Below are positions 1 to 64,000 of a stretch of 64,000 bases of DNA, piece by piece (the first letter of the stretch is position 1; each line of letters begins with the position of its first letter). Position numbers and translations under genes: made by a program. Source of the stretch: an archaeon (GTDB lineage Archaea; Thermoproteota; Thermoprotei_A; Marsarchaeales; Marsarchaeaceae); assembly GCA_021800035.1 (NCBI GenBank), contig JAJYZJ010000001.1, positions 18,236-82,235 of the forward strand, read 5' to 3'. The notes beneath the pieces are model-generated. The model saw nothing but the letters and a program-made list of their open reading frames with translations, had not been told where the DNA came from and made no database searches.

Positions 1-210
1 TGGCACACGTCTCCGGTTGAGAAACTGATGGAGAAGATGGGGATAGACTACCAATCTTACAGGAAGGACTTCACCGAGTACCTGAACCAGATAAAGTCGG
101 GTGGAAAGATCGAGTACCTGTATGACCCCCATAGCGAAATCGAGAAGTATTTCGCAGTGAACAAGGGTCAGGTGATTGTTGAGGAGCAGGCGCTCAAACG
201 CGGTGAATAG
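1..210 (+). CDS. C-terminal part of sHdrB1-like subunit (5' truncated by window edge)
   Basis: Open frame from base 1 (WHTSPVEKLMEKMGIDY...) ending directly upstream of the HdrA-like gene, at the position of hdrB1 in known shdrC1B1A-hyp-C2B2 clusters; identity mostly from synteny. Confidence 0.5.
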   Translation, partial: WHTSPVEKLMEKMGIDYQSYRKDFTEYLNQIKSGGKIEYLYDPHSEIEKYFAVNKGQVIVEEQALKRGE

Positions 211-215
211 AAGAG

Positions 216-1289
216 TTGAGTTCTCCGCGCATACTGGTAGTGGGTGGAGGTCCGGCTGGGCTTAGTGCGGCTTGTGATCTAGCAGAAGCCGGGGCAAACG
301 TTGTATTGGTCGAGGAGGAGGGCTTCCTAGGAGGCACACCAAAGAAGCTGCACTACAGTCTGATTGCACCGGACCTCAAACCTGTGCAGGAAGTTCTTGA
401 CCCCCTTGTAAGGAGGGTTGAGCAGTCGGGCGTCGAGGTGATGCTCAACTCCGAGGTTGCGTCATTCAAGGGTTCTGGCGACGGCTTCCATGTTGAGGTG
501 CGTCGAAAAGGCGGGCCGCTCGAAAGCCACGTGTTTGACTCTGTGATAGCGGCTACAGGGTTCGCTCACTGGGACCCGCACAAGAAGTACGAGTACGGAT
601 ACGGTGTATACCCCGATGTCTTGGACTTCAAAGACTTCGAGAGGATGCTGAGCGAGGACAATCTTCGCAGGCCCTCGAACGGTGAGACCCCCAAAAGAAT
701 TGCATGGCTCCTGTGCGTTGGGTCACGGGACAAGCAGGTTGGGAAGTTTTACTGCTGCAGAATGGGGTGCGTGGTGTCTATCAAGCAGGCCATGGAGGTC
801 AGGCAGAAGCACCCCGAGATTGACACCTACGTTTACTATATGGATATACGCACGTATGGGTTCTGGGAGGATAAAGTCTACTGGCGTTCCATGGAGGAGT
901 TCAACGTAAAGTTCGTCAGGGGTAGAATAGGTTCGATAAACAGGGGTGAGGACGGCAGGCTCGTAGCGATGGCTGAGGACACGATTCTGCAGAGACCCAC
1001 CGAGGTGCCCTTCGACATGCTAGTGCTTGCGACCGGCATGGAAGCGAGCAGGGGAACGGTTGAATTCGCAAAGCTCGCCGGACTGGAGCTAGAGGAACAC
1101 GGATTTATCAAACCGCTTCAATCTGACTCGCTACCCGTTCACACTACGGTTGAAGGAATATTCGTGGCTGGGACCGCGACGGGACCCAAAGCTATTCCGG
1201 ACTCGGTCTCTGAGGGTTCTGCAGCCGCGATGAAGGCTTTGAACTTTGCGAGGAGAAAAGCTGTTGCAGAACGCCAGCAGACACGATAG
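216..1289 (+). CDS. hdrA: HdrA-like FAD protein of sulfur-oxidising heterodisulfide reductase-like complex (sHdrA)
   Basis: N-terminal GGGPAGLSAA dinucleotide-binding motif, CVGSRDKQVGKFYCCRMGC cysteine motif, C-terminal GIFVAGTATGPKAIPDSV; TTG start. Confidence 0.85.
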   Translation: MSSPRILVVGGGPAGLSAACDLAEAGANVVLVEEEGFLGGTPKKLHYSLIAPDLKPVQEVLDPLVRRVEQSGVEVMLNSEVASFKGSGDGFHVEVRRKGGPLESHVFDSVIAATGFAHWDPHKKYEYGYGVYPDVLDFKDFERMLSEDNLRRPSNGETPKRIAWLLCVGSRDKQVGKFYCCRMGCVVSIKQAMEVRQKHPEIDTYVYYMDIRTYGFWEDKVYWRSMEEFNVKFVRGRIGSINRGEDGRLVAMAEDTILQRPTEVPFDMLVLATGMEASRGTVEFAKLAGLELEEHGFIKPLQSDSLPVHTTVEGIFVAGTATGPKAIPDSVSEGSAAAMKALNFARRKAVAERQQTR

Positions 1290-1977
1290 CGGGGGAGTGG
1301 AGGAGGTTTATGACTCCACTCTCGGACAGCTCTCCGAAGGCGACGTGTCCTTCCTCAGAACGTCGCTAACCAAAAAGTCACAGATTATCACGTCCTCGAT
1401 AACGGGCAAGGAGCAGCTTGAAACCCCCGACTACATCATGCTGATGAAGTTGTGTTTTCCGGCGAAACGATACGCGTCAGCCATAGTGAGTCAAACCGAC
1501 GCGCGCGCGCTCGAAGAAGCTTTCAAGTCTCTGCGAAACTCTAGGACCGAGCCGGAAGATGTGGTGACAAGGTTTCGGAGGTTGCAGGGATGCCCGGCCG
1601 ACGTGAGCTGGGATCTGGCGGCTGAGCTGATACACTTTGTGAATCCCGACCGCTACGGCTTGGCTACAAGGTGGGTTTGGAACCCCGAGAGAGGCACTGG
1701 TGCACTCGCACCACTTCTCACGGAGACTCATGAACGCTCCTTTACAAGAATACAGCTCGCCTTGGCCGAACTGAATGCCGCGATAGAAAACATGAACCGT
1801 GGCTTTACGGGGTTTTACGGGCTGACGGTCATGTGTGCGCTCACGTATGCCGGCAACATAATAGGAGCCAAGGATTCCGCGATCAACTCGGGAGGAATGG
1901 AGGCGCTGTTCCCGGACTCGGGTACCCTTGCGCTCATGATCCTCGGCCTCGGGAGGCTTTCCTATGCCCATACATGA
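1264..1977 (+). CDS. Conserved hypothetical protein of sHdr cluster (Hyp between hdrA and hdrC2)
   Basis: ORF 1246-1977 lies exactly between HdrA-like and HdrC-like genes; start trimmed to in-frame TTG at 1264. Confidence 0.7.
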   Translation: MQNASRHDSGGVEEVYDSTLGQLSEGDVSFLRTSLTKKSQIITSSITGKEQLETPDYIMLMKLCFPAKRYASAIVSQTDARALEEAFKSLRNSRTEPEDVVTRFRRLQGCPADVSWDLAAELIHFVNPDRYGLATRWVWNPERGTGALAPLLTETHERSFTRIQLALAELNAAIENMNRGFTGFYGLTVMCALTYAGNIIGAKDSAINSGGMEALFPDSGTLALMILGLGRLSYAHT

Positions 1978-2659
1978 GAAGAACTTGGTGGATAAGAATA
2001 GGCTACTCGTAAAGGAAGAAGCCAAGCTCGACGGCTTGGATGTCTCGGGTCAGTGGAGCACCTTCATCGAGCAGCGGATACTCGGAGACTATTCAACCGA
2101 TGTCTTGGACGCGGTCGCATCCACCCCCGCCGGCAAAACCATAGTCAACTGCTGGCAGTGTGGCACTTGCACCGCAGGGTGCTGTATGCACACAGATTTC
2201 GGGCTGCGGGAGTTCAACCCCCGCTACTTCATTTACCTGGCGCAGAAGGGGGCTGAGGACGAGTTGAAGAAGTACGCGCCTGTGATCTGGAGGTGCGTCA
2301 CGTGCAACAAGTGTGTTGAACGCTGCCCGAAAGGCGTCAGGGTGGAAGAAGTTGTTCACTCCATAGAAGGATACATGCGTTCAAAGGGCTGGATGGGCGA
2401 CACCCCGGCGTCGAGATGGGATGAGGCCTTCGTTAAAAACACGTTGCAGACGGGTGTGCTCGACGAGCTTGCGCTCACCCGCTCATATGTGAGCCGCGAA
2501 AAACTGGCGGAATTCAACAACAGGTTCATGCTCAGGATGGCACTGAAACTTGTCAGGACGGGTAGAATCAGGACTGGCCCTCTGAGGCACAGGGTTAAGG
2601 GATGGGAAAAGGTGCGTGGCGTCGCAAAGGAGATACTTGAAGGCGGAGGCGATGGTTGA
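1964..2659 (+). CDS. hdrC: HdrC-like iron-sulfur subunit (sHdrC2)
   Basis: Two CxxCxxCxxxC motifs: CWQCGTCTAGC and CVTCNKCVERCP. Confidence 0.85.
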   Translation: MPIHEKNLVDKNRLLVKEEAKLDGLDVSGQWSTFIEQRILGDYSTDVLDAVASTPAGKTIVNCWQCGTCTAGCCMHTDFGLREFNPRYFIYLAQKGAEDELKKYAPVIWRCVTCNKCVERCPKGVRVEEVVHSIEGYMRSKGWMGDTPASRWDEAFVKNTLQTGVLDELALTRSYVSREKLAEFNNRFMLRMALKLVRTGRIRTGPLRHRVKGWEKVRGVAKEILEGGGDG

Positions 2660-3575
2660 AGTGCAGGAGAAAATCGATGGAATGGCGTTTTACCCCGGCT
2701 GTTCCCTGGACGGCTTGGGTAAAGCGTATGAGAAGTCGGCCAAAGCAGTTATCCAAGACCTTGGAATCCAGGTGGAGAATATCAAGAACTACAACTGCTG
2801 CGGGGCGACCGAGGTCAAGACGGTTAACTACGATCTTTCGGTGTTCCTACCTGCGCGAAACCTAGCATTGGCGAAGAACATGGGTTCGAGCGTTGTCGTG
2901 GCGCCTTGTAACGGGTGCGTCTACAGTCTGAGCAGGGCCAACAAAGCTGTCACGGAGGATGAGTCAACCCGTCAACGCATAAACGGATACCTGGGCAAGG
3001 CGGGTGTGTCATCCTACGACGGCAGCGTGGAGGTCAAGCATCTGCTTGAAGTGATATACCAGCGAGCCGGCCCGCAGGCGGTTCGCTCACATGTTAAGAA
3101 ACCCCTGAGCGGGCTCAAGGTGGCCTGCTACTACGGGTGCCTGTATACCCGGCCAAAGGTATATACTGGTGCGGGGCTTCAGGAGGGCAAGGACAACCCG
3201 GAGCACCCGCACTACATGGATGATCTCCTCGAAGCAGCCGGGGCGACCGTGGTCGACTTCAGTGCAAAGACAATCTGCTGCGGCGGGGGGCACGCAGTAG
3301 CCGATAGAGAGGTCTCCCTCGGCTTTTCTGCGGCGATTCTGAACGAGGCTACCAGGGCTGGCGCAGACGTTGTGTCGACCATGTGTCCTCTGGGGCATAT
3401 CAACATCGAAACCAACATACCGAAGATAATCGAGCAGTACGGTGACGCAATAGTGCGGCCAGTGATGTATTTCACACAGCTCCTAGGAGTGGCGTTCGGA
3501 CATAGCAGGAAAGACGTAAGATTAGCCGACAACTTTTCAGGCGCGGACACGGCCATGCACAGGCTTGGCTTTTAG
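2653..3575 (+). CDS. hdrB: HdrB-like subunit with two CCG domains (sHdrB2)
   Basis: NYNCCGATE...APCNGC and TICCGGGHA...TMCPLGH cysteine-rich CCG motifs; start trimmed to ATG 2653. Confidence 0.85.
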
Positions 3576-3593
3576 GAGGAGACAGATTGGAAT

Positions 3594-4043
3594 ATGGCTA
3601 TAATAAACGGATGTGAACTGCCGGAGAACCTGCTGTACTATCTTGAGGGAAACCAGATGACCTGGATTCGCGTGGAAGGAGAGCTGGCCACGGTGGGGCT
3701 CACCGATCCCGCCCAGACCCGCGCGGGTAAAATCCTTCATGTGAGGATGCGTTCACCCGGAACACAGCGGGAGAGTAACAAGCCGCTTGCAACTATCGAA
3801 AGCGGTAAGTGGGCTGGGCCGGTGATGTCGCCCGTTGCAGGTGTTGTTGAGAAAGTCAACGAGAAACTTGACGCCACCCCTTCGCTCATAAATGAAGACC
3901 CGTACGGCGAAGGTTGGATAAGCCAGATCAGGTTCTCAAATCAGGCGCAGCTCTCTTCTCTCCTCAAGGGTGGGGAGGCACTCAAGCGTTATCAGGAAAT
4001 TCTTACTAGGGAAAACATCCGGTGTATAAGGTGCCAGAAGTAG
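3594..4043 (+). CDS. lbpA: Lipoate-binding protein, GcvH-like (LbpA)
   Basis: Lipoyl domain with ESGKWAGPVMSPVAGVV lysine motif; adjacent to sHdr genes; C-terminal CIRC. Confidence 0.85.
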   Translation: MAIINGCELPENLLYYLEGNQMTWIRVEGELATVGLTDPAQTRAGKILHVRMRSPGTQRESNKPLATIESGKWAGPVMSPVAGVVEKVNEKLDATPSLINEDPYGEGWISQIRFSNQAQLSSLLKGGEALKRYQEILTRENIRCIRCQK

Positions 4044-4053
4044 CTCGCGGTGA

Positions 4054-4440
4054 GTGGTAGAGGTGTCGTCGCCCGAAGGTAAGAAGATGCTGTTCGTGAT
4101 GACCACGGGTCCCGAGGACCCTGAGAAGACCTATGCTCCGCTCTACACCGCGGCTCTCTCAGCCGCCATGGAGGTTGACACATCGATGTACTTTCTAATG
4201 CACGCCCCCAAACTCCTCAAGAAGGGCGCGGCAGAGCAAGTGAAGCTGAAGAAGGGTGGCACGCTCAAACAGTTCATAGATATGGCCATGCAGAACGGGG
4301 TCAAGTTCTACGTGTGCGAGGAAAGCTTGGTGGACCTGTGCGAAATACGTCCTGATGAACTTGTAGAGGGCGTGAAGGTGGTGGGTTCTTCGACGCTCAC
4401 CGACCTCGCGCTCGACGCCGACTCCGTGGTGAGCTTCTAG
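4054..4440 (+). CDS. DsrE-family sulfur carrier (DsrE3-like)
   Basis: DsrE-like fold sequence (MLFVMTTGPEDPEKTYAPLYTAALSAAMEVDTSMYF...GVKFYVCEESL). Confidence 0.75.
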   Translation: MVEVSSPEGKKMLFVMTTGPEDPEKTYAPLYTAALSAAMEVDTSMYFLMHAPKLLKKGAAEQVKLKKGGTLKQFIDMAMQNGVKFYVCEESLVDLCEIRPDELVEGVKVVGSSTLTDLALDADSVVSF

Positions 4441-4445
4441 GGGGA

Positions 4446-5579
4446 TTGATGTACACGCCCCGCCTGGAGGTAATCAGGATGGGTGCGGTCGACGGCTACA
4501 CAATGACCAACACGTTCGTCACACTAGCAGAATCGGTTTCACAGGGGAGGCGGGGCGACGTGCTTGTGGTGTGCCACCCCGCTGCCCCGTTTGCAAACGT
4601 GGGTTTTCACCAGAACGCGTCCGCTGAACTCGATCTCGACTACTGTAAGGAAAACGGCATACCGGTGGTCAGGAGAGTGATAGGCGGAGGTGCGATAGCC
4701 GACGGCCCTTGGGAGCAGGACTACTTCTTCATAACCAGGATAGGATCACCGGCTACCTTCGGTACAATAGCGGATTACTATGAACGGATGCTTGAGCCTG
4801 TGCGTAGAGTGCTGGAGCGCCTCGGCGTCAGAGCAGCTAAGGAGGGGCTGAATGACCTTGCAGTGAACGGGAGGAAGATCAGCGCAAACGGCGCCGTGGA
4901 CATAGGCGGCGCTCGGGTGCTAACAGGCGACATACTTCTGTCACTCAACATCCAAGCCATGGCGGGCATCCTGCGCGTGCCCGACGCAAAATTCAGGGAT
5001 AAGATGGCCAAATCCATGCAGGCCTACCTAACATCTGTAGAACAGGAAACATGTTCAGAGCCGGACCGCCCCCTCGTTGAAAACCTGATTGTTCAGGAGT
5101 TCTCCTCGATCTACGAGGAAGGCTCAAGTGAATCATCACTCACCACGGATGAGCTCAGGGCGCTTGAAAACCTGATCTCTGAAAGAAAGAGGCCAGACTG
5201 GGTGTTTTCAAGGGACGGCCACGCAAACGAAGTTCGGGAGTCGCTTAGCAGAAGAATAGTCAAGATCAAGGAGGGTATGTTTCTGTGCGCATCCGACTAC
5301 AAGGCTCGAAAGCTCATCAGGGTAATCCTGCTTGTAGATTCGGGAAGGATAGTCGAAGCGTCGTTCTCAGGAGATTTCTTCACCGTTCCGGTGACCTGGA
5401 GCCTTTCATCCCTAGAAGAAGGTTTGAAGGGGGTTAGCCTCGACCGATCCGCGGTAAGCCGGGTTTTGGCGGCCGAGTTCAGCCGGTCCGGCGTCACGGT
5501 GCTAGGCGCGACGTTAGACGACTTCATAAACGCGGTGCTTGATGCCGTGAATCACCCCGTAGCCGCCCCAGCGAGATAG
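4446..5579 (+). CDS. Lipoate-protein ligase, sLpl(AB)-like (catalytic plus accessory domain)
   Basis: Biotin/lipoate ligase motifs (VVRRVIGGGAIADGPWEQDY, GLNDLAVNGRKISANGAVDIGGARVLTGDILL) plus LplB-like C-terminal domain; sHdr neighbourhood. Confidence 0.8.
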   Translation: MMYTPRLEVIRMGAVDGYTMTNTFVTLAESVSQGRRGDVLVVCHPAAPFANVGFHQNASAELDLDYCKENGIPVVRRVIGGGAIADGPWEQDYFFITRIGSPATFGTIADYYERMLEPVRRVLERLGVRAAKEGLNDLAVNGRKISANGAVDIGGARVLTGDILLSLNIQAMAGILRVPDAKFRDKMAKSMQAYLTSVEQETCSEPDRPLVENLIVQEFSSIYEEGSSESSLTTDELRALENLISERKRPDWVFSRDGHANEVRESLSRRIVKIKEGMFLCASDYKARKLIRVILLVDSGRIVEASFSGDFFTVPVTWSLSSLEEGLKGVSLDRSAVSRVLAAEFSRSGVTVLGATLDDFINAVLDAVNHPVAAPAR

Positions 5580-5649
5580 GTGCTGGCCGACGACAACGGC
5601 ACTAGAGCAGATTCTGTCAGGCGTACCCTACCCTGAGCTCAACGAGTCA

Positions 5650-6774
5650 GTGACCGAATCTGGTGCGGTGCTCGGCGCCGAAAGAGATGGTGCAACCTAC
5701 CTGGTTACGCTCAGGATACCCTATCCGGCTTACCCTTTCACGGAAGTGCTTCGTTCCGACATAGAATGGGCGGGGGCGCAGGCCGGCGTAGGCGTCAAGG
5801 TGAAGTTTGCCGTAGGCGACGCGGCGTGGGCTGACGGCTGCCTGAGCCGGTTCAAAGTCTCCTCTCCCCCCGGGGGGCCGGAGAGAATCGAGCTTCCGGT
5901 TGCCGAATCCGGTCAACCCGTCCGCCGCGCGGGTGACTTAGCCGGGATCGACGCGCTGCAGCGCAGAGGAGTGCGGAAAATTGTTGCGGTGGCTTCGGGT
6001 AAGGGGGGAGTGGGTAAGAGCTTTGTTACGGCCTCGTTAGCCACACACCTCAGACTCCTTGGATTCAACGTGGGCATACTGGACGCCGACATAACCGGGC
6101 CGTGCATCTCCAGAATGCTTGGCGTCACGGGTCTGCCACGCCTGAAGGAGAACAAGATGATGCAGCCTCTTGAAACCCAGCTTGGAACAAAGGTGATGGC
6201 GGTGGACCTGATAATGGACAGGTTCAAGACTCCACTGATATGGAGGGGACCACTGATCAATAGCGCGATCAGGGGGCTTTTTTCGGAGACGGACTGGGGG
6301 GACACCCATTACCTCCTCGTCGACCTCCCTCCCGGCACAAGTGACGCGCCGCTTACGGTGTTCCAGTCGCTTCGCCCGGACGCGGTCGTGTTTGTAACCA
6401 GCCCCATGCTCGTGGCCAAGACTGTGGTAGCGAGGGCGGTGACAATGGCCAAGGAGCTTGGTACGCCGATCCTCGGCGTGGTTGAAAACATGTCGCATAT
6501 GGCTACCCCGAGCGGTGTGCGCGTGAACGTGTTCGGGAGAGGGGGGACCGAGGAGTCGGTGAAGGACCTTGGGGTGAGCTACCTAGGTTCTCTCCCTCTA
6601 GACCCCGCGGTGAGCGGGCTTGCGGACAGGGGGGAAATCGAATTCTACCGCAGCCCCGAGCTCTTCGGCATCGCGAGACTGGTGAGGTTCGGGCTGATGC
6701 GCTTGGGCAAGCCCGTGGAGCCGGCATTCTGGACCCCCAAGTCCGCGGCGGCCGGCAGTGGGGGTGGCGGATGA
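5650..6774 (+). CDS. Mrp/NBP35-family P-loop ATPase (ApbC-like) with MIP18-like N-terminus
   Basis: SGKGGVGKSFVTASLA deviant Walker A, DADITGPCISRMLG, VDLPPGTSDAPLTVFQ. Confidence 0.85.
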   Translation: MTESGAVLGAERDGATYLVTLRIPYPAYPFTEVLRSDIEWAGAQAGVGVKVKFAVGDAAWADGCLSRFKVSSPPGGPERIELPVAESGQPVRRAGDLAGIDALQRRGVRKIVAVASGKGGVGKSFVTASLATHLRLLGFNVGILDADITGPCISRMLGVTGLPRLKENKMMQPLETQLGTKVMAVDLIMDRFKTPLIWRGPLINSAIRGLFSETDWGDTHYLLVDLPPGTSDAPLTVFQSLRPDAVVFVTSPMLVAKTVVARAVTMAKELGTPILGVVENMSHMATPSGVRVNVFGRGGTEESVKDLGVSYLGSLPLDPAVSGLADRGEIEFYRSPELFGIARLVRFGLMRLGKPVEPAFWTPKSAAAGSGGGG

Positions 6775-7115
6775 TCGAGATTCTGATGCTGCTTTTCACG
6801 ACGCCTGTGCAGCACCGCAACACCGAGAGAGCCCTGTTGCTGGCCAAGTCGTTCTCGGAGGCGGGGGACAAAGTGTACGTGTTCCTCCTCGGCGACGGAG
6901 TGTACAACGGGTCATCGGCTCTGATTTCGGGCGAACCAGCCGAGGCCGCGGCTCAGCTGCTCAGCCTCCCATCCGTCACGGTGACAGCGTGCACCACGTG
7001 CGTAAAGGCAAGAGGGATCTCCCTTTCGCCGCGTGTATCCGCAGGCGGCCTCGACGACCTGAGCGAACAGCTTGAGCGCTGCGACACGGCGATTTCACTT
7101 ACTTCCGAGGCGTAG
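6771..7115 (+). CDS. DsrE/TusD-like sulfurtransferase subunit
   Basis: DsrE fold with CTTCVKARG motif around the predicted active cysteine; first of three tandem DsrE-superfamily genes. Confidence 0.7.
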   Translation: MIEILMLLFTTPVQHRNTERALLLAKSFSEAGDKVYVFLLGDGVYNGSSALISGEPAEAAAQLLSLPSVTVTACTTCVKARGISLSPRVSAGGLDDLSEQLERCDTAISLTSEA

Positions 7116-7118
7116 GCT

Positions 7119-7445
7119 TTGAAGTACACCGTAGCCCAGACCCACCCTCCCCTAAACAGCGCCCACGTCACAGAGTCGGTGAGGCTGTCCTACATGCTTC
7201 TGGGCTACGGACACAAAGTGGACTATGTGTTAGTCGACGACGGAGTATACCTTCTGCTCGAATGGTGCGGATCATCCTTTGGCAAAGAGTCTCTGAAGAG
7301 GCTCACAGCGGAATCGGGTTTCAAGCTGTTCGCGTGCACACAAAGCGCAGAGTCGAGGGCGCTTGCAATCCCCGAGCAGTGCACGCCTCTTACGCCCGCG
7401 CAGATTGGTGAAAAGCTGCTTGCGTCGAAAGTGGTGGTGTTCTAG
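7119..7445 (+). CDS. DsrF/TusC-like protein
   Basis: DsrE-superfamily sequence; second of tandem trio; TTG start. Confidence 0.65.
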   Translation: MKYTVAQTHPPLNSAHVTESVRLSYMLLGYGHKVDYVLVDDGVYLLLEWCGSSFGKESLKRLTAESGFKLFACTQSAESRALAIPEQCTPLTPAQIGEKLLASKVVVF

Positions 7446-7451
7446 ACACCA

Positions 7452-7730
7452 ATGAACGTGGTCTACCTCCTGACTAGGGTTTTACGTAGGGATTCATCTA
7501 TATGGGATATCATGGCGCACACCGCCGGGAGCCATGAGGTGACGGTGGTTGTGGTAGGTCAGGGGGTTCTTAACTACGCGGCGCCAGGACTCGGACGCGT
7601 TTCATCGGCGGGCGCGAAGGTTTACGCGCTGGACGACGGATCAATTCAGCCACCGCTAGATGCCGCACGCATCCCCGTCTCCGAGTTACCGGGCGTCGTA
7701 AGACGCAGCCACAGACTGATTTCGTTCTAA
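7452..7730 (+). CDS. DsrH/TusB-like protein
   Basis: Small DsrH-like sequence; third gene of DsrEFH-like trio. Confidence 0.6.
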   Translation: MNVVYLLTRVLRRDSSIWDIMAHTAGSHEVTVVVVGQGVLNYAAPGLGRVSSAGAKVYALDDGSIQPPLDAARIPVSELPGVVRRSHRLISF

Positions 7731-7823
7731 CACGGGCGCGGTTCTGCACGCGTTGTGCTGAATCCGCCAAAAAAAGGCAGAGCAGGAAAAAGTTAAGTTA
7801 TCCCATGTTCAAGAGAAACCCGG

Positions 7824-8603
7824 TTGTCAATGTCAACCCTGGCTAACTCTGTTTTCCACGATCCGCTGGACTTCAGGGTTTTCGTTTTGGTGATGTTTGT
7901 GGGGATGGTGATCGGCCTAGCCTACGACGCCCTGGCTGGCGGGAAACTCGCTTTCTTCCGTCAGGAAAGAAGCTGGCGGCGAACAATGTATGGAGGCTCT
8001 TCCACAGCTTCTTCTCCGAGGCCATCCGTAGTTGCGAGCTCAGTTGTCAGGGACGTGGCAGGCGCAGCCCCCCTTCTTGGCTGCGGCTCAAAATATTCCA
8101 GGTGGGCTTCACACATATTGATGGAATGGGGATTCCTGATAACCGTGATATACACGGCTGCAAGGTTCTTCGCGTACCCCGCTTTCGCGCCGTTCGCGCT
8201 CGACTCCCCTGCTCAGTTGGCGTTAACAGCCGGGTATGCGATGATGGTGGTGGGGTGCGCCATGTTCCTCTTCCAGAGGGTCAACGTGTCGAAGGAGGGA
8301 AGGAGGGCGTTCACATATTCGTCGGGAGACAGGTTCGCCACTGGGGTGTTCGCCTACTCGGCTACAGGGCTGATCTACGAGTTCGCGTATGTAGGCTGGG
8401 CCTCGGCCGGCGGACAAGTGTATTTTTGGTTCGGGGTTTACCTTGCGGCGACGGCCTACCTGTTCCTGACAATCCCTTGGACCAAGTTTTCACATGTGTT
8501 CTACAAGGCCGTGTACAATGTTCAGCGCAGACTCGACGAGCAAGCGGGGCTGGTGCACACCCCTGGGCCGTCTGACAAGGTCTACGTCCAGGAGGGGAGC
8601 TGA
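7824..8603 (+). CDS. Membrane-anchor/cytochrome b-like subunit (QmoC/AprM/HdrE-like)
   Basis: Multiple hydrophobic segments; RWASHILMEWGF and PWTKFSHVFYK histidine motifs as in DsrM/QmoC-type proteins; directly upstream of aprBA. Confidence 0.65.
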   Translation: MSMSTLANSVFHDPLDFRVFVLVMFVGMVIGLAYDALAGGKLAFFRQERSWRRTMYGGSSTASSPRPSVVASSVVRDVAGAAPLLGCGSKYSRWASHILMEWGFLITVIYTAARFFAYPAFAPFALDSPAQLALTAGYAMMVVGCAMFLFQRVNVSKEGRRAFTYSSGDRFATGVFAYSATGLIYEFAYVGWASAGGQVYFWFGVYLAATAYLFLTIPWTKFSHVFYKAVYNVQRRLDEQAGLVHTPGPSDKVYVQEGS

Positions 8604-9062
8604 TTGCCAACATTCGTGTACATGTCTTCGTGCGACGGATGCGGGAAATGTGTAGAGATATGTCCAAGCGATATAATGCACATAGACCCTCATATCCGCA
8701 GGGCGTACAACACCGAACCCGAGATGTGCTGGGAGTGCTATTCATGCGTGAAATACTGCCCGGAGAACGCGATCGATGTCAGAAGCTATGCCGACTTTAA
8801 CCCGCTCGGTCACTCGGTGACCGTTCGACGGGAGCCCGCCAAAGGGGTGATCTCTTGGCGTATAAGGTTTAGAGACGGGCGCGTCAAGCACTTCGTCTTC
8901 CCCACGAGAACAACAAGGGAGGATTCCATTCCCTCCTCGAGATCTTATCCTGAACCTGTAAGGGAACTTCTGGAAGACCAGGTGCTGTCTCATGAGCCAG
9001 ACAAACTCATGGTTCCCAGCCTTCCCAAGCTTCCCCCAAGACCCAGTGACGGGAGGGCGTGA
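8604..9062 (+). CDS. aprB: Adenylylsulfate reductase beta subunit
   Basis: CDGCGKCVEICP and CWECYSCVKYCPENAIDVR ferredoxin motifs; immediately precedes aprA. Confidence 0.9.
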   Translation: MPTFVYMSSCDGCGKCVEICPSDIMHIDPHIRRAYNTEPEMCWECYSCVKYCPENAIDVRSYADFNPLGHSVTVRREPAKGVISWRIRFRDGRVKHFVFPTRTTREDSIPSSRSYPEPVRELLEDQVLSHEPDKLMVPSLPKLPPRPSDGRA

Positions 9063-9068
9063 GGGATA

Positions 9069-10907
9069 ATGCGTGTTTCAGGCAAAACCAAGGTTGTGGA
9101 TACAGACATACTGGTAGTGGGCGGAGGATTTGCAGGCTGCGGCGCAGTTTACGAGTCGGCCTACTGGGGTAGAAACCTCAGAATAACCTTGGTGGAGAAG
9201 GCCAACATAGAGCGCAGCGGCGCGGTGGCTCATGGGCTCTCGGCGATCAACCTGTACATTGGGATGCGCTGGAACGAGAACAAGCCCGAGGACTTTGTGA
9301 GGTACGCAAGAGGCGACCTTGTCGGACTCGTCCGGGAGGACCTCCTGTTCGACATAGCTAGGCACGTGGACTCCACTGTCCACCTGTTTGAAGAGTGGGG
9401 GCTTCCGATGATCTACGACAAGAACACGGGTCATTATCAGAGGGAGGGCAGGTGGCAGATCATGATACACGGAGAATCCTACAAGCCCATCGTCGCCGAG
9501 GCGGCGAGGAGGTCCGCAACCGAGGTGTACAACCGCGTGATGGTGACCCACCTTCTGAAGGATCCACGCATCCCCAACAGGGTGTCGGGTGCGGTGGGGT
9601 TCAACGTAAGAGATGGCTCGTTCTACATCTTCCGGGCAAAGGCTGTGATAGTCGCAGCGGGAGGTGCGTCCCACATTTACAGGCCAAGATCCGTGGGAGA
9701 GGGGGCGGGCAGAACCTGGTACCCGCCATGGAATAACGGCTCCGCGTACGCGTTGCCGATACAGGCTGGTGCGTCGATGACCCAGATGGAGAACAAGCTG
9801 GTTGTTACGAGGTTCAAAGACGGCTACGGACCCGTGGGGTTTTACTTCCTCGCCTTGAAAGCTGTCGCAACAAACGTCTATGGCGAAGAGTACGAGAAAA
9901 CAAAGTTCGAAGAGTTGAGGAAGCTTGTTGGCAAGTGGGCTGATGCAAAACCTCTTCCGACATGCTTCAGGAACCACGTGATGCTTCAGGAGATCAAGGA
10001 GGGCAGGGGCCCGATACTGATTCACACTGAAAGGGTGACAGAGACACCTGAGAAAGAGGAGGCGGCGTGGGAGGACTTCCTGGATATGACCATTGGCCAA
10101 GTGGGAATGTGGGCGGCCAACAACATAGACCCCAAGGACAAACCTTCCGAGTTAACCACCTCTGAGCCATACGTGATGGGTTCGCATGCCGTGGCCGCTG
10201 GGGCGTGGGTGAGCGGCCCTGCTGATCTTTCTCCGAAGGGATATTTCTGGGGGTATAACAGGATGCTCACCGTGGAGGGGCTGTTCGGGGCGGGTGACAC
10301 CGTGGGCGGCAGCCCGCACAAGTTTTCAAGCGGGTCGTTCACGGAGGGAAGACTCGCCGGTAAAGCCGCGGTCAAATACGTCCTCGACCACCCCGACTAC
10401 ACCCCTGGATCGGATGAGTCTGTTGTCAGCCGGCTCAGAGACACGATTTTTAAGCCCCTCGAAAACTACAATCTGGGCCGCAACATGGTTGTCGCGGGCA
10501 CGGTCGCGCCCAACTACATCTACCCCCGCCACGGCTTGAACAGGCTTGAAAAGATCATGGATGAATATGCCGGCGGCGTGAGCACATTCTACGTCACCAA
10601 CGAGCAACTTCTTGAAAGGGGGCTGGACCTGATTTTGACGCTGAAGGAGGACCTGAGCCACGTTGCAGCCGAAGACCTTCACCAGCTGCAGAGGGCTTGG
10701 GAGCTCAACCACAGGGCGTGGGTTTCCGAGGCCGTGGTACGGCACACCATATTCAGGAAGGAGACACGCTGGCCTGGCTACTACTATAGAGCTGACTACC
10801 CGAAGATAGATGACGACCACTGGAACGTTTTCACAGTGTCCAGCTACGACCCCATAAGTGGCGAGTGGACCATGACCACGAAGCCCGTGATCAAGTTGGT
10901 GGACTGA
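9069..10907 (+). CDS. aprA: Adenylylsulfate reductase alpha subunit
   Basis: TDILVVGGGFAGCGA FAD motif and AprA-typical sequence (GAVAHGLSAINLYIG, GLFGAGDTVGGSPHKFSSGSFTEGR). Confidence 0.95.
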   Translation: MRVSGKTKVVDTDILVVGGGFAGCGAVYESAYWGRNLRITLVEKANIERSGAVAHGLSAINLYIGMRWNENKPEDFVRYARGDLVGLVREDLLFDIARHVDSTVHLFEEWGLPMIYDKNTGHYQREGRWQIMIHGESYKPIVAEAARRSATEVYNRVMVTHLLKDPRIPNRVSGAVGFNVRDGSFYIFRAKAVIVAAGGASHIYRPRSVGEGAGRTWYPPWNNGSAYALPIQAGASMTQMENKLVVTRFKDGYGPVGFYFLALKAVATNVYGEEYEKTKFEELRKLVGKWADAKPLPTCFRNHVMLQEIKEGRGPILIHTERVTETPEKEEAAWEDFLDMTIGQVGMWAANNIDPKDKPSELTTSEPYVMGSHAVAAGAWVSGPADLSPKGYFWGYNRMLTVEGLFGAGDTVGGSPHKFSSGSFTEGRLAGKAAVKYVLDHPDYTPGSDESVVSRLRDTIFKPLENYNLGRNMVVAGTVAPNYIYPRHGLNRLEKIMDEYAGGVSTFYVTNEQLLERGLDLILTLKEDLSHVAAEDLHQLQRAWELNHRAWVSEAVVRHTIFRKETRWPGYYYRADYPKIDDDHWNVFTVSSYDPISGEWTMTTKPVIKLVD

Positions 10908-10933
10908 GCGCTGACTAGGGGGGCCGACCCGGC

Positions 10934-12094
10934 TTGATTCCAGAACCCTACGGTGGAAAACTCGTGAATGGATACGTTGACACCGCGCACGCAGACTCTT
11001 GGAGGGAACAGTTCGAGGAAACAACTGTCCTGAGCTCGCCTGTGGACTGTGTGTACGACGCCGATAAAATTGCTTGCGGAGCCTACTCTCCGCTGCAGGG
11101 ATTCATGAACGAGTCTGAGTACAGCTCGGTGATAGGCAACTCTAGGCTACCCGGCGGCCTTCCTTGGACCATGCCCATAGTGTTCCTCCCACTCGGAAAC
11201 CAAGAGCAGAAGCTGAACAGCCTGAAACCCGGCGACACGGCGGGTATACGGGGTCTCGACGGCGAACCGTTCGCACTTGTTAAAGTAGAGGAAAAATACG
11301 TGATAGATAAGGGAGAGTTCGCCCAGAAGGTGTACGGCACCAAGGATCCCGCCCACCCGAACGTCGCGGACCTCGTGGGGACGGGTGAAACAGCTGTCGC
11401 GGGCAGGGTGACGTGCGTTGGCAAGCTGCGTGTTCCATCAGGAGATTACGAGCTCACGCCCACGCAAACCAGGAAATACTTCGAGAGAATGGGGTGGAGA
11501 AACGTCGCGGCCTACCAGGCGAGGAATCCCCCGCACACCGCTCACGAATACATTCAGAGGCTGAGCCTTGAAAGGGAGGATGTTGACGCCCTGATGATCC
11601 AGCCAGTGGTTGGCAAACTCAAGAAGGGCGACTACAAGACGGAGGTTATCATGCGTGCATACGCCAGATTTGTTGAAAACTACTATCCGAAGGACACGGT
11701 GTTGCTCTCATCTCTGTCAATAGCTATGCGCTACGCCGGCCCCAAGGCGGTGCTGTTCTATGCCATTGTCAGACGTAACTACGGGTGCTCCCACTACATA
11801 GTCGGAAGAGACCAGGCGGGAGTTGGAAGTTACTACGACCCCTATGCCTGCCACAGGATATTCGACGAATTCGATGTGGGCGTCAAACCCCTCAGGTACA
11901 GGGAGTCGTTTTACTGCAAGGTGTGCGGCTGGATGGCTTCCTCCAAGGTGTGTCCTCATCCTCAGTCCGAGCACGTGAACACGAGTCAGACAAGGATTAG
12001 GAGCCTCCTCGCCGTAGGCAAGCCTCTGCCGCCGGAGATACTTAGGCCGGAAGTGGCGGACGTGCTCAGGCAGGGAGAGGTCATAAACGACTAG
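10934..12094 (+). CDS. sat: Sulfate adenylyltransferase (ATP sulfurylase)
   Basis: QARNPPHTAHEYIQR, GRDQAGVGSYYDPYACHRIF and CSHYIVGRD motifs. Confidence 0.95.
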   Translation: MIPEPYGGKLVNGYVDTAHADSWREQFEETTVLSSPVDCVYDADKIACGAYSPLQGFMNESEYSSVIGNSRLPGGLPWTMPIVFLPLGNQEQKLNSLKPGDTAGIRGLDGEPFALVKVEEKYVIDKGEFAQKVYGTKDPAHPNVADLVGTGETAVAGRVTCVGKLRVPSGDYELTPTQTRKYFERMGWRNVAAYQARNPPHTAHEYIQRLSLEREDVDALMIQPVVGKLKKGDYKTEVIMRAYARFVENYYPKDTVLLSSLSIAMRYAGPKAVLFYAIVRRNYGCSHYIVGRDQAGVGSYYDPYACHRIFDEFDVGVKPLRYRESFYCKVCGWMASSKVCPHPQSEHVNTSQTRIRSLLAVGKPLPPEILRPEVADVLRQGEVIND

Positions 12095-12108
12095 GGACGG
12101 CTGACGTC

Positions 12109-12804
12109 GTGATTCTTGCGGCTGTAAGCGATATACATGCTCCCCGATATCTCGCGGAGTTCAAGCGCACCCTAGACTCGTCCGCGCTTTCGCAGGCTGA
12201 CGCCCTCCTACTTGCAGGAGATATAGTACACAACAACGACCATACCCAAGTGGACACAGTGCTCAGGCTTATCCGCTCCCGCTACGGGGGTCCGGTGTAC
12301 GCCTGCTTCGGAAACAACGAGTTCGATGGATCTGAGCGCAATTATTTTGCGCATGGAGACGTGTGCTGGTTATGGGATCAAAAGGTGCGGCTGGAAGCCC
12401 GCGGACGCGAAGCATACGTGGTGGGCTCCAAAGGTGTAAGGGACGTGATCACCCCTTGGCTCGTCTGGAACACTACGCCCAACCCCGACCCTGAGGGTAC
12501 AAGGAGGATTTACGCAGAGCGCATGAAAACCCTGCACAGACTGGTTTCGGAGTGCCGGGGTAAAACAACGGTTGTTCTCACGCACTTTGCGCCGTGCTTC
12601 GACACCGTGGAGGGCGAGGACGCGTGGAGCCCGGGTGAGCTCGGGTCGAAGAAGATGGAGCATATGGCAAGAACCCTGCAGCCCAGTGTATGGGTGCATG
12701 GTCACTCCCACAAGAGCACGCATTTGAGCGCGAGTATAGGCCGGACCAGAGTCTACAACGTGGCTCTGCCCGCCACGGGGCGGGTGACGATTATCGAAGT
12801 GTAG
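12109..12804 (+). CDS. Calcineurin-like metallophosphoesterase
   Basis: AAVSDIHAPRY, LLAGDIVHNND, GNNEFDG, VWVHGHSH motifs. Confidence 0.85.
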   Translation: MILAAVSDIHAPRYLAEFKRTLDSSALSQADALLLAGDIVHNNDHTQVDTVLRLIRSRYGGPVYACFGNNEFDGSERNYFAHGDVCWLWDQKVRLEARGREAYVVGSKGVRDVITPWLVWNTTPNPDPEGTRRIYAERMKTLHRLVSECRGKTTVVLTHFAPCFDTVEGEDAWSPGELGSKKMEHMARTLQPSVWVHGHSHKSTHLSASIGRTRVYNVALPATGRVTIIEV

Positions 12805-13037
12805 GCAGGGGAGACAACGTATTGGGTACACAGCGCCGTAGGACCCCTCTGGAAGCGGTCTTCGCCGCCTGTCCAAGTTGCACCACGAAAACGCAAAGGT
12901 AGCCATGATATTCTGATACGCCGGAGCAAAGTGCAGGGGGTTCTGCTTGTCCCAGGTAACCATGGCTCAGGCACTCTACGAATAGGCGCCGGACAACACT
13001 AACAGGATGGTCGGATGGAACCCTTATCCGCATAGAA

Positions 13038-13691
13038 GTGCACAGCCATCCATCGCTACCAAAAACAGTACCACGAAGAGATCATGAAAAGCGCTTGGGC
13101 GCAGTTTTATATGCTTCTTGCAGTATAGGTGCTTCGTTGGGTGCAGGACGACTGAGTGATAACGACACGGTTGCAGATACTCCTCACGCCGCGGAGCGTG
13201 TCAGCTTGGATTCTCTTGACGTTGAGATAATAAAGGCGTTGCAGGTGAACGCCCGGTCATCTTACAGGGAACTTTCACGCAAGCTTGGGGTTAGTGTCAC
13301 AACCATAAGTGAGAGGGTGAAGCGACTCATAGAGCTGAACGTGATACGCGGATTCAGCGTGATTGTAAACCCCGATAGAGTCGGCCCATCATACTGCGCA
13401 GTGTTCTATATCAGAGTGCGTGGAGGCAGCGATCCGGGCGAAGTGGCGCAAAGGGTTTCCGAGATCAATGGAATATGCTATGTCTACCTGACCGTGGGGT
13501 TGTACGATTTGGTGGCGATGGGTAGCAGCGCGGACAAACAGAGTTTCTCCAGGCTTCTCGCCCAAGTAGCGGCGGTGGAGGGGGTGCGGGAAGCGGTGCC
13601 TTCGGTCGTTCTTGGAGTGGTTAAAGAGGATCCTAGGCACCCCGTCAAATCCTCGGTTCTGGTAAAGCGTTTGGTCGGCCGGACAGTCTAG
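13038..13691 (+). CDS. Lrp/AsnC-family transcriptional regulator
   Basis: LDVEIIKALQVNARSSYRELSRKLGVSVTTISERVKRLIELNVIRGFSV winged helix plus RAM-like domain; true start probably near 13140-13160. Confidence 0.85.
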   Translation: MHSHPSLPKTVPRRDHEKRLGAVLYASCSIGASLGAGRLSDNDTVADTPHAAERVSLDSLDVEIIKALQVNARSSYRELSRKLGVSVTTISERVKRLIELNVIRGFSVIVNPDRVGPSYCAVFYIRVRGGSDPGEVAQRVSEINGICYVYLTVGLYDLVAMGSSADKQSFSRLLAQVAAVEGVREAVPSVVLGVVKEDPRHPVKSSVLVKRLVGRTV

Positions 13692-14167
13692 AATGTTTTG
13701 TTTCTGGTGGCCCTCTTCGCGACCCGTGCCATCATCACTCCTAGCTCATCGCAAACACTGAAGTACGATTCATCGTCCAGCCTCTCCATTGGGGGGATGT
13801 CTGACCCAGTCAAGGAGTACTCTGAAACGGTGTATATCTGCGCTCCAGGGGCAAGGAACAGCAGGACCCCTTTTACCGCCATATCCGATGCGAGTGTGAG
13901 CTGGTTGGAATAAGCCATATGAGGGTCAAACCTCCTAGCCGTGAACCCGTCTGAGGATATTCCCCGCTTGCTCAGATAGCTTTTCGCCCTTCTACTCATA
14001 GGGACCCCCATCTCACCGGATAAGCCTGCGGATGAGACGCTTTGAAGTGTACCTTCGCTACCCGACGAGTCGCGTGCGGTACTCCTGAGCAGATGCTCGG
14101 CTATCGGCGCCGCGTCCGAGTCCAGGGTGTCCACTATAAGAACCGAGCTGACAGGTTCACCGAACAC
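13688..14167 (-). CDS. LMW protein-tyrosine-phosphatase-fold protein lacking catalytic CX5R (putative pseudoenzyme)
   Basis: VLIVDTLDSDAAPIAEHLLR aligns to canonical VLFVCTGNTCRSPMAEALLR; rest of fold retained (SAG.., GVPMSRRAKSYLSKRGI..GFTAR, DIPP). Confidence 0.6.
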   Translation of the reverse strand: MFGEPVSSVLIVDTLDSDAAPIAEHLLRSTARDSSGSEGTLQSVSSAGLSGEMGVPMSRRAKSYLSKRGISSDGFTARRFDPHMAYSNQLTLASDMAVKGVLLFLAPGAQIYTVSEYSLTGSDIPPMERLDDESYFSVCDELGVMMARVAKRATRNKTF

Positions 14168-14519
14168 CAGCTTTCGCAGTATATTCTCGGCCAGCTGCGC
14201 CCTCCTCCAACTCGACTATTCGGAGCTCCACGACGTCGGACTTGCGAATCGGGACGACGTTGCGGTAGGCTGGGAACATGTCCGATCCAAACTTGGCCGC
14301 GAATGCACCGTTATCACTTAAGCTCGCGATCTCGCCGAGAACTAGGTATTCGTCATCCTCCCTGACAATAATGCCCGCAACTTGAAATACTACTCTGTGC
14401 GACTCAAGTGACACATCGGTTGAGGGCTCGCTCGAAAAAGGTTTGGGGTCAGCGTACTTTACGCACGCCACCCTCACCAGACTAGGCTTCGACCCGGCGC
14501 CGACATGTGTACCCATCAT
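14157..14519 (-). CDS. Hypothetical protein, ATGA-coupled to DsrE2-like gene
   Basis: ATG at 14519 overlaps TGA of the upstream DsrE2-like gene; 120 aa. Confidence 0.6.
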   Translation of the reverse strand: MMGTHVGAGSKPSLVRVACVKYADPKPFSSEPSTDVSLESHRVVFQVAGIIVREDDEYLVLGEIASLSDNGAFAAKFGSDMFPAYRNVVPIRKSDVVELRIVELEEGAAGREYTAKAGVR

Positions 14520-14956
14520 ATGAACAGGGTGACGGCAGCAGGGTCTGACGCCCACTGCAGAAACGTGGAGGCCCCTACCACATCCGCCGATGAAACAGTG
14601 AGGTTTTCTTTGGTCGTGCCAAAAAGCTTCATCGTTGGGGAACACGCGTTTATGTGAACACCAGCCTGTATCGCCATATCGAGCATCTGGTGTATGGTGG
14701 GCATGCCTCCTCTAGATATCAGAGACTGGAGCTCCTCCTTACTTAGGCCAAGATCTTTGGAGACATCGAGTTGATCGGTCTGGCCCTTGGTCAGCAGCTT
14801 CATCCCGCCAAATGTGAAGTACATGTAGACCTCCATTCCCTGGGCAACCCCAGTGGTTGCCAGAATAAACGCCGGGTAAAGGGCGTCGAGCGTGCCTTTG
14901 CTCACTACGAGAACCAGCTTGTTCTTCTGTGCCGTGCCCAATTGCTGCTCCGTCAT
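14516..14956 (-). CDS. DsrE2-like / COG2210-type DsrE/DsrF/DsrH-like protein
   Basis: KLVLVVSKGTLDALYPAFILATTGVAQGMEVYMYFTFGGMKLLTKG...GVHINACSPTMKLFG. Confidence 0.8.
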   Translation of the reverse strand: MTEQQLGTAQKNKLVLVVSKGTLDALYPAFILATTGVAQGMEVYMYFTFGGMKLLTKGQTDQLDVSKDLGLSKEELQSLISRGGMPTIHQMLDMAIQAGVHINACSPTMKLFGTTKENLTVSSADVVGASTFLQWASDPAAVTLFI

Positions 14957-15004
14957 AATTCTCAGCAGTTGATAATGTAAGGGACTATATAAACAAGCCG
15001 CACC

Positions 15005-15119
15005 CCATTTGCAAATGTATATGGCATATGAAGACAGACGCCAAACTCAAATGGATACAAGTTCCATTTGTCACACTCCTTATATTGTCCCGCGGTAAGT
15101 GGAAAAAGGCTGCAAATGG
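15005..15119. promoter_or_regulatory. Divergent intergenic region with repeated CCATTTG/CAAATGG half-sites
   Basis: Half-sites at 15005-15011, 15012-15018 (CAAATGT), 15048-15054, 15064-15070, 15113-15119; TATA-like boxes at 14984-14994 and about 15079-15086. Confidence 0.5.
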
Positions 15120-15349
15120 CAACCGAATCCAAAAAGTATGATTTCAGGGGTATGCAGTGCCCTCTGCCTGTATTCGAAACAAGCAAAGCCATAAAGCAGA
15201 TTGAAGTAGGTGAGCAAATACTCGTGCTCGCAAACGACCCCGCGGCTCAGCCGGACTTGGAAGCCTGGTCCAAGCGAACAGGCCACCAACTCATAAGCGT
15301 AAATGACAGAGGAGACTACAAGGAATTTCTCATTAAGCGCACCCACTGA
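15116..15349 (+). CDS. tusA: TusA-family sulfurtransferase
   Basis: YDFRGMQCPLPVFETSKAIKQIEVGEQILVLANDPAAQPDLEAWSKRTGH (CPxP motif). Confidence 0.9.
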   Translation: MATESKKYDFRGMQCPLPVFETSKAIKQIEVGEQILVLANDPAAQPDLEAWSKRTGHQLISVNDRGDYKEFLIKRTH

Positions 15350-15739
15350 GTTCATACGACACACACGGCATGCTGCACACCCCTTACGCACAACCGGGGA
15401 AGTCCAGCGTACAGTAACCAAGATTTTACGTGAACCCTGAACCCGCTTACGGCTCTAGCGCAGGACCGTGTGTTACGTTCAGACATTCGTAAACTCCTGG
15501 GCCCGACTATGCACGGGATGTCTCGGATGTGCATGGTCTCGTAATGGCAAACGATGTAAAGGAAGAGATGGCCGACATAAGGGGGCGAGTTCTGTCCAAC
15601 CCCGGGGATGACAAATTCGAAAAGAATGAAGAAGATGGCTGCGAGCCAAACCCTTGCTCTAGATCACAGACCATCAACCCGCGGTGAAGGTTATGCTGCC
15701 CGCTCATGGAAGAGTCTGGGCCACTCGATATCATTCAAA

Positions 15740-16065
15740 CTAGGGACACATTCAGGGTTTCAATAACAAAAAGGATGAGTTTTTTGTGGCCTTTAATGGC
15801 ACTTCAGCTATCCAACTCAACTAGCTTCACCTTTGATTACCTAGTGTTCGCTGTGAGTGGATTCGTGTTCGGATGAGTGGCTCATGGGCGGAACTACAGC
15901 TTGGTAAACGCCATGACCGCGCTGTTCACCACGAAAACCTATGACATGTTCGGAAGACTGACGTCTCGCTTTGGATAATCCCCGTTGGTAGCCGGTATAA
16001 TTGTGGTGGAGGGGGTTGCTCCAGCAGTTGACCAGTATCATTACAACTACTTCGGGGAAAGAGGT
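15740..16065 (+). pseudogene. Possible decayed membrane-protein gene with two in-frame stops
   Basis: One frame reads WPLMALQLSNSTSFTFDYLVFAVSGFVFG*VAHGRNYSLVNAMTALFTTKTYDMFGRLTSRFG*SPLVAGIIVVEGVAPAVDQYHYNYFGERG. Confidence 0.35.
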
Positions 16066-16492
16066 AAAGGGGTGGTACGTCGCGGTGGGCGCGTTCGAAT
16101 TCGGGTTCTTGCCCGCTTCCCTGAGGCCCGGGTCCGCTGTTGATGCCACCAGTCTTACAGTGTCTTCGAGATGCTGCATTAGCCCTCTTTTCCCCCTGCC
16201 TGTTACCGTCAAGGTCGAAGTAGATTTTCGTCACAAGTCTCGACAGTGGGAAAAATAACTCGGCTCCCCCGTCCGTGGGTGAAGTAAATAGAATCAAGAG
16301 TAGATGTCTGAACACGCCCAGCCCAGGATGGGATTCACTACTGCAATTTTGAGCGCACATCAATGCTGGGGTTTGCCGAAGGCATTTTCTGCTATGGCAT
16401 TTTTCGCACCCTGGAAACGCATGCGCACATGCTACGTCTGGCTTCCTTAAGTTTTCAGGGAAGCTGGATACGGGTTTGAATTCGTTTGTGTG

Positions 16493-18082
16493 TCATTTTG
16501 GCTGCACCTGTTGAGATAGCGACGCGGCAATTTTGACCCCGTCCGGACTCCCCCACCCAGAACAGGCGTCCCAACCCGGGGCAGCCGTATATGCCCCATT
16601 ATTGCCGCTTGTTATGTCATGGAACACGCCTCGCTTTGCTAGCTGGCTGTACAGGACCGGATTCACGCATCCGAGCCTTTTACCCAGTTTCTGGTTCAAG
16701 AGGGCTACTAATCCCGCCCAGAGCGGAGCGGCTGCGCTTGTTCCGCCGATAGTCATGCTCCTTCCGTCTACTTGGACCAAGTAGCCTGTGGCGGGGTCGG
16801 CGTCCGCGCAGGTATCGGGCACTCCCCTGCCGGTATGACCGCCTGGATTGGCGGAGGGCGGAACTTTTGCATTTGCTTGCCAGCCGGGAAGGGGAAAGAC
16901 ATCGCTCACTCCTCCCCCAGTTGCACCGTCCTCCGGCTGATCGTTCCAGACTACTTCGGCGGTTATAGCCCCACCCATCGATTCGAGGCGTGTGCCGCCA
17001 CAACCTAGGACATAGGGCGACGATGCAGGAAAATCCACGTGTGCCAGTCCGTCCGAAATGCCGTCGGATGAGCCATTGTCGCCAGCTGCGGCACACACAG
17101 TGACGCCGAGGAGGGAAGCATCCTCAAATGCCTGATTTAGAGCTTGAATCCCCTGAGGGCTCCAGTTTGCTTCGGCTTCACCCCAGCTGATTGAAATCAC
17201 GGAAGGGTCGTTCTGGGCGTCGTGTATAGCGGTGGACACGGCATCCACAAAACCCTGTTCTGTGTTCGGAGCGAAATAGACTGCTATCCTTCCCCCAGGG
17301 GCTACGCTTCCTGCGATTTCTATGTCTAGGTCAACTTCTGCGTCCGGCCCGTTGGGGTTGCCGGTGGGTGCGTTTGCCCCTCCGTCTACTGAAACGGGGG
17401 TGACGCTTGGCGTAGGTAGGCCGAGATTTTCGAAAAAGCGCTCTAGGTCTGAGGGTGAATAGCCTCCCCCAAGCTCAATTATCCCGATGCACTCTCCTCT
17501 TCCGTTCGCGCCGCTAGGGAAGTGGTAGAGTCCTGCGACCGTTGTGGGAAGGTAAGCCTGCAGACCTGCGCCAGTGAGAACGATTCGCATGTGCGGCTTG
17601 GCCTGAATACGAGTGTCCAGCCCCAGAACGGCGACCACCTCGGCTGCAAGCCTTTTTGGAAGGAGAATCGGGCCCTCGTGACTCCTGTACTCTCCGTTCG
17701 GGTGCGAATACATCATGAGATTTATTCCGAATGCGCGGTTAAACTGGCCGACATTGCCCCTGAGAATTACGCTCCGCCTTCCAAGATCCTGACCTTCGAG
17801 CATGAGCCCATTCTTTGTGGCGAAAGACCTTACTGCGGCCACATCGGCAGGCGAAGCGCCTCTTTCTTTCTCAAGTTCCTCCCTCGCCAGATATGTTCTT
17901 TCGTGGGGTAATCGCGAATTCAGTGCATCTATAGACGGGAGCGCGCCCTTCGCCCGGCGGGGTCGCAGGACAAGGGTAACGGTGATCTCTTCTGATTGTT
18001 CTGCATTGCGCGATGGCGTGGCCCCAGGCAACCTTTCGCGGGCGCTGCCGGGCAACGGAACGAGCTCTTCCGGACGTGGCAT
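16493..18082 (-). CDS. Pro-kumamolisin / sedolisin-type S53 peptidase
   Basis: Pro-kumamolisin activation region plus DAEVDLDIE, AAAGDNGSSDG and GGTSAAAPLWAG catalytic motifs. Confidence 0.92.
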   Translation of the reverse strand: MPRPEELVPLPGSARERLPGATPSRNAEQSEEITVTLVLRPRRAKGALPSIDALNSRLPHERTYLAREELEKERGASPADVAAVRSFATKNGLMLEGQDLGRRSVILRGNVGQFNRAFGINLMMYSHPNGEYRSHEGPILLPKRLAAEVVAVLGLDTRIQAKPHMRIVLTGAGLQAYLPTTVAGLYHFPSGANGRGECIGIIELGGGYSPSDLERFFENLGLPTPSVTPVSVDGGANAPTGNPNGPDAEVDLDIEIAGSVAPGGRIAVYFAPNTEQGFVDAVSTAIHDAQNDPSVISISWGEAEANWSPQGIQALNQAFEDASLLGVTVCAAAGDNGSSDGISDGLAHVDFPASSPYVLGCGGTRLESMGGAITAEVVWNDQPEDGATGGGVSDVFPLPGWQANAKVPPSANPGGHTGRGVPDTCADADPATGYLVQVDGRSMTIGGTSAAAPLWAGLVALLNQKLGKRLGCVNPVLYSQLAKRGVFHDITSGNNGAYTAAPGWDACSGWGSPDGVKIAASLSQQVQPK

Positions 18083-18638
18083 GAGTCATTCCAGCCCTTA
18101 AAAATCATAAAGCTTTCCGCGGCCCGTGTTCTGCAAAATCAAGAACTCAGCCCGATCACGGCAATGGCGATTAACTGCACCCGAGCCAATAACGGAGAGT
18201 GGTTGTCCGGAAGACCGGGAATCTGACTCGTGAACAGTTTATGGACTGTCGGGACCTTTTGTTCGCAATGCAAGCGTTAGCGGCGTGTAGGCAACATGGC
18301 CGGGATTGCGTTTCAGGAGTTGTCTCTGATTTTCGGGCCCAGGTTAATACGTAATTTCTACAGAATCACGCTGCTATTCGTTTGAGTAATGGCTGGACTC
18401 TTGAATCCATCCGTATTATGCCTCGGTAACAGCGCCGTAATGCGGACTACTTCTGCGAAGGGCCTGGGGAAGTACGCGGGAAGACTGCGGTCCCTGCAGA
18501 GGGACGGATACGCATTTCTCTTGAGATACACATACGGGTCAGCGAGAGCGAAACAATACAAGTCTCGACCTAAGTAATGAACACGTAAGGAACAATGACT
18601 TTCGACTTTAATGCTCCAGATAGCCATTACGCCAGGGG

Positions 18639-18929
18639 CTATGTGGAAGGGTACTTGGGTGGCCTGACCGAATAGTCAAAACTGACTGGCCACTCTCTCA
18701 ATTCGAACGTGACGAGTCCCTGCTTTACGTATGGATCCTTTTCCGCTAGTTCGCGTGCTTCGTTTACTGAGGTTGTGTTCCAGAGAATCATAGCACCTTT
18801 CGCATCGGCGAATCGTCCGGCCATGAGAAGCTTGCCTTGGTCGCCCAGCTTGCGCAGAAAGTCCCTGTGCTGCCTACCGACTTCTTCCTCTGGTAGCTTA
18901 AGGTACACAGTTGTTTCGCATATAATCAT
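18639..18929 (-). CDS. YciI-like family protein
   Basis: HRDFLRKLGDQGKLLMAGRFADAKGAMILWNTTSVNEARELAEKDPYVKQGL. Confidence 0.8.
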   Translation of the reverse strand: MIICETTVYLKLPEEEVGRQHRDFLRKLGDQGKLLMAGRFADAKGAMILWNTTSVNEARELAEKDPYVKQGLVTFELREWPVSFDYSVRPPKYPST

Positions 18930-19344
18930 GTTACTCTAATTTGCCGAGCGGTCCAGGCACTTAAGCAGAGTCGCTTTTGCTGAGCGAATAAGCATACTTA
19001 AGCTACGCAAGTGTGTAAGACATTAAGCAGAGTTTGATTTCAAGGGATGTAGGGACTTTTTGGGGCACAACTCGAGCGATTCTCTTCAGTGAGTAAAATT
19101 GTCGGTGCAGAGATCATATCGCAGGAGCAGTCGAATATGCCGGTCGACATTCGGGCCGGGTGTGATCATGACCGCCGGGTTCAACTCTGCAGGTAGTGGC
19201 GTCACTCCGCCAAACTAAGGCATTGTGAAAGTTCTGGAAGAGGCTTGGTGAACGCATCGCCTTCTAAATATCCTATTGGGGCGCGCGCTATGATTTCAGG
19301 CGTTGTAAGAAGTGGCTGTCAGCGTAACAGAGTAATTGCCTCAT

Positions 19345-19872
19345 TTATGATGTCGCCAGACCTACACTTTTTATAAGTCTCTTGTGCGAGTCATCATCGA
19401 TCCATTCTACTTTGAGGTAATCAATAATTTCCTTGTTGCTCATCCCTATGCGCTGGGCCTCCTTTACCGTGTGAGAGTATGCCTCTATTTCAATCGGGCT
19501 GTCGACATACTCGAATTCTGCGCTGAAAAGCTCCCTGCCATCCATAAATTGCTTTACATGGTAGAGCTCGTGTACTATGTCAAGATAGAGAACTCTGAAA
19601 TCACTTTTACTCAGGTGATATGAGCTCACCATTAGGTGGCCGTCCACATCGCTTACTCCCATGTAGCCAAATTTGGATGAAAAAAACTCCACTTTGAGGT
19701 TCCGTAGAACTTCTCCCGTTTTATCTCCGAAAATGGACTTTACCGCTTCCACGTTGTCGAACCCTATGAAGTAGTCGGTAAAAGGAAACAGTACTGTCTT
19801 GGCATTTCGGTTAATTCTGACGCCCAGCACCTTTGATGCTTGAGAATCATCCCCAGCTGCCTCCCTGTTCAT
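19345..19872 (-). CDS. Small HExxH putative metallopeptidase (paralog of 49351-49899)
   Basis: IVHELYHVKQFMDGRELFSAEFEYVDSPIEIEAY; strong similarity to second copy in window. Confidence 0.7.
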   Translation of the reverse strand: MNREAAGDDSQASKVLGVRINRNAKTVLFPFTDYFIGFDNVEAVKSIFGDKTGEVLRNLKVEFFSSKFGYMGVSDVDGHLMVSSYHLSKSDFRVLYLDIVHELYHVKQFMDGRELFSAEFEYVDSPIEIEAYSHTVKEAQRIGMSNKEIIDYLKVEWIDDDSHKRLIKSVGLATS

Positions 19873-20012
19873 CCTTAATTCACGTTTGCAGAAGGAGGTT
19901 TAGGTAATCATAAGCAGTTCGGACTGCGATTGACCGCTCAACTCTACGCGCGTCCCGCCAAATGGATGTATCCATGCAGATGCAGCTCTATGGGGTGCAT
20001 CCTGAGTCAAAA

Positions 20013-20642
20013 TCATTCCTTCAAGTAGAGTTCCCTGACCTTACGCACTTCCTCCTCAGACAAGGCGGAAATTTTTCCCAGTTGGTTCATCGCTAAGTAG
20101 ATTTTGGCCGCTTCCTCGAGCACCTCCAAGCGCGAAGCTGCCTCATGGAGATCCTTTCCGAGTGCGAAGAAGCCGTGATTCCGGATTCCCACGACGTTAG
20201 CTCGCTTTAATGAGCTCGAAACGGCTTCGGCCCCTAGTTTGCCCGGAGGAGAAAAGTTTACGATTTCCACGTTTCCCACGAGGACCGTTTGCTCCGGCGT
20301 AATCGAGGGTATCGCTCCGGTGGCGGAGGCTAGCGCAACTGCTATAGGGGGATGGGCGTGAACGACTGCTCCGATCTCTTTTCTCAGTCTGTAGCACTCA
20401 ATATGCGTAGGCAGCTCACTTGAGGGCTGGCCGGGTCCGACAACTTTCCCATCCAGCGTGACCCTAACCAGGTCTCCTTCAGCGATTCCGCCCTTGAAGT
20501 AGCCAGATGGGGTGATCAGAATGTTATTTTCAGAAGAGACTAGGACGCTTGCGTTCCCGCCAACTCCGGAGATAAGACCCCTCTGGTAAAGCCTGTGCAT
20601 GGCTGCAGCCAGTTCATTTCGGGTCTCCTTGAAGGCGCTCAT
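20013..20642 (-). CDS. Class II aldolase/adducin family protein
   Basis: GNASVL.., ITPSGYFKGGI, ELPTHIECYRLRKEIGAVVHAHPP, GIRNHGFFALGKDL. Confidence 0.85.
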   Translation of the reverse strand: MSAFKETRNELAAAMHRLYQRGLISGVGGNASVLVSSENNILITPSGYFKGGIAEGDLVRVTLDGKVVGPGQPSSELPTHIECYRLRKEIGAVVHAHPPIAVALASATGAIPSITPEQTVLVGNVEIVNFSPPGKLGAEAVSSSLKRANVVGIRNHGFFALGKDLHEAASRLEVLEEAAKIYLAMNQLGKISALSEEEVRKVRELYLKE

Positions 20643-20865
20643 ATCTTGAGTCTCCCGCTCCCTTGTCGATATAAGCCAGAAGTAGACGCGACTAATTTTA
20701 GCGGCTCTATCTCCCACTCTTCACGGTAAAACAGTTTTTGGCGTGAGACCCTGCCAGGCGTCGATGCCCTCTCCCGATCTACTGAGCCATGCGTGCAAAA
20801 GTCCCGGCCTTCGAATCGGACTATCGAATGCAATATATTTAAATGATGCTGTATAGCTGCCAAGA

Positions 20866-21450
20866 GTGATAATGCAAGTTCATAGCAATCCGGAAAGACG
20901 CACCTCATTCTTCTTCAGACCTCAGGGTGTGCCCCGCGGATTTCTGATTTACTATTTACTACACCGGATTTCCAAAGGTCCAGTTTACGGCTATGAGCTG
21001 CTGCAGGGAATCGAGAAATGTACAGATGGCGCGTGGGCCCCTGGGCCAGGCTCGATTTATCCCCTCCTTAGAAGGCTCAAGCATGGGGGGCTAGTGCGCG
21101 CACGGGCCGAAAGGCGAGGACGCACCAGGCACTGGGTATATAGCCTGACGCCTCGCGGAGAAGCGAAACTCAAGGCTGCCATGGAGGAGTTCCCGCTGAT
21201 GGCAAGGAAGGCAAACAGTGTGAGAAGGCTCTGGATGGAGATGATACCAGCTTCAGAGCTTCCGAATGCGTTTCTTTTGTCAGCGAGGACGCAATTTGCG
21301 ATGGCAAAGGAACTCTTCGACCTCAAGTCTGGGGAGCTGGATGCTGCGGTCGCGCTGAGGACCCTCAAACAGTATGCCATCGAGCTTGAGGCCCAGATGG
21401 ATTGGGTGACGAAGAAGACCCTGGAGGGAGGCCGGCTGAAGGCGGTATAG
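20866..21450 (+). CDS. PadR-family transcriptional regulator
   Basis: YYLLHRISKGPVYGYELLQGIEKCTDGAWAPGPGSIYPLLRRLKHGGLVRA. Confidence 0.88.
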   Translation: MIMQVHSNPERRTSFFFRPQGVPRGFLIYYLLHRISKGPVYGYELLQGIEKCTDGAWAPGPGSIYPLLRRLKHGGLVRARAERRGRTRHWVYSLTPRGEAKLKAAMEEFPLMARKANSVRRLWMEMIPASELPNAFLLSARTQFAMAKELFDLKSGELDAAVALRTLKQYAIELEAQMDWVTKKTLEGGRLKAV

Positions 21451-21459
21451 GTGATTTAA

Positions 21460-22494
21460 TTGAGTCAAACTGCAAAAATGACAGAGAAAGTTGAAACACC
21501 AGTGATAGTCAAGGTTGAGGGGCTGTCAAAAACATTCGGGAACTTAAAGGCCGTTGACGGAATTTCGTTCGAAGTCAAGACTGGCGAAATATTCGGGTTT
21601 CTCGGACCGAATGGGGCGGGAAAGACTACCACCATCAATATGCTCACTACTTTGCTCAGGCCCTCGGGAGGCAGCGCAGAAATCTGCGGGCTCGACATAC
21701 TAAAGCACCCCAACGAAGTGAGGCGCTCGGTCGGCGTCGTGCCACAGGAGTATACCGCCGACGAGGACCTTACCGGAATCCAGAACATAATTCTTTGCGG
21801 CGATCTCTATGGCATACCGAGAAACGAATCGAAGCCTCATGCGATCGAGCTCCTGAAGCTTGTTGGGCTTGAGGAAGCCGCAAACAGAAAAGTAAGCACC
21901 TATTCCGGAGGGATGAGGAGGAGGCTTGAGCTCGCCTCCGGCCTGATTAACTATCCGAAGTTGTTGTTTCTCGACGAGCCGACGCTCGGCCTCGACGTCC
22001 AGACACGCACAGCGGTCTGGGATTACATCAGGATGCTGAAAGAAGAATATCACATGACACTTTTCCTGACCACCCATTACCTCGAAGAAGCAGATTCGCT
22101 TTGTGACAGGATAGCGATTATAGATCACGGTCATATTGTGAAAATTGGCACTCCTGCGGATCTTAAGGCGAGTATCGGGGGAGACGTGATTGTTGTAGGC
22201 GTGGTCGAAAAGGAGCCGGACATATCAGCAAAGATTGCCGAGCTTAAACTCGTGAAGGACGTAAAGAAGAGCGACAACCAGTACAGGGTAAAAGCAGAGA
22301 ATGGCGAGGAAGCATCGATTCAGCTCATCGATATGATCAGGTCTTCAGGATTGCATGTCACGAAGATATCGCTCACAAAACCCACTCTTGACGAGGTATA
22401 TCTGGAGTATACAGGAAGGAGTCTGAGAGATGAAGAAACAGACAGGATGTCAATGATGAGCCAGCGCATCACGATGATGCGCGCGCGCAGGTGA
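21460..22494 (+). CDS. ABC transporter ATP-binding protein (drug-export DrrA type)
   Basis: GPNGAGKTTTINML Walker A, YSGGMRRRLELA signature, LLFLDEPTLGLD Walker B. Confidence 0.93.
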   Translation: MSQTAKMTEKVETPVIVKVEGLSKTFGNLKAVDGISFEVKTGEIFGFLGPNGAGKTTTINMLTTLLRPSGGSAEICGLDILKHPNEVRRSVGVVPQEYTADEDLTGIQNIILCGDLYGIPRNESKPHAIELLKLVGLEEAANRKVSTYSGGMRRRLELASGLINYPKLLFLDEPTLGLDVQTRTAVWDYIRMLKEEYHMTLFLTTHYLEEADSLCDRIAIIDHGHIVKIGTPADLKASIGGDVIVVGVVEKEPDISAKIAELKLVKDVKKSDNQYRVKAENGEEASIQLIDMIRSSGLHVTKISLTKPTLDEVYLEYTGRSLRDEETDRMSMMSQRITMMRARR

Positions 22495-22512
22495 CGTGGA
22501 GGAGAAGAAAAA

Positions 22513-23448
22513 TTGGTCGAAGAAAAAGTCGTTAATGCCGTGATAACAACTCAGGAAGAAATACAGCAAATTGAAGAATCCAAAGAAAGAGAAAGGACAT
22601 TTCGCGCAGCGCCAAAGCTGAACAAGAGCCCCCTCCATGGGCTCTGGGCGCTTACTAACAGAGACTTGATAAAATGGTATAAGAATCCCATACAGCTTCT
22701 GATTTCGCTGATCCAGCCAGTGATCTGGCTGGGCATTTTCGGAAAGGCGCTTAACTTTGGTTCGTTCATTTCGAGCCAGCCAGGTATAACTTCCGCGCAA
22801 ATTACGCAGGATTATCTCAGAATCTTCGGAACGACAAGCTACTTTTCCTTTCTATCGACTGGAATGCTCGCTTTCATTATCTTGTTCACTTCGGCTTTCG
22901 CCGGAATGTCAGTCGTCTGGGACAAGAGGTTCGGGTTCATGAACAAGGCTCTGAGCACGCCAGTGGGTCGCAGCTCGATTGTGACTGGTAAGGTTCTGCA
23001 GAGCGTGATTAGATCGCTCATTCAAGCCGCGATAGTGCTCGTGATCGCCGTCGCGCTCGGGATGGACACTTCGCACTTAGGAGTGCTCTCCATCGCTGGC
23101 TCGTTCACCATACTGTTTCTGATGTCGTTCGGGCTTTCTTCTCTCTTTGTGATGCTTGCACTGAGGTCGAGCGACTGGCAGACCCAGATGGCCATCATAA
23201 ACTTGCTAAATCTGCCGCTGATATTTGCGAGCAACGCCATGCTTCCGGTTACGATTATGCCCGGCTGGCTACAGACAGTGGTAAAGCTGAATCCTGTGAG
23301 CTATGCAAACGACGCTACAAGACAGCTGCTACTAGGTTCGACTGTCAGGCTTGCGCCGCTCTGGATGGACTTTGGAATACTAGTTGCATTCGCCGTGCTT
23401 CTTTCGAGTCTTGGTATCGTTCTATCTTGGCGACTGCTTACAAAGTAG
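22513..23448 (+). CDS. ABC-2 type transporter permease
   Basis: Multiple TM segments, ABC-2 permease pattern; directly downstream of ATPase. Confidence 0.88.
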   Translation: MVEEKVVNAVITTQEEIQQIEESKERERTFRAAPKLNKSPLHGLWALTNRDLIKWYKNPIQLLISLIQPVIWLGIFGKALNFGSFISSQPGITSAQITQDYLRIFGTTSYFSFLSTGMLAFIILFTSAFAGMSVVWDKRFGFMNKALSTPVGRSSIVTGKVLQSVIRSLIQAAIVLVIAVALGMDTSHLGVLSIAGSFTILFLMSFGLSSLFVMLALRSSDWQTQMAIINLLNLPLIFASNAMLPVTIMPGWLQTVVKLNPVSYANDATRQLLLGSTVRLAPLWMDFGILVAFAVLLSSLGIVLSWRLLTK

Positions 23449-23536
23449 AGTCCTGAAGACGCCTTCCCTAGCAGGCTCGCTTTCACTGGAACTCACGTCA
23501 GTGGTCGACTTCTGAAGTGGAGAGCGCGAAGACCCA

Positions 23537-25543
23537 TCAGCGATCTTTCGCATTCTTTCCCTTGGTTCGCCAAAACAATGCGATCGCCACCGAAACAGAG
23601 ACAGCGATTGCGATGACAATTGTATTTGTTTGCTGCGTACTCCGGGAAATTAGAGAATTCGTCTGGCTAAGCGTTGTCTCTCCTAAAGTGGTGCTCGTCG
23701 CCCGCGATGTTAACTGAGCCACAGTTGCGTTTGTCACAGAGGTAGTAAGGGAAGATTGCTCTGTGGTTTGGGTCGAGGAGGGGAGGCTTGGAATTGCCAT
23801 TTCGGCAATAAGGGAGTTATATCCCTTGGAAACGCCCACAACCAGGTTGTCCTGAAGTGGGTAGACATCGGAAGTGACTTCTGCTGTTAGGGGGATGGAA
23901 CCCAGAAGCTTTCCGGATGCGCTTATCTCATAGATCTGGTTATTGATTGTTCCTACATAAATCACGCTGTCAAGTGCGATCGCGTCCACCCAGACAAGCG
24001 ACGGATCCCACAACTGGTAAACCCCTGTAGTATCTGGCGGCGGTATTGTTTCGAGAGTTGTGGACCACCTTACCGACCCATTAAATGAATAGGCCGTAAG
24101 ATTGCCTTCGATGTCACTGGTTATAACTTCTCGTCCATCAATCACGGGCGAGCTCCAGATCGGGGCTGGATCGAGCCTGCTCCATATAATGTCTCCATTG
24201 GACTGGTTTAACGCGCCCACGGTCCCGCTCATTGTGTCAACGAAGAGAAGGCCGGCGCTGCTGACGATGCTTCCGTGAATCCACCCAGGTAAGAAGGACG
24301 ACCATATCACTTTTCCGGTCTGCGGCTCAAGTGCGTAGATATCACCCTGGGAGTCCCCGACAAAGAGTTTCCCACCTGCGACCGTGGGAGTCGAATCCAG
24401 CATGCCCACTGCGGAAAAGTTCCACGCCAGGTTTCCGTCAGTGACGTTTATCGCATAGAGTTCACTGTTCCAGCTGCCAATTATCGCGAGACCTCCAACG
24501 ATTAGGGGTGAGCTATAGAAGCCTGTGGGGTTCTCGGTCGAGAGGTTCGCGTTCAATTCGCTGAACTTCCAGGATACGTGCCCGTTTGCGATTCCCCATA
24601 CGGTTCCATTTGTAGTGGCTGTCACGATGAAGGCTCCGCTCGAAACGGCTGAACTTTCGATTGGCGCACCAAGATTCACCTCCCATTGGAGTCGGCCATC
24701 TACGGGGTTGAACGCCGCAAGGGTTCCGTTACTCGTGCCCACGACCACAGCCTCAGATGGCTGGTAGACCACACTCAGACTGTCTCTGCTCCAGCCCTGA
24801 AGGCTGTCCTCCCAGACAGCGCCGCCCTGAGAGAGTGGCGTCGAGGTTTCGTTGATGCCGTTTGTATCTTGCCCGTCTATATGAATCAGGATATCATATG
24901 ACGTTCCTCCGCCCTCGTCCCAGGGTCCGATATTGGAAATGGAGCTATGCTGAGTGACCAATCCATCTCCGACGTAGAAACCGATGTGATCCCAAGCTGC
25001 AGGGCCGAGCTTGGAGGCGTTCACTCCCTCCCAGTTATAGCCGATTACGTCTCCCGGTGATAGCTTGCTGATTGCGTCATTCTTTACGAGGGTTGACTCT
25101 AATCCCTGCGCTACCACAGTACCGTAGCCGGATGAAAGCAGGTATTCGATGAGTCTACCCGCTCCGGGCTCGCCGTAGGTAGGAGGAACTCTCGACTCAA
25201 TATTTAGTCCTCCGGAGACGCCGTCGGGGGGAGAACCCAATACCTGCGAATCGTAGTGCGCGCAATCTTCGCCGTAACCGCCATCTGAAACTGTGGATAC
25301 CCAACCGGATATTATTGGCATCCCGTCTGGCAGCTCGAGGTAGGTCGAGCCGTGATTCCAGAAGTAACCGTCGGAGCCTACAAAGTCGTAGTAGTTGAGC
25401 GCATACCTCACAGCTGAGCTCCTGTTATAGACGAAAGTAGGGCCAGTAGAAGAGGTCATTGTGCCAGCGGCAAAGACATGCGCTCCTGCTACCACAAGGA
25501 ACACTATCGATACAGCGGTAATAGCGGTAAGTATGCGGCCCAT
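23537..25543 (-). CDS. Secreted/anchored amidase-like domain fused to PQQ-type beta-propeller
   Basis: Signal peptide, YNRSSAVRYALNYY...GEDCAHYDSQVL...AAWDHIGFYVGDG amidase_6-like region, repeated GxLxW/TVWGI-type PQQ blades, C-terminal TM. Confidence 0.75.
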   Translation of the reverse strand: MGRILTAITAVSIVFLVVAGAHVFAAGTMTSSTGPTFVYNRSSAVRYALNYYDFVGSDGYFWNHGSTYLELPDGMPIISGWVSTVSDGGYGEDCAHYDSQVLGSPPDGVSGGLNIESRVPPTYGEPGAGRLIEYLLSSGYGTVVAQGLESTLVKNDAISKLSPGDVIGYNWEGVNASKLGPAAWDHIGFYVGDGLVTQHSSISNIGPWDEGGGTSYDILIHIDGQDTNGINETSTPLSQGGAVWEDSLQGWSRDSLSVVYQPSEAVVVGTSNGTLAAFNPVDGRLQWEVNLGAPIESSAVSSGAFIVTATTNGTVWGIANGHVSWKFSELNANLSTENPTGFYSSPLIVGGLAIIGSWNSELYAINVTDGNLAWNFSAVGMLDSTPTVAGGKLFVGDSQGDIYALEPQTGKVIWSSFLPGWIHGSIVSSAGLLFVDTMSGTVGALNQSNGDIIWSRLDPAPIWSSPVIDGREVITSDIEGNLTAYSFNGSVRWSTTLETIPPPDTTGVYQLWDPSLVWVDAIALDSVIYVGTINNQIYEISASGKLLGSIPLTAEVTSDVYPLQDNLVVGVSKGYNSLIAEMAIPSLPSSTQTTEQSSLTTSVTNATVAQLTSRATSTTLGETTLSQTNSLISRSTQQTNTIVIAIAVSVSVAIALFWRTKGKNAKDR

Positions 25544-25550
25544 GCCTGAT

Positions 25551-26954
25551 TCAGCTATCTATTGCCAAATATGCTTTCTCGTGACCGGGCTCCGCCTGCA
25601 ACCTCTGCTGCCGGGGGTCGAAATAATCACTCGCGCTTTTGAAAGCTGAAACACCCGCCCGTCTTCGAACACGCCACGAATAGAGCATGGCCGCTAGCGC
25701 AATCGTTACAGCAACAATCAGCAATGGCCCGACAAAAGCGAGTACCACGAGCGATATCGCAAGTGAGATTCCGGACAGGGCGAGCCGCGTTTTGTAACGA
25801 GCTATTGTATCTGCGTCTTTCTTTCTGAACAACCTGACTCCTGAGGCCGAACCTATCACATATACCAGTATCGCTGCCCCGCTCGGGACAAGGAGAGCAG
25901 TTTCAAGGTCGACACTGAAGAAATAATAGACTAGGAAGACAGGAATTGCGCACACAAAAAGTGCAATGAGAGCCCTCTCTGGTACTCCGGAGTTTGGATT
26001 AATGTGCCCGAGTGTCCGCGGGAAACCACCATCCCGAGAAACTGCGTAGAACACGCGAGACATTCCTGCAGTATACGCATTCGCGGTCCCGAAAATTATG
26101 AAGACTGCGAGAATGGCGGTCGATTCCGCTCCGTAGCCTCCGACCACGTGCGATATTATACTCGCAAAGGGTGCAATATTGCCGCCCGTGGCATATGCGA
26201 GCGTGCCAATTGTGACGAAGGCTATCGCAATATAGAGTCCTCCTATCTGGAATACGCTGAGTAAGATGCCACGCTGAAAATCTCTTTCAGGATTTTCGAA
26301 CTCTTCAGCGACGTTGGAAACATTTTCGTAGCCCAAGTATGACCAGAAGATCAGAGCGGCTGCAGTGCCAACCGGAGCAATCCCCCGGGGGAAAAATGGC
26401 AGGAAATTCGCAGGGCGTACATAGAGTAGCGACGCAGCAATAGTTGCGACCAACAGCCCGATTATCGCGAGTATGATTGCAAGCTGAATCCTCGTGCTCA
26501 TCACGATTCCTCGATAGTTCACGAGAAAGGCGGCCAGGAATATGCCAAATGCGATAACAAGCGTTTCGCTGTGATTGATGGGAAAGGCATAGCCCAAGTA
26601 AGAAGCGGCTATAAGAGTGACTGCGGGCGCTCCCGCGATAACCCAGAGCGCGAATAGCCAGCCTGCAATAGTCGCAGTTGGTAGTCCAAACGCTTCCTTC
26701 GCAAAGGAATAGATCCCTCCGGACTCCGGTCTTCGGGAGGATAGGCTTGCAAAAGTATAGGCGAAGGGATAGCTAGAAAGGGAAAGAAGGACCCACGCTA
26801 GTATGGACGCGGGGCCAGCTATCCGGGCGGCAAGTCCGGGAAGAATGAGTATCCCCGACCCAAGCACGGAACTGCCATACATGGCCACCGCGTGGCGAAG
26901 GCGTATCTTCTTTCTGAAGCGACCCCCTCCGGGTTCACCTTCTTGGTCCTTCAT
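25551..26954 (-). CDS. APC-superfamily amino acid permease
   Basis: 12-TM pattern with GSGILILPGLAARIAGPASILAWVL and FWSYLGYENVSNVAEEF. Confidence 0.9.
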   Translation of the reverse strand: MKDQEGEPGGGRFRKKIRLRHAVAMYGSSVLGSGILILPGLAARIAGPASILAWVLLSLSSYPFAYTFASLSSRRPESGGIYSFAKEAFGLPTATIAGWLFALWVIAGAPAVTLIAASYLGYAFPINHSETLVIAFGIFLAAFLVNYRGIVMSTRIQLAIILAIIGLLVATIAASLLYVRPANFLPFFPRGIAPVGTAAALIFWSYLGYENVSNVAEEFENPERDFQRGILLSVFQIGGLYIAIAFVTIGTLAYATGGNIAPFASIISHVVGGYGAESTAILAVFIIFGTANAYTAGMSRVFYAVSRDGGFPRTLGHINPNSGVPERALIALFVCAIPVFLVYYFFSVDLETALLVPSGAAILVYVIGSASGVRLFRKKDADTIARYKTRLALSGISLAISLVVLAFVGPLLIVAVTIALAAMLYSWRVRRRAGVSAFKSASDYFDPRQQRLQAEPGHEKAYLAIDS

Positions 26955-27039
26955 GAACTAACTCGTATCCCAAGTGGGTTCCGACAAGCTTTCAGTAAGC
27001 CATCCGCCCCTGAATCCTACTCGGATGCCATTTCGGCGG

Positions 27040-27861
27040 CTAATCCGAATAAGGATGTTTGTTCACGGCCGTGGACCACTTGAGAGCCCTTTCCATCTCA
27101 AGTAGATCGCGCTTGCGGGAAACTCCAAGCCCGTACCCTCCGAGAGTGCCATCGCTTCTGATCACCCTGTGGCAGGGGAGAATCAGAGGAACTGGATTCG
27201 AAGCGCACGCGTTCGCAACTGCGCGATATGCCCTAGGGGAACCCACGGCTTGAGCCAGCTCACTGTAGGAACGGGTCTCACCGAGCGGTATGCGACCCAG
27301 CTCTGTCCAGACCTTGAGCTGAAAGCCTGTTCCCCGAATATCTAGGGGAAATTTCACGCACTCCCCCCTGAGATGCTTTCCAATATCTTCGACAAAAGCC
27401 GCAACCCGTTCATCTAAAACTGTCGTCGCTCTGGGGAACTTCTTTCGCAGTTCCAAAATCAACTTCTCGTCGTTATCCGCGACATTTACCCAGCATATTC
27501 CGCGATCGGTGGTTGCGACGAGCAGCCTACCAATTGGGCAATTTCCTGTGGCGTAACCCACAATCCTACTGTTACCGTCACGCTTCTGTTCTCTTCGTAT
27601 GAAACCGATTCGTGGGCGTGAGTTGTGAGAGTACTGAGCCTGGGGTGCGCGGCCGTTCGGAATCAGCGGGGCAGGAGCTGGCTCTGAGCATGCAATTCTC
27701 ATGGTGGGTAGTTTACTCTCCGGTTTCTTTGGGGTGTCCACGCTGAAGACGCTCGGCACGTCAGCGAACACTCTCTGTAAACTGAGCCTGACCGTATCGC
27801 ACGTTGCCTGCCAGTACTTCTGGAGTGCTTTCCAGAGAGATGACTTTATATGGAAAATCAC
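27040..27861 (-). CDS. ogt: Methylated-DNA-protein cysteine methyltransferase
   Basis: LILPCHRVIRSDGTLGGYGLG active site, RAVANACASNP; true start likely downstream of the ORF start. Confidence 0.9.
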   Translation of the reverse strand: MIFHIKSSLWKALQKYWQATCDTVRLSLQRVFADVPSVFSVDTPKKPESKLPTMRIACSEPAPAPLIPNGRAPQAQYSHNSRPRIGFIRREQKRDGNSRIVGYATGNCPIGRLLVATTDRGICWVNVADNDEKLILELRKKFPRATTVLDERVAAFVEDIGKHLRGECVKFPLDIRGTGFQLKVWTELGRIPLGETRSYSELAQAVGSPRAYRAVANACASNPVPLILPCHRVIRSDGTLGGYGLGVSRKRDLLEMERALKWSTAVNKHPYSD

Positions 27862-28145
27862 AAGGAATCCTGAGACGTTCTAGCTTTTCCCTTTCAAATA
27901 ATGTCAACCGCATTGAGGCCATCAGGTGTACCCCGAACAAAGCTTGAGTGCTGTTATTAAAGAATGCTACTATCCTTATGGATAAAGGGGCATTCTGACA
28001 TTACGGAGGGGCGAGTCGGGCGCTCAGTCTGAGGGTCTGGGCGGAGATTATTACCTGCGACCGGGAGTAGCCCAGTGCTCTGGATATGAGAAGGGATCAC
28101 AATCCCAGTTAAGAAACACCACGCCATTCATCCATAGACGAAAAA

Positions 28146-28559
28146 TCACGAGTCAGTGTCCTGGGGCAGCCGTCCATTCGATAGCTCCACCACTCTCCTT
28201 TCGATTTCGTCCCGAATCTTTCTCACTCTCTGGACGGGCTGGTTCTTGGGGTCTTCCAGCTTCCAGTCAATGAGTTTCCTTCGCATACTATCGACCATGG
28301 GCCGGGGGCACAACCGCTCAACCGAGCATCCCATGGTTACTACAAGGTCCGCTTGTTTTATCATCTCGACAGTCAGCATCTTCGGGGCGGCTTGAGAAAT
28401 GTCTAATCCTCTTTCCCGCATTACCTGCACAACCACAGGATGGACGCGCGCGGCTGGAACTGTACCTGCGCTCAAAGCTTCAAGCCCTAGACTCTTCGCG
28501 AAGGCTTCTGCCATCTGGCTCCTGCCGGCATTTTCCACGCATACGAAGAGGATTTTCAC
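28146..28559 (-). CDS. arsC: Arsenate reductase, LMW-PTP type
   Basis: ILFVCVENAGRSQMAEAFAK; GTG start at 28559 just after ACR3 stop. Confidence 0.88.
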   Translation of the reverse strand: MKILFVCVENAGRSQMAEAFAKSLGLEALSAGTVPAARVHPVVVQVMRERGLDISQAAPKMLTVEMIKQADLVVTMGCSVERLCPRPMVDSMRRKLIDWKLEDPKNQPVQRVRKIRDEIERRVVELSNGRLPQDTDS

Positions 28560-28560
28560 G

Positions 28561-29685
28561 TCAATCTCTGTCCTCTGCGAGGATCGAATCGGAAGGAGCC
28601 GGGGTTCCCGCGAATTCTTCTCGACTTCGGTATAGCTTGGGTCCAAGCCAGAGCGACAGATAGACGAGCCCGATCATCACAGGAACTTCAATAAGTGGAC
28701 CCACGGCTGTGGCGAAAGCTTGGCTCGAGCTTAGTCCGAAGACCGCGACCGCGACCGCTATTGCAAGCTCGAAGTTGTTACTCGCGGCCGTGAACGACGT
28801 CGTGACCGTGTCTTTGTAGGTGAACTTGAGCTTCCAAGAGGATATGTATGCCAACCCGAACATCGCCACGAAATACACAACGAGCGGGATGGCCACTCGA
28901 ATTAGATAAATCGGCAACTTAACGAAATATTCCCCCTGCAGGCTGAACATGACCAGTAGGGTGAACAATAGCCCCACGAGCGCGGTTGGTCTGACCAGCC
29001 TCAGAAACTGCTCTTCATACCACTGCTCGCCCTTCCTTTTTGTGAGGACGAGCCTCGAGACTATCCCGAGCAGGAACGGCACTCCAAGGAAAATGGCCAC
29101 GCTTCGCGCAATGTCCAGCGGGTTCACATTCACCACGGCAGCAGACGCCGAAGGATCCAGCCAGTGTGGAAGAACCGTGACGAAGAAATAGGCGTAGACC
29201 GAGTACAGAACAATCTGAAAGATCGCGTTCAGCGCAACTATTACTGCAGCGTACTCGTTATCGCCTCCAGCGAGCATGTTCCACACTAGCACCATGGCGA
29301 TACACCTTGCGAGGCCGACTATAATCAGGCCCTCTCTGAATAGTGGCAGGTCGGGAAGAAGTAGCCAGGCAACGCCGAACATGAGGAAGGGACCCACAAT
29401 CCAGTTGAGAAACAGAGAGTAGCCCATCACCTTCTTTCCGTTGACAGCTTTTCCTATCCTCAGGTAGTCTACGGCAGCAAGAGGAGGGTACATCATCCAG
29501 ACAAGCCCTATCGCGATTGGAAGGGACACGCCATCGATTTGAAGAGAGCTGACAAGCGAGCCAGTCCCAGGCAGGGCATAGCCTATCAGCACACCCGCAA
29601 TCATCGCTGCAAATATCCAGACTGGAAGTAGTCTGTTGAGAAGGGACAGCCCACTTAGTACCTCATGGGCCGGGTCTTCTTCCAA
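28561..29685 (-). CDS. Arsenite efflux permease, ACR3 family
   Basis: LVWMMYPPLAAVDYLRIG, FTAASNNFELAIAVAVAVFG, ATAVGPLIEVPVMIGLVY. Confidence 0.93.
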   Translation of the reverse strand: MEEDPAHEVLSGLSLLNRLLPVWIFAAMIAGVLIGYALPGTGSLVSSLQIDGVSLPIAIGLVWMMYPPLAAVDYLRIGKAVNGKKVMGYSLFLNWIVGPFLMFGVAWLLLPDLPLFREGLIIVGLARCIAMVLVWNMLAGGDNEYAAVIVALNAIFQIVLYSVYAYFFVTVLPHWLDPSASAAVVNVNPLDIARSVAIFLGVPFLLGIVSRLVLTKRKGEQWYEEQFLRLVRPTALVGLLFTLLVMFSLQGEYFVKLPIYLIRVAIPLVVYFVAMFGLAYISSWKLKFTYKDTVTTSFTAASNNFELAIAVAVAVFGLSSSQAFATAVGPLIEVPVMIGLVYLSLWLGPKLYRSREEFAGTPAPSDSILAEDRD

Positions 29686-29712
29686 GTCAGGAACACTCTA
29701 CGGGCGCCGGTT

Positions 29713-29988
29713 TCAGCAGTTGCAGGACTTGCCGGATGCACGTTCCGGATCTGTGCTCGTCTGACTCTGAAGGTCTGGCTCTATATCGCCCGCGCTTGGC
29801 AGAGGGTCCCTGTCAGCCTTTGAATACACGACTTGGCCGCCTCGTTTAACATCGAACTGACCCGACTCTCCCGGCACGAGTTTCAGCGCAAAACCCTCGT
29901 CGTGGACATGCTTATCAAGGAGAGCTTTGGTCAGGTCCAGCGCAGCCGGCAGGTAACACCCTACGCAGAATTTAATTTCGTACTGCAT
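29713..29988 (-). CDS. Rdx/SelT-SelW-SelH-like thioredoxin-fold protein
   Basis: KFCVGCYLPAALDL CxxC motif and LVPGESGQFDVKRGGQVVYSK SelW-like pattern. Confidence 0.75.
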   Translation of the reverse strand: MQYEIKFCVGCYLPAALDLTKALLDKHVHDEGFALKLVPGESGQFDVKRGGQVVYSKADRDPLPSAGDIEPDLQSQTSTDPERASGKSCNC

Positions 29989-30002
29989 GGATATACTATA
30001 AT

Positions 30003-30036
30003 GTTCGAAGTATTTATATTATAGAGTTCGAAGTAT
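30003..30036. promoter_or_regulatory. Direct repeat GTTCGAAGTAT x2 flanking a TATA-like element
   Basis: GTTCGAAGTAT at 30003-30013 and 30026-30036, TTTATATTATA between; divergent ars/HxlR intergenic. Confidence 0.65.
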
Positions 30037-30046
30037 CGTAGTAAGT

Positions 30047-30445
30047 ATGGAAAATAAGAGCAGCCAAGAAGTGTGTATGTGCGCCCTTGATGGCACAATG
30101 GATCTTCTCGGGAGGAAGTGGGTACTCTTTACGATTAATGCGATCGGCAACCATGGCTCGGTCCGGTTTAAGGATCTCTATAGCGAATTGCGCGGCATTT
30201 CGCCTTCGACGCTGTCCTCAATCCTCCACCAGCTCGAAATAAAAGGAGTAGTGAACAGAAGGTCCTACGCTGAGATACCTCCGAGGGTAGAGTACAGCCT
30301 TACTGAGAATGGGGGGAGCCTGAGGAAGGCGATCTTGCCGCTCCTAGTGTGGGCGAGCAGGCAGGACGACTACTCGAAACAGGCGGAAACATGCGACGCT
30401 TCGCAGTTCGTAAAGGTTTCCCTCGCGGGAAATTATAGAGCTTGA
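30047..30445 (+). CDS. HxlR-family transcriptional regulator
   Basis: CMCALDGTMDLLGRKWVLFTINAIGNHGSVRFKDLYSELRGISPSTLSSILHQLE. Confidence 0.9.
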   Translation: MENKSSQEVCMCALDGTMDLLGRKWVLFTINAIGNHGSVRFKDLYSELRGISPSTLSSILHQLEIKGVVNRRSYAEIPPRVEYSLTENGGSLRKAILPLLVWASRQDDYSKQAETCDASQFVKVSLAGNYRA

Positions 30446-30757
30446 AAATTCATCAAGGTACTACGAGGGTACCTGCACCATTCGTCTTTGAGGTATGAAT
30501 CGGGCGAATGATTGAGCTGCTGGCAGGCATCAGACTCCTTAACAGCGGCAGGGGGACGAGCTTCGCAGCCGCCGCGAAAGAGTTCGTGAAGCGGAAGAAA
30601 TTTCCCAACTACAAGCTCCACCAGTCTTCCGGAAGATGAGTTGATGGATGCGGGTCATTAGAGCGCCCCAGCTCGCCTGGACTAGTGGGTGTGAGTATCA
30701 AAGTCAAGTGGATGGAATCCCGCAGGCTCCTGCTTTGGGTGGCTCATTTCTTTTCTG

Positions 30758-31318
30758 ATGATAGTTTGGTTTGCTCGAACGCTTTTTACTTTACCTTGCG
30801 CTCTAGATGGTGTGTTTTCAATCTTTGAACTCTATGAGTATGCATCAGCCGTGAGGCACAGGTTCGCGCAGGCACTCCAGCATCTATCATGGGAAGAGCT
30901 GGAAAAGAATAGGGAGGCCAGCTTTTATTCCATGAAGAATATCCTCTTGCACATGATTGACAATGAGGATTGGATAGTAGGCTATGTCATACCTGGGCGG
31001 ACGCATGAATACGTGAGGAGGAAGTGGTCCGAGTATAAAAGCACGGATGAAGTGCTTTCACACCTTGGTAAGGTAGAAGCGAGGACAAGAGAGTTTTTGG
31101 GAACGTTAGACGCCGACAAGCTGGGCGCGAGGGTTTCCTTAAAACCGCAAGCCGGCATAGAATTCATATTGACCACGGAGGAGTGTCTTTTCCAGTCTTT
31201 TACCGAGCAACTATATCATACGGGGGAATTGATTGCGCTACTCTGGCAGAACAACGTTGAGCCACCACCCATGCAATGGTTCTACAACAATCCGAGGGAC
31301 ACGCTCACACGAGCCTAA
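30758..31318 (+). CDS. DinB-family protein
   Basis: SMKNILLHMIDNEDWIV and FTEQLYHTGELIALL histidines as in DinB four-helix proteins; true start probably near 30828. Confidence 0.75.
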   Translation: MIVWFARTLFTLPCALDGVFSIFELYEYASAVRHRFAQALQHLSWEELEKNREASFYSMKNILLHMIDNEDWIVGYVIPGRTHEYVRRKWSEYKSTDEVLSHLGKVEARTREFLGTLDADKLGARVSLKPQAGIEFILTTEECLFQSFTEQLYHTGELIALLWQNNVEPPPMQWFYNNPRDTLTRA

Positions 31319-31601
31319 GCAAGTCATATTCCGAATACCGATTTTACACATATGAACGGCCCAGTTAGCTAATCCCCGGTTGTAAACGAGGTCGTTGAAT
31401 AGCTTTAGTTGCATTAGCAAGCCTCTTCACTGGGTCTCTCACCTCATTTGGTGGCATTTTGTCCTGAGGGACCGGCAAAAAGGCAATCTGCGACTGATCG
31501 CTCGAGCCGTTTCACCTCCTATTTTGGGCCACTCATCGCTGGCTCGAAGGCCGCTCATCATAATGCTTATTTTGTTGGCGGAGATGGGTTCAGGGAAGAG
31601 A

Positions 31602-31781
31602 ATGAGTGGATACAAGTTCAAGTGTAAAGACACAGGCATGAAGTGCGACTTTGAAATCAAAGGCGCGTCCTCCAAGGACGAAGTAATGCAAGAAGCAGCG
31701 GCCCATGCGAAATTCGCGCACAAGATGGATACCATTCCTCCAGAAATGGCAACAAAGGTCAGTGCAGCAATAAAGGACTGA
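31602..31781 (+). CDS. DUF1059 small protein
   Basis: MSGYKFKCKDTGMKCDFEIKGASSKDEVMQEAAAHAKFAHKMD. Confidence 0.8.
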   Translation: MSGYKFKCKDTGMKCDFEIKGASSKDEVMQEAAAHAKFAHKMDTIPPEMATKVSAAIKD

Positions 31782-31939
31782 AATTCGGTCACTAACGGGT
31801 CCTATAGAAGTCGGTTAAGAAACACTTTTTTTCTATATTCTACCGGATATTGGGTAAAGGAGCGGCCGGATCATCGCTCACAGATTGGAGCCCATTTGGT
31901 ATAGAAAAGTATCGGGGGGTTATGGTGGGCCTTTGCGGT

Positions 31940-32440
31940 TCAACTTGTAGTCTGGCGCTCGGTCGAGTTTTCGACGCGCTTCGGAAAGAGGTATTTTGAG
32001 AGCATTTTTTCTCTCAAACCAGCATCCGGCGAATAACCCTCGGGAATTTTCGCTGGTTGACCTGTAGAAGCACCCTTGGGCGTTTCTTCACCTCTAGGCT
32101 GTTCCTTCGTGCTTTCAATTAAACGGCTCAGGGCGGCAACCATTGAGTCGCATCCCGAGAGCCTCATTGAGAGAATTTTGTTATCTCTGTAAAGATCATA
32201 GTTCTGAAACTTGAGAGACGCAATCTCGCCATCTTTTGCTATGAGAAGTCTCACGACTTCCTGCTCTGAAAGCTCGGAGAATTTTCGATTCAAGGGTTCT
32301 GAAAGGTAACGAAGTAGGTAGTGAAGAAGTTCGGGAGTTGACAAGGAATACATTTCCGCCATAGCCTTGACTCTGGACGCGTCATCTTCGTCGAGTTCCA
32401 CTTTCAGCTCAACAATCTTACTACTTTTCGTCGAATCCAT
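31940..32440 (-). CDS. Hypothetical protein with coiled-coil-like centre
   Basis: 166 aa uninterrupted ORF with protein-like composition. Confidence 0.55.
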   Translation of the reverse strand: MDSTKSSKIVELKVELDEDDASRVKAMAEMYSLSTPELLHYLLRYLSEPLNRKFSELSEQEVVRLLIAKDGEIASLKFQNYDLYRDNKILSMRLSGCDSMVAALSRLIESTKEQPRGEETPKGASTGQPAKIPEGYSPDAGLREKMLSKYLFPKRVENSTERQTTS

Positions 32441-32475
32441 TCTCTAGCCAGCTCGACTAGTTATAGTAGGAATCG

Positions 32476-32737
32476 TCAGCCGTCTTTGGAAAGACGGCGG
32501 TTTGGCGCAGCGTCAGGGCCAGGCGGATTCCATCGCGCATCCTTCTTTACTAATTTTCCAATATTAGCTTTTCGTAGCAGCCTCTCTTTCGGGACAAAAC
32601 CTGCCAAAACGTCCATGAGGGAGAACTGGTATGTGGCCCCTGGTGCACCATGAACAAAGAAATCACAAACTACCAGTTCGGAATTCGGGATGAATAAGGT
32701 TGGATTGTGTTCCCCGAAAACGTACCAGCTGGATGCC
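32476..32737 (-). pseudogene. Gene remnant without usable start codon
   Basis: Minus frame reads ASSWYVFGEHNPTLFIPNSELVVCDFFVHGAPGATYQFSLMDVLAGFVPKERLLRKANIGKLVKKDARWNPPGPDAAPNRRLSKDG*, with upstream stops. Confidence 0.45.
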
Positions 32738-33072
32738 TGTCAGGCCAGTCAAGTAGATAAAGGCGGCGAACGCTTTAAGCAGGCCTCAGTGGGTTCTCTA
32801 TTATCGATTGCTCTTACCTCATTCGCGCAATTGTCTTGGAAAGGATGGGCGTTTGAGGGGGCTCCATGAAGCTTGTTTTAATTGAGTCCGCCCAGTTCCT
32901 ACCTCCTTGTGAGGAGCCTCCCAATCCGAAAGGTTTCTCTTGCACGAACCCCTTTAAACGCCTGAACATTCTTCGCGTTCGAATGGACTTGGTTAGGGAA
33001 AGGTCGCCCTATCTCGCGTGATTTAGCGAACCTCTCAAATCAGACCTCCCCGAGCCCCTCCGTGGCTGTCTC

Positions 33073-34293
33073 ATGCAAGAACTATACGCTCGCGCTCTCT
33101 TGCTTGCGCTTAGCACGGTAGCATTGGGAGCATGGGTCATACTCGTTCAGAGGTTTACATTTGGCCTCAGGGCAGCTCCCACGTTGACGGGGACCACCTT
33201 AGCCCGCGAGATTGGCGGAGTTACTGCAATTGTGCCAGCTAGAAACGAAGAGCCGAGAATAAGTCGCTGCATTCAGTCCTTGCTTGCCCAGCCTGAAATC
33301 GGCCACATTGTTGTAGTTGACGATTCATCAACTGACGGTACCGCGTCCGCGGTAAAAAAGTTTCAGGACGACCGGATTCAACTATTGAGCGTATCGCCGC
33401 CACCTGGGTGGACAGGAAAATCATTTGCATGTTACTGGGGGGCATCGCACTCGCAGTCCGACCTGCTACTCTTCGTTGACGCTGACACCATTCTAGCGCC
33501 AGGTGCGGTTTCCAGCGCTTTGGCGCTCATGCGCACGCGCAACCTCTCCGCCGTTTCTGCGGTCGGAGAGCTGAGATGCGCAACCCTTTGGGACAAAGTG
33601 GCCACCCCTTTCATGTTTGGCCTGCTCAACTCCTTTATTAAAATGGGCGATGTGGCTCGACCCGACAGGCACGCAGGTTACCTTTACGGAAGTTTCATTT
33701 TGGTGTCCGCGCGGGCCTACATCGATATAGGCGGGCACAAGAGCGTGCGCTCCGAACTGGTTGAAGATCGAGCCTTGGGGAGGCTGCTCAAGGACAGGGG
33801 CCACAGAATCGAAATTGCGAGAGCAGGAAAGCTGGTATCAGCAGAGTGGGCACCCGGCTTCCGCAAGGGTTTGAATGCGCTCGGAAGAATATCGATTCAA
33901 CCTCTCAAGAGGAATCGGAAGTACGGCCTCGGATTCGTCTTTGCTCTGACAATGCTCTTCGCTCTTCCTTTCGCTGCATTAGTGGGGGCATTCACCTCTG
34001 GCACCGATTTCCGGCTTTTGTTTGCAATAACTGCCGGAGGTTCGTTCGTGTGCACGCTGACCATGTGCATAATATCGGCAAAACTGATTGGAAGCTCGAC
34101 GCTTTGCAGTCTGCTCTTCCCTCTTCCCGAGATTGTTATGGCCGCCGTCTTCTGGGCTACGCTCCTCCTGCCACCGCGGTCGTCTAAGGTAATATGGAAC
34201 GGGCGTATCTATCAGCGAATTGAAAGAGAGATTCAGGACTGCACTCACGGCGAGGAGGCTCGCGCATGCCGCCTGGGTATAGATCGATCCTGA
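33073..34293 (+). CDS. Family 2 glycosyltransferase, membrane-associated
   Basis: TAIVPARNEEPRISRCIQSLL, VVVDDSSTDGTA, LFVDADT, C-terminal TM helices. Confidence 0.88.
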   Translation: MQELYARALLLALSTVALGAWVILVQRFTFGLRAAPTLTGTTLAREIGGVTAIVPARNEEPRISRCIQSLLAQPEIGHIVVVDDSSTDGTASAVKKFQDDRIQLLSVSPPPGWTGKSFACYWGASHSQSDLLLFVDADTILAPGAVSSALALMRTRNLSAVSAVGELRCATLWDKVATPFMFGLLNSFIKMGDVARPDRHAGYLYGSFILVSARAYIDIGGHKSVRSELVEDRALGRLLKDRGHRIEIARAGKLVSAEWAPGFRKGLNALGRISIQPLKRNRKYGLGFVFALTMLFALPFAALVGAFTSGTDFRLLFAITAGGSFVCTLTMCIISAKLIGSSTLCSLLFPLPEIVMAAVFWATLLLPPRSSKVIWNGRIYQRIEREIQDCTHGEEARACRLGIDRS

Positions 34294-34392
34294 TTAGATT
34301 TTTTGTCACGCCTGAATTATTAATCACGCCTGCATCGAGCGGAAAGGAGAAGAAGCCTCAAATCATGGTGCGGGAGTGACGTTTGGTTACAG

Positions 34393-36309
34393 TTGAAAGC
34401 AGAAGATCTCTATCGACTGGTAATGTACTCTGACCCGAGAATCAGTGCAAGGGGGGACGTTGCATTCATCAGGACTTCGATAGATAAGGACGGTGACAGA
34501 TATCGTTCTGACATCTATCTTCTCCGCAGAGGACGAATTCAGCAGCTCACTCGCTCAGGCGGTTCATTGGGTTCGCTTGCCTGGTCTCCGAGTGGTCGAA
34601 AGTTGGGCTACGTACACACCGAAAAGACTTCGGGCAAGCCGGTAACAACCCTGCGGATACTGGCTCTCTATGGAGGAGAACCTGAGACTATTGTCAGAGA
34701 AGAAGGCCTGAGAATTGCGGGACCTACGTGGCTCGATGAGAACACTTTGATCATTTCAAAGCAGATAAAGGAAGCCGGGGAAGGGGACTCGAAGAAGATA
34801 CGAAAGATAAGGTACAGGATGGACGCGGAGGGCTATTTTCACGACAGGCAGATGCACTTGTTCAGGGTTAGCACTAGAACGCGGAAAGCGAGGCAGCTCA
34901 CGAGCGGAGCGTATGATGTCACGAGTTTCGATATTGACAGGAACTTGGCTAGGGCGGTCTTTGCCGCGAATATGGAGTCCGACGCCGAAACTTCTGTGGT
35001 CAAGCATATCTATGAGGTGGCTCTTGGTGGCGGAACCGTACGCAGGTTGCTCGAATGGAAGGGTCCGATAACGACCCTGCGTTTGTCGCACGACGGCCAG
35101 CGGCTAGCATTTATCGGTCACGACATGGCAAAGGGAATTTCGACCAATACCAAGCTCTACCTGCTCCCAGCGACGGGAGCAAGTTCGCCGGAGCCGCTCA
35201 CCCAGTCCCTCGACCGGTCGCTTGAGAACTCTCTCAACACAGACTCCCGAGCGAGAGGGGTGGACCCTAGTCCAGTTTGGAGCAGTGATGATAGCCGTGT
35301 GTACTATATATACACTGATGGGCAAACTTCCAGACTGGGATACTACTCCTTCAACAGCGGCTCAACTGGAGTGGTGGATACCGGTGAACTCGTGGTCGAG
35401 GGCTATGATGCGCGTCTGGGCAAGATTTGCTTCACAGCGATGGCCTGGGATCATCCGGCAGAGCTCTTCTCGATTGAAGAAGGAATTGGGAAGGTCGAGC
35501 GTATTACGACAGAGGCATCGGAGTCTGTATCCAAGTTTGGCTTAAAGAGGCCCGAAAAGGTGCGTTTCGTGGCAAGTGACGGAGTAGAGCTGGACGGCTG
35601 GTTTCTTGCTTCGAGCGCCCAGCCCACAAAGGGAACAGTTCTAGAGATTCACGGAGGACCCAGGACCGCATATGGAGAACTTTTCATGTTTGAATTCCAC
35701 TATCTTGCATCATCAGGTTACAACGTGATATTCTGCAACCCGAGAGGTAGTTCCGGATACGGACAGGATTTCGCTTCAGCAGTGGTCGGGCACTACGGAG
35801 AGCGTGATTACAAAGACATTATGGAATTCGTAAGCTATATGGTCTCAGCGAAATCGCTGGACGGCTCAAAACTCTATCTCACTGGCGGTTCATATGGTGG
35901 CTTTATGACAAACTGGATTGTGGGACACTCAGATATATTCAGGGCTGCAGTAACCCAGCGATCTATTTCAAACTGGGTAAGCTTTCATGGAACAAGCGAT
36001 ATCGGTTTCACGTTCGGCCCGGACCAGATAGGAGCAAGGCCATGGGAAGACTACCAGAAGCTCTGGGACAAGTCACCATTAAAATATGTGCAAAACGTAA
36101 AGACGCCTATACTAATTCATCATGCGGAGCAGGACTACCGATGCCCGATTGAGCAAGGTGAGCAGTTCTTTACTGCACTTCGGCAGCTTGGAAAAGAGGC
36201 CGAGTTCGTGTCTGTGCCAGAAGAAAGCCACGAACTTTCTAGGTCGGGCAAACCGAGCAGAAGGGTCTCACGCCTGAAAGATATTTCAGGATGGTTTGAT
36301 TCGCACTAG
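34393..36309 (+). CDS. S9 prolyl oligopeptidase / acylaminoacyl-peptidase
   Basis: GGSYGGFMTNW nucleophile, HHAEQDYRCPIEQGEQ, ESHELSRSG; N-terminal propeller. Confidence 0.93.
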   Translation: MKAEDLYRLVMYSDPRISARGDVAFIRTSIDKDGDRYRSDIYLLRRGRIQQLTRSGGSLGSLAWSPSGRKLGYVHTEKTSGKPVTTLRILALYGGEPETIVREEGLRIAGPTWLDENTLIISKQIKEAGEGDSKKIRKIRYRMDAEGYFHDRQMHLFRVSTRTRKARQLTSGAYDVTSFDIDRNLARAVFAANMESDAETSVVKHIYEVALGGGTVRRLLEWKGPITTLRLSHDGQRLAFIGHDMAKGISTNTKLYLLPATGASSPEPLTQSLDRSLENSLNTDSRARGVDPSPVWSSDDSRVYYIYTDGQTSRLGYYSFNSGSTGVVDTGELVVEGYDARLGKICFTAMAWDHPAELFSIEEGIGKVERITTEASESVSKFGLKRPEKVRFVASDGVELDGWFLASSAQPTKGTVLEIHGGPRTAYGELFMFEFHYLASSGYNVIFCNPRGSSGYGQDFASAVVGHYGERDYKDIMEFVSYMVSAKSLDGSKLYLTGGSYGGFMTNWIVGHSDIFRAAVTQRSISNWVSFHGTSDIGFTFGPDQIGARPWEDYQKLWDKSPLKYVQNVKTPILIHHAEQDYRCPIEQGEQFFTALRQLGKEAEFVSVPEESHELSRSGKPSRRVSRLKDISGWFDSH

Positions 36310-36455
36310 CGCCGAATACACGGCTGGAACGCGGAACATGGCTGAACAAAACATCGAACGGCGGATTCTGTTGCCAGCCGTGTGAACGGAGGGAGCAGAA
36401 CAAGGCGGGTTCGTGCTTATCTGGACCCTCATTATGGAATGAACCCGAAAGAAGT

Positions 36456-37208
36456 TTGTGCAGAATGTTTGGAATTCAGGGGAAACCGAAACTTGCCTCT
36501 GACCTGCAGGAATCCCTTATGCGGGCCGCGGCCGGGGACAGGCTCTCCTCCAGTAAAAACGTGCGGCACAAGGATGGGTGGGGAGGGGTGTGGCTGTCCA
36601 GTGAAGAGCAAAAGTATTACCGAACTACCAAGCCGATTTTCGAAGACCAAAGTGCCAGAAATTTTTTTGATCTGAAGTCGGTCACCATCTGGGGACTCTC
36701 CCACGCAAGGGCTGCCGCCAAAGGCGAGCCGATTCGCAACTCACTTGACTCGCACCCGTTCGCTGTCCACTGCGGTGAGGACCTTCTATACATCACGCAC
36801 AACGGTCACATAGCGAAGGAGAGAATCTCAAGCTCTTTAGGGATTGACCCGCTTCACCTGAACGACACGGAGGTTTTTGCGCTACTCGTGGCGAGCATGG
36901 AAGGCAACGTTCAGACCAGGCTTGAGAGAGCCACTCGCGCGGTTCGAGAGAGTGAAGGGAACCAGGGAGGACTAAACCTATTGGCACTGAGAGTGTCCCA
37001 TGACGGAGCTACAGACCTACACTATTACTCGGACTTCCCTGACAGAGATAAGCAGCTTTACTATTCGCTCTACGTAGCCAGACTTGAAGACGGTAAAGCG
37101 GTTATGTCCTCTACCGTGGCGCTTGAAGCCGGTCTGATTGGAGCCCATGGTGAGGTGCTAAATCCAAATCTGGAAAAGGTGCCTCTCCGACAATGGTACA
37201 AACTCTAG
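36456..37208 (+). CDS. Class II glutamine amidotransferase
   Basis: MCRMFGIQGKP N-terminal Cys, KDGWGGVWLSS, HARAAAKGEP, CGEDLLYITHNGHI. Confidence 0.85.
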   Translation: MCRMFGIQGKPKLASDLQESLMRAAAGDRLSSSKNVRHKDGWGGVWLSSEEQKYYRTTKPIFEDQSARNFFDLKSVTIWGLSHARAAAKGEPIRNSLDSHPFAVHCGEDLLYITHNGHIAKERISSSLGIDPLHLNDTEVFALLVASMEGNVQTRLERATRAVRESEGNQGGLNLLALRVSHDGATDLHYYSDFPDRDKQLYYSLYVARLEDGKAVMSSTVALEAGLIGAHGEVLNPNLEKVPLRQWYKL

Positions 37209-37272
37209 CGCCATCCAGGGCAAACTAGATTGCGCTGTTGGTCGAGCAGATTACCCGTCTTGCCAATCGGAG

Positions 37273-37629
37273 TTAGGCCGGAGACAGCAGTTTTGTTTCC
37301 TCTTCCTTGCGTTCAAGGCTTGCCAGCCTGTTATCTATCCTCGTGACCTGAGCAGTAAGAAATCTCCTATAGTAACCGAGGAAGTCGCGCTGTTCTATCA
37401 GGGTCCTCCTGTCGATACCGTCGGCTAGTTCCCTGACCGATTTCGCAGTATCTTCGAATGCGTCCCCGAGCGCACGCGCGAACCGGGGTGTCACCGTATC
37501 AGCCGACCTTTCCAGTCCATTTCCCAGGGCGCCCGCGAGTTTGAAGAATCCATCTGCGAGAAGCTTTGCGTGCTTTTTCAATCCCGAAGTGTCGCGTTCG
37601 CGCTGCTGGGCTTCCTGTTCTTCGGACAT
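37273..37629 (-). CDS. Hypothetical protein
   Basis: 118 aa ORF, protein-like, coiled-coil-like C-terminus. Confidence 0.55.
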   Translation of the reverse strand: MSEEQEAQQRERDTSGLKKHAKLLADGFFKLAGALGNGLERSADTVTPRFARALGDAFEDTAKSVRELADGIDRRTLIEQRDFLGYYRRFLTAQVTRIDNRLASLERKEEETKLLSPA

Positions 37630-37690
37630 TGCAGCTCAGTATATGCTTCCAGTGCGTCTTATTAACTTTTTCACTAGTTCATATGTAGTA

Positions 37691-37939
37691 TCAGTGGCCT
37701 CTCTTCTTTACGTACCATTCCAGTTCCTTCTCTACAAGCATCTTGCATGAGAGCACCTTGTCCGCTTGGCTCGGAGCTATCTTGCGGTCGGCGAGGGCCC
37801 TATCGCAATTTCTCACGTATTCCCTAAAGCGTTTTATGGTGTCTTCATTATACTCTGAGCGCTTGAGGGTAGAGAGATTTGCGGTGTACTCTGTCTCAAG
37901 CATTTTCACGAGCTGACCTATTGTTGACCCTCTGAACAC
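37691..37939 (-). CDS. Hypothetical protein
   Basis: 82 aa charged helical ORF, co-directional with preceding gene. Confidence 0.55.
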   Translation of the reverse strand: MFRGSTIGQLVKMLETEYTANLSTLKRSEYNEDTIKRFREYVRNCDRALADRKIAPSQADKVLSCKMLVEKELEWYVKKRGH

Positions 37940-38302
37940 ATGGTCAAAGTTCAGAGCGGACTAATAAAGAATGTTGAGTGTGGTCAGGTTCGTCTACATG
38001 GTAGAGCCCGCGGAACAGATTGGTACGAGTGCAACGAGAGCCTGATGAATTTGGGCCAGTGGATTACTCGCATGTAAGATTCTAACTGCTAGGATTCGCC
38101 TGAGAAGTACCAAGGTTCCTCGCGGCAGGAATCGCGCTGCAGTTTAATTCCAGCAGTCTGCCCGGTCAACCATGCTACAACCAAAATGAGGTCCGCCATG
38201 CTCACTAGTAGACCATTGATTCTCCTCTGTGAAAGGCTCCGCCGCAAGCAAAAGTCGACAGTTTTTATATTCGATTACGGATAAAGCTAAGCTGGAATTA
38301 TT

Positions 38303-39595
38303 TTGATTGTAGAGGACAAACAGCCTTGTAATATCTCGGGAAATGGTTTGGAGATGGATGGACTCAGTCTCACCACTCTGGCAGACCGTTTCGGGACCCC
38401 TCTCTACGTCACTTCCGAAAGAAGGTTAAGGGAAAACTACAGGAGACTTGCCGAGGCATTCTCCAGCTCTAAGGATGGAGTAAGAATCAACTACGCAGTA
38501 AAGGCAAACTCTAATCCCGCAGTTATTTCAGTCCTCAGACAGGAGGGTGCTGGTGCAGACGTATCCTCCATTGGCGAGCTTCTTGTGGCGAGGTCCGCAG
38601 GTCTATCACCGGAAAAAATCCTCTTCTCGGCGAACTTCGCTCCGAAATCCGAGCTAGAGTATGCCGCCTTGTCCGGAACAACCCTGAATTTTGACAGTCT
38701 AGACCAGTTCCTCAAGGTGGCGGATCTGTGCACCTCTTCGACGGTATCGTTTCGCATCAATCCCGGTGAGGGTAAGGGGGAGTATCCGGGGATTACCACT
38801 GCGGGGAAGGATGCGAAATTCGGTATTCCTGCAGACAGAGCTGCCGAAGCCTACGCGAGAGCCAAAGCGGCGGGTGTCAAGAAGTTTGGGATACATATGA
38901 TGACCGGGTCCAATGTGCTGGATGAAACCTATCTACCTCGCATGACTTCGATCCTGCTCGAGATCGCTTCGAGAATTTGCAAGGGAGTCGCACTGAAATT
39001 TGACTTTGTTGATCTTGGTGGCGGACTGGGAGTACCGTATCATGCAGACCAGCCTCCCCTGAATATTGCCAAGGTTGGACGACAGGTGGTTGAAGTATTT
39101 ACGTCCAAATGCGAAGAATACGAGCTAGGCAATCCTGTGCTTACCTTGGAACCCGGCAGATACCTTGTTGCAGATACTACTGTGCTTCTGGGGCGGGTTA
39201 ATTCCATCAAGAGATACGAGAAAGTATTCATAGGCACTGACGTTGGTATGAATCAGTTATTGCGACCTGCGCTTTACGGAGCCTACCACGAGGTTGCTGT
39301 TGCTAATAGGCCAGGCGAGATGAGATCGCTAAGGGCTGACCTAGTTGGGCAAATTTGTGAAAATACCGATATACTTGCGAGAGACAGGAATCTTCCCCCT
39401 GTGGAGGAAGGCGACATAGTGGTGTTTTATGATTGCGGGGCATACGGTTATTCAATGAGCAACAACTATAACGGCAGACCAAGGGCCGCAGAAGTAATCG
39501 TTTCTCCCCAGGCCCGTGCCCATTTGACTAGGCAACGAGAAGACAATTCCGAATTGACGAGAGGAACGATAGTTCCTCCGCATCTGTTACGTTGA
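38303..39595 (+). CDS. lysA: Diaminopimelate decarboxylase
   Basis: NYAVKANSNPAVI PLP lysine, FVDLGGGLGVPY, EPGRYLVAD, CGAYGYSMSNNYN. Confidence 0.93.
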   Translation: MIVEDKQPCNISGNGLEMDGLSLTTLADRFGTPLYVTSERRLRENYRRLAEAFSSSKDGVRINYAVKANSNPAVISVLRQEGAGADVSSIGELLVARSAGLSPEKILFSANFAPKSELEYAALSGTTLNFDSLDQFLKVADLCTSSTVSFRINPGEGKGEYPGITTAGKDAKFGIPADRAAEAYARAKAAGVKKFGIHMMTGSNVLDETYLPRMTSILLEIASRICKGVALKFDFVDLGGGLGVPYHADQPPLNIAKVGRQVVEVFTSKCEEYELGNPVLTLEPGRYLVADTTVLLGRVNSIKRYEKVFIGTDVGMNQLLRPALYGAYHEVAVANRPGEMRSLRADLVGQICENTDILARDRNLPPVEEGDIVVFYDCGAYGYSMSNNYNGRPRAAEVIVSPQARAHLTRQREDNSELTRGTIVPPHLLR

Positions 39596-39883
39596 CAGTC
39601 GAGAATCCTAGGTAGATAGCGTAGCCGCACACTCGTCGCAACTTAAGCCGAGACATTGGCGGCAGGGCTGTTTGCGCGGGGGAAGTTTTCGTAAGAGAGG
39701 AGAGATGAAGCCAATTCCCACAGTTTCCGAAAAGGTGAAGAAGCGCGTATTGCGGCGTTCAGCGTAGAGAGATGCATTAGATGCAGTAACCGCAGGAACC
39801 GCTTCGAACCTGAAATTGTAGAGGCTATGAATAGCTGGCTCGAAGACAATTTAAGTATAGGGCACCATCCGTAACCGAGTCCC

Positions 39884-41056
39884 GTGAAGGTCGCAATCGG
39901 CGGAATAGACGGATACATAGGATGGGCTCTTGCGATTCACTTAGTGCGTAAAGGGCATACCGTCTCGGGCATTGACAGTTTGATTACTAGGAAGAGAGTA
40001 GAGGAGGTCGGCTCTTGGTCTGCCACACCTATTCTAGAGCCCAAAGCTAGGGTTATGGCTGCAGAGGAAATTTTTGGTTCGAGAATCGAGTATGTAGAGG
40101 GAGACCTCACTGACTATGACACAGTGGAATCGTTTCTGGAGGCTACAAAGCCGGACGCTTTCGTGCACCTGGCCGAGCAAAGATCGGCTCCGTATTCGAT
40201 GATAGATGTAAGGCACGCTGTGGAGACCCAGGTCACTAACATAACAAGCAGCCTTAACCTCGTTTACGCAATTCGTGCCAGATGTCCTGAAACTCACCTA
40301 GTCAAAATGGGAACTATGGGGGAGTACGGGACGCCAGCAATTGATATCCCAGAAGGTTTCTTTGAAATTGAGTATCATGGGAGAAAGGACCGCCTTCCTT
40401 TCCCCCGTATGGCAGGTAGCTGGTATCACTGGTCGAAAGTGCACGACAGCGGTAATATGATGTTTGCAAACAAAATCTGGGGCCTGCAAATTACTGATGT
40501 CATGCAAGGAGTGGTCTACGGCACCCGTACGCCCGATATTGTGGACAAGAGGCTGCTCACCCGTTTTGATTTTGATGAAACTTGGGGCACCGCACTCAAC
40601 CGCTTCTGTGCCCAGTCGGTGCTCGGCATTCCGATGACGGTCTACGGAAAGGGAGGACAGACAAGGGGTTACATCAGTCTCGCGGATAGCGTACAATGCC
40701 TCCGAATCGCAATTGAGAATCCACCGAAGAAGGGGGAATACAGGGTGTTTAACCAGTTTGACGAATCTTACTCAGTACTGGCGCTCGCCAGACTCGTGTT
40801 TGACGTGGCCAAAATGAAGGGTTTGGAGCCTTCGATAGCTAATGTCTCAAACCCGCGGGTCGAAGAGGAGAATCATTATTATAATCCGGCGCATGATTCT
40901 CTCATAAAACTCGGCTACAGGAAGACTAGCTCGCTTGAAGCTGAACTGGAAACGATACTGGACGATCTCAAGTGCTACAGATCGAGGCTCCAGGCAAAAA
41001 AGGAAGTCATTTTGCCAAGGACTTACTGGCGTGAGCCGGAGAACTCTCCACGCTGA
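39884..41056 (+). CDS. agl3: UDP-sulfoquinovose synthase (SQD1/Agl3-like)
   Basis: IGGIDGYIGWALAIHL, FVHLAEQRSAPYSMID, GTMGEYGTPAIDIPEG, SWYHWSKVHDSGN. Confidence 0.9.
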   Translation: MKVAIGGIDGYIGWALAIHLVRKGHTVSGIDSLITRKRVEEVGSWSATPILEPKARVMAAEEIFGSRIEYVEGDLTDYDTVESFLEATKPDAFVHLAEQRSAPYSMIDVRHAVETQVTNITSSLNLVYAIRARCPETHLVKMGTMGEYGTPAIDIPEGFFEIEYHGRKDRLPFPRMAGSWYHWSKVHDSGNMMFANKIWGLQITDVMQGVVYGTRTPDIVDKRLLTRFDFDETWGTALNRFCAQSVLGIPMTVYGKGGQTRGYISLADSVQCLRIAIENPPKKGEYRVFNQFDESYSVLALARLVFDVAKMKGLEPSIANVSNPRVEEENHYYNPAHDSLIKLGYRKTSSLEAELETILDDLKCYRSRLQAKKEVILPRTYWREPENSPR

Positions 41057-41903
41057 GCCGGGAAATCTCGAGCGAACGCAGATAGTTCTCGGGACTACCC
41101 ACGCTCAGCCATTTGGGAGTGGTTTCGTCGAGTTCTATCGCATAGACTGTCTTCCCTGTGCGGACCATCTCCATCACGCCATCTGTCAGCTCAATCTCGC
41201 CAGTTCTACCCGGTCGAGTGCCTGAAAGCGCGTCCATCAGTGCACTGCCAAACGTATAGACCGCGGTGAGTCCGTGGTTGGAAGGAGGATTTTCAGGCTT
41301 CTCGACCAAAGAATTTACCCTGAGCAGTCGTTCTCCCCCCTTCATTTCATGAGTTCCAGAGACGATTCCGTAGGCCGTGGGGTTCTCGACGACTCTGGTG
41401 AGCACGGTTGCAGAAGGCGCAAAGGTTGTGTGCACTTTGAGCAGCCTTTGGAGAGTCGGGACACCGTTTAGGAGATAACCATCGCCAGCATGTAGAAGAA
41501 AGCTATCCCCTGATACAAACTTCCGTGCCTTGAGTACCGCATCACCGAATCCGTTGGGCAGAGTCTGTTGGACATACTCTATGTTTACATCCGCAAGAAT
41601 CCGTCTCAGCTCCTCCAGCTCTACAGAGTATTTGCTGGCGCCTATGAGGTACTTTATATACGATGGTTCCAGTGTGAAATAATCCTTTACCATATGTTCA
41701 CTCTTGCGTACGACAATACAAAAGGACCTGATTCCAACTCTGTAAAGTTCTTCTAGAATCAGGTGAATTACTGGCTTGAGTGATATCTGTCCATCCGAAC
41801 CTCGGGTAACTAGCGGGAGCATCTCTTTGCGAATCCCCCGCGTCAAGGGTAGCATTCGGGAGCCCTCTCCGGCAGCCGTGATGACGCACTTTTCAATTTT
41901 CAA
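41007..41903 (-). CDS. UTP-glucose-1-phosphate uridylyltransferase-like nucleotidyltransferase
   Basis: VITAAGEGSRMLPLTRGIRKEMLPLV, LHAGDGYLLN, SLVEKPENPPSNHGLTAVYTF. Confidence 0.9.
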   Translation of the reverse strand: MKIEKCVITAAGEGSRMLPLTRGIRKEMLPLVTRGSDGQISLKPVIHLILEELYRVGIRSFCIVVRKSEHMVKDYFTLEPSYIKYLIGASKYSVELEELRRILADVNIEYVQQTLPNGFGDAVLKARKFVSGDSFLLHAGDGYLLNGVPTLQRLLKVHTTFAPSATVLTRVVENPTAYGIVSGTHEMKGGERLLRVNSLVEKPENPPSNHGLTAVYTFGSALMDALSGTRPGRTGEIELTDGVMEMVRTGKTVYAIELDETTPKWLSVGSPENYLRSLEISRLSVESSPAHASKSLAK

Positions 41904-42144
41904 CTGTCGCGGTCACTACCACCGATATCTTGAAGTTCGGAAATCGGTTGCTCGCTTGGCTTTTATGCATTATGAACCCAGAGTAGCAGTGCCTCTTACA
42001 TAACTCGCTTAAGGTTCGTTTCAGCCGAAATCCTAAGGCTACTGGGGAAGCTTGGAAATGCTGAACAGACGAAACATGTATGCTTGGCTCATGTGGCAAT
42101 TAGGCACCTGGCAATAGACCGACGGGCGTAGACTTACGTCCTCG

Positions 42145-42280
42145 CTACCGGCCGAAAAGTGCCCCACCGTTCACTTGGATAAACCGGGGCGTGATGTGCG
42201 ATGCGCCTCCCGAAGCCAGAGAATACACCGCTTCTGCAGTATCTCAGGACGGCCGGCCCTGCCTTGCAGGATCTCAGTTC
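42145..42280 (-). pseudogene. 3' remnant of a short-chain dehydrogenase/reductase gene
   Basis: Minus frame reads AGRPS*DTAEAVYSLASGGASHITPRFIQVNGGALFGR*, the typical SDR C-terminus, with an internal stop. Confidence 0.65.
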
Positions 42281-42412
42281 TGGGCTACGTGTCAAACGCG
42301 AAACGCCAATCTGGGAAGTCCACCCAGAGTAGCTGGAACAGAAACGACAGATACTAATTCGGGTGAGTATATCTGTCTCTTTAAGGAATAGAACCCCTGA
42401 GGTATACGTAGA

Positions 42413-43246
42413 TTGAAAGCGTCAGTTATTGTCAGGTTTGCCAGACTGGATGACAGGTCTTCCATACTCCGGCTGGTAGAGCATACGTGGGACTGGGGCG
42501 ACTACATCCCGGAAGTGCTCGACGAATGGCTCAGTGGGAGCGATAGCAGACTGTTCGTAGGCGAGCTGGATTCAGAGATTGTGGCGCTGACACATCTATC
42601 TATCTGCGAGGGCAGAGTAGGCTGGCTGGAGGGCCTCAGAGTGAAAGAGGGCCTCAGAAACCGGGGGATTGCGACTTTGGTTGCCCAGCATATAGCCCAA
42701 TATGCAAGGTCGGAGGGAATCCACAAGCTGAGGATGATGATTTATAGCGACAATTACGCGTCGATTCGGCATGCGAAAAAGTCGGGATTCAGCGTAAGGG
42801 GAACATTCAGGCGCGTTCGTTTTCGGGGAACTTCCTCGACGAGGCCCGTATTATTCTGTAGAACTGCGGAGTGGAGCTCTGTGCCAGCCAACGCCCTAGA
42901 GGATTACTGCGGCTTGCTTTATACTTCCTGGAAATGGCTCGACCTCAATCAAGCTCGCTTTGAAAAACTGGTTGCAAGCGGGAAAGTCTTCTCAGATGGT
43001 GAACAAATATTGATTCACTCTTCTGATTATGCTGATGATAACGCCAAACGCTGTGCGGAAGTAGGGTTTACGTCATCTATGGACGAGGCTCTGGTAGGGA
43101 GTCTGGCATCATCTCTTGTAAAGACCGGATATCAAACAGTAGAGTTTGTCATACCTTCGAACTGGTACTTTTCCAAAGAAGAGTTCAGCGAAGATATTAT
43201 AGATGAGAATCGCCATGAGCAGCTCATCTTCGAACGCGAGCTCTAG
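42413..43246 (+). CDS. GNAT-family N-acetyltransferase
   Basis: LEGLRVKEGLRNRGIATLVAQHIAQYARSEGIHKLRMMIYSDNYASIRHAKKSGF. Confidence 0.85.
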   Translation: MKASVIVRFARLDDRSSILRLVEHTWDWGDYIPEVLDEWLSGSDSRLFVGELDSEIVALTHLSICEGRVGWLEGLRVKEGLRNRGIATLVAQHIAQYARSEGIHKLRMMIYSDNYASIRHAKKSGFSVRGTFRRVRFRGTSSTRPVLFCRTAEWSSVPANALEDYCGLLYTSWKWLDLNQARFEKLVASGKVFSDGEQILIHSSDYADDNAKRCAEVGFTSSMDEALVGSLASSLVKTGYQTVEFVIPSNWYFSKEEFSEDIIDENRHEQLIFEREL

Positions 43247-44190
43247 TTTTTGAAGAATTTGAACCTCTTAAATTTCAGGCCTACTTTCGCTCCTATCTCA
43301 GGCGAGAAACTGGTCTCCACATCCGCCCACCAGTTGTCCCAGCGGACTCTCACCCGGAAGCCTGCCGGAGAATTCTGCACTGCATCCACTTCTGCGTGGA
43401 ACTCGGCAAGCGCGGGCTCAGTGAGATCTGCCTCTTGGGGTAGGAAGCAAAGCCTGCCGCCGTTATAGGGGATTGAATTGTACCCCATGAACCAGGCCAC
43501 AAATTCGTTCGCGGGGTTATCTACCACATCGCGTGCCGCTCCCTCCTGCTCAAGAGCGCCATCATTGATAACCACGAGATGGTCGGCCAATCCGAGCGCT
43601 TCGATGTGGTCATGAGTGACGTGAATCACTGTGAGTTTCTGCTGCTGCTGGATGTGTTTCACCTCCCACCGGAGCGAATCCCTTAGCCTGGCATCAAGGC
43701 TAGAAAATGGCTCATCCAGCAGAAGTAGCCTCGGATTCGGCGCTAGCGCGCGAGCAAGGGCAACCCTTTGTTGCTGACCCCCGCTGAGCTCGCTTGGTTT
43801 GGAATCCAGACGACTGTCAATCTCCATCAGTTTCGCGACCTCCTTTACTCTCTCCTCTATTTCTGCGCGAGGAACTTTTCTAACCTGAAGCCCGAACGCG
43901 ATATTCCCGGCCACCGTCATATTAGGAAACAGCGCAAGTGATTGAAATACCATCCCGATGTTTCGCTTTTCAGGGGGTTCATGGACTGGCTTCCCGTCGA
44001 AGAGCACGTTTCCGCTGAGCGGTTCCTCTAGGCCGGCGACGAGCCTGAGTAATGTGCTCTTTCCACTTCCAGACGGCCCCACGACGACGGTAATCTTGCC
44101 GTCAGGAGCTACCATGTTAAGGCCGTTCAAGGCTGAAATATGGCCATATCTCATGGAGACGTTCTGGAGCCTGACTTCCAAGTCAATCAC
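43243..44190 (-). CDS. ABC transporter ATP-binding protein (thiamine/iron/spermidine type)
   Basis: GPSGSGKSTLLRL, LSGGQQQRVALARAL, LLLLDEPFSSLDARLR. Confidence 0.93.
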   Translation of the reverse strand: MIDLEVRLQNVSMRYGHISALNGLNMVAPDGKITVVVGPSGSGKSTLLRLVAGLEEPLSGNVLFDGKPVHEPPEKRNIGMVFQSLALFPNMTVAGNIAFGLQVRKVPRAEIEERVKEVAKLMEIDSRLDSKPSELSGGQQQRVALARALAPNPRLLLLDEPFSSLDARLRDSLRWEVKHIQQQQKLTVIHVTHDHIEALGLADHLVVINDGALEQEGAARDVVDNPANEFVAWFMGYNSIPYNGGRLCFLPQEADLTEPALAEFHAEVDAVQNSPAGFRVRVRWDNWWADVETSFSPEIGAKVGLKFKRFKFFKN

Positions 44191-45769
44191 TGAACCTGAG
44201 AATTAAAAAGTAAGCGCCCACGGTTATGAAGATAAGCATCGCGGCAAGCGCGGCTGCTGCGCGAAATAACCTGAGACCGAGTAGGGCGTATATCGCGAGA
44301 GGGATGGTTGTGTAGGCGGGGGTGTAAAGGACTGAGGTCGCGGCAAATTCTCCGATTCCAATTGCAAACGCTATTACTACAGAGCTGACCAACGCCCCAC
44401 GAGCGCTGGGGAGCTCAACCTCCAGCAGTGTTGACAGTTTCCCTGCACCCAAGAGAGCGCTGGCAGAGGCAAGATTCTTAGGTAGCGGCTCCAAGCCGTT
44501 CGAGAGAAAACGTAACGAGACGGGCAGGGCGACCGCGCACTGAGCAAACACGATGGTGGGCCATACTAGGTCGAACACAGCGAATCCGCTCAAAGCTAAG
44601 TATATAGCAAGTCCAATCGTAACTGGCGACACAGCGACTGGAAGCACAAGCGCCAAGTTGTAAAGCCTGGATCTTTCCTGACGCGCGTTGCCTAGCATAT
44701 AGTGCACGGCTCCGACCGAAAGGAAGAACGTGACTCCGGATGCAAGCGTCGCGAACGTTATCGAGTTGATAGCCACTCTATTTACAGAGACACCGAGTCT
44801 CTCCGCGGTCGCAGGCTGGAAAAGCAATGCGAACCCGCGTCCGTCGTTTGCTAAGGCAGATATGACTACTGCAAAGAGGGGATAATCCTCGAACACAAGG
44901 TATGCTAGCAAAAACAGAGAGGCGCAAAGCCTTGCTCTTTTCGAGCTGGCTGGCCAAGGCGCGCTCGAGTTCGCGGTTCTAAAGTCTGGTGTGAGTCTGG
45001 TTTTCCCAGGAAGAATGGCCAAACTGATTGCTACTACCGGAAGTATTTGTATTATGGCCAAAGCTGTCGCGGTCGCTGGGCTGAAGAGTATCCTCTGGTA
45101 TGTGTATATTGCCACTTCTGAGGTATAATGCGAAGGGCCCCCAATAGTGAGCGGAATTACGAAGCCCAAAAAAGAATAGACGAATGCAAAAAACGCGCCC
45201 CCGCCAGCCGCCCCAAGGGTGCTAGGAACGATTATCCTTCTAACTACTTCCAGCAAGGAAGCACCGGAAGTCCTCGCAGCCTGCACAACCTCGCCTGAAC
45301 CAGCAGAAAGCTTTGCTGAAGTAAATAGTGCAACGAGCGGCGAATTGAAAAGCGCGTTAACGGCAATTATTCCGCTGAGACCGTGGGACAATCCCTGTAG
45401 TGGGCTATTTGCAGGATATCCCAAGAGGAATCCCGCTGCCACTGCTACAGACGGAAGCATGAATGGCAAGAGAATTGCTGAAGTATAGGCTGCCCTTCCT
45501 CTGAAAGAGAGGAGTCCGAGCACGATCCCCACGGGATAGCCCATGGCGAGGGCGGCAATCGAGCTGAGCACCCCCTGAAGTAGTGACTGCTCAAGCGAAT
45601 CTACTACAAACCGCTGCATTAGTGTGTGCCCCAGAACCTGGGGGCGAAATGCACCCGTGGACAGTGCCGAGGCGGCGAATGGCCCATATACAATCAAAAC
45701 CTCGTAGATCACGGGGGTCGAGCCTGCTAACACGGTTGCAAGACTCGACCTGCTCATTCGGATGTTCAC
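44183..45769 (-). CDS. ABC transporter permease, fused double-permease (ThiP-like)
   Basis: About 12 TM segments, two BPD permease-like regions (AARTSGASLLEVVRRIIVPST; ASALLGAGKLSTLLEVELPSAR). Confidence 0.85.
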   Translation of the reverse strand: MNIRMSRSSLATVLAGSTPVIYEVLIVYGPFAASALSTGAFRPQVLGHTLMQRFVVDSLEQSLLQGVLSSIAALAMGYPVGIVLGLLSFRGRAAYTSAILLPFMLPSVAVAAGFLLGYPANSPLQGLSHGLSGIIAVNALFNSPLVALFTSAKLSAGSGEVVQAARTSGASLLEVVRRIIVPSTLGAAGGGAFFAFVYSFLGFVIPLTIGGPSHYTSEVAIYTYQRILFSPATATALAIIQILPVVAISLAILPGKTRLTPDFRTANSSAPWPASSKRARLCASLFLLAYLVFEDYPLFAVVISALANDGRGFALLFQPATAERLGVSVNRVAINSITFATLASGVTFFLSVGAVHYMLGNARQERSRLYNLALVLPVAVSPVTIGLAIYLALSGFAVFDLVWPTIVFAQCAVALPVSLRFLSNGLEPLPKNLASASALLGAGKLSTLLEVELPSARGALVSSVVIAFAIGIGEFAATSVLYTPAYTTIPLAIYALLGLRLFRAAAALAAMLIFITVGAYFLILRFSD

Positions 45770-45798
45770 CGCTTGATTGGAGGCACCAGATAGCGTAG

Positions 45799-46893
45799 TC
45801 AGGACATTATGGACTGCCAGTCAGCCAGCCAGACTGTCAGGTTGGCAGCTATTTGCTCGGGGGTGATCAAGTTATTCAGCACCACAGTGTTATTTGCTCC
45901 TATAGCCGCAGAAAATACTGGTGGCAGTGGAACTGCGGTGTCAGCCGGGAAGACCCACTCTCCCTCCGGGATCAGGGACTGCACCTGCGGGCTCAAGAGC
46001 CAGTTTTCGAAATCTTCGGCCAGTTTCACATGTTTCGCCCCCCGAACAATCCCCATTCCCTCTATCTCAAGCCATGTGTAAGCTTCTCCGCCGTAGTGCA
46101 TAGCGGCGCTGGAACAACCGGGATACCCTCCAAATACCTTGAAATAGGCCGGATCTCCTCCGTAACTAACTGCCAAATTGCGCCCGTCCGTAGGAAATAT
46201 GCTGAAAGCCGTGCCCCAATCGGGGGCCACTTCCGCGTAGGGCTTCACCTCCTTCCACCAGGTCTCCCAGTTCTCATGCAGCACTTCCTGATAGAAGGCG
46301 ATTTCGTAAAGCAGGAAGCTTTCACCCGTAGAGTCGACCGTAGGATTTTCCAAAACCAGTTGTTTAGCCAGTGAGGGCGTGGCCAGCTCTGTGAAGCTCA
46401 GGTTAGAACCGAAACCCGCGCTCTGATTACAGTAGTCCAGCGTGATTGGTGAATATTCATATGGAACAAGATAGTGCGCCGGGCTCAAGTCGTTCATGAG
46501 ATACTTCGGTACCTCGCCTAGGTTTGGAGGTGAATAGTTTAGCAACACCCCATGGGAAACCGCTTGGGTTACTTGGAGGTTGGTAAGACCCACAACGATG
46601 TCAGCTCGTGGGTCTGCTTTCTGCTGTATAAGTGTCTCAAGCATGCTACCCGTGTCCGAAAATCTATCCACAACTAGGTTGACATGGTAAGTGCGCTCGA
46701 AACCTCCGAAGACAGTGTTGTTCACCTGTGTTACATTCTGAGCATCCGCAAAAAGGGAGCTATAGGTATAGATTGTGAGCGTTGGAAGGGAGGAATGGTT
46801 TTGTGTAAAGGTTGTAAAGGAGTAGTAGCTCAGCGCCACGATGACCAGTACCACAGCAGCAATGAGAATTTTGCTACTATGCGAGAGCTGCAT
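45799..46893 (-). CDS. ABC transporter substrate-binding protein (ThiB-like)
   Basis: N-terminal TM/signal; LTIYTYSSLFAD; NPTVDSTGESFLLYEIAFYQE; WWKEVKPYAEVAPDWGTAFSIFPTDGRNLAVSYGGDPAYF. Confidence 0.8.
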   Translation of the reverse strand: MQLSHSSKILIAAVVLVIVALSYYSFTTFTQNHSSLPTLTIYTYSSLFADAQNVTQVNNTVFGGFERTYHVNLVVDRFSDTGSMLETLIQQKADPRADIVVGLTNLQVTQAVSHGVLLNYSPPNLGEVPKYLMNDLSPAHYLVPYEYSPITLDYCNQSAGFGSNLSFTELATPSLAKQLVLENPTVDSTGESFLLYEIAFYQEVLHENWETWWKEVKPYAEVAPDWGTAFSIFPTDGRNLAVSYGGDPAYFKVFGGYPGCSSAAMHYGGEAYTWLEIEGMGIVRGAKHVKLAEDFENWLLSPQVQSLIPEGEWVFPADTAVPLPPVFSAAIGANNTVVLNNLITPEQIAANLTVWLADWQSIMS

Positions 46894-46990
46894 GCTTATT
46901 GCGTCTCTACACGCCCATATAAGGCCATTTATAACCGGTTTATAACAGATACCTTAATTGCACTGACCAGGAAGCTAGTAATAAGGAGAC

Positions 46991-47662
46991 ATGGGGGCTA
47001 GACCACTTCCTCGGATTTTCTATGCGCGCGACACGCTAGAAGTTGCAAAGGACCTGCTTGGCAAAGTTCTCGTGCGCAGCGCCGGAGACCGCAAGTTGGC
47101 TGGAAGAATAGTCGAAGTGGAGGCTTACAAAGGACTGTCAGATCCAGCCAGCCACGCATATCGTGGAGAGAACGGCCGGGCACGTTTGATGTTCGGCGAA
47201 GTGGGAAGATGTTATGTATACTTTGTCTACGGAAACCACTACTGCGTTAACGTGGTAGCCAAGTCATCAAGGGCCAGGGCAGGGGCTGTGCTGCTCCGTG
47301 CCCTTGAGCCGCTCCAGGGTGTGGATGTGATGCGATGCAACAGAGGAACGGAAGACAAATTCAGACTTACAAGTGGACCAGGTAGGCTTACCAAGGCCAT
47401 GGAGATTGATCTGAAACTTTATGGAACGGACCTGACCAAGCTTGGGGGTCTTTACATAGGAGATGGAAGCCTGCGATCAGAGGAGGTCATAGTTACGGCG
47501 GCCAGGGTCGGAGTTACACGGGCGGCGCAGAGACCATGGAGGTTCCTGATAGCGGGCTCTGAATACGTATCTGTCAGCCCAGGGCAAGATGCAGCGTCAA
47601 AAACGCAACTACCCCTGAAAGCAGGGCTACCGCAAGCCAAGAGCCGACGGTATAGGCAATGA
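46991..47662 (+). CDS. 3-methyladenine DNA glycosylase (AAG/Mpg family)
   Basis: ARDTLEVAKDLLGKVLVR, GRIVEVEAYKGLSDPASHAYRG, YVYFVYGNHYCVNVV. Confidence 0.92.
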   Translation: MGARPLPRIFYARDTLEVAKDLLGKVLVRSAGDRKLAGRIVEVEAYKGLSDPASHAYRGENGRARLMFGEVGRCYVYFVYGNHYCVNVVAKSSRARAGAVLLRALEPLQGVDVMRCNRGTEDKFRLTSGPGRLTKAMEIDLKLYGTDLTKLGGLYIGDGSLRSEEVIVTAARVGVTRAAQRPWRFLIAGSEYVSVSPGQDAASKTQLPLKAGLPQAKSRRYRQ

Positions 47663-48506
47663 GTGGACGGTTGATAATCCAGAGCTTGGTTGACATCCCA
47701 ACTCCAACCATCGAACCCACGAGCGCCATTGTTACGGACATGGGTATTCCGGCCAGAGTCGACGCCAGCATTACGAAGGAACTCGAAATGAAGCTTGCAA
47801 GAACTCCACTCGGAGAAAGCCCGACAAAGCTCTCTCCAATCGTGGGTGCAAGGGTCTTCCCTACGGCGGTCACGCCGACAACGCAGAACGCCACGAGCGC
47901 GATTAGCACGAGTGGGTCGGGTGAGCTTACTGCGGCATATGTTCCGAAAATCATGCCAACGTTGTTCGCACCTAGGGTAAATGTCACATAAAGCATCGAA
48001 ACTTGCGTGAGTGTACGGTTGATTATGTCAATTCTCAATACGTTCATCCTCTCGTAGACCGCCCGAAGTAGCTTCTCAAGAGCGAATGCAAGCAGCCCCC
48101 CAATTAACGGAGCCGCGAGCCAAGAGGAAAGTATCTCTATGGCGACCAGGCGGTGGACTCCGAAACCCAGAGCTAGACTTGCTCCAATGAACGCACCGAC
48201 TGCGGATACGCTCAGGCTCACCGGTAGCTTGCCGAGCGTGAGCACTAGGATGAGCACGAAGCTCAAGAGAAACACAAAGGTCACTGCGTCAGGGGAACGT
48301 AACAGAGAAAGTGAGTCAACGAGGCTGTACTGCATTTCTCTCCAGCCTAATGCGGAACCCAGGGCCAGGCCTATCACTGTCCACAGAGCCCCCCGCCTAT
48401 AACTGAGAGCCCCTGAGCCTACGAGCCCTCCTACCACAACAGGGCCATTGTTCCAGCCGAAAACAAATGCCAGCAGCATCGCACTGGCAAATAGCAGTAG
48501 GAGCAA
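47574..48506 (-). CDS. Inorganic phosphate transporter, Pit family
   Basis: FVFGWNNGPVVVGGLVGSGALSYRRG and repeated GANNVGMIFG Pit signature. Confidence 0.88.
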   Translation of the reverse strand: MLLLLFASAMLLAFVFGWNNGPVVVGGLVGSGALSYRRGALWTVIGLALGSALGWREMQYSLVDSLSLLRSPDAVTFVFLLSFVLILVLTLGKLPVSLSVSAVGAFIGASLALGFGVHRLVAIEILSSWLAAPLIGGLLAFALEKLLRAVYERMNVLRIDIINRTLTQVSMLYVTFTLGANNVGMIFGTYAAVSSPDPLVLIALVAFCVVGVTAVGKTLAPTIGESFVGLSPSGVLASFISSSFVMLASTLAGIPMSVTMALVGSMVGVGMSTKLWIINRPLIAYTVGSWLAVALLSGVVAFLTLHLALG

Positions 48507-48509
48507 ACC

Positions 48510-49211
48510 TCAGTAGCCCTTGGCAAGCATGATGAGTATGGTCTGGGTGGCATCTTGGGAGCGATCCGCCATGTTGTCGGCTACGTTAAGGAAATCGCGG
48601 AGTTGAATAATCTGCAGGGTGTTCTCTGCGCCATCGGCGGAGAGAAGCTTGCGCAGCGCTTCACTTTTAAATGAATCGGCGCGTTCTTCGAGCTCTCGTA
48701 CTTCTGCAATCTTGTCAAAGATCTTCTTTTTGTCTACGGGAAGCAAATGAAGAACACTGATGAACTCCTGAATGGCGGAAATGCAGGTGTCGAGGAATCC
48801 CATGACTTCTTTCCAGCCGCAGAAATCCGCCACAATTCCATTAGGAGAGGGAGTGGAGATTATCAGCTTTGAGGCGTCCCAGGCGGCATCTGCTATGTCG
48901 TCAATTTGTTCTATTAGTAACAGGAAATCTTGACGCATTCCACCAAAAAAGGCTCCTTTGGCGATCTTCAGGCTCGAATCGACGTCTAGCCTGTCGGCTT
49001 CGCTCTCTGCTCTTCCTATCGAAGACTGTTCGACCGATGCAGAAACGGCGTTACCCACCGAGAGCTCGGTTATGAGTCTCTTCAAACCCTCGGCGCAACG
49101 CAGAGACTGCTGAGCCTGCGCGTCTATGAGAGAAAGAATATCCCTTTCTCTTCGCGCGGGGTCCAAGATTTCAGGCAGTTTCATAGTGCCACAGCTCACC
49201 AGGAGCAGCAC
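48510..49211 (-). CDS. DUF47 / PhoU-like Pit accessory protein
   Basis: Helical, DFLLLIEQIDDIADAAWDASKLI; RDFLNVADNMADRSQDATQTI; adjacent to pit. Confidence 0.85.
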   Translation of the reverse strand: MLLLVSCGTMKLPEILDPARRERDILSLIDAQAQQSLRCAEGLKRLITELSVGNAVSASVEQSSIGRAESEADRLDVDSSLKIAKGAFFGGMRQDFLLLIEQIDDIADAAWDASKLIISTPSPNGIVADFCGWKEVMGFLDTCISAIQEFISVLHLLPVDKKKIFDKIAEVRELEERADSFKSEALRKLLSADGAENTLQIIQLRDFLNVADNMADRSQDATQTILIMLAKGY

Positions 49212-49350
49212 AGCCTCATTGGCTCTTGATTATAAGTATGTTGAGGATGCTCTCTAGAGGGACTGGTCAGGCTCTATTTCGCGAACTGAACTCTATCATG
49301 TCCACGCTTCAACTATATCTTAAATACGCCAACATTAGAGTCGCCAGAAG

Positions 49351-49899
49351 ATGGTCCAAGGCATAGAGATAAACAGAAACGCTGAGATGTTGAGCTATGC
49401 TTTCGGGGATGTTTTCAAGGGTTTTGACAAAGTGGAAGCGGTGCGCAATATCTTTGGCGACGCAACAGAACAGGTACTGTCTAGGCAGCGCGTGGTTCTT
49501 TACCCCCGGATGGGCTATCTTTCAGTTGACGGCCAATCGGGCTATATTCTCGTCAGCCAACCCTACCTCAGGAACGGGGACGAGGTCTACCTCTACTTGG
49601 ACGTAATTCACGAACTTGTTCATGTCAAGCAGTTCTTGGAAGGGAAGGAGCTGTTTGACGAGCGCTATAGTTACGTGGATAGACCCACCGAGATTGAGGC
49701 GTACCGCGTTGCAACGAACGAAGCTAGACGGATCGGATTGTCTGATGCCAAAATACGAGAATATCTGAAGGTGGAGTGGATAACTAATGCTGAATTTGCC
49801 CGTCTTCTCAGGAGTGTGGGCATGCGCGCAAATGTGGGTCCTTCAGGAGACGTCAAACGGCGTAGCGTAAGTAGACGAAGGTTTGTACTTCCCAAGTAG
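49351..49899 (+). CDS. Small HExxH putative metallopeptidase (paralog of 19345-19872)
   Basis: VIHELVHVKQFLEGKELFDERYSYVDRPTEIEAY. Confidence 0.72.
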   Translation: MVQGIEINRNAEMLSYAFGDVFKGFDKVEAVRNIFGDATEQVLSRQRVVLYPRMGYLSVDGQSGYILVSQPYLRNGDEVYLYLDVIHELVHVKQFLEGKELFDERYSYVDRPTEIEAYRVATNEARRIGLSDAKIREYLKVEWITNAEFARLLRSVGMRANVGPSGDVKRRSVSRRRFVLPK

Positions 49900-50255
49900 T
49901 CCGAGAAGGATGCATATCCGGGGTTGATTCCGCGCATCAGTCCTTTTTGTACGGCGAAAAGCGCATGGCGGACTTCAGACCGACAGGATGCGATGAACCA
50001 GACTTTTTCTTAACGTAAAATACTCTGGACGTATTCCTGTCCTGTAAGCAAACTGTAACTCGGAATGAATCTGGTTGGGGGTGGCACCAATGCGCCCGGG
50101 TTTACCTCTTTCACACGCAAGTAAAACGTGGCGTCAATTCACGTGGTCTCTTTTTGCCGGTGGGAGGGACACTGGCCAGGTTCGGGCATATTGATGAGGG
50201 ACCAAATAAAAAATCCTAGGCAAAGGTTTATTCCAAGCAGTTTGAAAACGTCCTG

Positions 50256-50741
50256 ATGGCCAAAGTTAGTAAGTCTGGCAAAGATCTTCCAGAGGGCGAC
50301 ACACTGGAAGGGCAGATTGCAAACGCCGAAAATCACCTAAAGGCAATGGAGGCAGCTGTTGAGCATATCTGGAAGAAGTATCAGAGTCATTCATGGGTGG
50401 GTATTTACCTCCTCGAGGGAGATACGCTTGTTCTGGGTCCATGGAAGGGAAAACAGCCCACCATCCATACACGCATTCCCATAGGTATGGGCATATGTGG
50501 CTCGGCCGCCAGAACCCGAGAGACAGTGATAGTTGACGACGTGTCTAAGGACCCTAGATACTTAGAATGCTTTCTTGATACCAAATCGGAGATTGTTGTT
50601 CCAATTTGCAAAAACGGAAATGTACTGGGTGAGATCGACGTCGATGGAGATCGACAAGGCGCATTCGGCGAAAGCGATCGCCACTATCTGGAGCTTATAG
50701 CAGAACAGCTCGCGTCGCGACTGTTTGAGCACGAATCGTAA
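50256..50741 (+). CDS. GAF-domain protein (free methionine-R-sulfoxide reductase-like)
   Basis: SWVGIYLLEGDTLVLGPWKGKQPTIHTRIPIGMGICGSAARTRETVIVDDVSKDPRYL. Confidence 0.85.
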   Translation: MAKVSKSGKDLPEGDTLEGQIANAENHLKAMEAAVEHIWKKYQSHSWVGIYLLEGDTLVLGPWKGKQPTIHTRIPIGMGICGSAARTRETVIVDDVSKDPRYLECFLDTKSEIVVPICKNGNVLGEIDVDGDRQGAFGESDRHYLELIAEQLASRLFEHES

Positions 50742-50748
50742 GCCTGAG

Positions 50749-52123
50749 CGCTCACAGCCCAGCCCAGATCAGCTTTACCGATTTGAGGGGGACCAGAAGT
50801 TGACCTTCCTTCAGCAAAAGAAGGGTTTCAGAGACTTTCTTCTGACACTGGTCTCTGAACGCGCACTTAACATGGTAGATAGTCGGTTTTCCCGGATGTT
50901 TAAAGCGGTTGAGGCTTCTGGCTACGCTTTATGCCAGCCCTATCCAGTCTGAAATCCTCTTGGAATTTGAGGTAACAACTTTCGGAAATCAGCATGCAAG
51001 CAGCGCCGCTGTAGCGTGTTACTTCGAGCGCCAAGGGGGCGAAATCCTTCCCAGACTCTCCAAGGCGATCTCAAATCCACTCCGCCCAAATGGAACGGCC
51101 AGAATTTGCGAATCCTCCTTCCTATGAGACGGTCGAGGACAATGTCGACCTGCCCCCGCAGCCTCCAGTCCTGCGTGCTAGGGGTAACCGCTTTTGGTGC
51201 GTGAACTCAGCAGTATTCTGGGTTAACAACCGCAGGGACGGCTCCAAACTGAATTTCGGTAGAATGACATTTGCTTGGGATGAAAGAGGAAAATTTATTA
51301 TTAGAGTCGTGCCAAGAGACCTGCTAATTTACCACAAGTGTTCGACGGGCGAAATTGTTGCTGCCGCCACGATCGGTATTGGACTCGGTTCTCTATCGCA
51401 GCTGCAATCGCAGTTCCTACCGGTTACGATGGTTCGGACATTGCGAACGCGCTAGAACCCGAATCACTGGTCCGCGCCCGGTTCACTCATCTTCCCGCTC
51501 GCATCGGATAGCGAATTCGTTCTTGAGCGTAGAATAGTTGAGTCCCTGGGCGAAGATGAAATATCATTCTTCGACATAACCTGGACCCTTGATACCATTA
51601 GGCACCAGCCTGTTTTCGAACCGTCTCACGCCAGCCATGATAAACCCCGCGTCTATCAACACCTACCTGCGGTGCTATGGCAAGCACCGGACACGCGTGA
51701 TTCTCCCAGGGGAGCCTGCCATTCTTAGTGAAATCTCAAGCAGAGTTGAGGGCATGAATGTCTACCTCATAACCGCAGGTGGCAGTTGGCTACGCGCTGT
51801 GGTGGAAATTAGAAAGGGGAAAAGGATCATGGCAAGGGAGCGATTCACGCGGAGTTTCGCGGTCTCGGTTCCCTCAAATAAGTTGTGGCGGTGGATTGCG
51901 GTGGTGGATCAAGACATTGGCATCAGAAACCCAGAGGAGGTTGAGTGGGCGACTTCTACTAGGTTTCAGGTCGGCGCAGGACTTGTTCTGCCCGAGGATG
52001 TCACCGGTTTATTTCTTGACCCAATTGTAGACGAACACACTACTCACCTTAAAGAGGGTTCGGACGCAATCGTCGAATATAGAAGAAAGAGGGAAGAATC
52101 TCGGGGATGTAGCCGGAAGGGGT
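50749..52123 (+). pseudogene. Frameshifted UbiD-family decarboxylase pseudogene
   Basis: UbiD-like blocks in different frames: FRDFLLTL, FGNQHASSAA, LNFGRMTF..AAATIGIGLGSL, LASDSEFVLERRIVES, KLWRWIAVVDQDIGIRNPEEVEWATSTRFQVGAGLV..LDP. Confidence 0.8.
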
Positions 52124-52381
52124 TGATCCGAGCAATTACGAAGGGGTATCAGTTGAGATGTTCACAATTCACCTCGAGTGCTTGTTGACCAGTAATTCCC
52201 GACGTACACTCGGGCTCGCCTCATAAAGAGAAGACGCAAATCTAGCTGTTAAAAACTCAGCGTTGCCACCGGACAGCTAGATAATGTTTATTCCAGAATC
52301 TTGTTTTCAGAACTCGATAGCGGATGTCTCAGTATTTGCAGCCCTCGGTCGCTTTTACTCTCATTCTCGGCCAATGATTCC

Positions 52382-52726
52382 TTAATCTTCGACTTCAGGA
52401 GGCTTCGGTTTTGCGAGCTGTTTCAGGCATTCATAGCATATGTTAGCAAGCTGGACATCATTTGAACCCACGCTTTTTCTAAAAATCTCTCCAAACTTTC
52501 TCATTTTGACTTCTCTATCGGGATCGGAGCCTTCCGGCCAGTTCGCCCGGTATTCAGCATAGAATAGGAAGGGTTTTGCTGATCTCGCTTCGTTCTTGTC
52601 ATCATCGGTGAAATACCCATGTGCACGGGCCAACCGCATCCTTTCCGGCCATTCCTTCTTCTTCCTGAAAATCGAAACCAATCTTTCCCCTGGAGACTGT
52701 TTATTAGTGCTGGACAGCATATACAT
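52382..52726 (-). CDS. Hypothetical protein
   Basis: 114 aa ORF with protein-like composition, ends with CYECLKQLAKPKPPEVED. Confidence 0.5.
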   Translation of the reverse strand: MYMLSSTNKQSPGERLVSIFRKKKEWPERMRLARAHGYFTDDDKNEARSAKPFLFYAEYRANWPEGSDPDREVKMRKFGEIFRKSVGSNDVQLANICYECLKQLAKPKPPEVED

Positions 52727-52871
52727 TTCCTCAAACTCTGGTCAGGCGGAACAATCCAACGCTGGATCGAGGGCCTGTATCCCTTCGTATGGAGATTTGG
52801 CGTGGCTCAACTTAAGCATAGAGTTCCTAAGATGGCTTAAGTATAGATGTACCCAAGGATTAGTGAAAATA

Positions 52872-54359
52872 ATGAGAAGCGCCGCTGATTACCTTGGGAG
52901 CCTACAGGACGGCAGAACTGTATACTACAGGGGCGAGAGAGTCAGGGACATCACGAGCCACCCGGTGCTTAAGATACCTGTGCAGCACTCGGCCCGGCTC
53001 TTCTCTTTGCGCGATACGGATTCGCTTAGGAAAGAGCTTGTTGTAACCGATCGGCAGCTAGGAGATATCAGTGGCTTTTTCCTGATTCCAACCTCCTCAA
53101 GCGATCTTCTATATCGCTCTAAAATAATCGCGCTCTCGACTCGAGCTTCAGGGGGAGTGTTCAACATAACACAGGTGATAGGGTCGGACGCTTTATTCGC
53201 GCTTTCTATTGTTGCGAAGAGGATGGCGAAGGAGAGTGCGGAAAGAGTGCAGAGTTTGTGGAGGCGCGCCGCCAAGGAAGATCTCGCTCTGGCTGTGGCC
53301 CAAACAGACGTCAAGGGTGACAGGTCGAAGAGGCCGCACGAGCAGAGGGAACGCGACATGTATCTCAGGGTAGTGGAGCGTCGCTCGGATGGCATAGTGG
53401 TGAGGGGTGCTAAGGCGCACACAACGCAGAGCATTACCTCGAATGAGATAGTGGTTCTGCCGTCACGGTCCCTTACGGCGGCGGACCGCGACTACGCGGT
53501 GGCATTTTCTGTTCCCGCTAACGCGAAGGGATTGAAACTCATAGTAAGGCCGATGCTCGAGATTGAAGGGCTGCCTACGCAGAAGGACGCTCCCGTAAGC
53601 TCACGCGACGCTGAAGCTGAAAGTCTGACTATCTTCGACGACGTGTTTGTTCCAGCAGACAGAGTGTTTCTGGATGGGGATTGGAAATTGGCTGGCGAGC
53701 TTGCGAACCTGTTTGCGCTTTACCACCGCTTTACTGCAATATCCTACCGCCCGGTGACATGCGACCTCTACATTGGTGCCGCCCGCCTTGCTGCGAAGTC
53801 CAATGGCATAACTGAAAAATCGCACGTGAAGGACGCGTTGCTGGACATGGTGCTCTATCGCGAGTACATGGAAATGGCTGCCACCGCTGCCTGTCATGCA
53901 TCTAGGCTTGACTCGATTTCTGGCGTTGCAATACCGAACGAGCTCTATACGAACCTGGGAAAGCTTAATTCTAATGCAGCGTTCCACGAATTCATTTCAA
54001 GGTTGGTGGATATCGCAGGAGGTCTGGTGTCGACCTTGCCGGGAAGCGAAGACCTCGACAATAAAGAAGAATCCGAATATATTCTGAAATATTTAGAGGG
54101 GAGCGAAGAAACACTCGGTGACCGTTATAGAATAATGAGGCTCGTCAGGGAACTCGTGGGCGGGCCATTCACGGGTTATATGCTGGGCTGGATGACACAC
54201 GCAGAAGGTTCCGTTCAGGCCAGCAAAATTGCCATGCTCAGAGCCTACGATTTTACCGGCGCAGAGGAGCTTGCGGTCAGGGCGGCAGGAATCGGAGCCG
54301 TGAACGAAAGGGAAGGGAAGACCAAAAGAGGCCAAGCTGACAGAGCCAAAAGCGAGTAG
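52872..54359 (+). CDS. HpaB / 4-hydroxybutyryl-CoA dehydratase family protein
   Basis: IFDDVFVPADRVFLDGDW, RIMRLVRELVGGPFTGYMLGWMTHAEGSVQASKIAMLRAYDF; start trimmed from ORF 52596. Confidence 0.85.
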   Translation: MRSAADYLGSLQDGRTVYYRGERVRDITSHPVLKIPVQHSARLFSLRDTDSLRKELVVTDRQLGDISGFFLIPTSSSDLLYRSKIIALSTRASGGVFNITQVIGSDALFALSIVAKRMAKESAERVQSLWRRAAKEDLALAVAQTDVKGDRSKRPHEQRERDMYLRVVERRSDGIVVRGAKAHTTQSITSNEIVVLPSRSLTAADRDYAVAFSVPANAKGLKLIVRPMLEIEGLPTQKDAPVSSRDAEAESLTIFDDVFVPADRVFLDGDWKLAGELANLFALYHRFTAISYRPVTCDLYIGAARLAAKSNGITEKSHVKDALLDMVLYREYMEMAATAACHASRLDSISGVAIPNELYTNLGKLNSNAAFHEFISRLVDIAGGLVSTLPGSEDLDNKEESEYILKYLEGSEETLGDRYRIMRLVRELVGGPFTGYMLGWMTHAEGSVQASKIAMLRAYDFTGAEELAVRAAGIGAVNEREGKTKRGQADRAKSE

Positions 54360-54866
54360 ACGGTCTCAGTCGCACGTTATCCCGCAGTTGTCGGGGTCTG
54401 CCCAAATCCGCTTCCAATGGGAGTGTGTCTTGCCTCATTGCTATTGCGATTCTCCGGAGTGGGCATGGCAAGGCTGGTTTACGCGGGGAGTATCGGACTG
54501 CAGTTCACTTCGTGCTTTCTATTTTCTGCTTGCAGATTGGAGATTGAAGTGCTCTGGCTCGCAGGTCCAATATGGCCAACAAAGAACGATTTTCAGAACA
54601 CAGGCGCTTGTATTGTCCTCCTTCAGGTATTTGTGGCGGCGACTCTTGCAGAGATCCACATGCATTAGCAACTTCACAGATATCCTGTTCCGCCCACTCC
54701 AATTCGGAGCAAGTTTACGAACCGGCATGCGGATATTTCGTTGAGGGCAAAAGAGACGCGGTACTGAAACATTGCAGGCCCTCATAAACCCTGAAAAAAC
54801 ATTTAGTGTTTTCCAGCGTTGTGAGGTACAAGAAAGAGGCATAAGCCAGTGGGCCGTTAAGGTCTT

Positions 54867-55352
54867 GTGCGACTCCCATATGCAGTCCTCAAGCTGAGCT
54901 TTAATTTCCGGTCAAGTGCAGCTGACGTATTTGGCTGGTGGACAGAACTTGAGCCAAAGGGCTACGTCGGTCGCAGCCTCAAGCGGATTTCTGTCCTTGA
55001 GCGAGCCCCGGGCCATGCGAAGGTCAAGACTGAATGGAGTTTTGCGGGCAGACGCTTCGAAATGGATGAGGAGTTGGTAATAGTTTCCGATAGACTTTGG
55101 GTGTGGTATTCCAGTTTTCTGGGCGTGCCGGCCAAGGAAACATTTAGACTTGACGTAACTGCGGAAGGCTGCACTCTAGATATACTCTCAGAGATGACTC
55201 CCAGGTCTTGGCGGATTCTGTTGTTTCTTCTGATTGGCTGGTACTGGCGGCGCCAAGACAGGCTTGAATGGAGAGCTGCGGCAGCGTCATGCGTCCAAGA
55301 GCTACAGACTGGGTGGAAGTCTACTGCGCAAGAGCTTTCCCGGCAAAATTAG
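54867..55352 (+). CDS. SRPBCC-like hypothetical protein
   Basis: FRSSAADVFGWWTELEPKGY...KTEWSFAGRRFEMDEELV, hydrophobic segment near C-terminus. Confidence 0.55.
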   Translation: MRLPYAVLKLSFNFRSSAADVFGWWTELEPKGYVGRSLKRISVLERAPGHAKVKTEWSFAGRRFEMDEELVIVSDRLWVWYSSFLGVPAKETFRLDVTAEGCTLDILSEMTPRSWRILLFLLIGWYWRRQDRLEWRAAAASCVQELQTGWKSTAQELSRQN

Positions 55353-55439
55353 AGGCATTTGCGACATGTATAGCCCATAGCTGGCTCAGCACTCCACAGG
55401 ATTTTTAGGCCAAGAAAACCCAGAGTCAAAAAACAGTAA

Positions 55440-55778
55440 CTATGTTATTAGCTCTCGAGCCTTGGTTTCAGCTTCAGACAAATCCTGCTTCAGCTCATCG
55501 ATCTTCTGAAGGCAAGCTATGAACCTCTTCCCCTTCTCAGTTGTCTTATAGATATTGCCTTCCTTAATGAGTAGGGAATTGTTTAGGCAGAACTTGATAT
55601 ATTTCTCAAGAACGAGGGGGTTCACGTTGGATCGAAACATTATGTGAGTTTTCTTTGCGCCTGCCGATGCTGCCACAAGCATTGCCATAATTAGTTCCGC
55701 ACTACCCCTCTTCTTGCGAGCGACCACCGGCTGAGGGAATACTTTATCTAAGGTAATCTCCGCCACATCTGTCACCAC
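55440..55778 (-). CDS. Archaeal winged-helix protein (HTH_45-like)
   Basis: AKKTHIMFRSNVNPLVLEKYIKFCLNNSLLIKEGNIYKTTEKGKRF. Confidence 0.8.
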   Translation of the reverse strand: MVTDVAEITLDKVFPQPVVARKKRGSAELIMAMLVAASAGAKKTHIMFRSNVNPLVLEKYIKFCLNNSLLIKEGNIYKTTEKGKRFIACLQKIDELKQDLSEAETKARELIT

Positions 55779-56112
55779 GAATCGACTCTATGCGTTTTAT
55801 CAAGCGTGTAGCTTCAATATATACATTTTGTTTTCTGGTGTTGTTAACATGTTAGCAGATTTGTCCCAACGAAGTGAAGATTTTGGTATCAAATGAGGTA
55901 ACTAGCCCTTTGAACACGTTAGCCCGATCCGCGCCGACATGCTGCCAAACTCGGGTTTTGCGGGAACACCGTACTTAAGCCTAGTGTGACGTATATGTGC
56001 AACTTTTCTGGGACAGTCCGAAAGCTGCAAGCATGCGGTAAACTTGGTGCTTGGGCCAGTTTTCGAGAATTGCTAGGTTAGCTGCCGGTTGTGCACAGCT
56101 GACGTGAAAGAG

Positions 56113-56424
56113 TCAGTCTGAGAGTCCTGCGTTGATGCACGTCCAAAATTCTTCTGATAATTTCGCGATTTCCCTCCCCGTCTTTTCTCTTGCAGTCGCT
56201 GCAAGCGCAATCATTGAAACCCCGACTACTGTAGTAACTGGTTCGGGCGCTAAGGCAAGTGCCGCCCCGATCTTTGCTACGCGCGAGTGCTTCGGATATG
56301 AGCCCACCCCCTTCGCGCCTCCCAATACGCGCGCTGAGCTCGCGAGCACGATCTCGGAGCCCAGCAATTCCCGAGCAGATTCTAGCCGAGATTCCACGGC
56401 GCGTTTGTAACTGGCGGCGTCCAC
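56113..56424 (-). CDS. Hypothetical protein with hydrophobic segment
   Basis: IGAALALAPEPVTTVVGVSMIALAATAREKTGREIAKLSEEFW; overlapping ORFs in other frames look random. Confidence 0.45.
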   Translation of the reverse strand: MDAASYKRAVESRLESARELLGSEIVLASSARVLGGAKGVGSYPKHSRVAKIGAALALAPEPVTTVVGVSMIALAATAREKTGREIAKLSEEFWTCINAGLSD

Positions 56425-56601
56425 TCATCGTCACCAGCCGTCGAGAGCCGTATGGACGGTTAAGAACCGCACCGAAAATGCGAATCCGCGATAACGAGGG
56501 CGAGTTGCTCTTTGGCTTGGCCGGGCAAGCCGGATCGGTCTTGGGCAACAGGAAGAGCCATGCCGAATATGAAACGAAGCTGTGTCTGGATTAGGAGCGA
56601 A

Positions 56602-57288
56602 TCAGTCAAAGATCTCTCGCATCAATGCGAGCATTTTCTCCGTGCGCACACGATGTTCATCGAGCAATCTGTTAAAGTATTCGTCGAGTTCTGCATCGTC
56701 CATGGAGAGAGCCCTAAACACGAGCCTTCTTTCCGTGGCGGACAGCGACTTTTCGTGAAGTGCTTCTCGACCAGAATCAAGCGCCTCTCTTCGGACTGTC
56801 ACAAGCGTGCTGTAGAGTTCTCGGACGCGGCTCATTGTCTCCTCAAGGTCCTCTACGACACTCCGGATTTCTTTGATTTTTTCATCCGGGGGCAGATGTT
56901 TTGCCTTGCGTAGCCTTGCTTCGAACTCACCGGCGTCAAATGTCACCGAGTGTTCTGCGCGTCTTGAAGGCTGTGCTATCTTGAATTTTCCGCCAAGCAA
57001 GTCGCGTGCTAGGTCTTCTGTCACGCTTAAGGATTCGGCAAGCCGGTAATACTTTTTCGGAGGAGTGCCCCCTTCACCCGACACGATAAATGGCTCAATC
57101 AAACCTTTGGCCAAGAGATACTCCAAGTGTTTTAGAATGGCCTGCTGGCTTACGTTCAGCTCTCTGCTGAGTTCGTTCAGATAAGTGGGCTCTTCGGCAA
57201 GGACTTCAAGAATCCTCCTCCTTGTTTCATTCCCCAGTACGTCGAATATATCGTCTCCATCGCCGCTGGGGTAGGGTCTCGACGGCAT
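56602..57288 (-). CDS. ArsR-like HTH transcriptional regulator
   Basis: DIFDVLGNETRRRILEVLAEEPTYLNELSRELNVSQQAILKHLEYLLAKGLIEPF. Confidence 0.9.
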   Translation of the reverse strand: MPSRPYPSGDGDDIFDVLGNETRRRILEVLAEEPTYLNELSRELNVSQQAILKHLEYLLAKGLIEPFIVSGEGGTPPKKYYRLAESLSVTEDLARDLLGGKFKIAQPSRRAEHSVTFDAGEFEARLRKAKHLPPDEKIKEIRSVVEDLEETMSRVRELYSTLVTVRREALDSGREALHEKSLSATERRLVFRALSMDDAELDEYFNRLLDEHRVRTEKMLALMREIFD

Positions 57289-57375
57289 AACCGCTCACAC
57301 GATACATATCAGTAACCAAAGGTTATTAAGAGTTTCCCGCGAGAGCATGGTGCTCCGACGTAAAGCACGGGCCAG

Positions 57376-58176
57376 CTAGTTGACGAACGCATTTTCGCCT
57401 GCGCTAGAACAGTTGCACTCCCTCGGCTCAACAGAAGCCGCCACTGCTTTGTAAAGTATTTTTCTCGCGCTTTCCACATTTTTACGCTGAGTCTCCACAA
57501 CCTCCTTTGCATTTACCGGACTGCTGGCCCATACATCAAAATCTGTTACGAGCGCAAGAGTACAATAACAAAGCGATAGTTCCCGAGCGAGTACTATTTC
57601 CGGGACTAGAGTCATTCCGACAACATGGGCTCGGAACTGTCTCCAGAGCTCAGACTCAGCTCTTGTGCTGAATCTGGGACCTTCTATGCAGAGGTATGTT
57701 CCTCCTGCACGATACTTGATCCCGACTTCTTCAGCTGCCCGGCCGAGCTGGACGAGCAATTCTGGGCAAAAAGGGTCTGCCGCGGAGAAGTGAGCAACTT
57801 TGGGCCCGTCATAGTAAGTGTAGCACCTGTTCTTCGTCATGTCTATGAATTGATCAGGGAAGACCACAGTGCCGGGCGGGAGGTCCTCTCGCAAACTGCC
57901 GACAGCGCTTGGCGCGAAAATACGCTCCACTCCGAGCTCCTTTAGCGCCCAGAGATTTGCCCTGCTGTTTATCTTGTGAGGTGGAATCGTATGGCCCCTT
58001 CCGTGTCTAGGGAGGAAGGCCACCCGTTTGCCACCTATCTTCCCTACATGGATAGAGTCGCTCGTCTCGCCATATGGGGTATGCTTGTTTATTTCTTGGG
58101 GGTCTGTCAGTAGAGCAGGGTCGTAAAAACCGCTTCCTCCAATTATGCCAATACTGGCTCTCAAACTCACGTTCAC
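57376..58176 (-). CDS. mtnP: S-methyl-5'-thioadenosine phosphorylase
   Basis: IGIIGGSGFYDPALL, LPRHGRGHTIPPHKINSRANLWALKELGV, CIEGPRFSTRAESELWR. Confidence 0.93.
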   Translation of the reverse strand: MNVSLRASIGIIGGSGFYDPALLTDPQEINKHTPYGETSDSIHVGKIGGKRVAFLPRHGRGHTIPPHKINSRANLWALKELGVERIFAPSAVGSLREDLPPGTVVFPDQFIDMTKNRCYTYYDGPKVAHFSAADPFCPELLVQLGRAAEEVGIKYRAGGTYLCIEGPRFSTRAESELWRQFRAHVVGMTLVPEIVLARELSLCYCTLALVTDFDVWASSPVNAKEVVETQRKNVESARKILYKAVAASVEPRECNCSSAGENAFVN

Positions 58177-58824
58177 TGGAACACTTTCCCCATATTAGAC
58201 TTTGCTGAATAAGGTCCCGTGCCGGCCATGCACAGAATGTTAGTGAACTCAACTGTTGGGAGAACCCTTGGAGATGAACCGTTAGCCCAACTCCAAACCT
58301 CGGCGGGAACGCCGACCCCACGAATCTAAGCCGCAGGCACAAATACTAAACATTCACGGCGCTCCGTTCTAATCTCTACGGCATCGCTTTACCGATTCAT
58401 GGACCCCATATCAAGTGTTGGGACAGCAAGACCTGCCGTGGCCTGCCGCAGCTAACCGAAAACATCAAACTCCCTCAGTGAGCCAATTAATGCCAGTTCG
58501 AAGACTGGTGCCAAACCATATGATTTGGGGAGCGTGCCAAGCCACTGCATTGCAATCTTATGTTTTCCCGCACGGCTTTTCGATCGTATCAAGTTCGTTG
58601 CAGCCACTTGGGAAGTGGGCAGGCGCTCTTCAAAGTGCGCGGGAATGTTTTATCAAGATTTTCGAGGGAGATCTTGCCTGTTCGGTTTCTGCAATCTTGC
58701 CATGGCGCAGAGTCAAAGTAGAGTTCACGCGCATTTAGCTGTTGGGTGAACACGGTGACCGGCTCTGAGCGAGGCAGCCGAAACGCTTTTACCGATAGTG
58801 CATCGATGGAGGAGGTCGAATCGC

Positions 58825-59322
58825 ATGGAAGAGATTTATCTCGGAAGGATGGAGACACTCTCTGAGATGGAATCCCACTATTCCAAGGGAGATGTGGATT
58901 ATTTCGTTCGTGCGTTGAAACACCCAGATCGTGTCATCAGAATCAGAGCCTTAAGTGTGCTCGAAGTGCTAGGAAATAGCTCCACCGTATCTCCAATAGG
59001 GGAAGTTTTGGAGCGAGAGGGCGACGAGATAGTACGCCACGAAGCTGCTTTCGTGCTTGGACAGTTGGGCTATTCCACTGCATTACCGTATCTCGAGAAG
59101 GCAGCTCTGCATGACACTTCGACCATAGTACGCCACGAGGCCGCAGTGGCCATGGGAGTTATCGGGTCCGAGGAAGCCGAGGAAACACTGAAACAGGCAT
59201 TCAATCTGGATGCGAGCCCGTCTGTGCGTTTTTCAGCTGAGATAGCGCTCTCGAATTTGGAATTCCTGAAGCTTAATCGTGGTAAAAGCAGTCTGGATTT
59301 CGCTCGAAGAACAGGTGGTTAG
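58825..59322 (+). CDS. HEAT-repeat protein resembling one half of deoxyhypusine hydroxylase
   Basis: Two HE motifs 32 residues apart: VRHEAAFVLGQLGYSTALPYLEKAALHDTSTIVRHEAAVAMGVIGSEEAEETLKQ. Confidence 0.75.
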   Translation: MEEIYLGRMETLSEMESHYSKGDVDYFVRALKHPDRVIRIRALSVLEVLGNSSTVSPIGEVLEREGDEIVRHEAAFVLGQLGYSTALPYLEKAALHDTSTIVRHEAAVAMGVIGSEEAEETLKQAFNLDASPSVRFSAEIALSNLEFLKLNRGKSSLDFARRTGG

Positions 59323-59328
59323 TCGACA

Positions 59329-59718
59329 GTGGTCCAAGGCTCGCTGGGCTCCGATAGGGAAGCTTTACTGCAAGAGCTGGACGAAGTTCGGCTACTTCAC
59401 ACCAAGCTGAAAGTGGAGATTCGCAGGGTATCGCGCAAGGTGAAGTGGGCCCGGGAAAGCTATACTCGAGTGATATCGAGCGCATTTTGCCCTATGTGTC
59501 TGAGGCCACTTGATCTTTCGGAGAAATACGAATATTCTGAAAAAGTGGCGCAGGAGATTCAGAAGCTCGAAGAACTTCTAAAGAAAGACACTTTCCGTCT
59601 GGACGAGACAGAATCTAAAATGGCCATACTTCAAGCCGATATTGATAGAATAGAAAGGGGAGGCAGACCTCCATCAGGCTCGCAGGAGTCAGAAAAACAC
59701 TCAGGCGAACCTATTTAG
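59329..59718 (+). CDS. Hypothetical coiled-coil protein with CPMC motif
   Basis: SSAFCPMCLRPLDLSEKYEYSEKVAQEIQKLEELLKK; directly downstream of the HEAT protein. Confidence 0.6.
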   Translation: MVQGSLGSDREALLQELDEVRLLHTKLKVEIRRVSRKVKWARESYTRVISSAFCPMCLRPLDLSEKYEYSEKVAQEIQKLEELLKKDTFRLDETESKMAILQADIDRIERGGRPPSGSQESEKHSGEPI

Positions 59719-59852
59719 CCACGAGGTATTAATGTGGTGGACCTTTGATTTTGATAGAACTTCGTGATGGGTGGGGCATGTCAAACAGGGAATGGTTGCA
59801 CCGGAAATGCTCTTTTAATCTTGTCCTGTAATTCAATTGCGGAGGGTCAGAA

Positions 59853-60461
59853 TTGCAGATAAAACAGTTAAAGGTGGGAAGAATGCTCAACTTTTCGTAT
59901 GTGCTTTACGGCGAGAGTAGGAGGGCATTTTGCGTTGACCCGAGTTACGGCTCGACCGAGATCCAGAGTTTTCTTCGCGAGGCAGATTTAAAACTGGACT
60001 ACATTTTGCTCACTCACCACCATTTTGATCATGTGGACCAAGCCGCAGAGCTCGCGCAGAAAACAGGTTCGAGGGTTGTCGCCCATAAATCTTCTCCGTA
60101 CAATTATGACGTGGGTGTGATTGACGGTCAGAGGTTGAGAGCGGGCGAAATTGAAGTCATCTGTCTGCATACGCCTGGGCACACAAAGGACAGCGTATGC
60201 TACTTATCGAGTGGAACTCTTTTTACGGGCGATACGCTTTTCGTAGGTGAATGCGGTAGAGTTGACCTGCCGGGCGGGTCGGCTTCCGAGATGTATGACA
60301 GCCTCTTTGGAAAACTCGTAGTACTTCCAGATGACACTCGCGTCTACCCAGGGCACGACTATGGTGATCGTCCATATTCAACCATTGGAATAGAAAAGGC
60401 AGCAAACTATGTTTTGCGGCCTCGTAGCAAATCGGAGTTTGAAAGATTTATGAATAATTAG
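59853..60461 (+). CDS. Metallo-beta-lactamase-fold hydrolase (glyoxalase II / persulfide dioxygenase-like)
   Basis: THHHFDHVD, HTPGHTKDS, TGDTLFVGECGRVDLPGG, YPGHDYGDRPYSTIGIEK. Confidence 0.88.
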   Translation: MQIKQLKVGRMLNFSYVLYGESRRAFCVDPSYGSTEIQSFLREADLKLDYILLTHHHFDHVDQAAELAQKTGSRVVAHKSSPYNYDVGVIDGQRLRAGEIEVICLHTPGHTKDSVCYLSSGTLFTGDTLFVGECGRVDLPGGSASEMYDSLFGKLVVLPDDTRVYPGHDYGDRPYSTIGIEKAANYVLRPRSKSEFERFMNN

Positions 60462-60527
60462 GTTGAATATACAAGAATTGCGTGGAATCCACGTCCGTTT
60501 GATAGAATCCACTGGAGTTGTGCAAGC

Positions 60528-61748
60528 TTGTTTGACGCTGTAGTCAGAGCCAACCTGCTCGTGACCCCTGAAGGGCCGTGCTCCTTAGAGAACTGCAGAA
60601 CAAAAGAGACCCGCTCGGCTGCAGTGGCAATTTCTGGAGGTCGGATTGAGAGGGTAGACGAGTGGGACCGAATCAAAGCCTTGGACGCAAAGGTGGTACT
60701 GGATTACTCTGACTACTTAATGACTCCGGGTCTGGTGGACGCGCACACTCACCTAATTTATGCGGGGAACAGGGGACGGGAGCTAAAGTGGAAGCTCGAG
60801 GGTCTGGACTACAAGGAGATAGCAGAACGTGGAGGAGGAATATTCAGCACGACTAGGTCCACAAGAGAGGCGGATGCGTCAGCGCTGTTAGAGCTTGCGA
60901 GAAAGAGGTGCGCCTCCTCCATGGCTTCGGGTGTAACAACTCTGGAAGTGAAAACCGGTTACGGCCTGACCTATCAAGATGAAGTTAAACTGCTGTATGT
61001 TCTTTCAGTGCTTAAAAGCTCACTCCGCGCTCGCTTGATACGAAGCGTTCTCGCGGCCCACGCTATGCCGCCCGAATTCCCAGGAGGACGCGAAGGGTAC
61101 ATTAACTCTGTAGTTATGAAGCTGAGCGAATACGCAGCCAAGACGGGTCTGGCCGAATTTGTGGATGTGTTTTGTGAGCCAGGTTACTTCAGCATATCTG
61201 AAACGAGGAATATCCTCTCTCATGCCTCAAACTTGGGCCTCGGGCTGAAAGTGCACGCGGACGAATTTGTACGAAGCGGAGGGGCGGGACTGGCCGCAGA
61301 GCTAGGAGCCACTTCTGCGGACCACCTCGGAAAAGCCTCAAGGAGCGACTTGGAGCTCATGGCGCGAAAGGGGGTCACAGCTGTACTACTTCCGATGCTC
61401 TTCCACTACGCAATGCTTGACCCACCAAACCTTGAAAAGTATAGGGGCATAGGCCTTCGTGTGGCCTTGGCTTCTGATTTCAACCCAAACTCTCCTAATG
61501 ATTCCATGCTTGTTACAATGAACCATGCTTGTTACAATATGCGCATGCTTCCTGACGAGGCCCTTTGCGGGGCCACGACAAACGCAGCGTCAGCGCTCGG
61601 GTTGCATGACGTTGGCGCGATAAGAACGGGATGGCGCGCCGACTTGGCTGTATTCGATGTCGACGACCAAAATGATTTAATTACCCGCTGTGGTAGATCA
61701 CCCCTTGTGTTTTCGATGTGTGAAGGGCTTCCGATTCTAAGGGAGTAG
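60528..61748 (+). CDS. hutI: Imidazolonepropionase
   Basis: PGLVDAHTHLIYAGNRGREL, GGGIFSTTRSTREA, TLEVKTGYGL, VHADEFVRSGGAGLAAELGATSADHL. Confidence 0.93.
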   Translation: MFDAVVRANLLVTPEGPCSLENCRTKETRSAAVAISGGRIERVDEWDRIKALDAKVVLDYSDYLMTPGLVDAHTHLIYAGNRGRELKWKLEGLDYKEIAERGGGIFSTTRSTREADASALLELARKRCASSMASGVTTLEVKTGYGLTYQDEVKLLYVLSVLKSSLRARLIRSVLAAHAMPPEFPGGREGYINSVVMKLSEYAAKTGLAEFVDVFCEPGYFSISETRNILSHASNLGLGLKVHADEFVRSGGAGLAAELGATSADHLGKASRSDLELMARKGVTAVLLPMLFHYAMLDPPNLEKYRGIGLRVALASDFNPNSPNDSMLVTMNHACYNMRMLPDEALCGATTNAASALGLHDVGAIRTGWRADLAVFDVDDQNDLITRCGRSPLVFSMCEGLPILRE

Positions 61749-61754
61749 GTCGGC

Positions 61755-63092
61755 TTGAAGATCACATCCTATCCGAGCGTAGGGCGATGGCTATCCAGAG
61801 TTCTTTCAAGAAGGACACGGTCAGAAGGCACCGTTCGGGTCTATCTATTCCATCTAATGAAGTTCTGCGAGTGGGCTAAGAAGTCTCCGGATGAGCTGAT
61901 AACTGAACACCTTAAGAATCAAGAATCTCCTGTTGAGGCCGTAAGAAGATTACATGAGGAGCTTGTTACCCAATATTTTCTCTTTTTGGAATCTACGAAG
62001 AAGCTATCCAGGAATACTGCCATACTTGCACATGCTACTATAAGGAGCTTCTACAAGGCAAACTATGCGCCATTGAAGCTTGAGACGCCGGAAAGCTGGC
62101 CCACTCGGCACGATAAGATTCCTACGAGGGCCGAGGTGCAGGCGATGTTGAAGGCGGCCAAGACTCCGCTAGAAAAGGCAATCTTGGCTTTTTCTGCCCA
62201 ATCGGGACAGAGAGTTGGCGTCATAATTTCGCTCAGATATCATATGGTAAAGGAAGCGCTTGCAGATGATGGCCCTGGGAGAATTCATGTCCCGTCCGAC
62301 TTGAAAGATGCCAAGGGCCATCTCGTAAACAAGCGTCGCCAGAATTATGATTTTTTCATAGGCGAGGATGCAAAATCGCTCCTAAAGTCTTACTTAGAAA
62401 CGCGAGGACAACTACACGGGGATGACCTTGTATTTGTAAACCCACGGAGAATAAGAGGTCGAACTGTGGCTCTGGATGATGAGGCCGTCAACAGGATGCT
62501 CAAGACTGCATCGAGAACAAGCGGCCAGTCTGTGGCTACTTCTAGGACTGTACACCATCATGTGCTAAGGAAGTATTTCCAAACCGCCATGGAAGAAGCG
62601 GGGGTTGCAGCAAACTGGTACAACTATATGATGGGCCATGTGCTCCCCAAAACCCAGCAGGCCTACTCCAAGCCATCATTGGAACAGCTCAAATCGGCCT
62701 ATGCCCGGGCTGAACCAAATCTAGGCTTATTGTCAGCTCTATCGCCTGAACGCACTTTCAGGACGGAACCTTCTTTGCTGAGAGAGCAAGCAGGTATGAA
62801 TGGCACAAGCTCAGCTGGGGAACTGAAGAAGGTTTTCGAACCTCTTGGCCATTCGCACCTTACCAGTGACCATCTGGACGCTCCCTACGCTACACACGGG
62901 GGAATCCCACAGACAAACGCGAGCCCCCAGGTATCGTCATCATCAGCCAGGTTGTCAAGAAACACATCGAAAGTTGAAAGAAGAATCGTTCCCCAAGAAG
63001 AACTTGAGACCCTATTGACAGACGGCTGGGAACCCGTAATGGAAATGTCAAACGGCCGCGTTGTAGTGCGCAGAGAGATATCAGTAGTCTGA
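61755..63092 (+). CDS. Tyrosine recombinase/integrase family protein
   Basis: SGQRVGVIISL (Arg), VHHHVLRKYF (HxxR), MMGH, QQAYSKP (Tyr) catalytic-box pattern; SAM-like N-terminal domain. Confidence 0.88.
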   Translation: MKITSYPSVGRWLSRVLSRRTRSEGTVRVYLFHLMKFCEWAKKSPDELITEHLKNQESPVEAVRRLHEELVTQYFLFLESTKKLSRNTAILAHATIRSFYKANYAPLKLETPESWPTRHDKIPTRAEVQAMLKAAKTPLEKAILAFSAQSGQRVGVIISLRYHMVKEALADDGPGRIHVPSDLKDAKGHLVNKRRQNYDFFIGEDAKSLLKSYLETRGQLHGDDLVFVNPRRIRGRTVALDDEAVNRMLKTASRTSGQSVATSRTVHHHVLRKYFQTAMEEAGVAANWYNYMMGHVLPKTQQAYSKPSLEQLKSAYARAEPNLGLLSALSPERTFRTEPSLLREQAGMNGTSSAGELKKVFEPLGHSHLTSDHLDAPYATHGGIPQTNASPQVSSSSARLSRNTSKVERRIVPQEELETLLTDGWEPVMEMSNGRVVVRREISVV

Positions 63093-63269
63093 ACGTGGAG
63101 TGTAAGGCTATGGCTCGCGTATCTGAGATGAGTTTGTAAGGAATGGAAGCGTCAGGGCTTGTTCGCGACAATAATTCAGATAAACCGACACCTCGAAGAC
63201 TCGTGCAATTTCAATTTTCCGGGAAACGGGGAAGGCAAACTCGTCCGAAGCTGGTTGAACTAGGCGCTA

Positions 63270-63656
63270 TCAAGTCCGCCTTCTTGGACCCGCAGTCACA
63301 GGTGCAAGTTTTAGCCTAAGGTTATCAATAAGGCCGAGATCCGCGTCAAGTGGACCGCCGATTTGGGAGAAATCAGCCTCATTCCCCAAGTAACCGAGTT
63401 GTTCAACCTCCTTTTCTAGAGTGATTAAATCGAAGAAGGCTGGCCCGAACTCATCAAAAATTTCGCTCAACTGCTCGCTCAACAACTTCAACTCAGTTTG
63501 TGAAACCTTCCTCTGTTTGCTGAAATTCCTTAGTGAACTGCATGTCACAATGTCAGATACTTCTACACCAAGAAGGTCAGTCAGAGTTGACACTATATCC
63601 CCTACGGTCAGGGAGACACCGGTTCCCTTTCGGTCTTTTCTAGCTGAGGCCTGCAT
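63270..63656 (-). CDS. Hypothetical protein
   Basis: 128 aa ORF with protein-like composition. Confidence 0.5.
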   Translation of the reverse strand: MQASARKDRKGTGVSLTVGDIVSTLTDLLGVEVSDIVTCSSLRNFSKQRKVSQTELKLLSEQLSEIFDEFGPAFFDLITLEKEVEQLGYLGNEADFSQIGGPLDADLGLIDNLRLKLAPVTAGPRRRT

Positions 63657-63689
63657 ATTTTGTCAGGCATAATTCAATCGCATTATTAT

Positions 63690-63709
63690 AGCCCGTGTGA
63701 AAACGGGCT
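63690..63709. terminator. Small hairpin AGCCCGT-GTGAAA-ACGGGCT
   Basis: 7-bp perfect stem, 6-nt loop, between two minus-strand genes. Confidence 0.3.
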
Positions 63710-63840
63710 CTGTGTTTTGGCTCTGTACGCTACTTTGTTGCTGTTCATACCGAATCCACTTGAATTCGAGATAATTTTCCATTTTAATCAAAATTCATTT
63801 ACGAGTTTATGCAGAAACCATAGAAATAGTATTTGTTTGC

Positions 63841-64000
63841 TTATTCCTGTGTGAGTTCTCGCTTTATTTCCTGGAATCTTCTGTGGAATTCCTCAGCATC
63901 TTTATCTCTGTCCTGTTCCAGCATCATAGTTGACGCTACATAAGAGTACAGTTCGAGTGGCTCGTGATCCCCTTTAAAATGCTCAATTGCTGCAGACTTA
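63841..64000 (-). CDS. Partial hypothetical CDS running off the window end
   Basis: Minus frame open from the window edge: KSAAIEHFKGDHEPLELYSYVASTMMLEQDRDKDAEEFHRRFQEIKRELTQE*. Confidence 0.6.
   Translation of the reverse strand, partial: KSAAIEHFKGDHEPLELYSYVASTMMLEQDRDKDAEEFHRRFQEIKRELTQE

Follow-up and report, generated by a model that had tools for sequence, protein, structure and literature searches.

A half-length HEAT-repeat protein of aerobic archaea as a candidate deoxyhypusine hydroxylase

Deoxyhypusine hydroxylase and the hypusine pathway in archaea

Hypusine is an unusual amino acid carried by a translation factor, and deoxyhypusine hydroxylase (DOHH) completes its synthesis. 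The enzyme is a symmetrical dyad in which two arms of four HEAT repeats cooperate at the active site (PMC8153317). Its irons are anchored by H56, H89, E90, H207, H240, and E241, and the deoxyhypusine chain is bound by E57, E90, E208, and E241 together with two glycines, of which G214 is named (PMC9117371). Hypusine is present in some archaea (PMC3306375, PMC5178350, PMC6105217, PMC8153317), where no DOHH was known in 2012 (PMC3306375), 2016 (PMC5178350), 2018 (PMC6105217), or 2021 (PMC8153317). Our literature search for a DOHH in Thaumarchaeota found none; preprints and most subscription papers lay outside its scope, and a prior report is possible.

The window analyzed here is a 64,000-nucleotide stretch of a Marsarchaeaceae contig. 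It encodes a 165-residue HEAT protein (Table 1) that is a testable candidate for the enzyme reported missing in archaea by this literature. The same genome holds both of the components expected alongside a DOHH, namely a deoxyhypusine synthase (DHS) above the equivalog cut-off and an aIF5A with a KPGKHGSAK site, the latter missed by the Pfam eIF-5a model and detected by the NCBIfam model. A second DHS-family gene (L012:1441-2496, on G000:C43) scored above the cut-off as a 1,9-bis(guanidino)-5-aza-nonane synthase. All three of these genes are located away from the HEAT gene. For the organisms in which we found the HEAT gene (the carriers), no report of hypusine was found in the literature searched.

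Table 1. Features at and around the HEAT-repeat gene (positions in the window)
Feature	Position	Strand	Basis or remark
Phosphorylase superfamily gene, probably a methylthioadenosine phosphorylase (polyamine by-product route)	57376-58176	-	PNP_UDP_1; upstream neighbor
Ribosome-binding site GGAGGAGG	58808..58815	+	Read from sequence
Half-length DOHH-like four-HEAT-repeat protein, 165 aa	58825..59322	+	ORF, Pfam HEAT_2, AlphaFold2 pLDDT 93.9
First His-Glu pair H72-E73, then invariant G79-Q80	59038..59043 (HE)	+	Invariant, 33 aligned homologues
Second His-Glu pair H104-E105	59134..59139	+	Invariant, 33 aligned homologues
Coiled-coil protein, 129 aa, one CPxC motif	59329..59718	+	Next gene downstream
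Tyrosine recombinase (Phage_integrase)	61755-63092	+	Same place in sister genome

The gene, its paired His-Glu motifs, and its predicted fold

The gene is real and under purifying selection, since its differences from the G001 ortholog (95% protein identity) are mostly third-position or synonymous: 14 of the 21 base differences fall at third codon positions, with dN at 0.022 and dS at 0.118. Its ATG start lies 9 nt 3' of the ribosome-binding site. It is single copy, no second HEAT_2 protein was found in the genome, and the only match in a single-protein scan of genome contigs was the 95% identical sister. Pfam recognized HEAT_2 (1.5e-31) and also HEAT_PBS, and none of the NCBIfam families reached its own cut-off. 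NblB scored 40.4 bits (cut-off 300) and CpcF 24.4 (cut-off 220), which places the protein outside the PBS-lyase HEAT family as delimited by the NblB and CpcE/F cut-offs.

The initial annotation had quoted a DOHH-like peptide with paired His-Glu (HE) motifs in a protein of half the length of DOHH, and both observations hold: the two HE pairs are present, and the protein has four repeats where DOHH has eight. Across 33 aligned homologues with 36–95% identity to the 165-residue protein, no substitution is seen in either pair, in the V-R that precedes each, or in G79-Q80, and in all 50 of the open reading frames of this main family that were read, the pairs are exactly 32 residues apart. In human DOHH, each half has a spacing of 33. 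For a generic baseline, comparable repeats were picked by regular expression from 17 generic HEAT proteins, archaeal and bacterial; none of the 91 repeats had an HE at the comparable place. HE was likewise missing from the whole length of two HEAT proteins from bacterial plasmids that ranked among the best matches. As the pairs are invariant in homologues while the generic repeats lack them, they are more than chance, which also bears out the claim that the protein is distinct in this respect from generic PBS-lyase HEAT proteins.

With the 33-homologue alignment, AlphaFold2 returned a confident model of the 165-residue protein (pTM 0.89; mean pLDDT as in Table 1), in which an N-terminal helix leads into four HEAT hairpins and then into a less confidently predicted tail with Gly-Gly at its end. 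Each HE pair occupies positions 5-6 of its inner helix, the first in helix 68-81 and the second in helix 100-113. Because the positions match in these adjacent helices, both pairs should face the same concave surface, judging by helix register. Among PDB structures, the best natural fold was human DOHH (4d4z; TMq 0.71, E 1.7e-4). Designed consensus HEAT proteins (alphaReps, crystallization helpers, and one designed trimer) ranked above it, some under the title of the complex in which they were solved, and QueG, CpcE/F, and YibA ranked below.

The gene for the CPxC coiled-coil protein lies directly 3' of the HEAT gene in all loci of family f1 that carry it and was not seen elsewhere; its product has weak similarity to the Rad50 zinc hook (E 0.084). 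In 17 loci of ammonia oxidizers, a gene of cluster 5, whose representative in L066 is SMC/RAD50-like, lies near the HEAT gene. The upstream phosphorylase gene is kept in L002, L003, and L005.

Comparison with DOHH and other HEAT proteins

The initial annotation had also proposed a specific resemblance to DOHH, and searches in both directions agree with it. When human DOHH (a query identical to 4d4z, residues 1-289) was searched against 36 genomes, the HE-HE HEAT protein was the top match in every carrier, at 35-55 bits, and generic HEAT proteins and non-carriers gave at most 17 bits. In reverse, the 165-residue protein searched against the PDB found DOHH as the best named natural protein, behind the designed HEAT proteins, so that the two are mutual counterparts. 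The archaeal protein aligns as one four-repeat DOHH arm, with 33% identity to the N-terminal half over 136 aa (E 5e-17) and 37% to the C-terminal half over 109 aa. In two sister genomes and in G352, the DOHH match extends across one in-frame TAG; readthrough of that codon into the next gene, which is in frame, was considered and rejected, as ordinary adjacent genes account for the longer match.

The likeness extends to the arrangement of the site. As in human DOHH (4d4z) and yeast Lia1, repeats 2 and 3 of the four-repeat arm carry the HE pairs on neighboring inner helices, LGQ follows the first pair with its glycine seven residues after the first histidine, and the second pair is part of V-R-H-E. 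In the alignment, the HE pairs, G79, and Q80 of the archaeal family match DOHH residues for iron or substrate. However, DOHH has eight repeats in two arms on one chain and four HE pairs, whereas the archaeal protein has a single four-repeat arm and two invariant pairs, and four would come together only upon dimerization. Main-family frames are 160-237 aa long across all carriers, and no four-HE fusion was seen among them in the 398 Thermoproteota genomes searched. The archaeal family also differs from DOHH in its conserved N-terminal Met-Glu helix and, in most homologues, a C-terminal Gly-Gly tail. There is good support for the view that the protein works as one half of a DOHH does; strict identity with DOHH fails, as the definition comprises eight repeats and four HE motifs.

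CpcE/CpcF, NblB, and other PBS-lyase HEAT proteins share the generic HEAT architecture, and among curated NCBIfam models it is NblB that scores highest with the 165-residue protein as well as with DOHH, though far under its cut-off. In contrast to DOHH, these proteins have lower fold scores, and the generic bacterial HEAT proteins that we inspected have no HE pairs. When the four HE columns of the profile were masked, the DOHH halves scored 58-59 bits and the best generic HEAT protein 56, a strict comparison given that the generic set was itself largely picked as best matches. With the masked DOHH score barely above generic, most of what is specific to DOHH lies in the active-site motif, and the likeness could be convergent. 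Common ancestry of the archaeal family and DOHH is likely.

The suggestion of an ancestral-type DOHH fared less well. The two DOHH halves are sisters in our tree (100/99), but their attachment relative to the archaeal families is not fixed and the branches are long, so that ancestral status is not established. We put forward only tentatively, as a possibility open to considerable doubt, that the protein is the DOHH missing from Nitrososphaeria and aerobic archaea related to them, and that this half-enzyme, working as a homodimer, represents the state that preceded the duplication and fusion giving the eukaryotic enzyme.

Distribution, proposed mechanism, and alternative readings

A profile search of the 398 Thermoproteota genomes gave matches in 83. 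G216, whose match is a generic HEAT protein of 459 aa, and G398, whose match is a fragment, were set aside, and the other 81, with full-length homologues, are counted as carriers. The gene is near-universal in sampled ammonia-oxidizing archaea: it is found in 60 of the 62 genomes of f16, all four of f48, and all six of f52 (about 70/72) that are positive for the heme-copper oxidase gene COX1. These families are taken as ammonia oxidizers because archaeal AmoA scored above the cut-off in representatives of each. Further carriers belong to f26, f38, f64, f65, and f1, and AmoA was not found in the tested representatives of these five families. In the class of the genome studied here, the gene is present in 5 of 229 genomes, all of family f1. 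Overall, COX1 is present in 80/81 carriers vs 61/317 non-carriers, counts that are uncorrected for phylogeny and dominated by one family. Many COX1-positive genomes are without the HEAT gene, those of family f9 in the same class among them. Nor can the HE-HE HEAT protein be the sole archaeal solution: Sulfolobus acidocaldarius contains hypusine (PMC5178350), and our search of its genome, used as a control, returned no HEAT_2 protein, which implies a deoxyhypusine hydroxylase of another kind there.

Our preferred reading, held at slightly better than even confidence, is that of a half-length, DOHH-like protein that pairs with itself to build a di-iron center and uses it to hydroxylate the deoxyhypusine of aIF5A. 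From the dimer onward, the steps are inferred from DOHH, and this applies to the iron, the O2 chemistry, and the substrate alike. Two chains would pair face to face, as the N-terminal and C-terminal halves of the eukaryotic enzyme do, and H72, E73, H104, and E105 of both chains, four His-Glu pairs in all, would hold two irons. The reduced iron would bind O2 as a peroxo species, and the deoxyhypusine side chain, put on aIF5A by DHS, would then be hydroxylated. Since DOHH is a symmetrical two-arm dyad, a homodimer built from a single arm has a natural geometry, and it is preferred to a heterodimer because most carriers are without an HE paralogue.

Such a paralogue does exist, so that half-length HE-type HEAT proteins make up a broader class. 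Proteins of the paralogue group (L060, L061, and L070-L089, from ammonia-oxidizing archaea) are 165-200 aa long and resemble the main family in being half-length, in having two HE pairs 32 residues apart, and in having DOHH as best PDB fold (AlphaFold2 pLDDT 92.5). They differ in an invariant R-W-D in the first repeat, in mostly lacking LGQ after the first HE, and in being found in just 31/398 genomes. That narrow distribution means that the paralogue is no obligate partner of the main protein, and an obligate heterodimer as a general rule was rejected on this ground and on the absence of a separate paralogue gene from the genome studied here. Outside both groups, L063:851-1372 (on G348:C18) encodes a short HE-containing HEAT protein with an HE spacing of 42. 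Short HE-HE HEAT proteins are also encoded on two IMG/VR contigs, at L151:2926-3279 and L152:2799-3293; a terminase-like ORF was noted by eye near the former gene, whose product had no match among INPHARED phages.

Our confidence in aIF5A as the substrate is near one half mainly on account of this wider class. The protein could instead be a HEAT-repeat homodimer with DOHH-like oxygenase chemistry at an HE-type di-iron site, acting on a substrate other than aIF5A, which we regard as unlikely though well worth considering. The set of half-length HE proteins is a broad one, with the paralogue group, the more divergent L063 protein, and the short proteins of the phage-like contigs L151 and L152, where deoxyhypusine is not expected. 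In addition, no gene-neighborhood link to DHS or aIF5A was seen in the loci examined, and a redoxin-like gene is among the neighbors in ammonia oxidizers. Against this, the human DOHH query ranks the main family closest, and the LGQ missing from most paralogues is retained there.

A protein that binds iron or zinc through its HE pairs as a sensor or scaffold, with no oxygenase activity, appears improbable. HE pairs by themselves predict metal binding, not chemistry, and the CxxC motif of the coiled-coil partner encoded next downstream in family f1 would suit such a role, but the Gly-Gln and the two-helix HE layout closely match the catalytic half of DOHH, and nearly all carriers are COX1-positive. 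Least probable is an ordinary PBS-lyase-type HEAT scaffold with incidental HE pairs, for although the protein matches generic HEAT profiles well, has designed consensus HEAT proteins at the head of its fold list, and is similar to DOHH at near-background level outside the HE columns, the pairs are absent from all the generic repeats and both plasmid proteins and stay invariant down to 36% identity.

With a conserved short protein that carries half a DOHH site, the question of an archaeal DOHH becomes directly testable. If it is a true enzyme of the kind we favor, the half-length protein would provide a model for the origin of the two-armed eukaryotic DOHH and would indicate a broader group of HE-type HEAT metalloproteins spanning archaea and phages.
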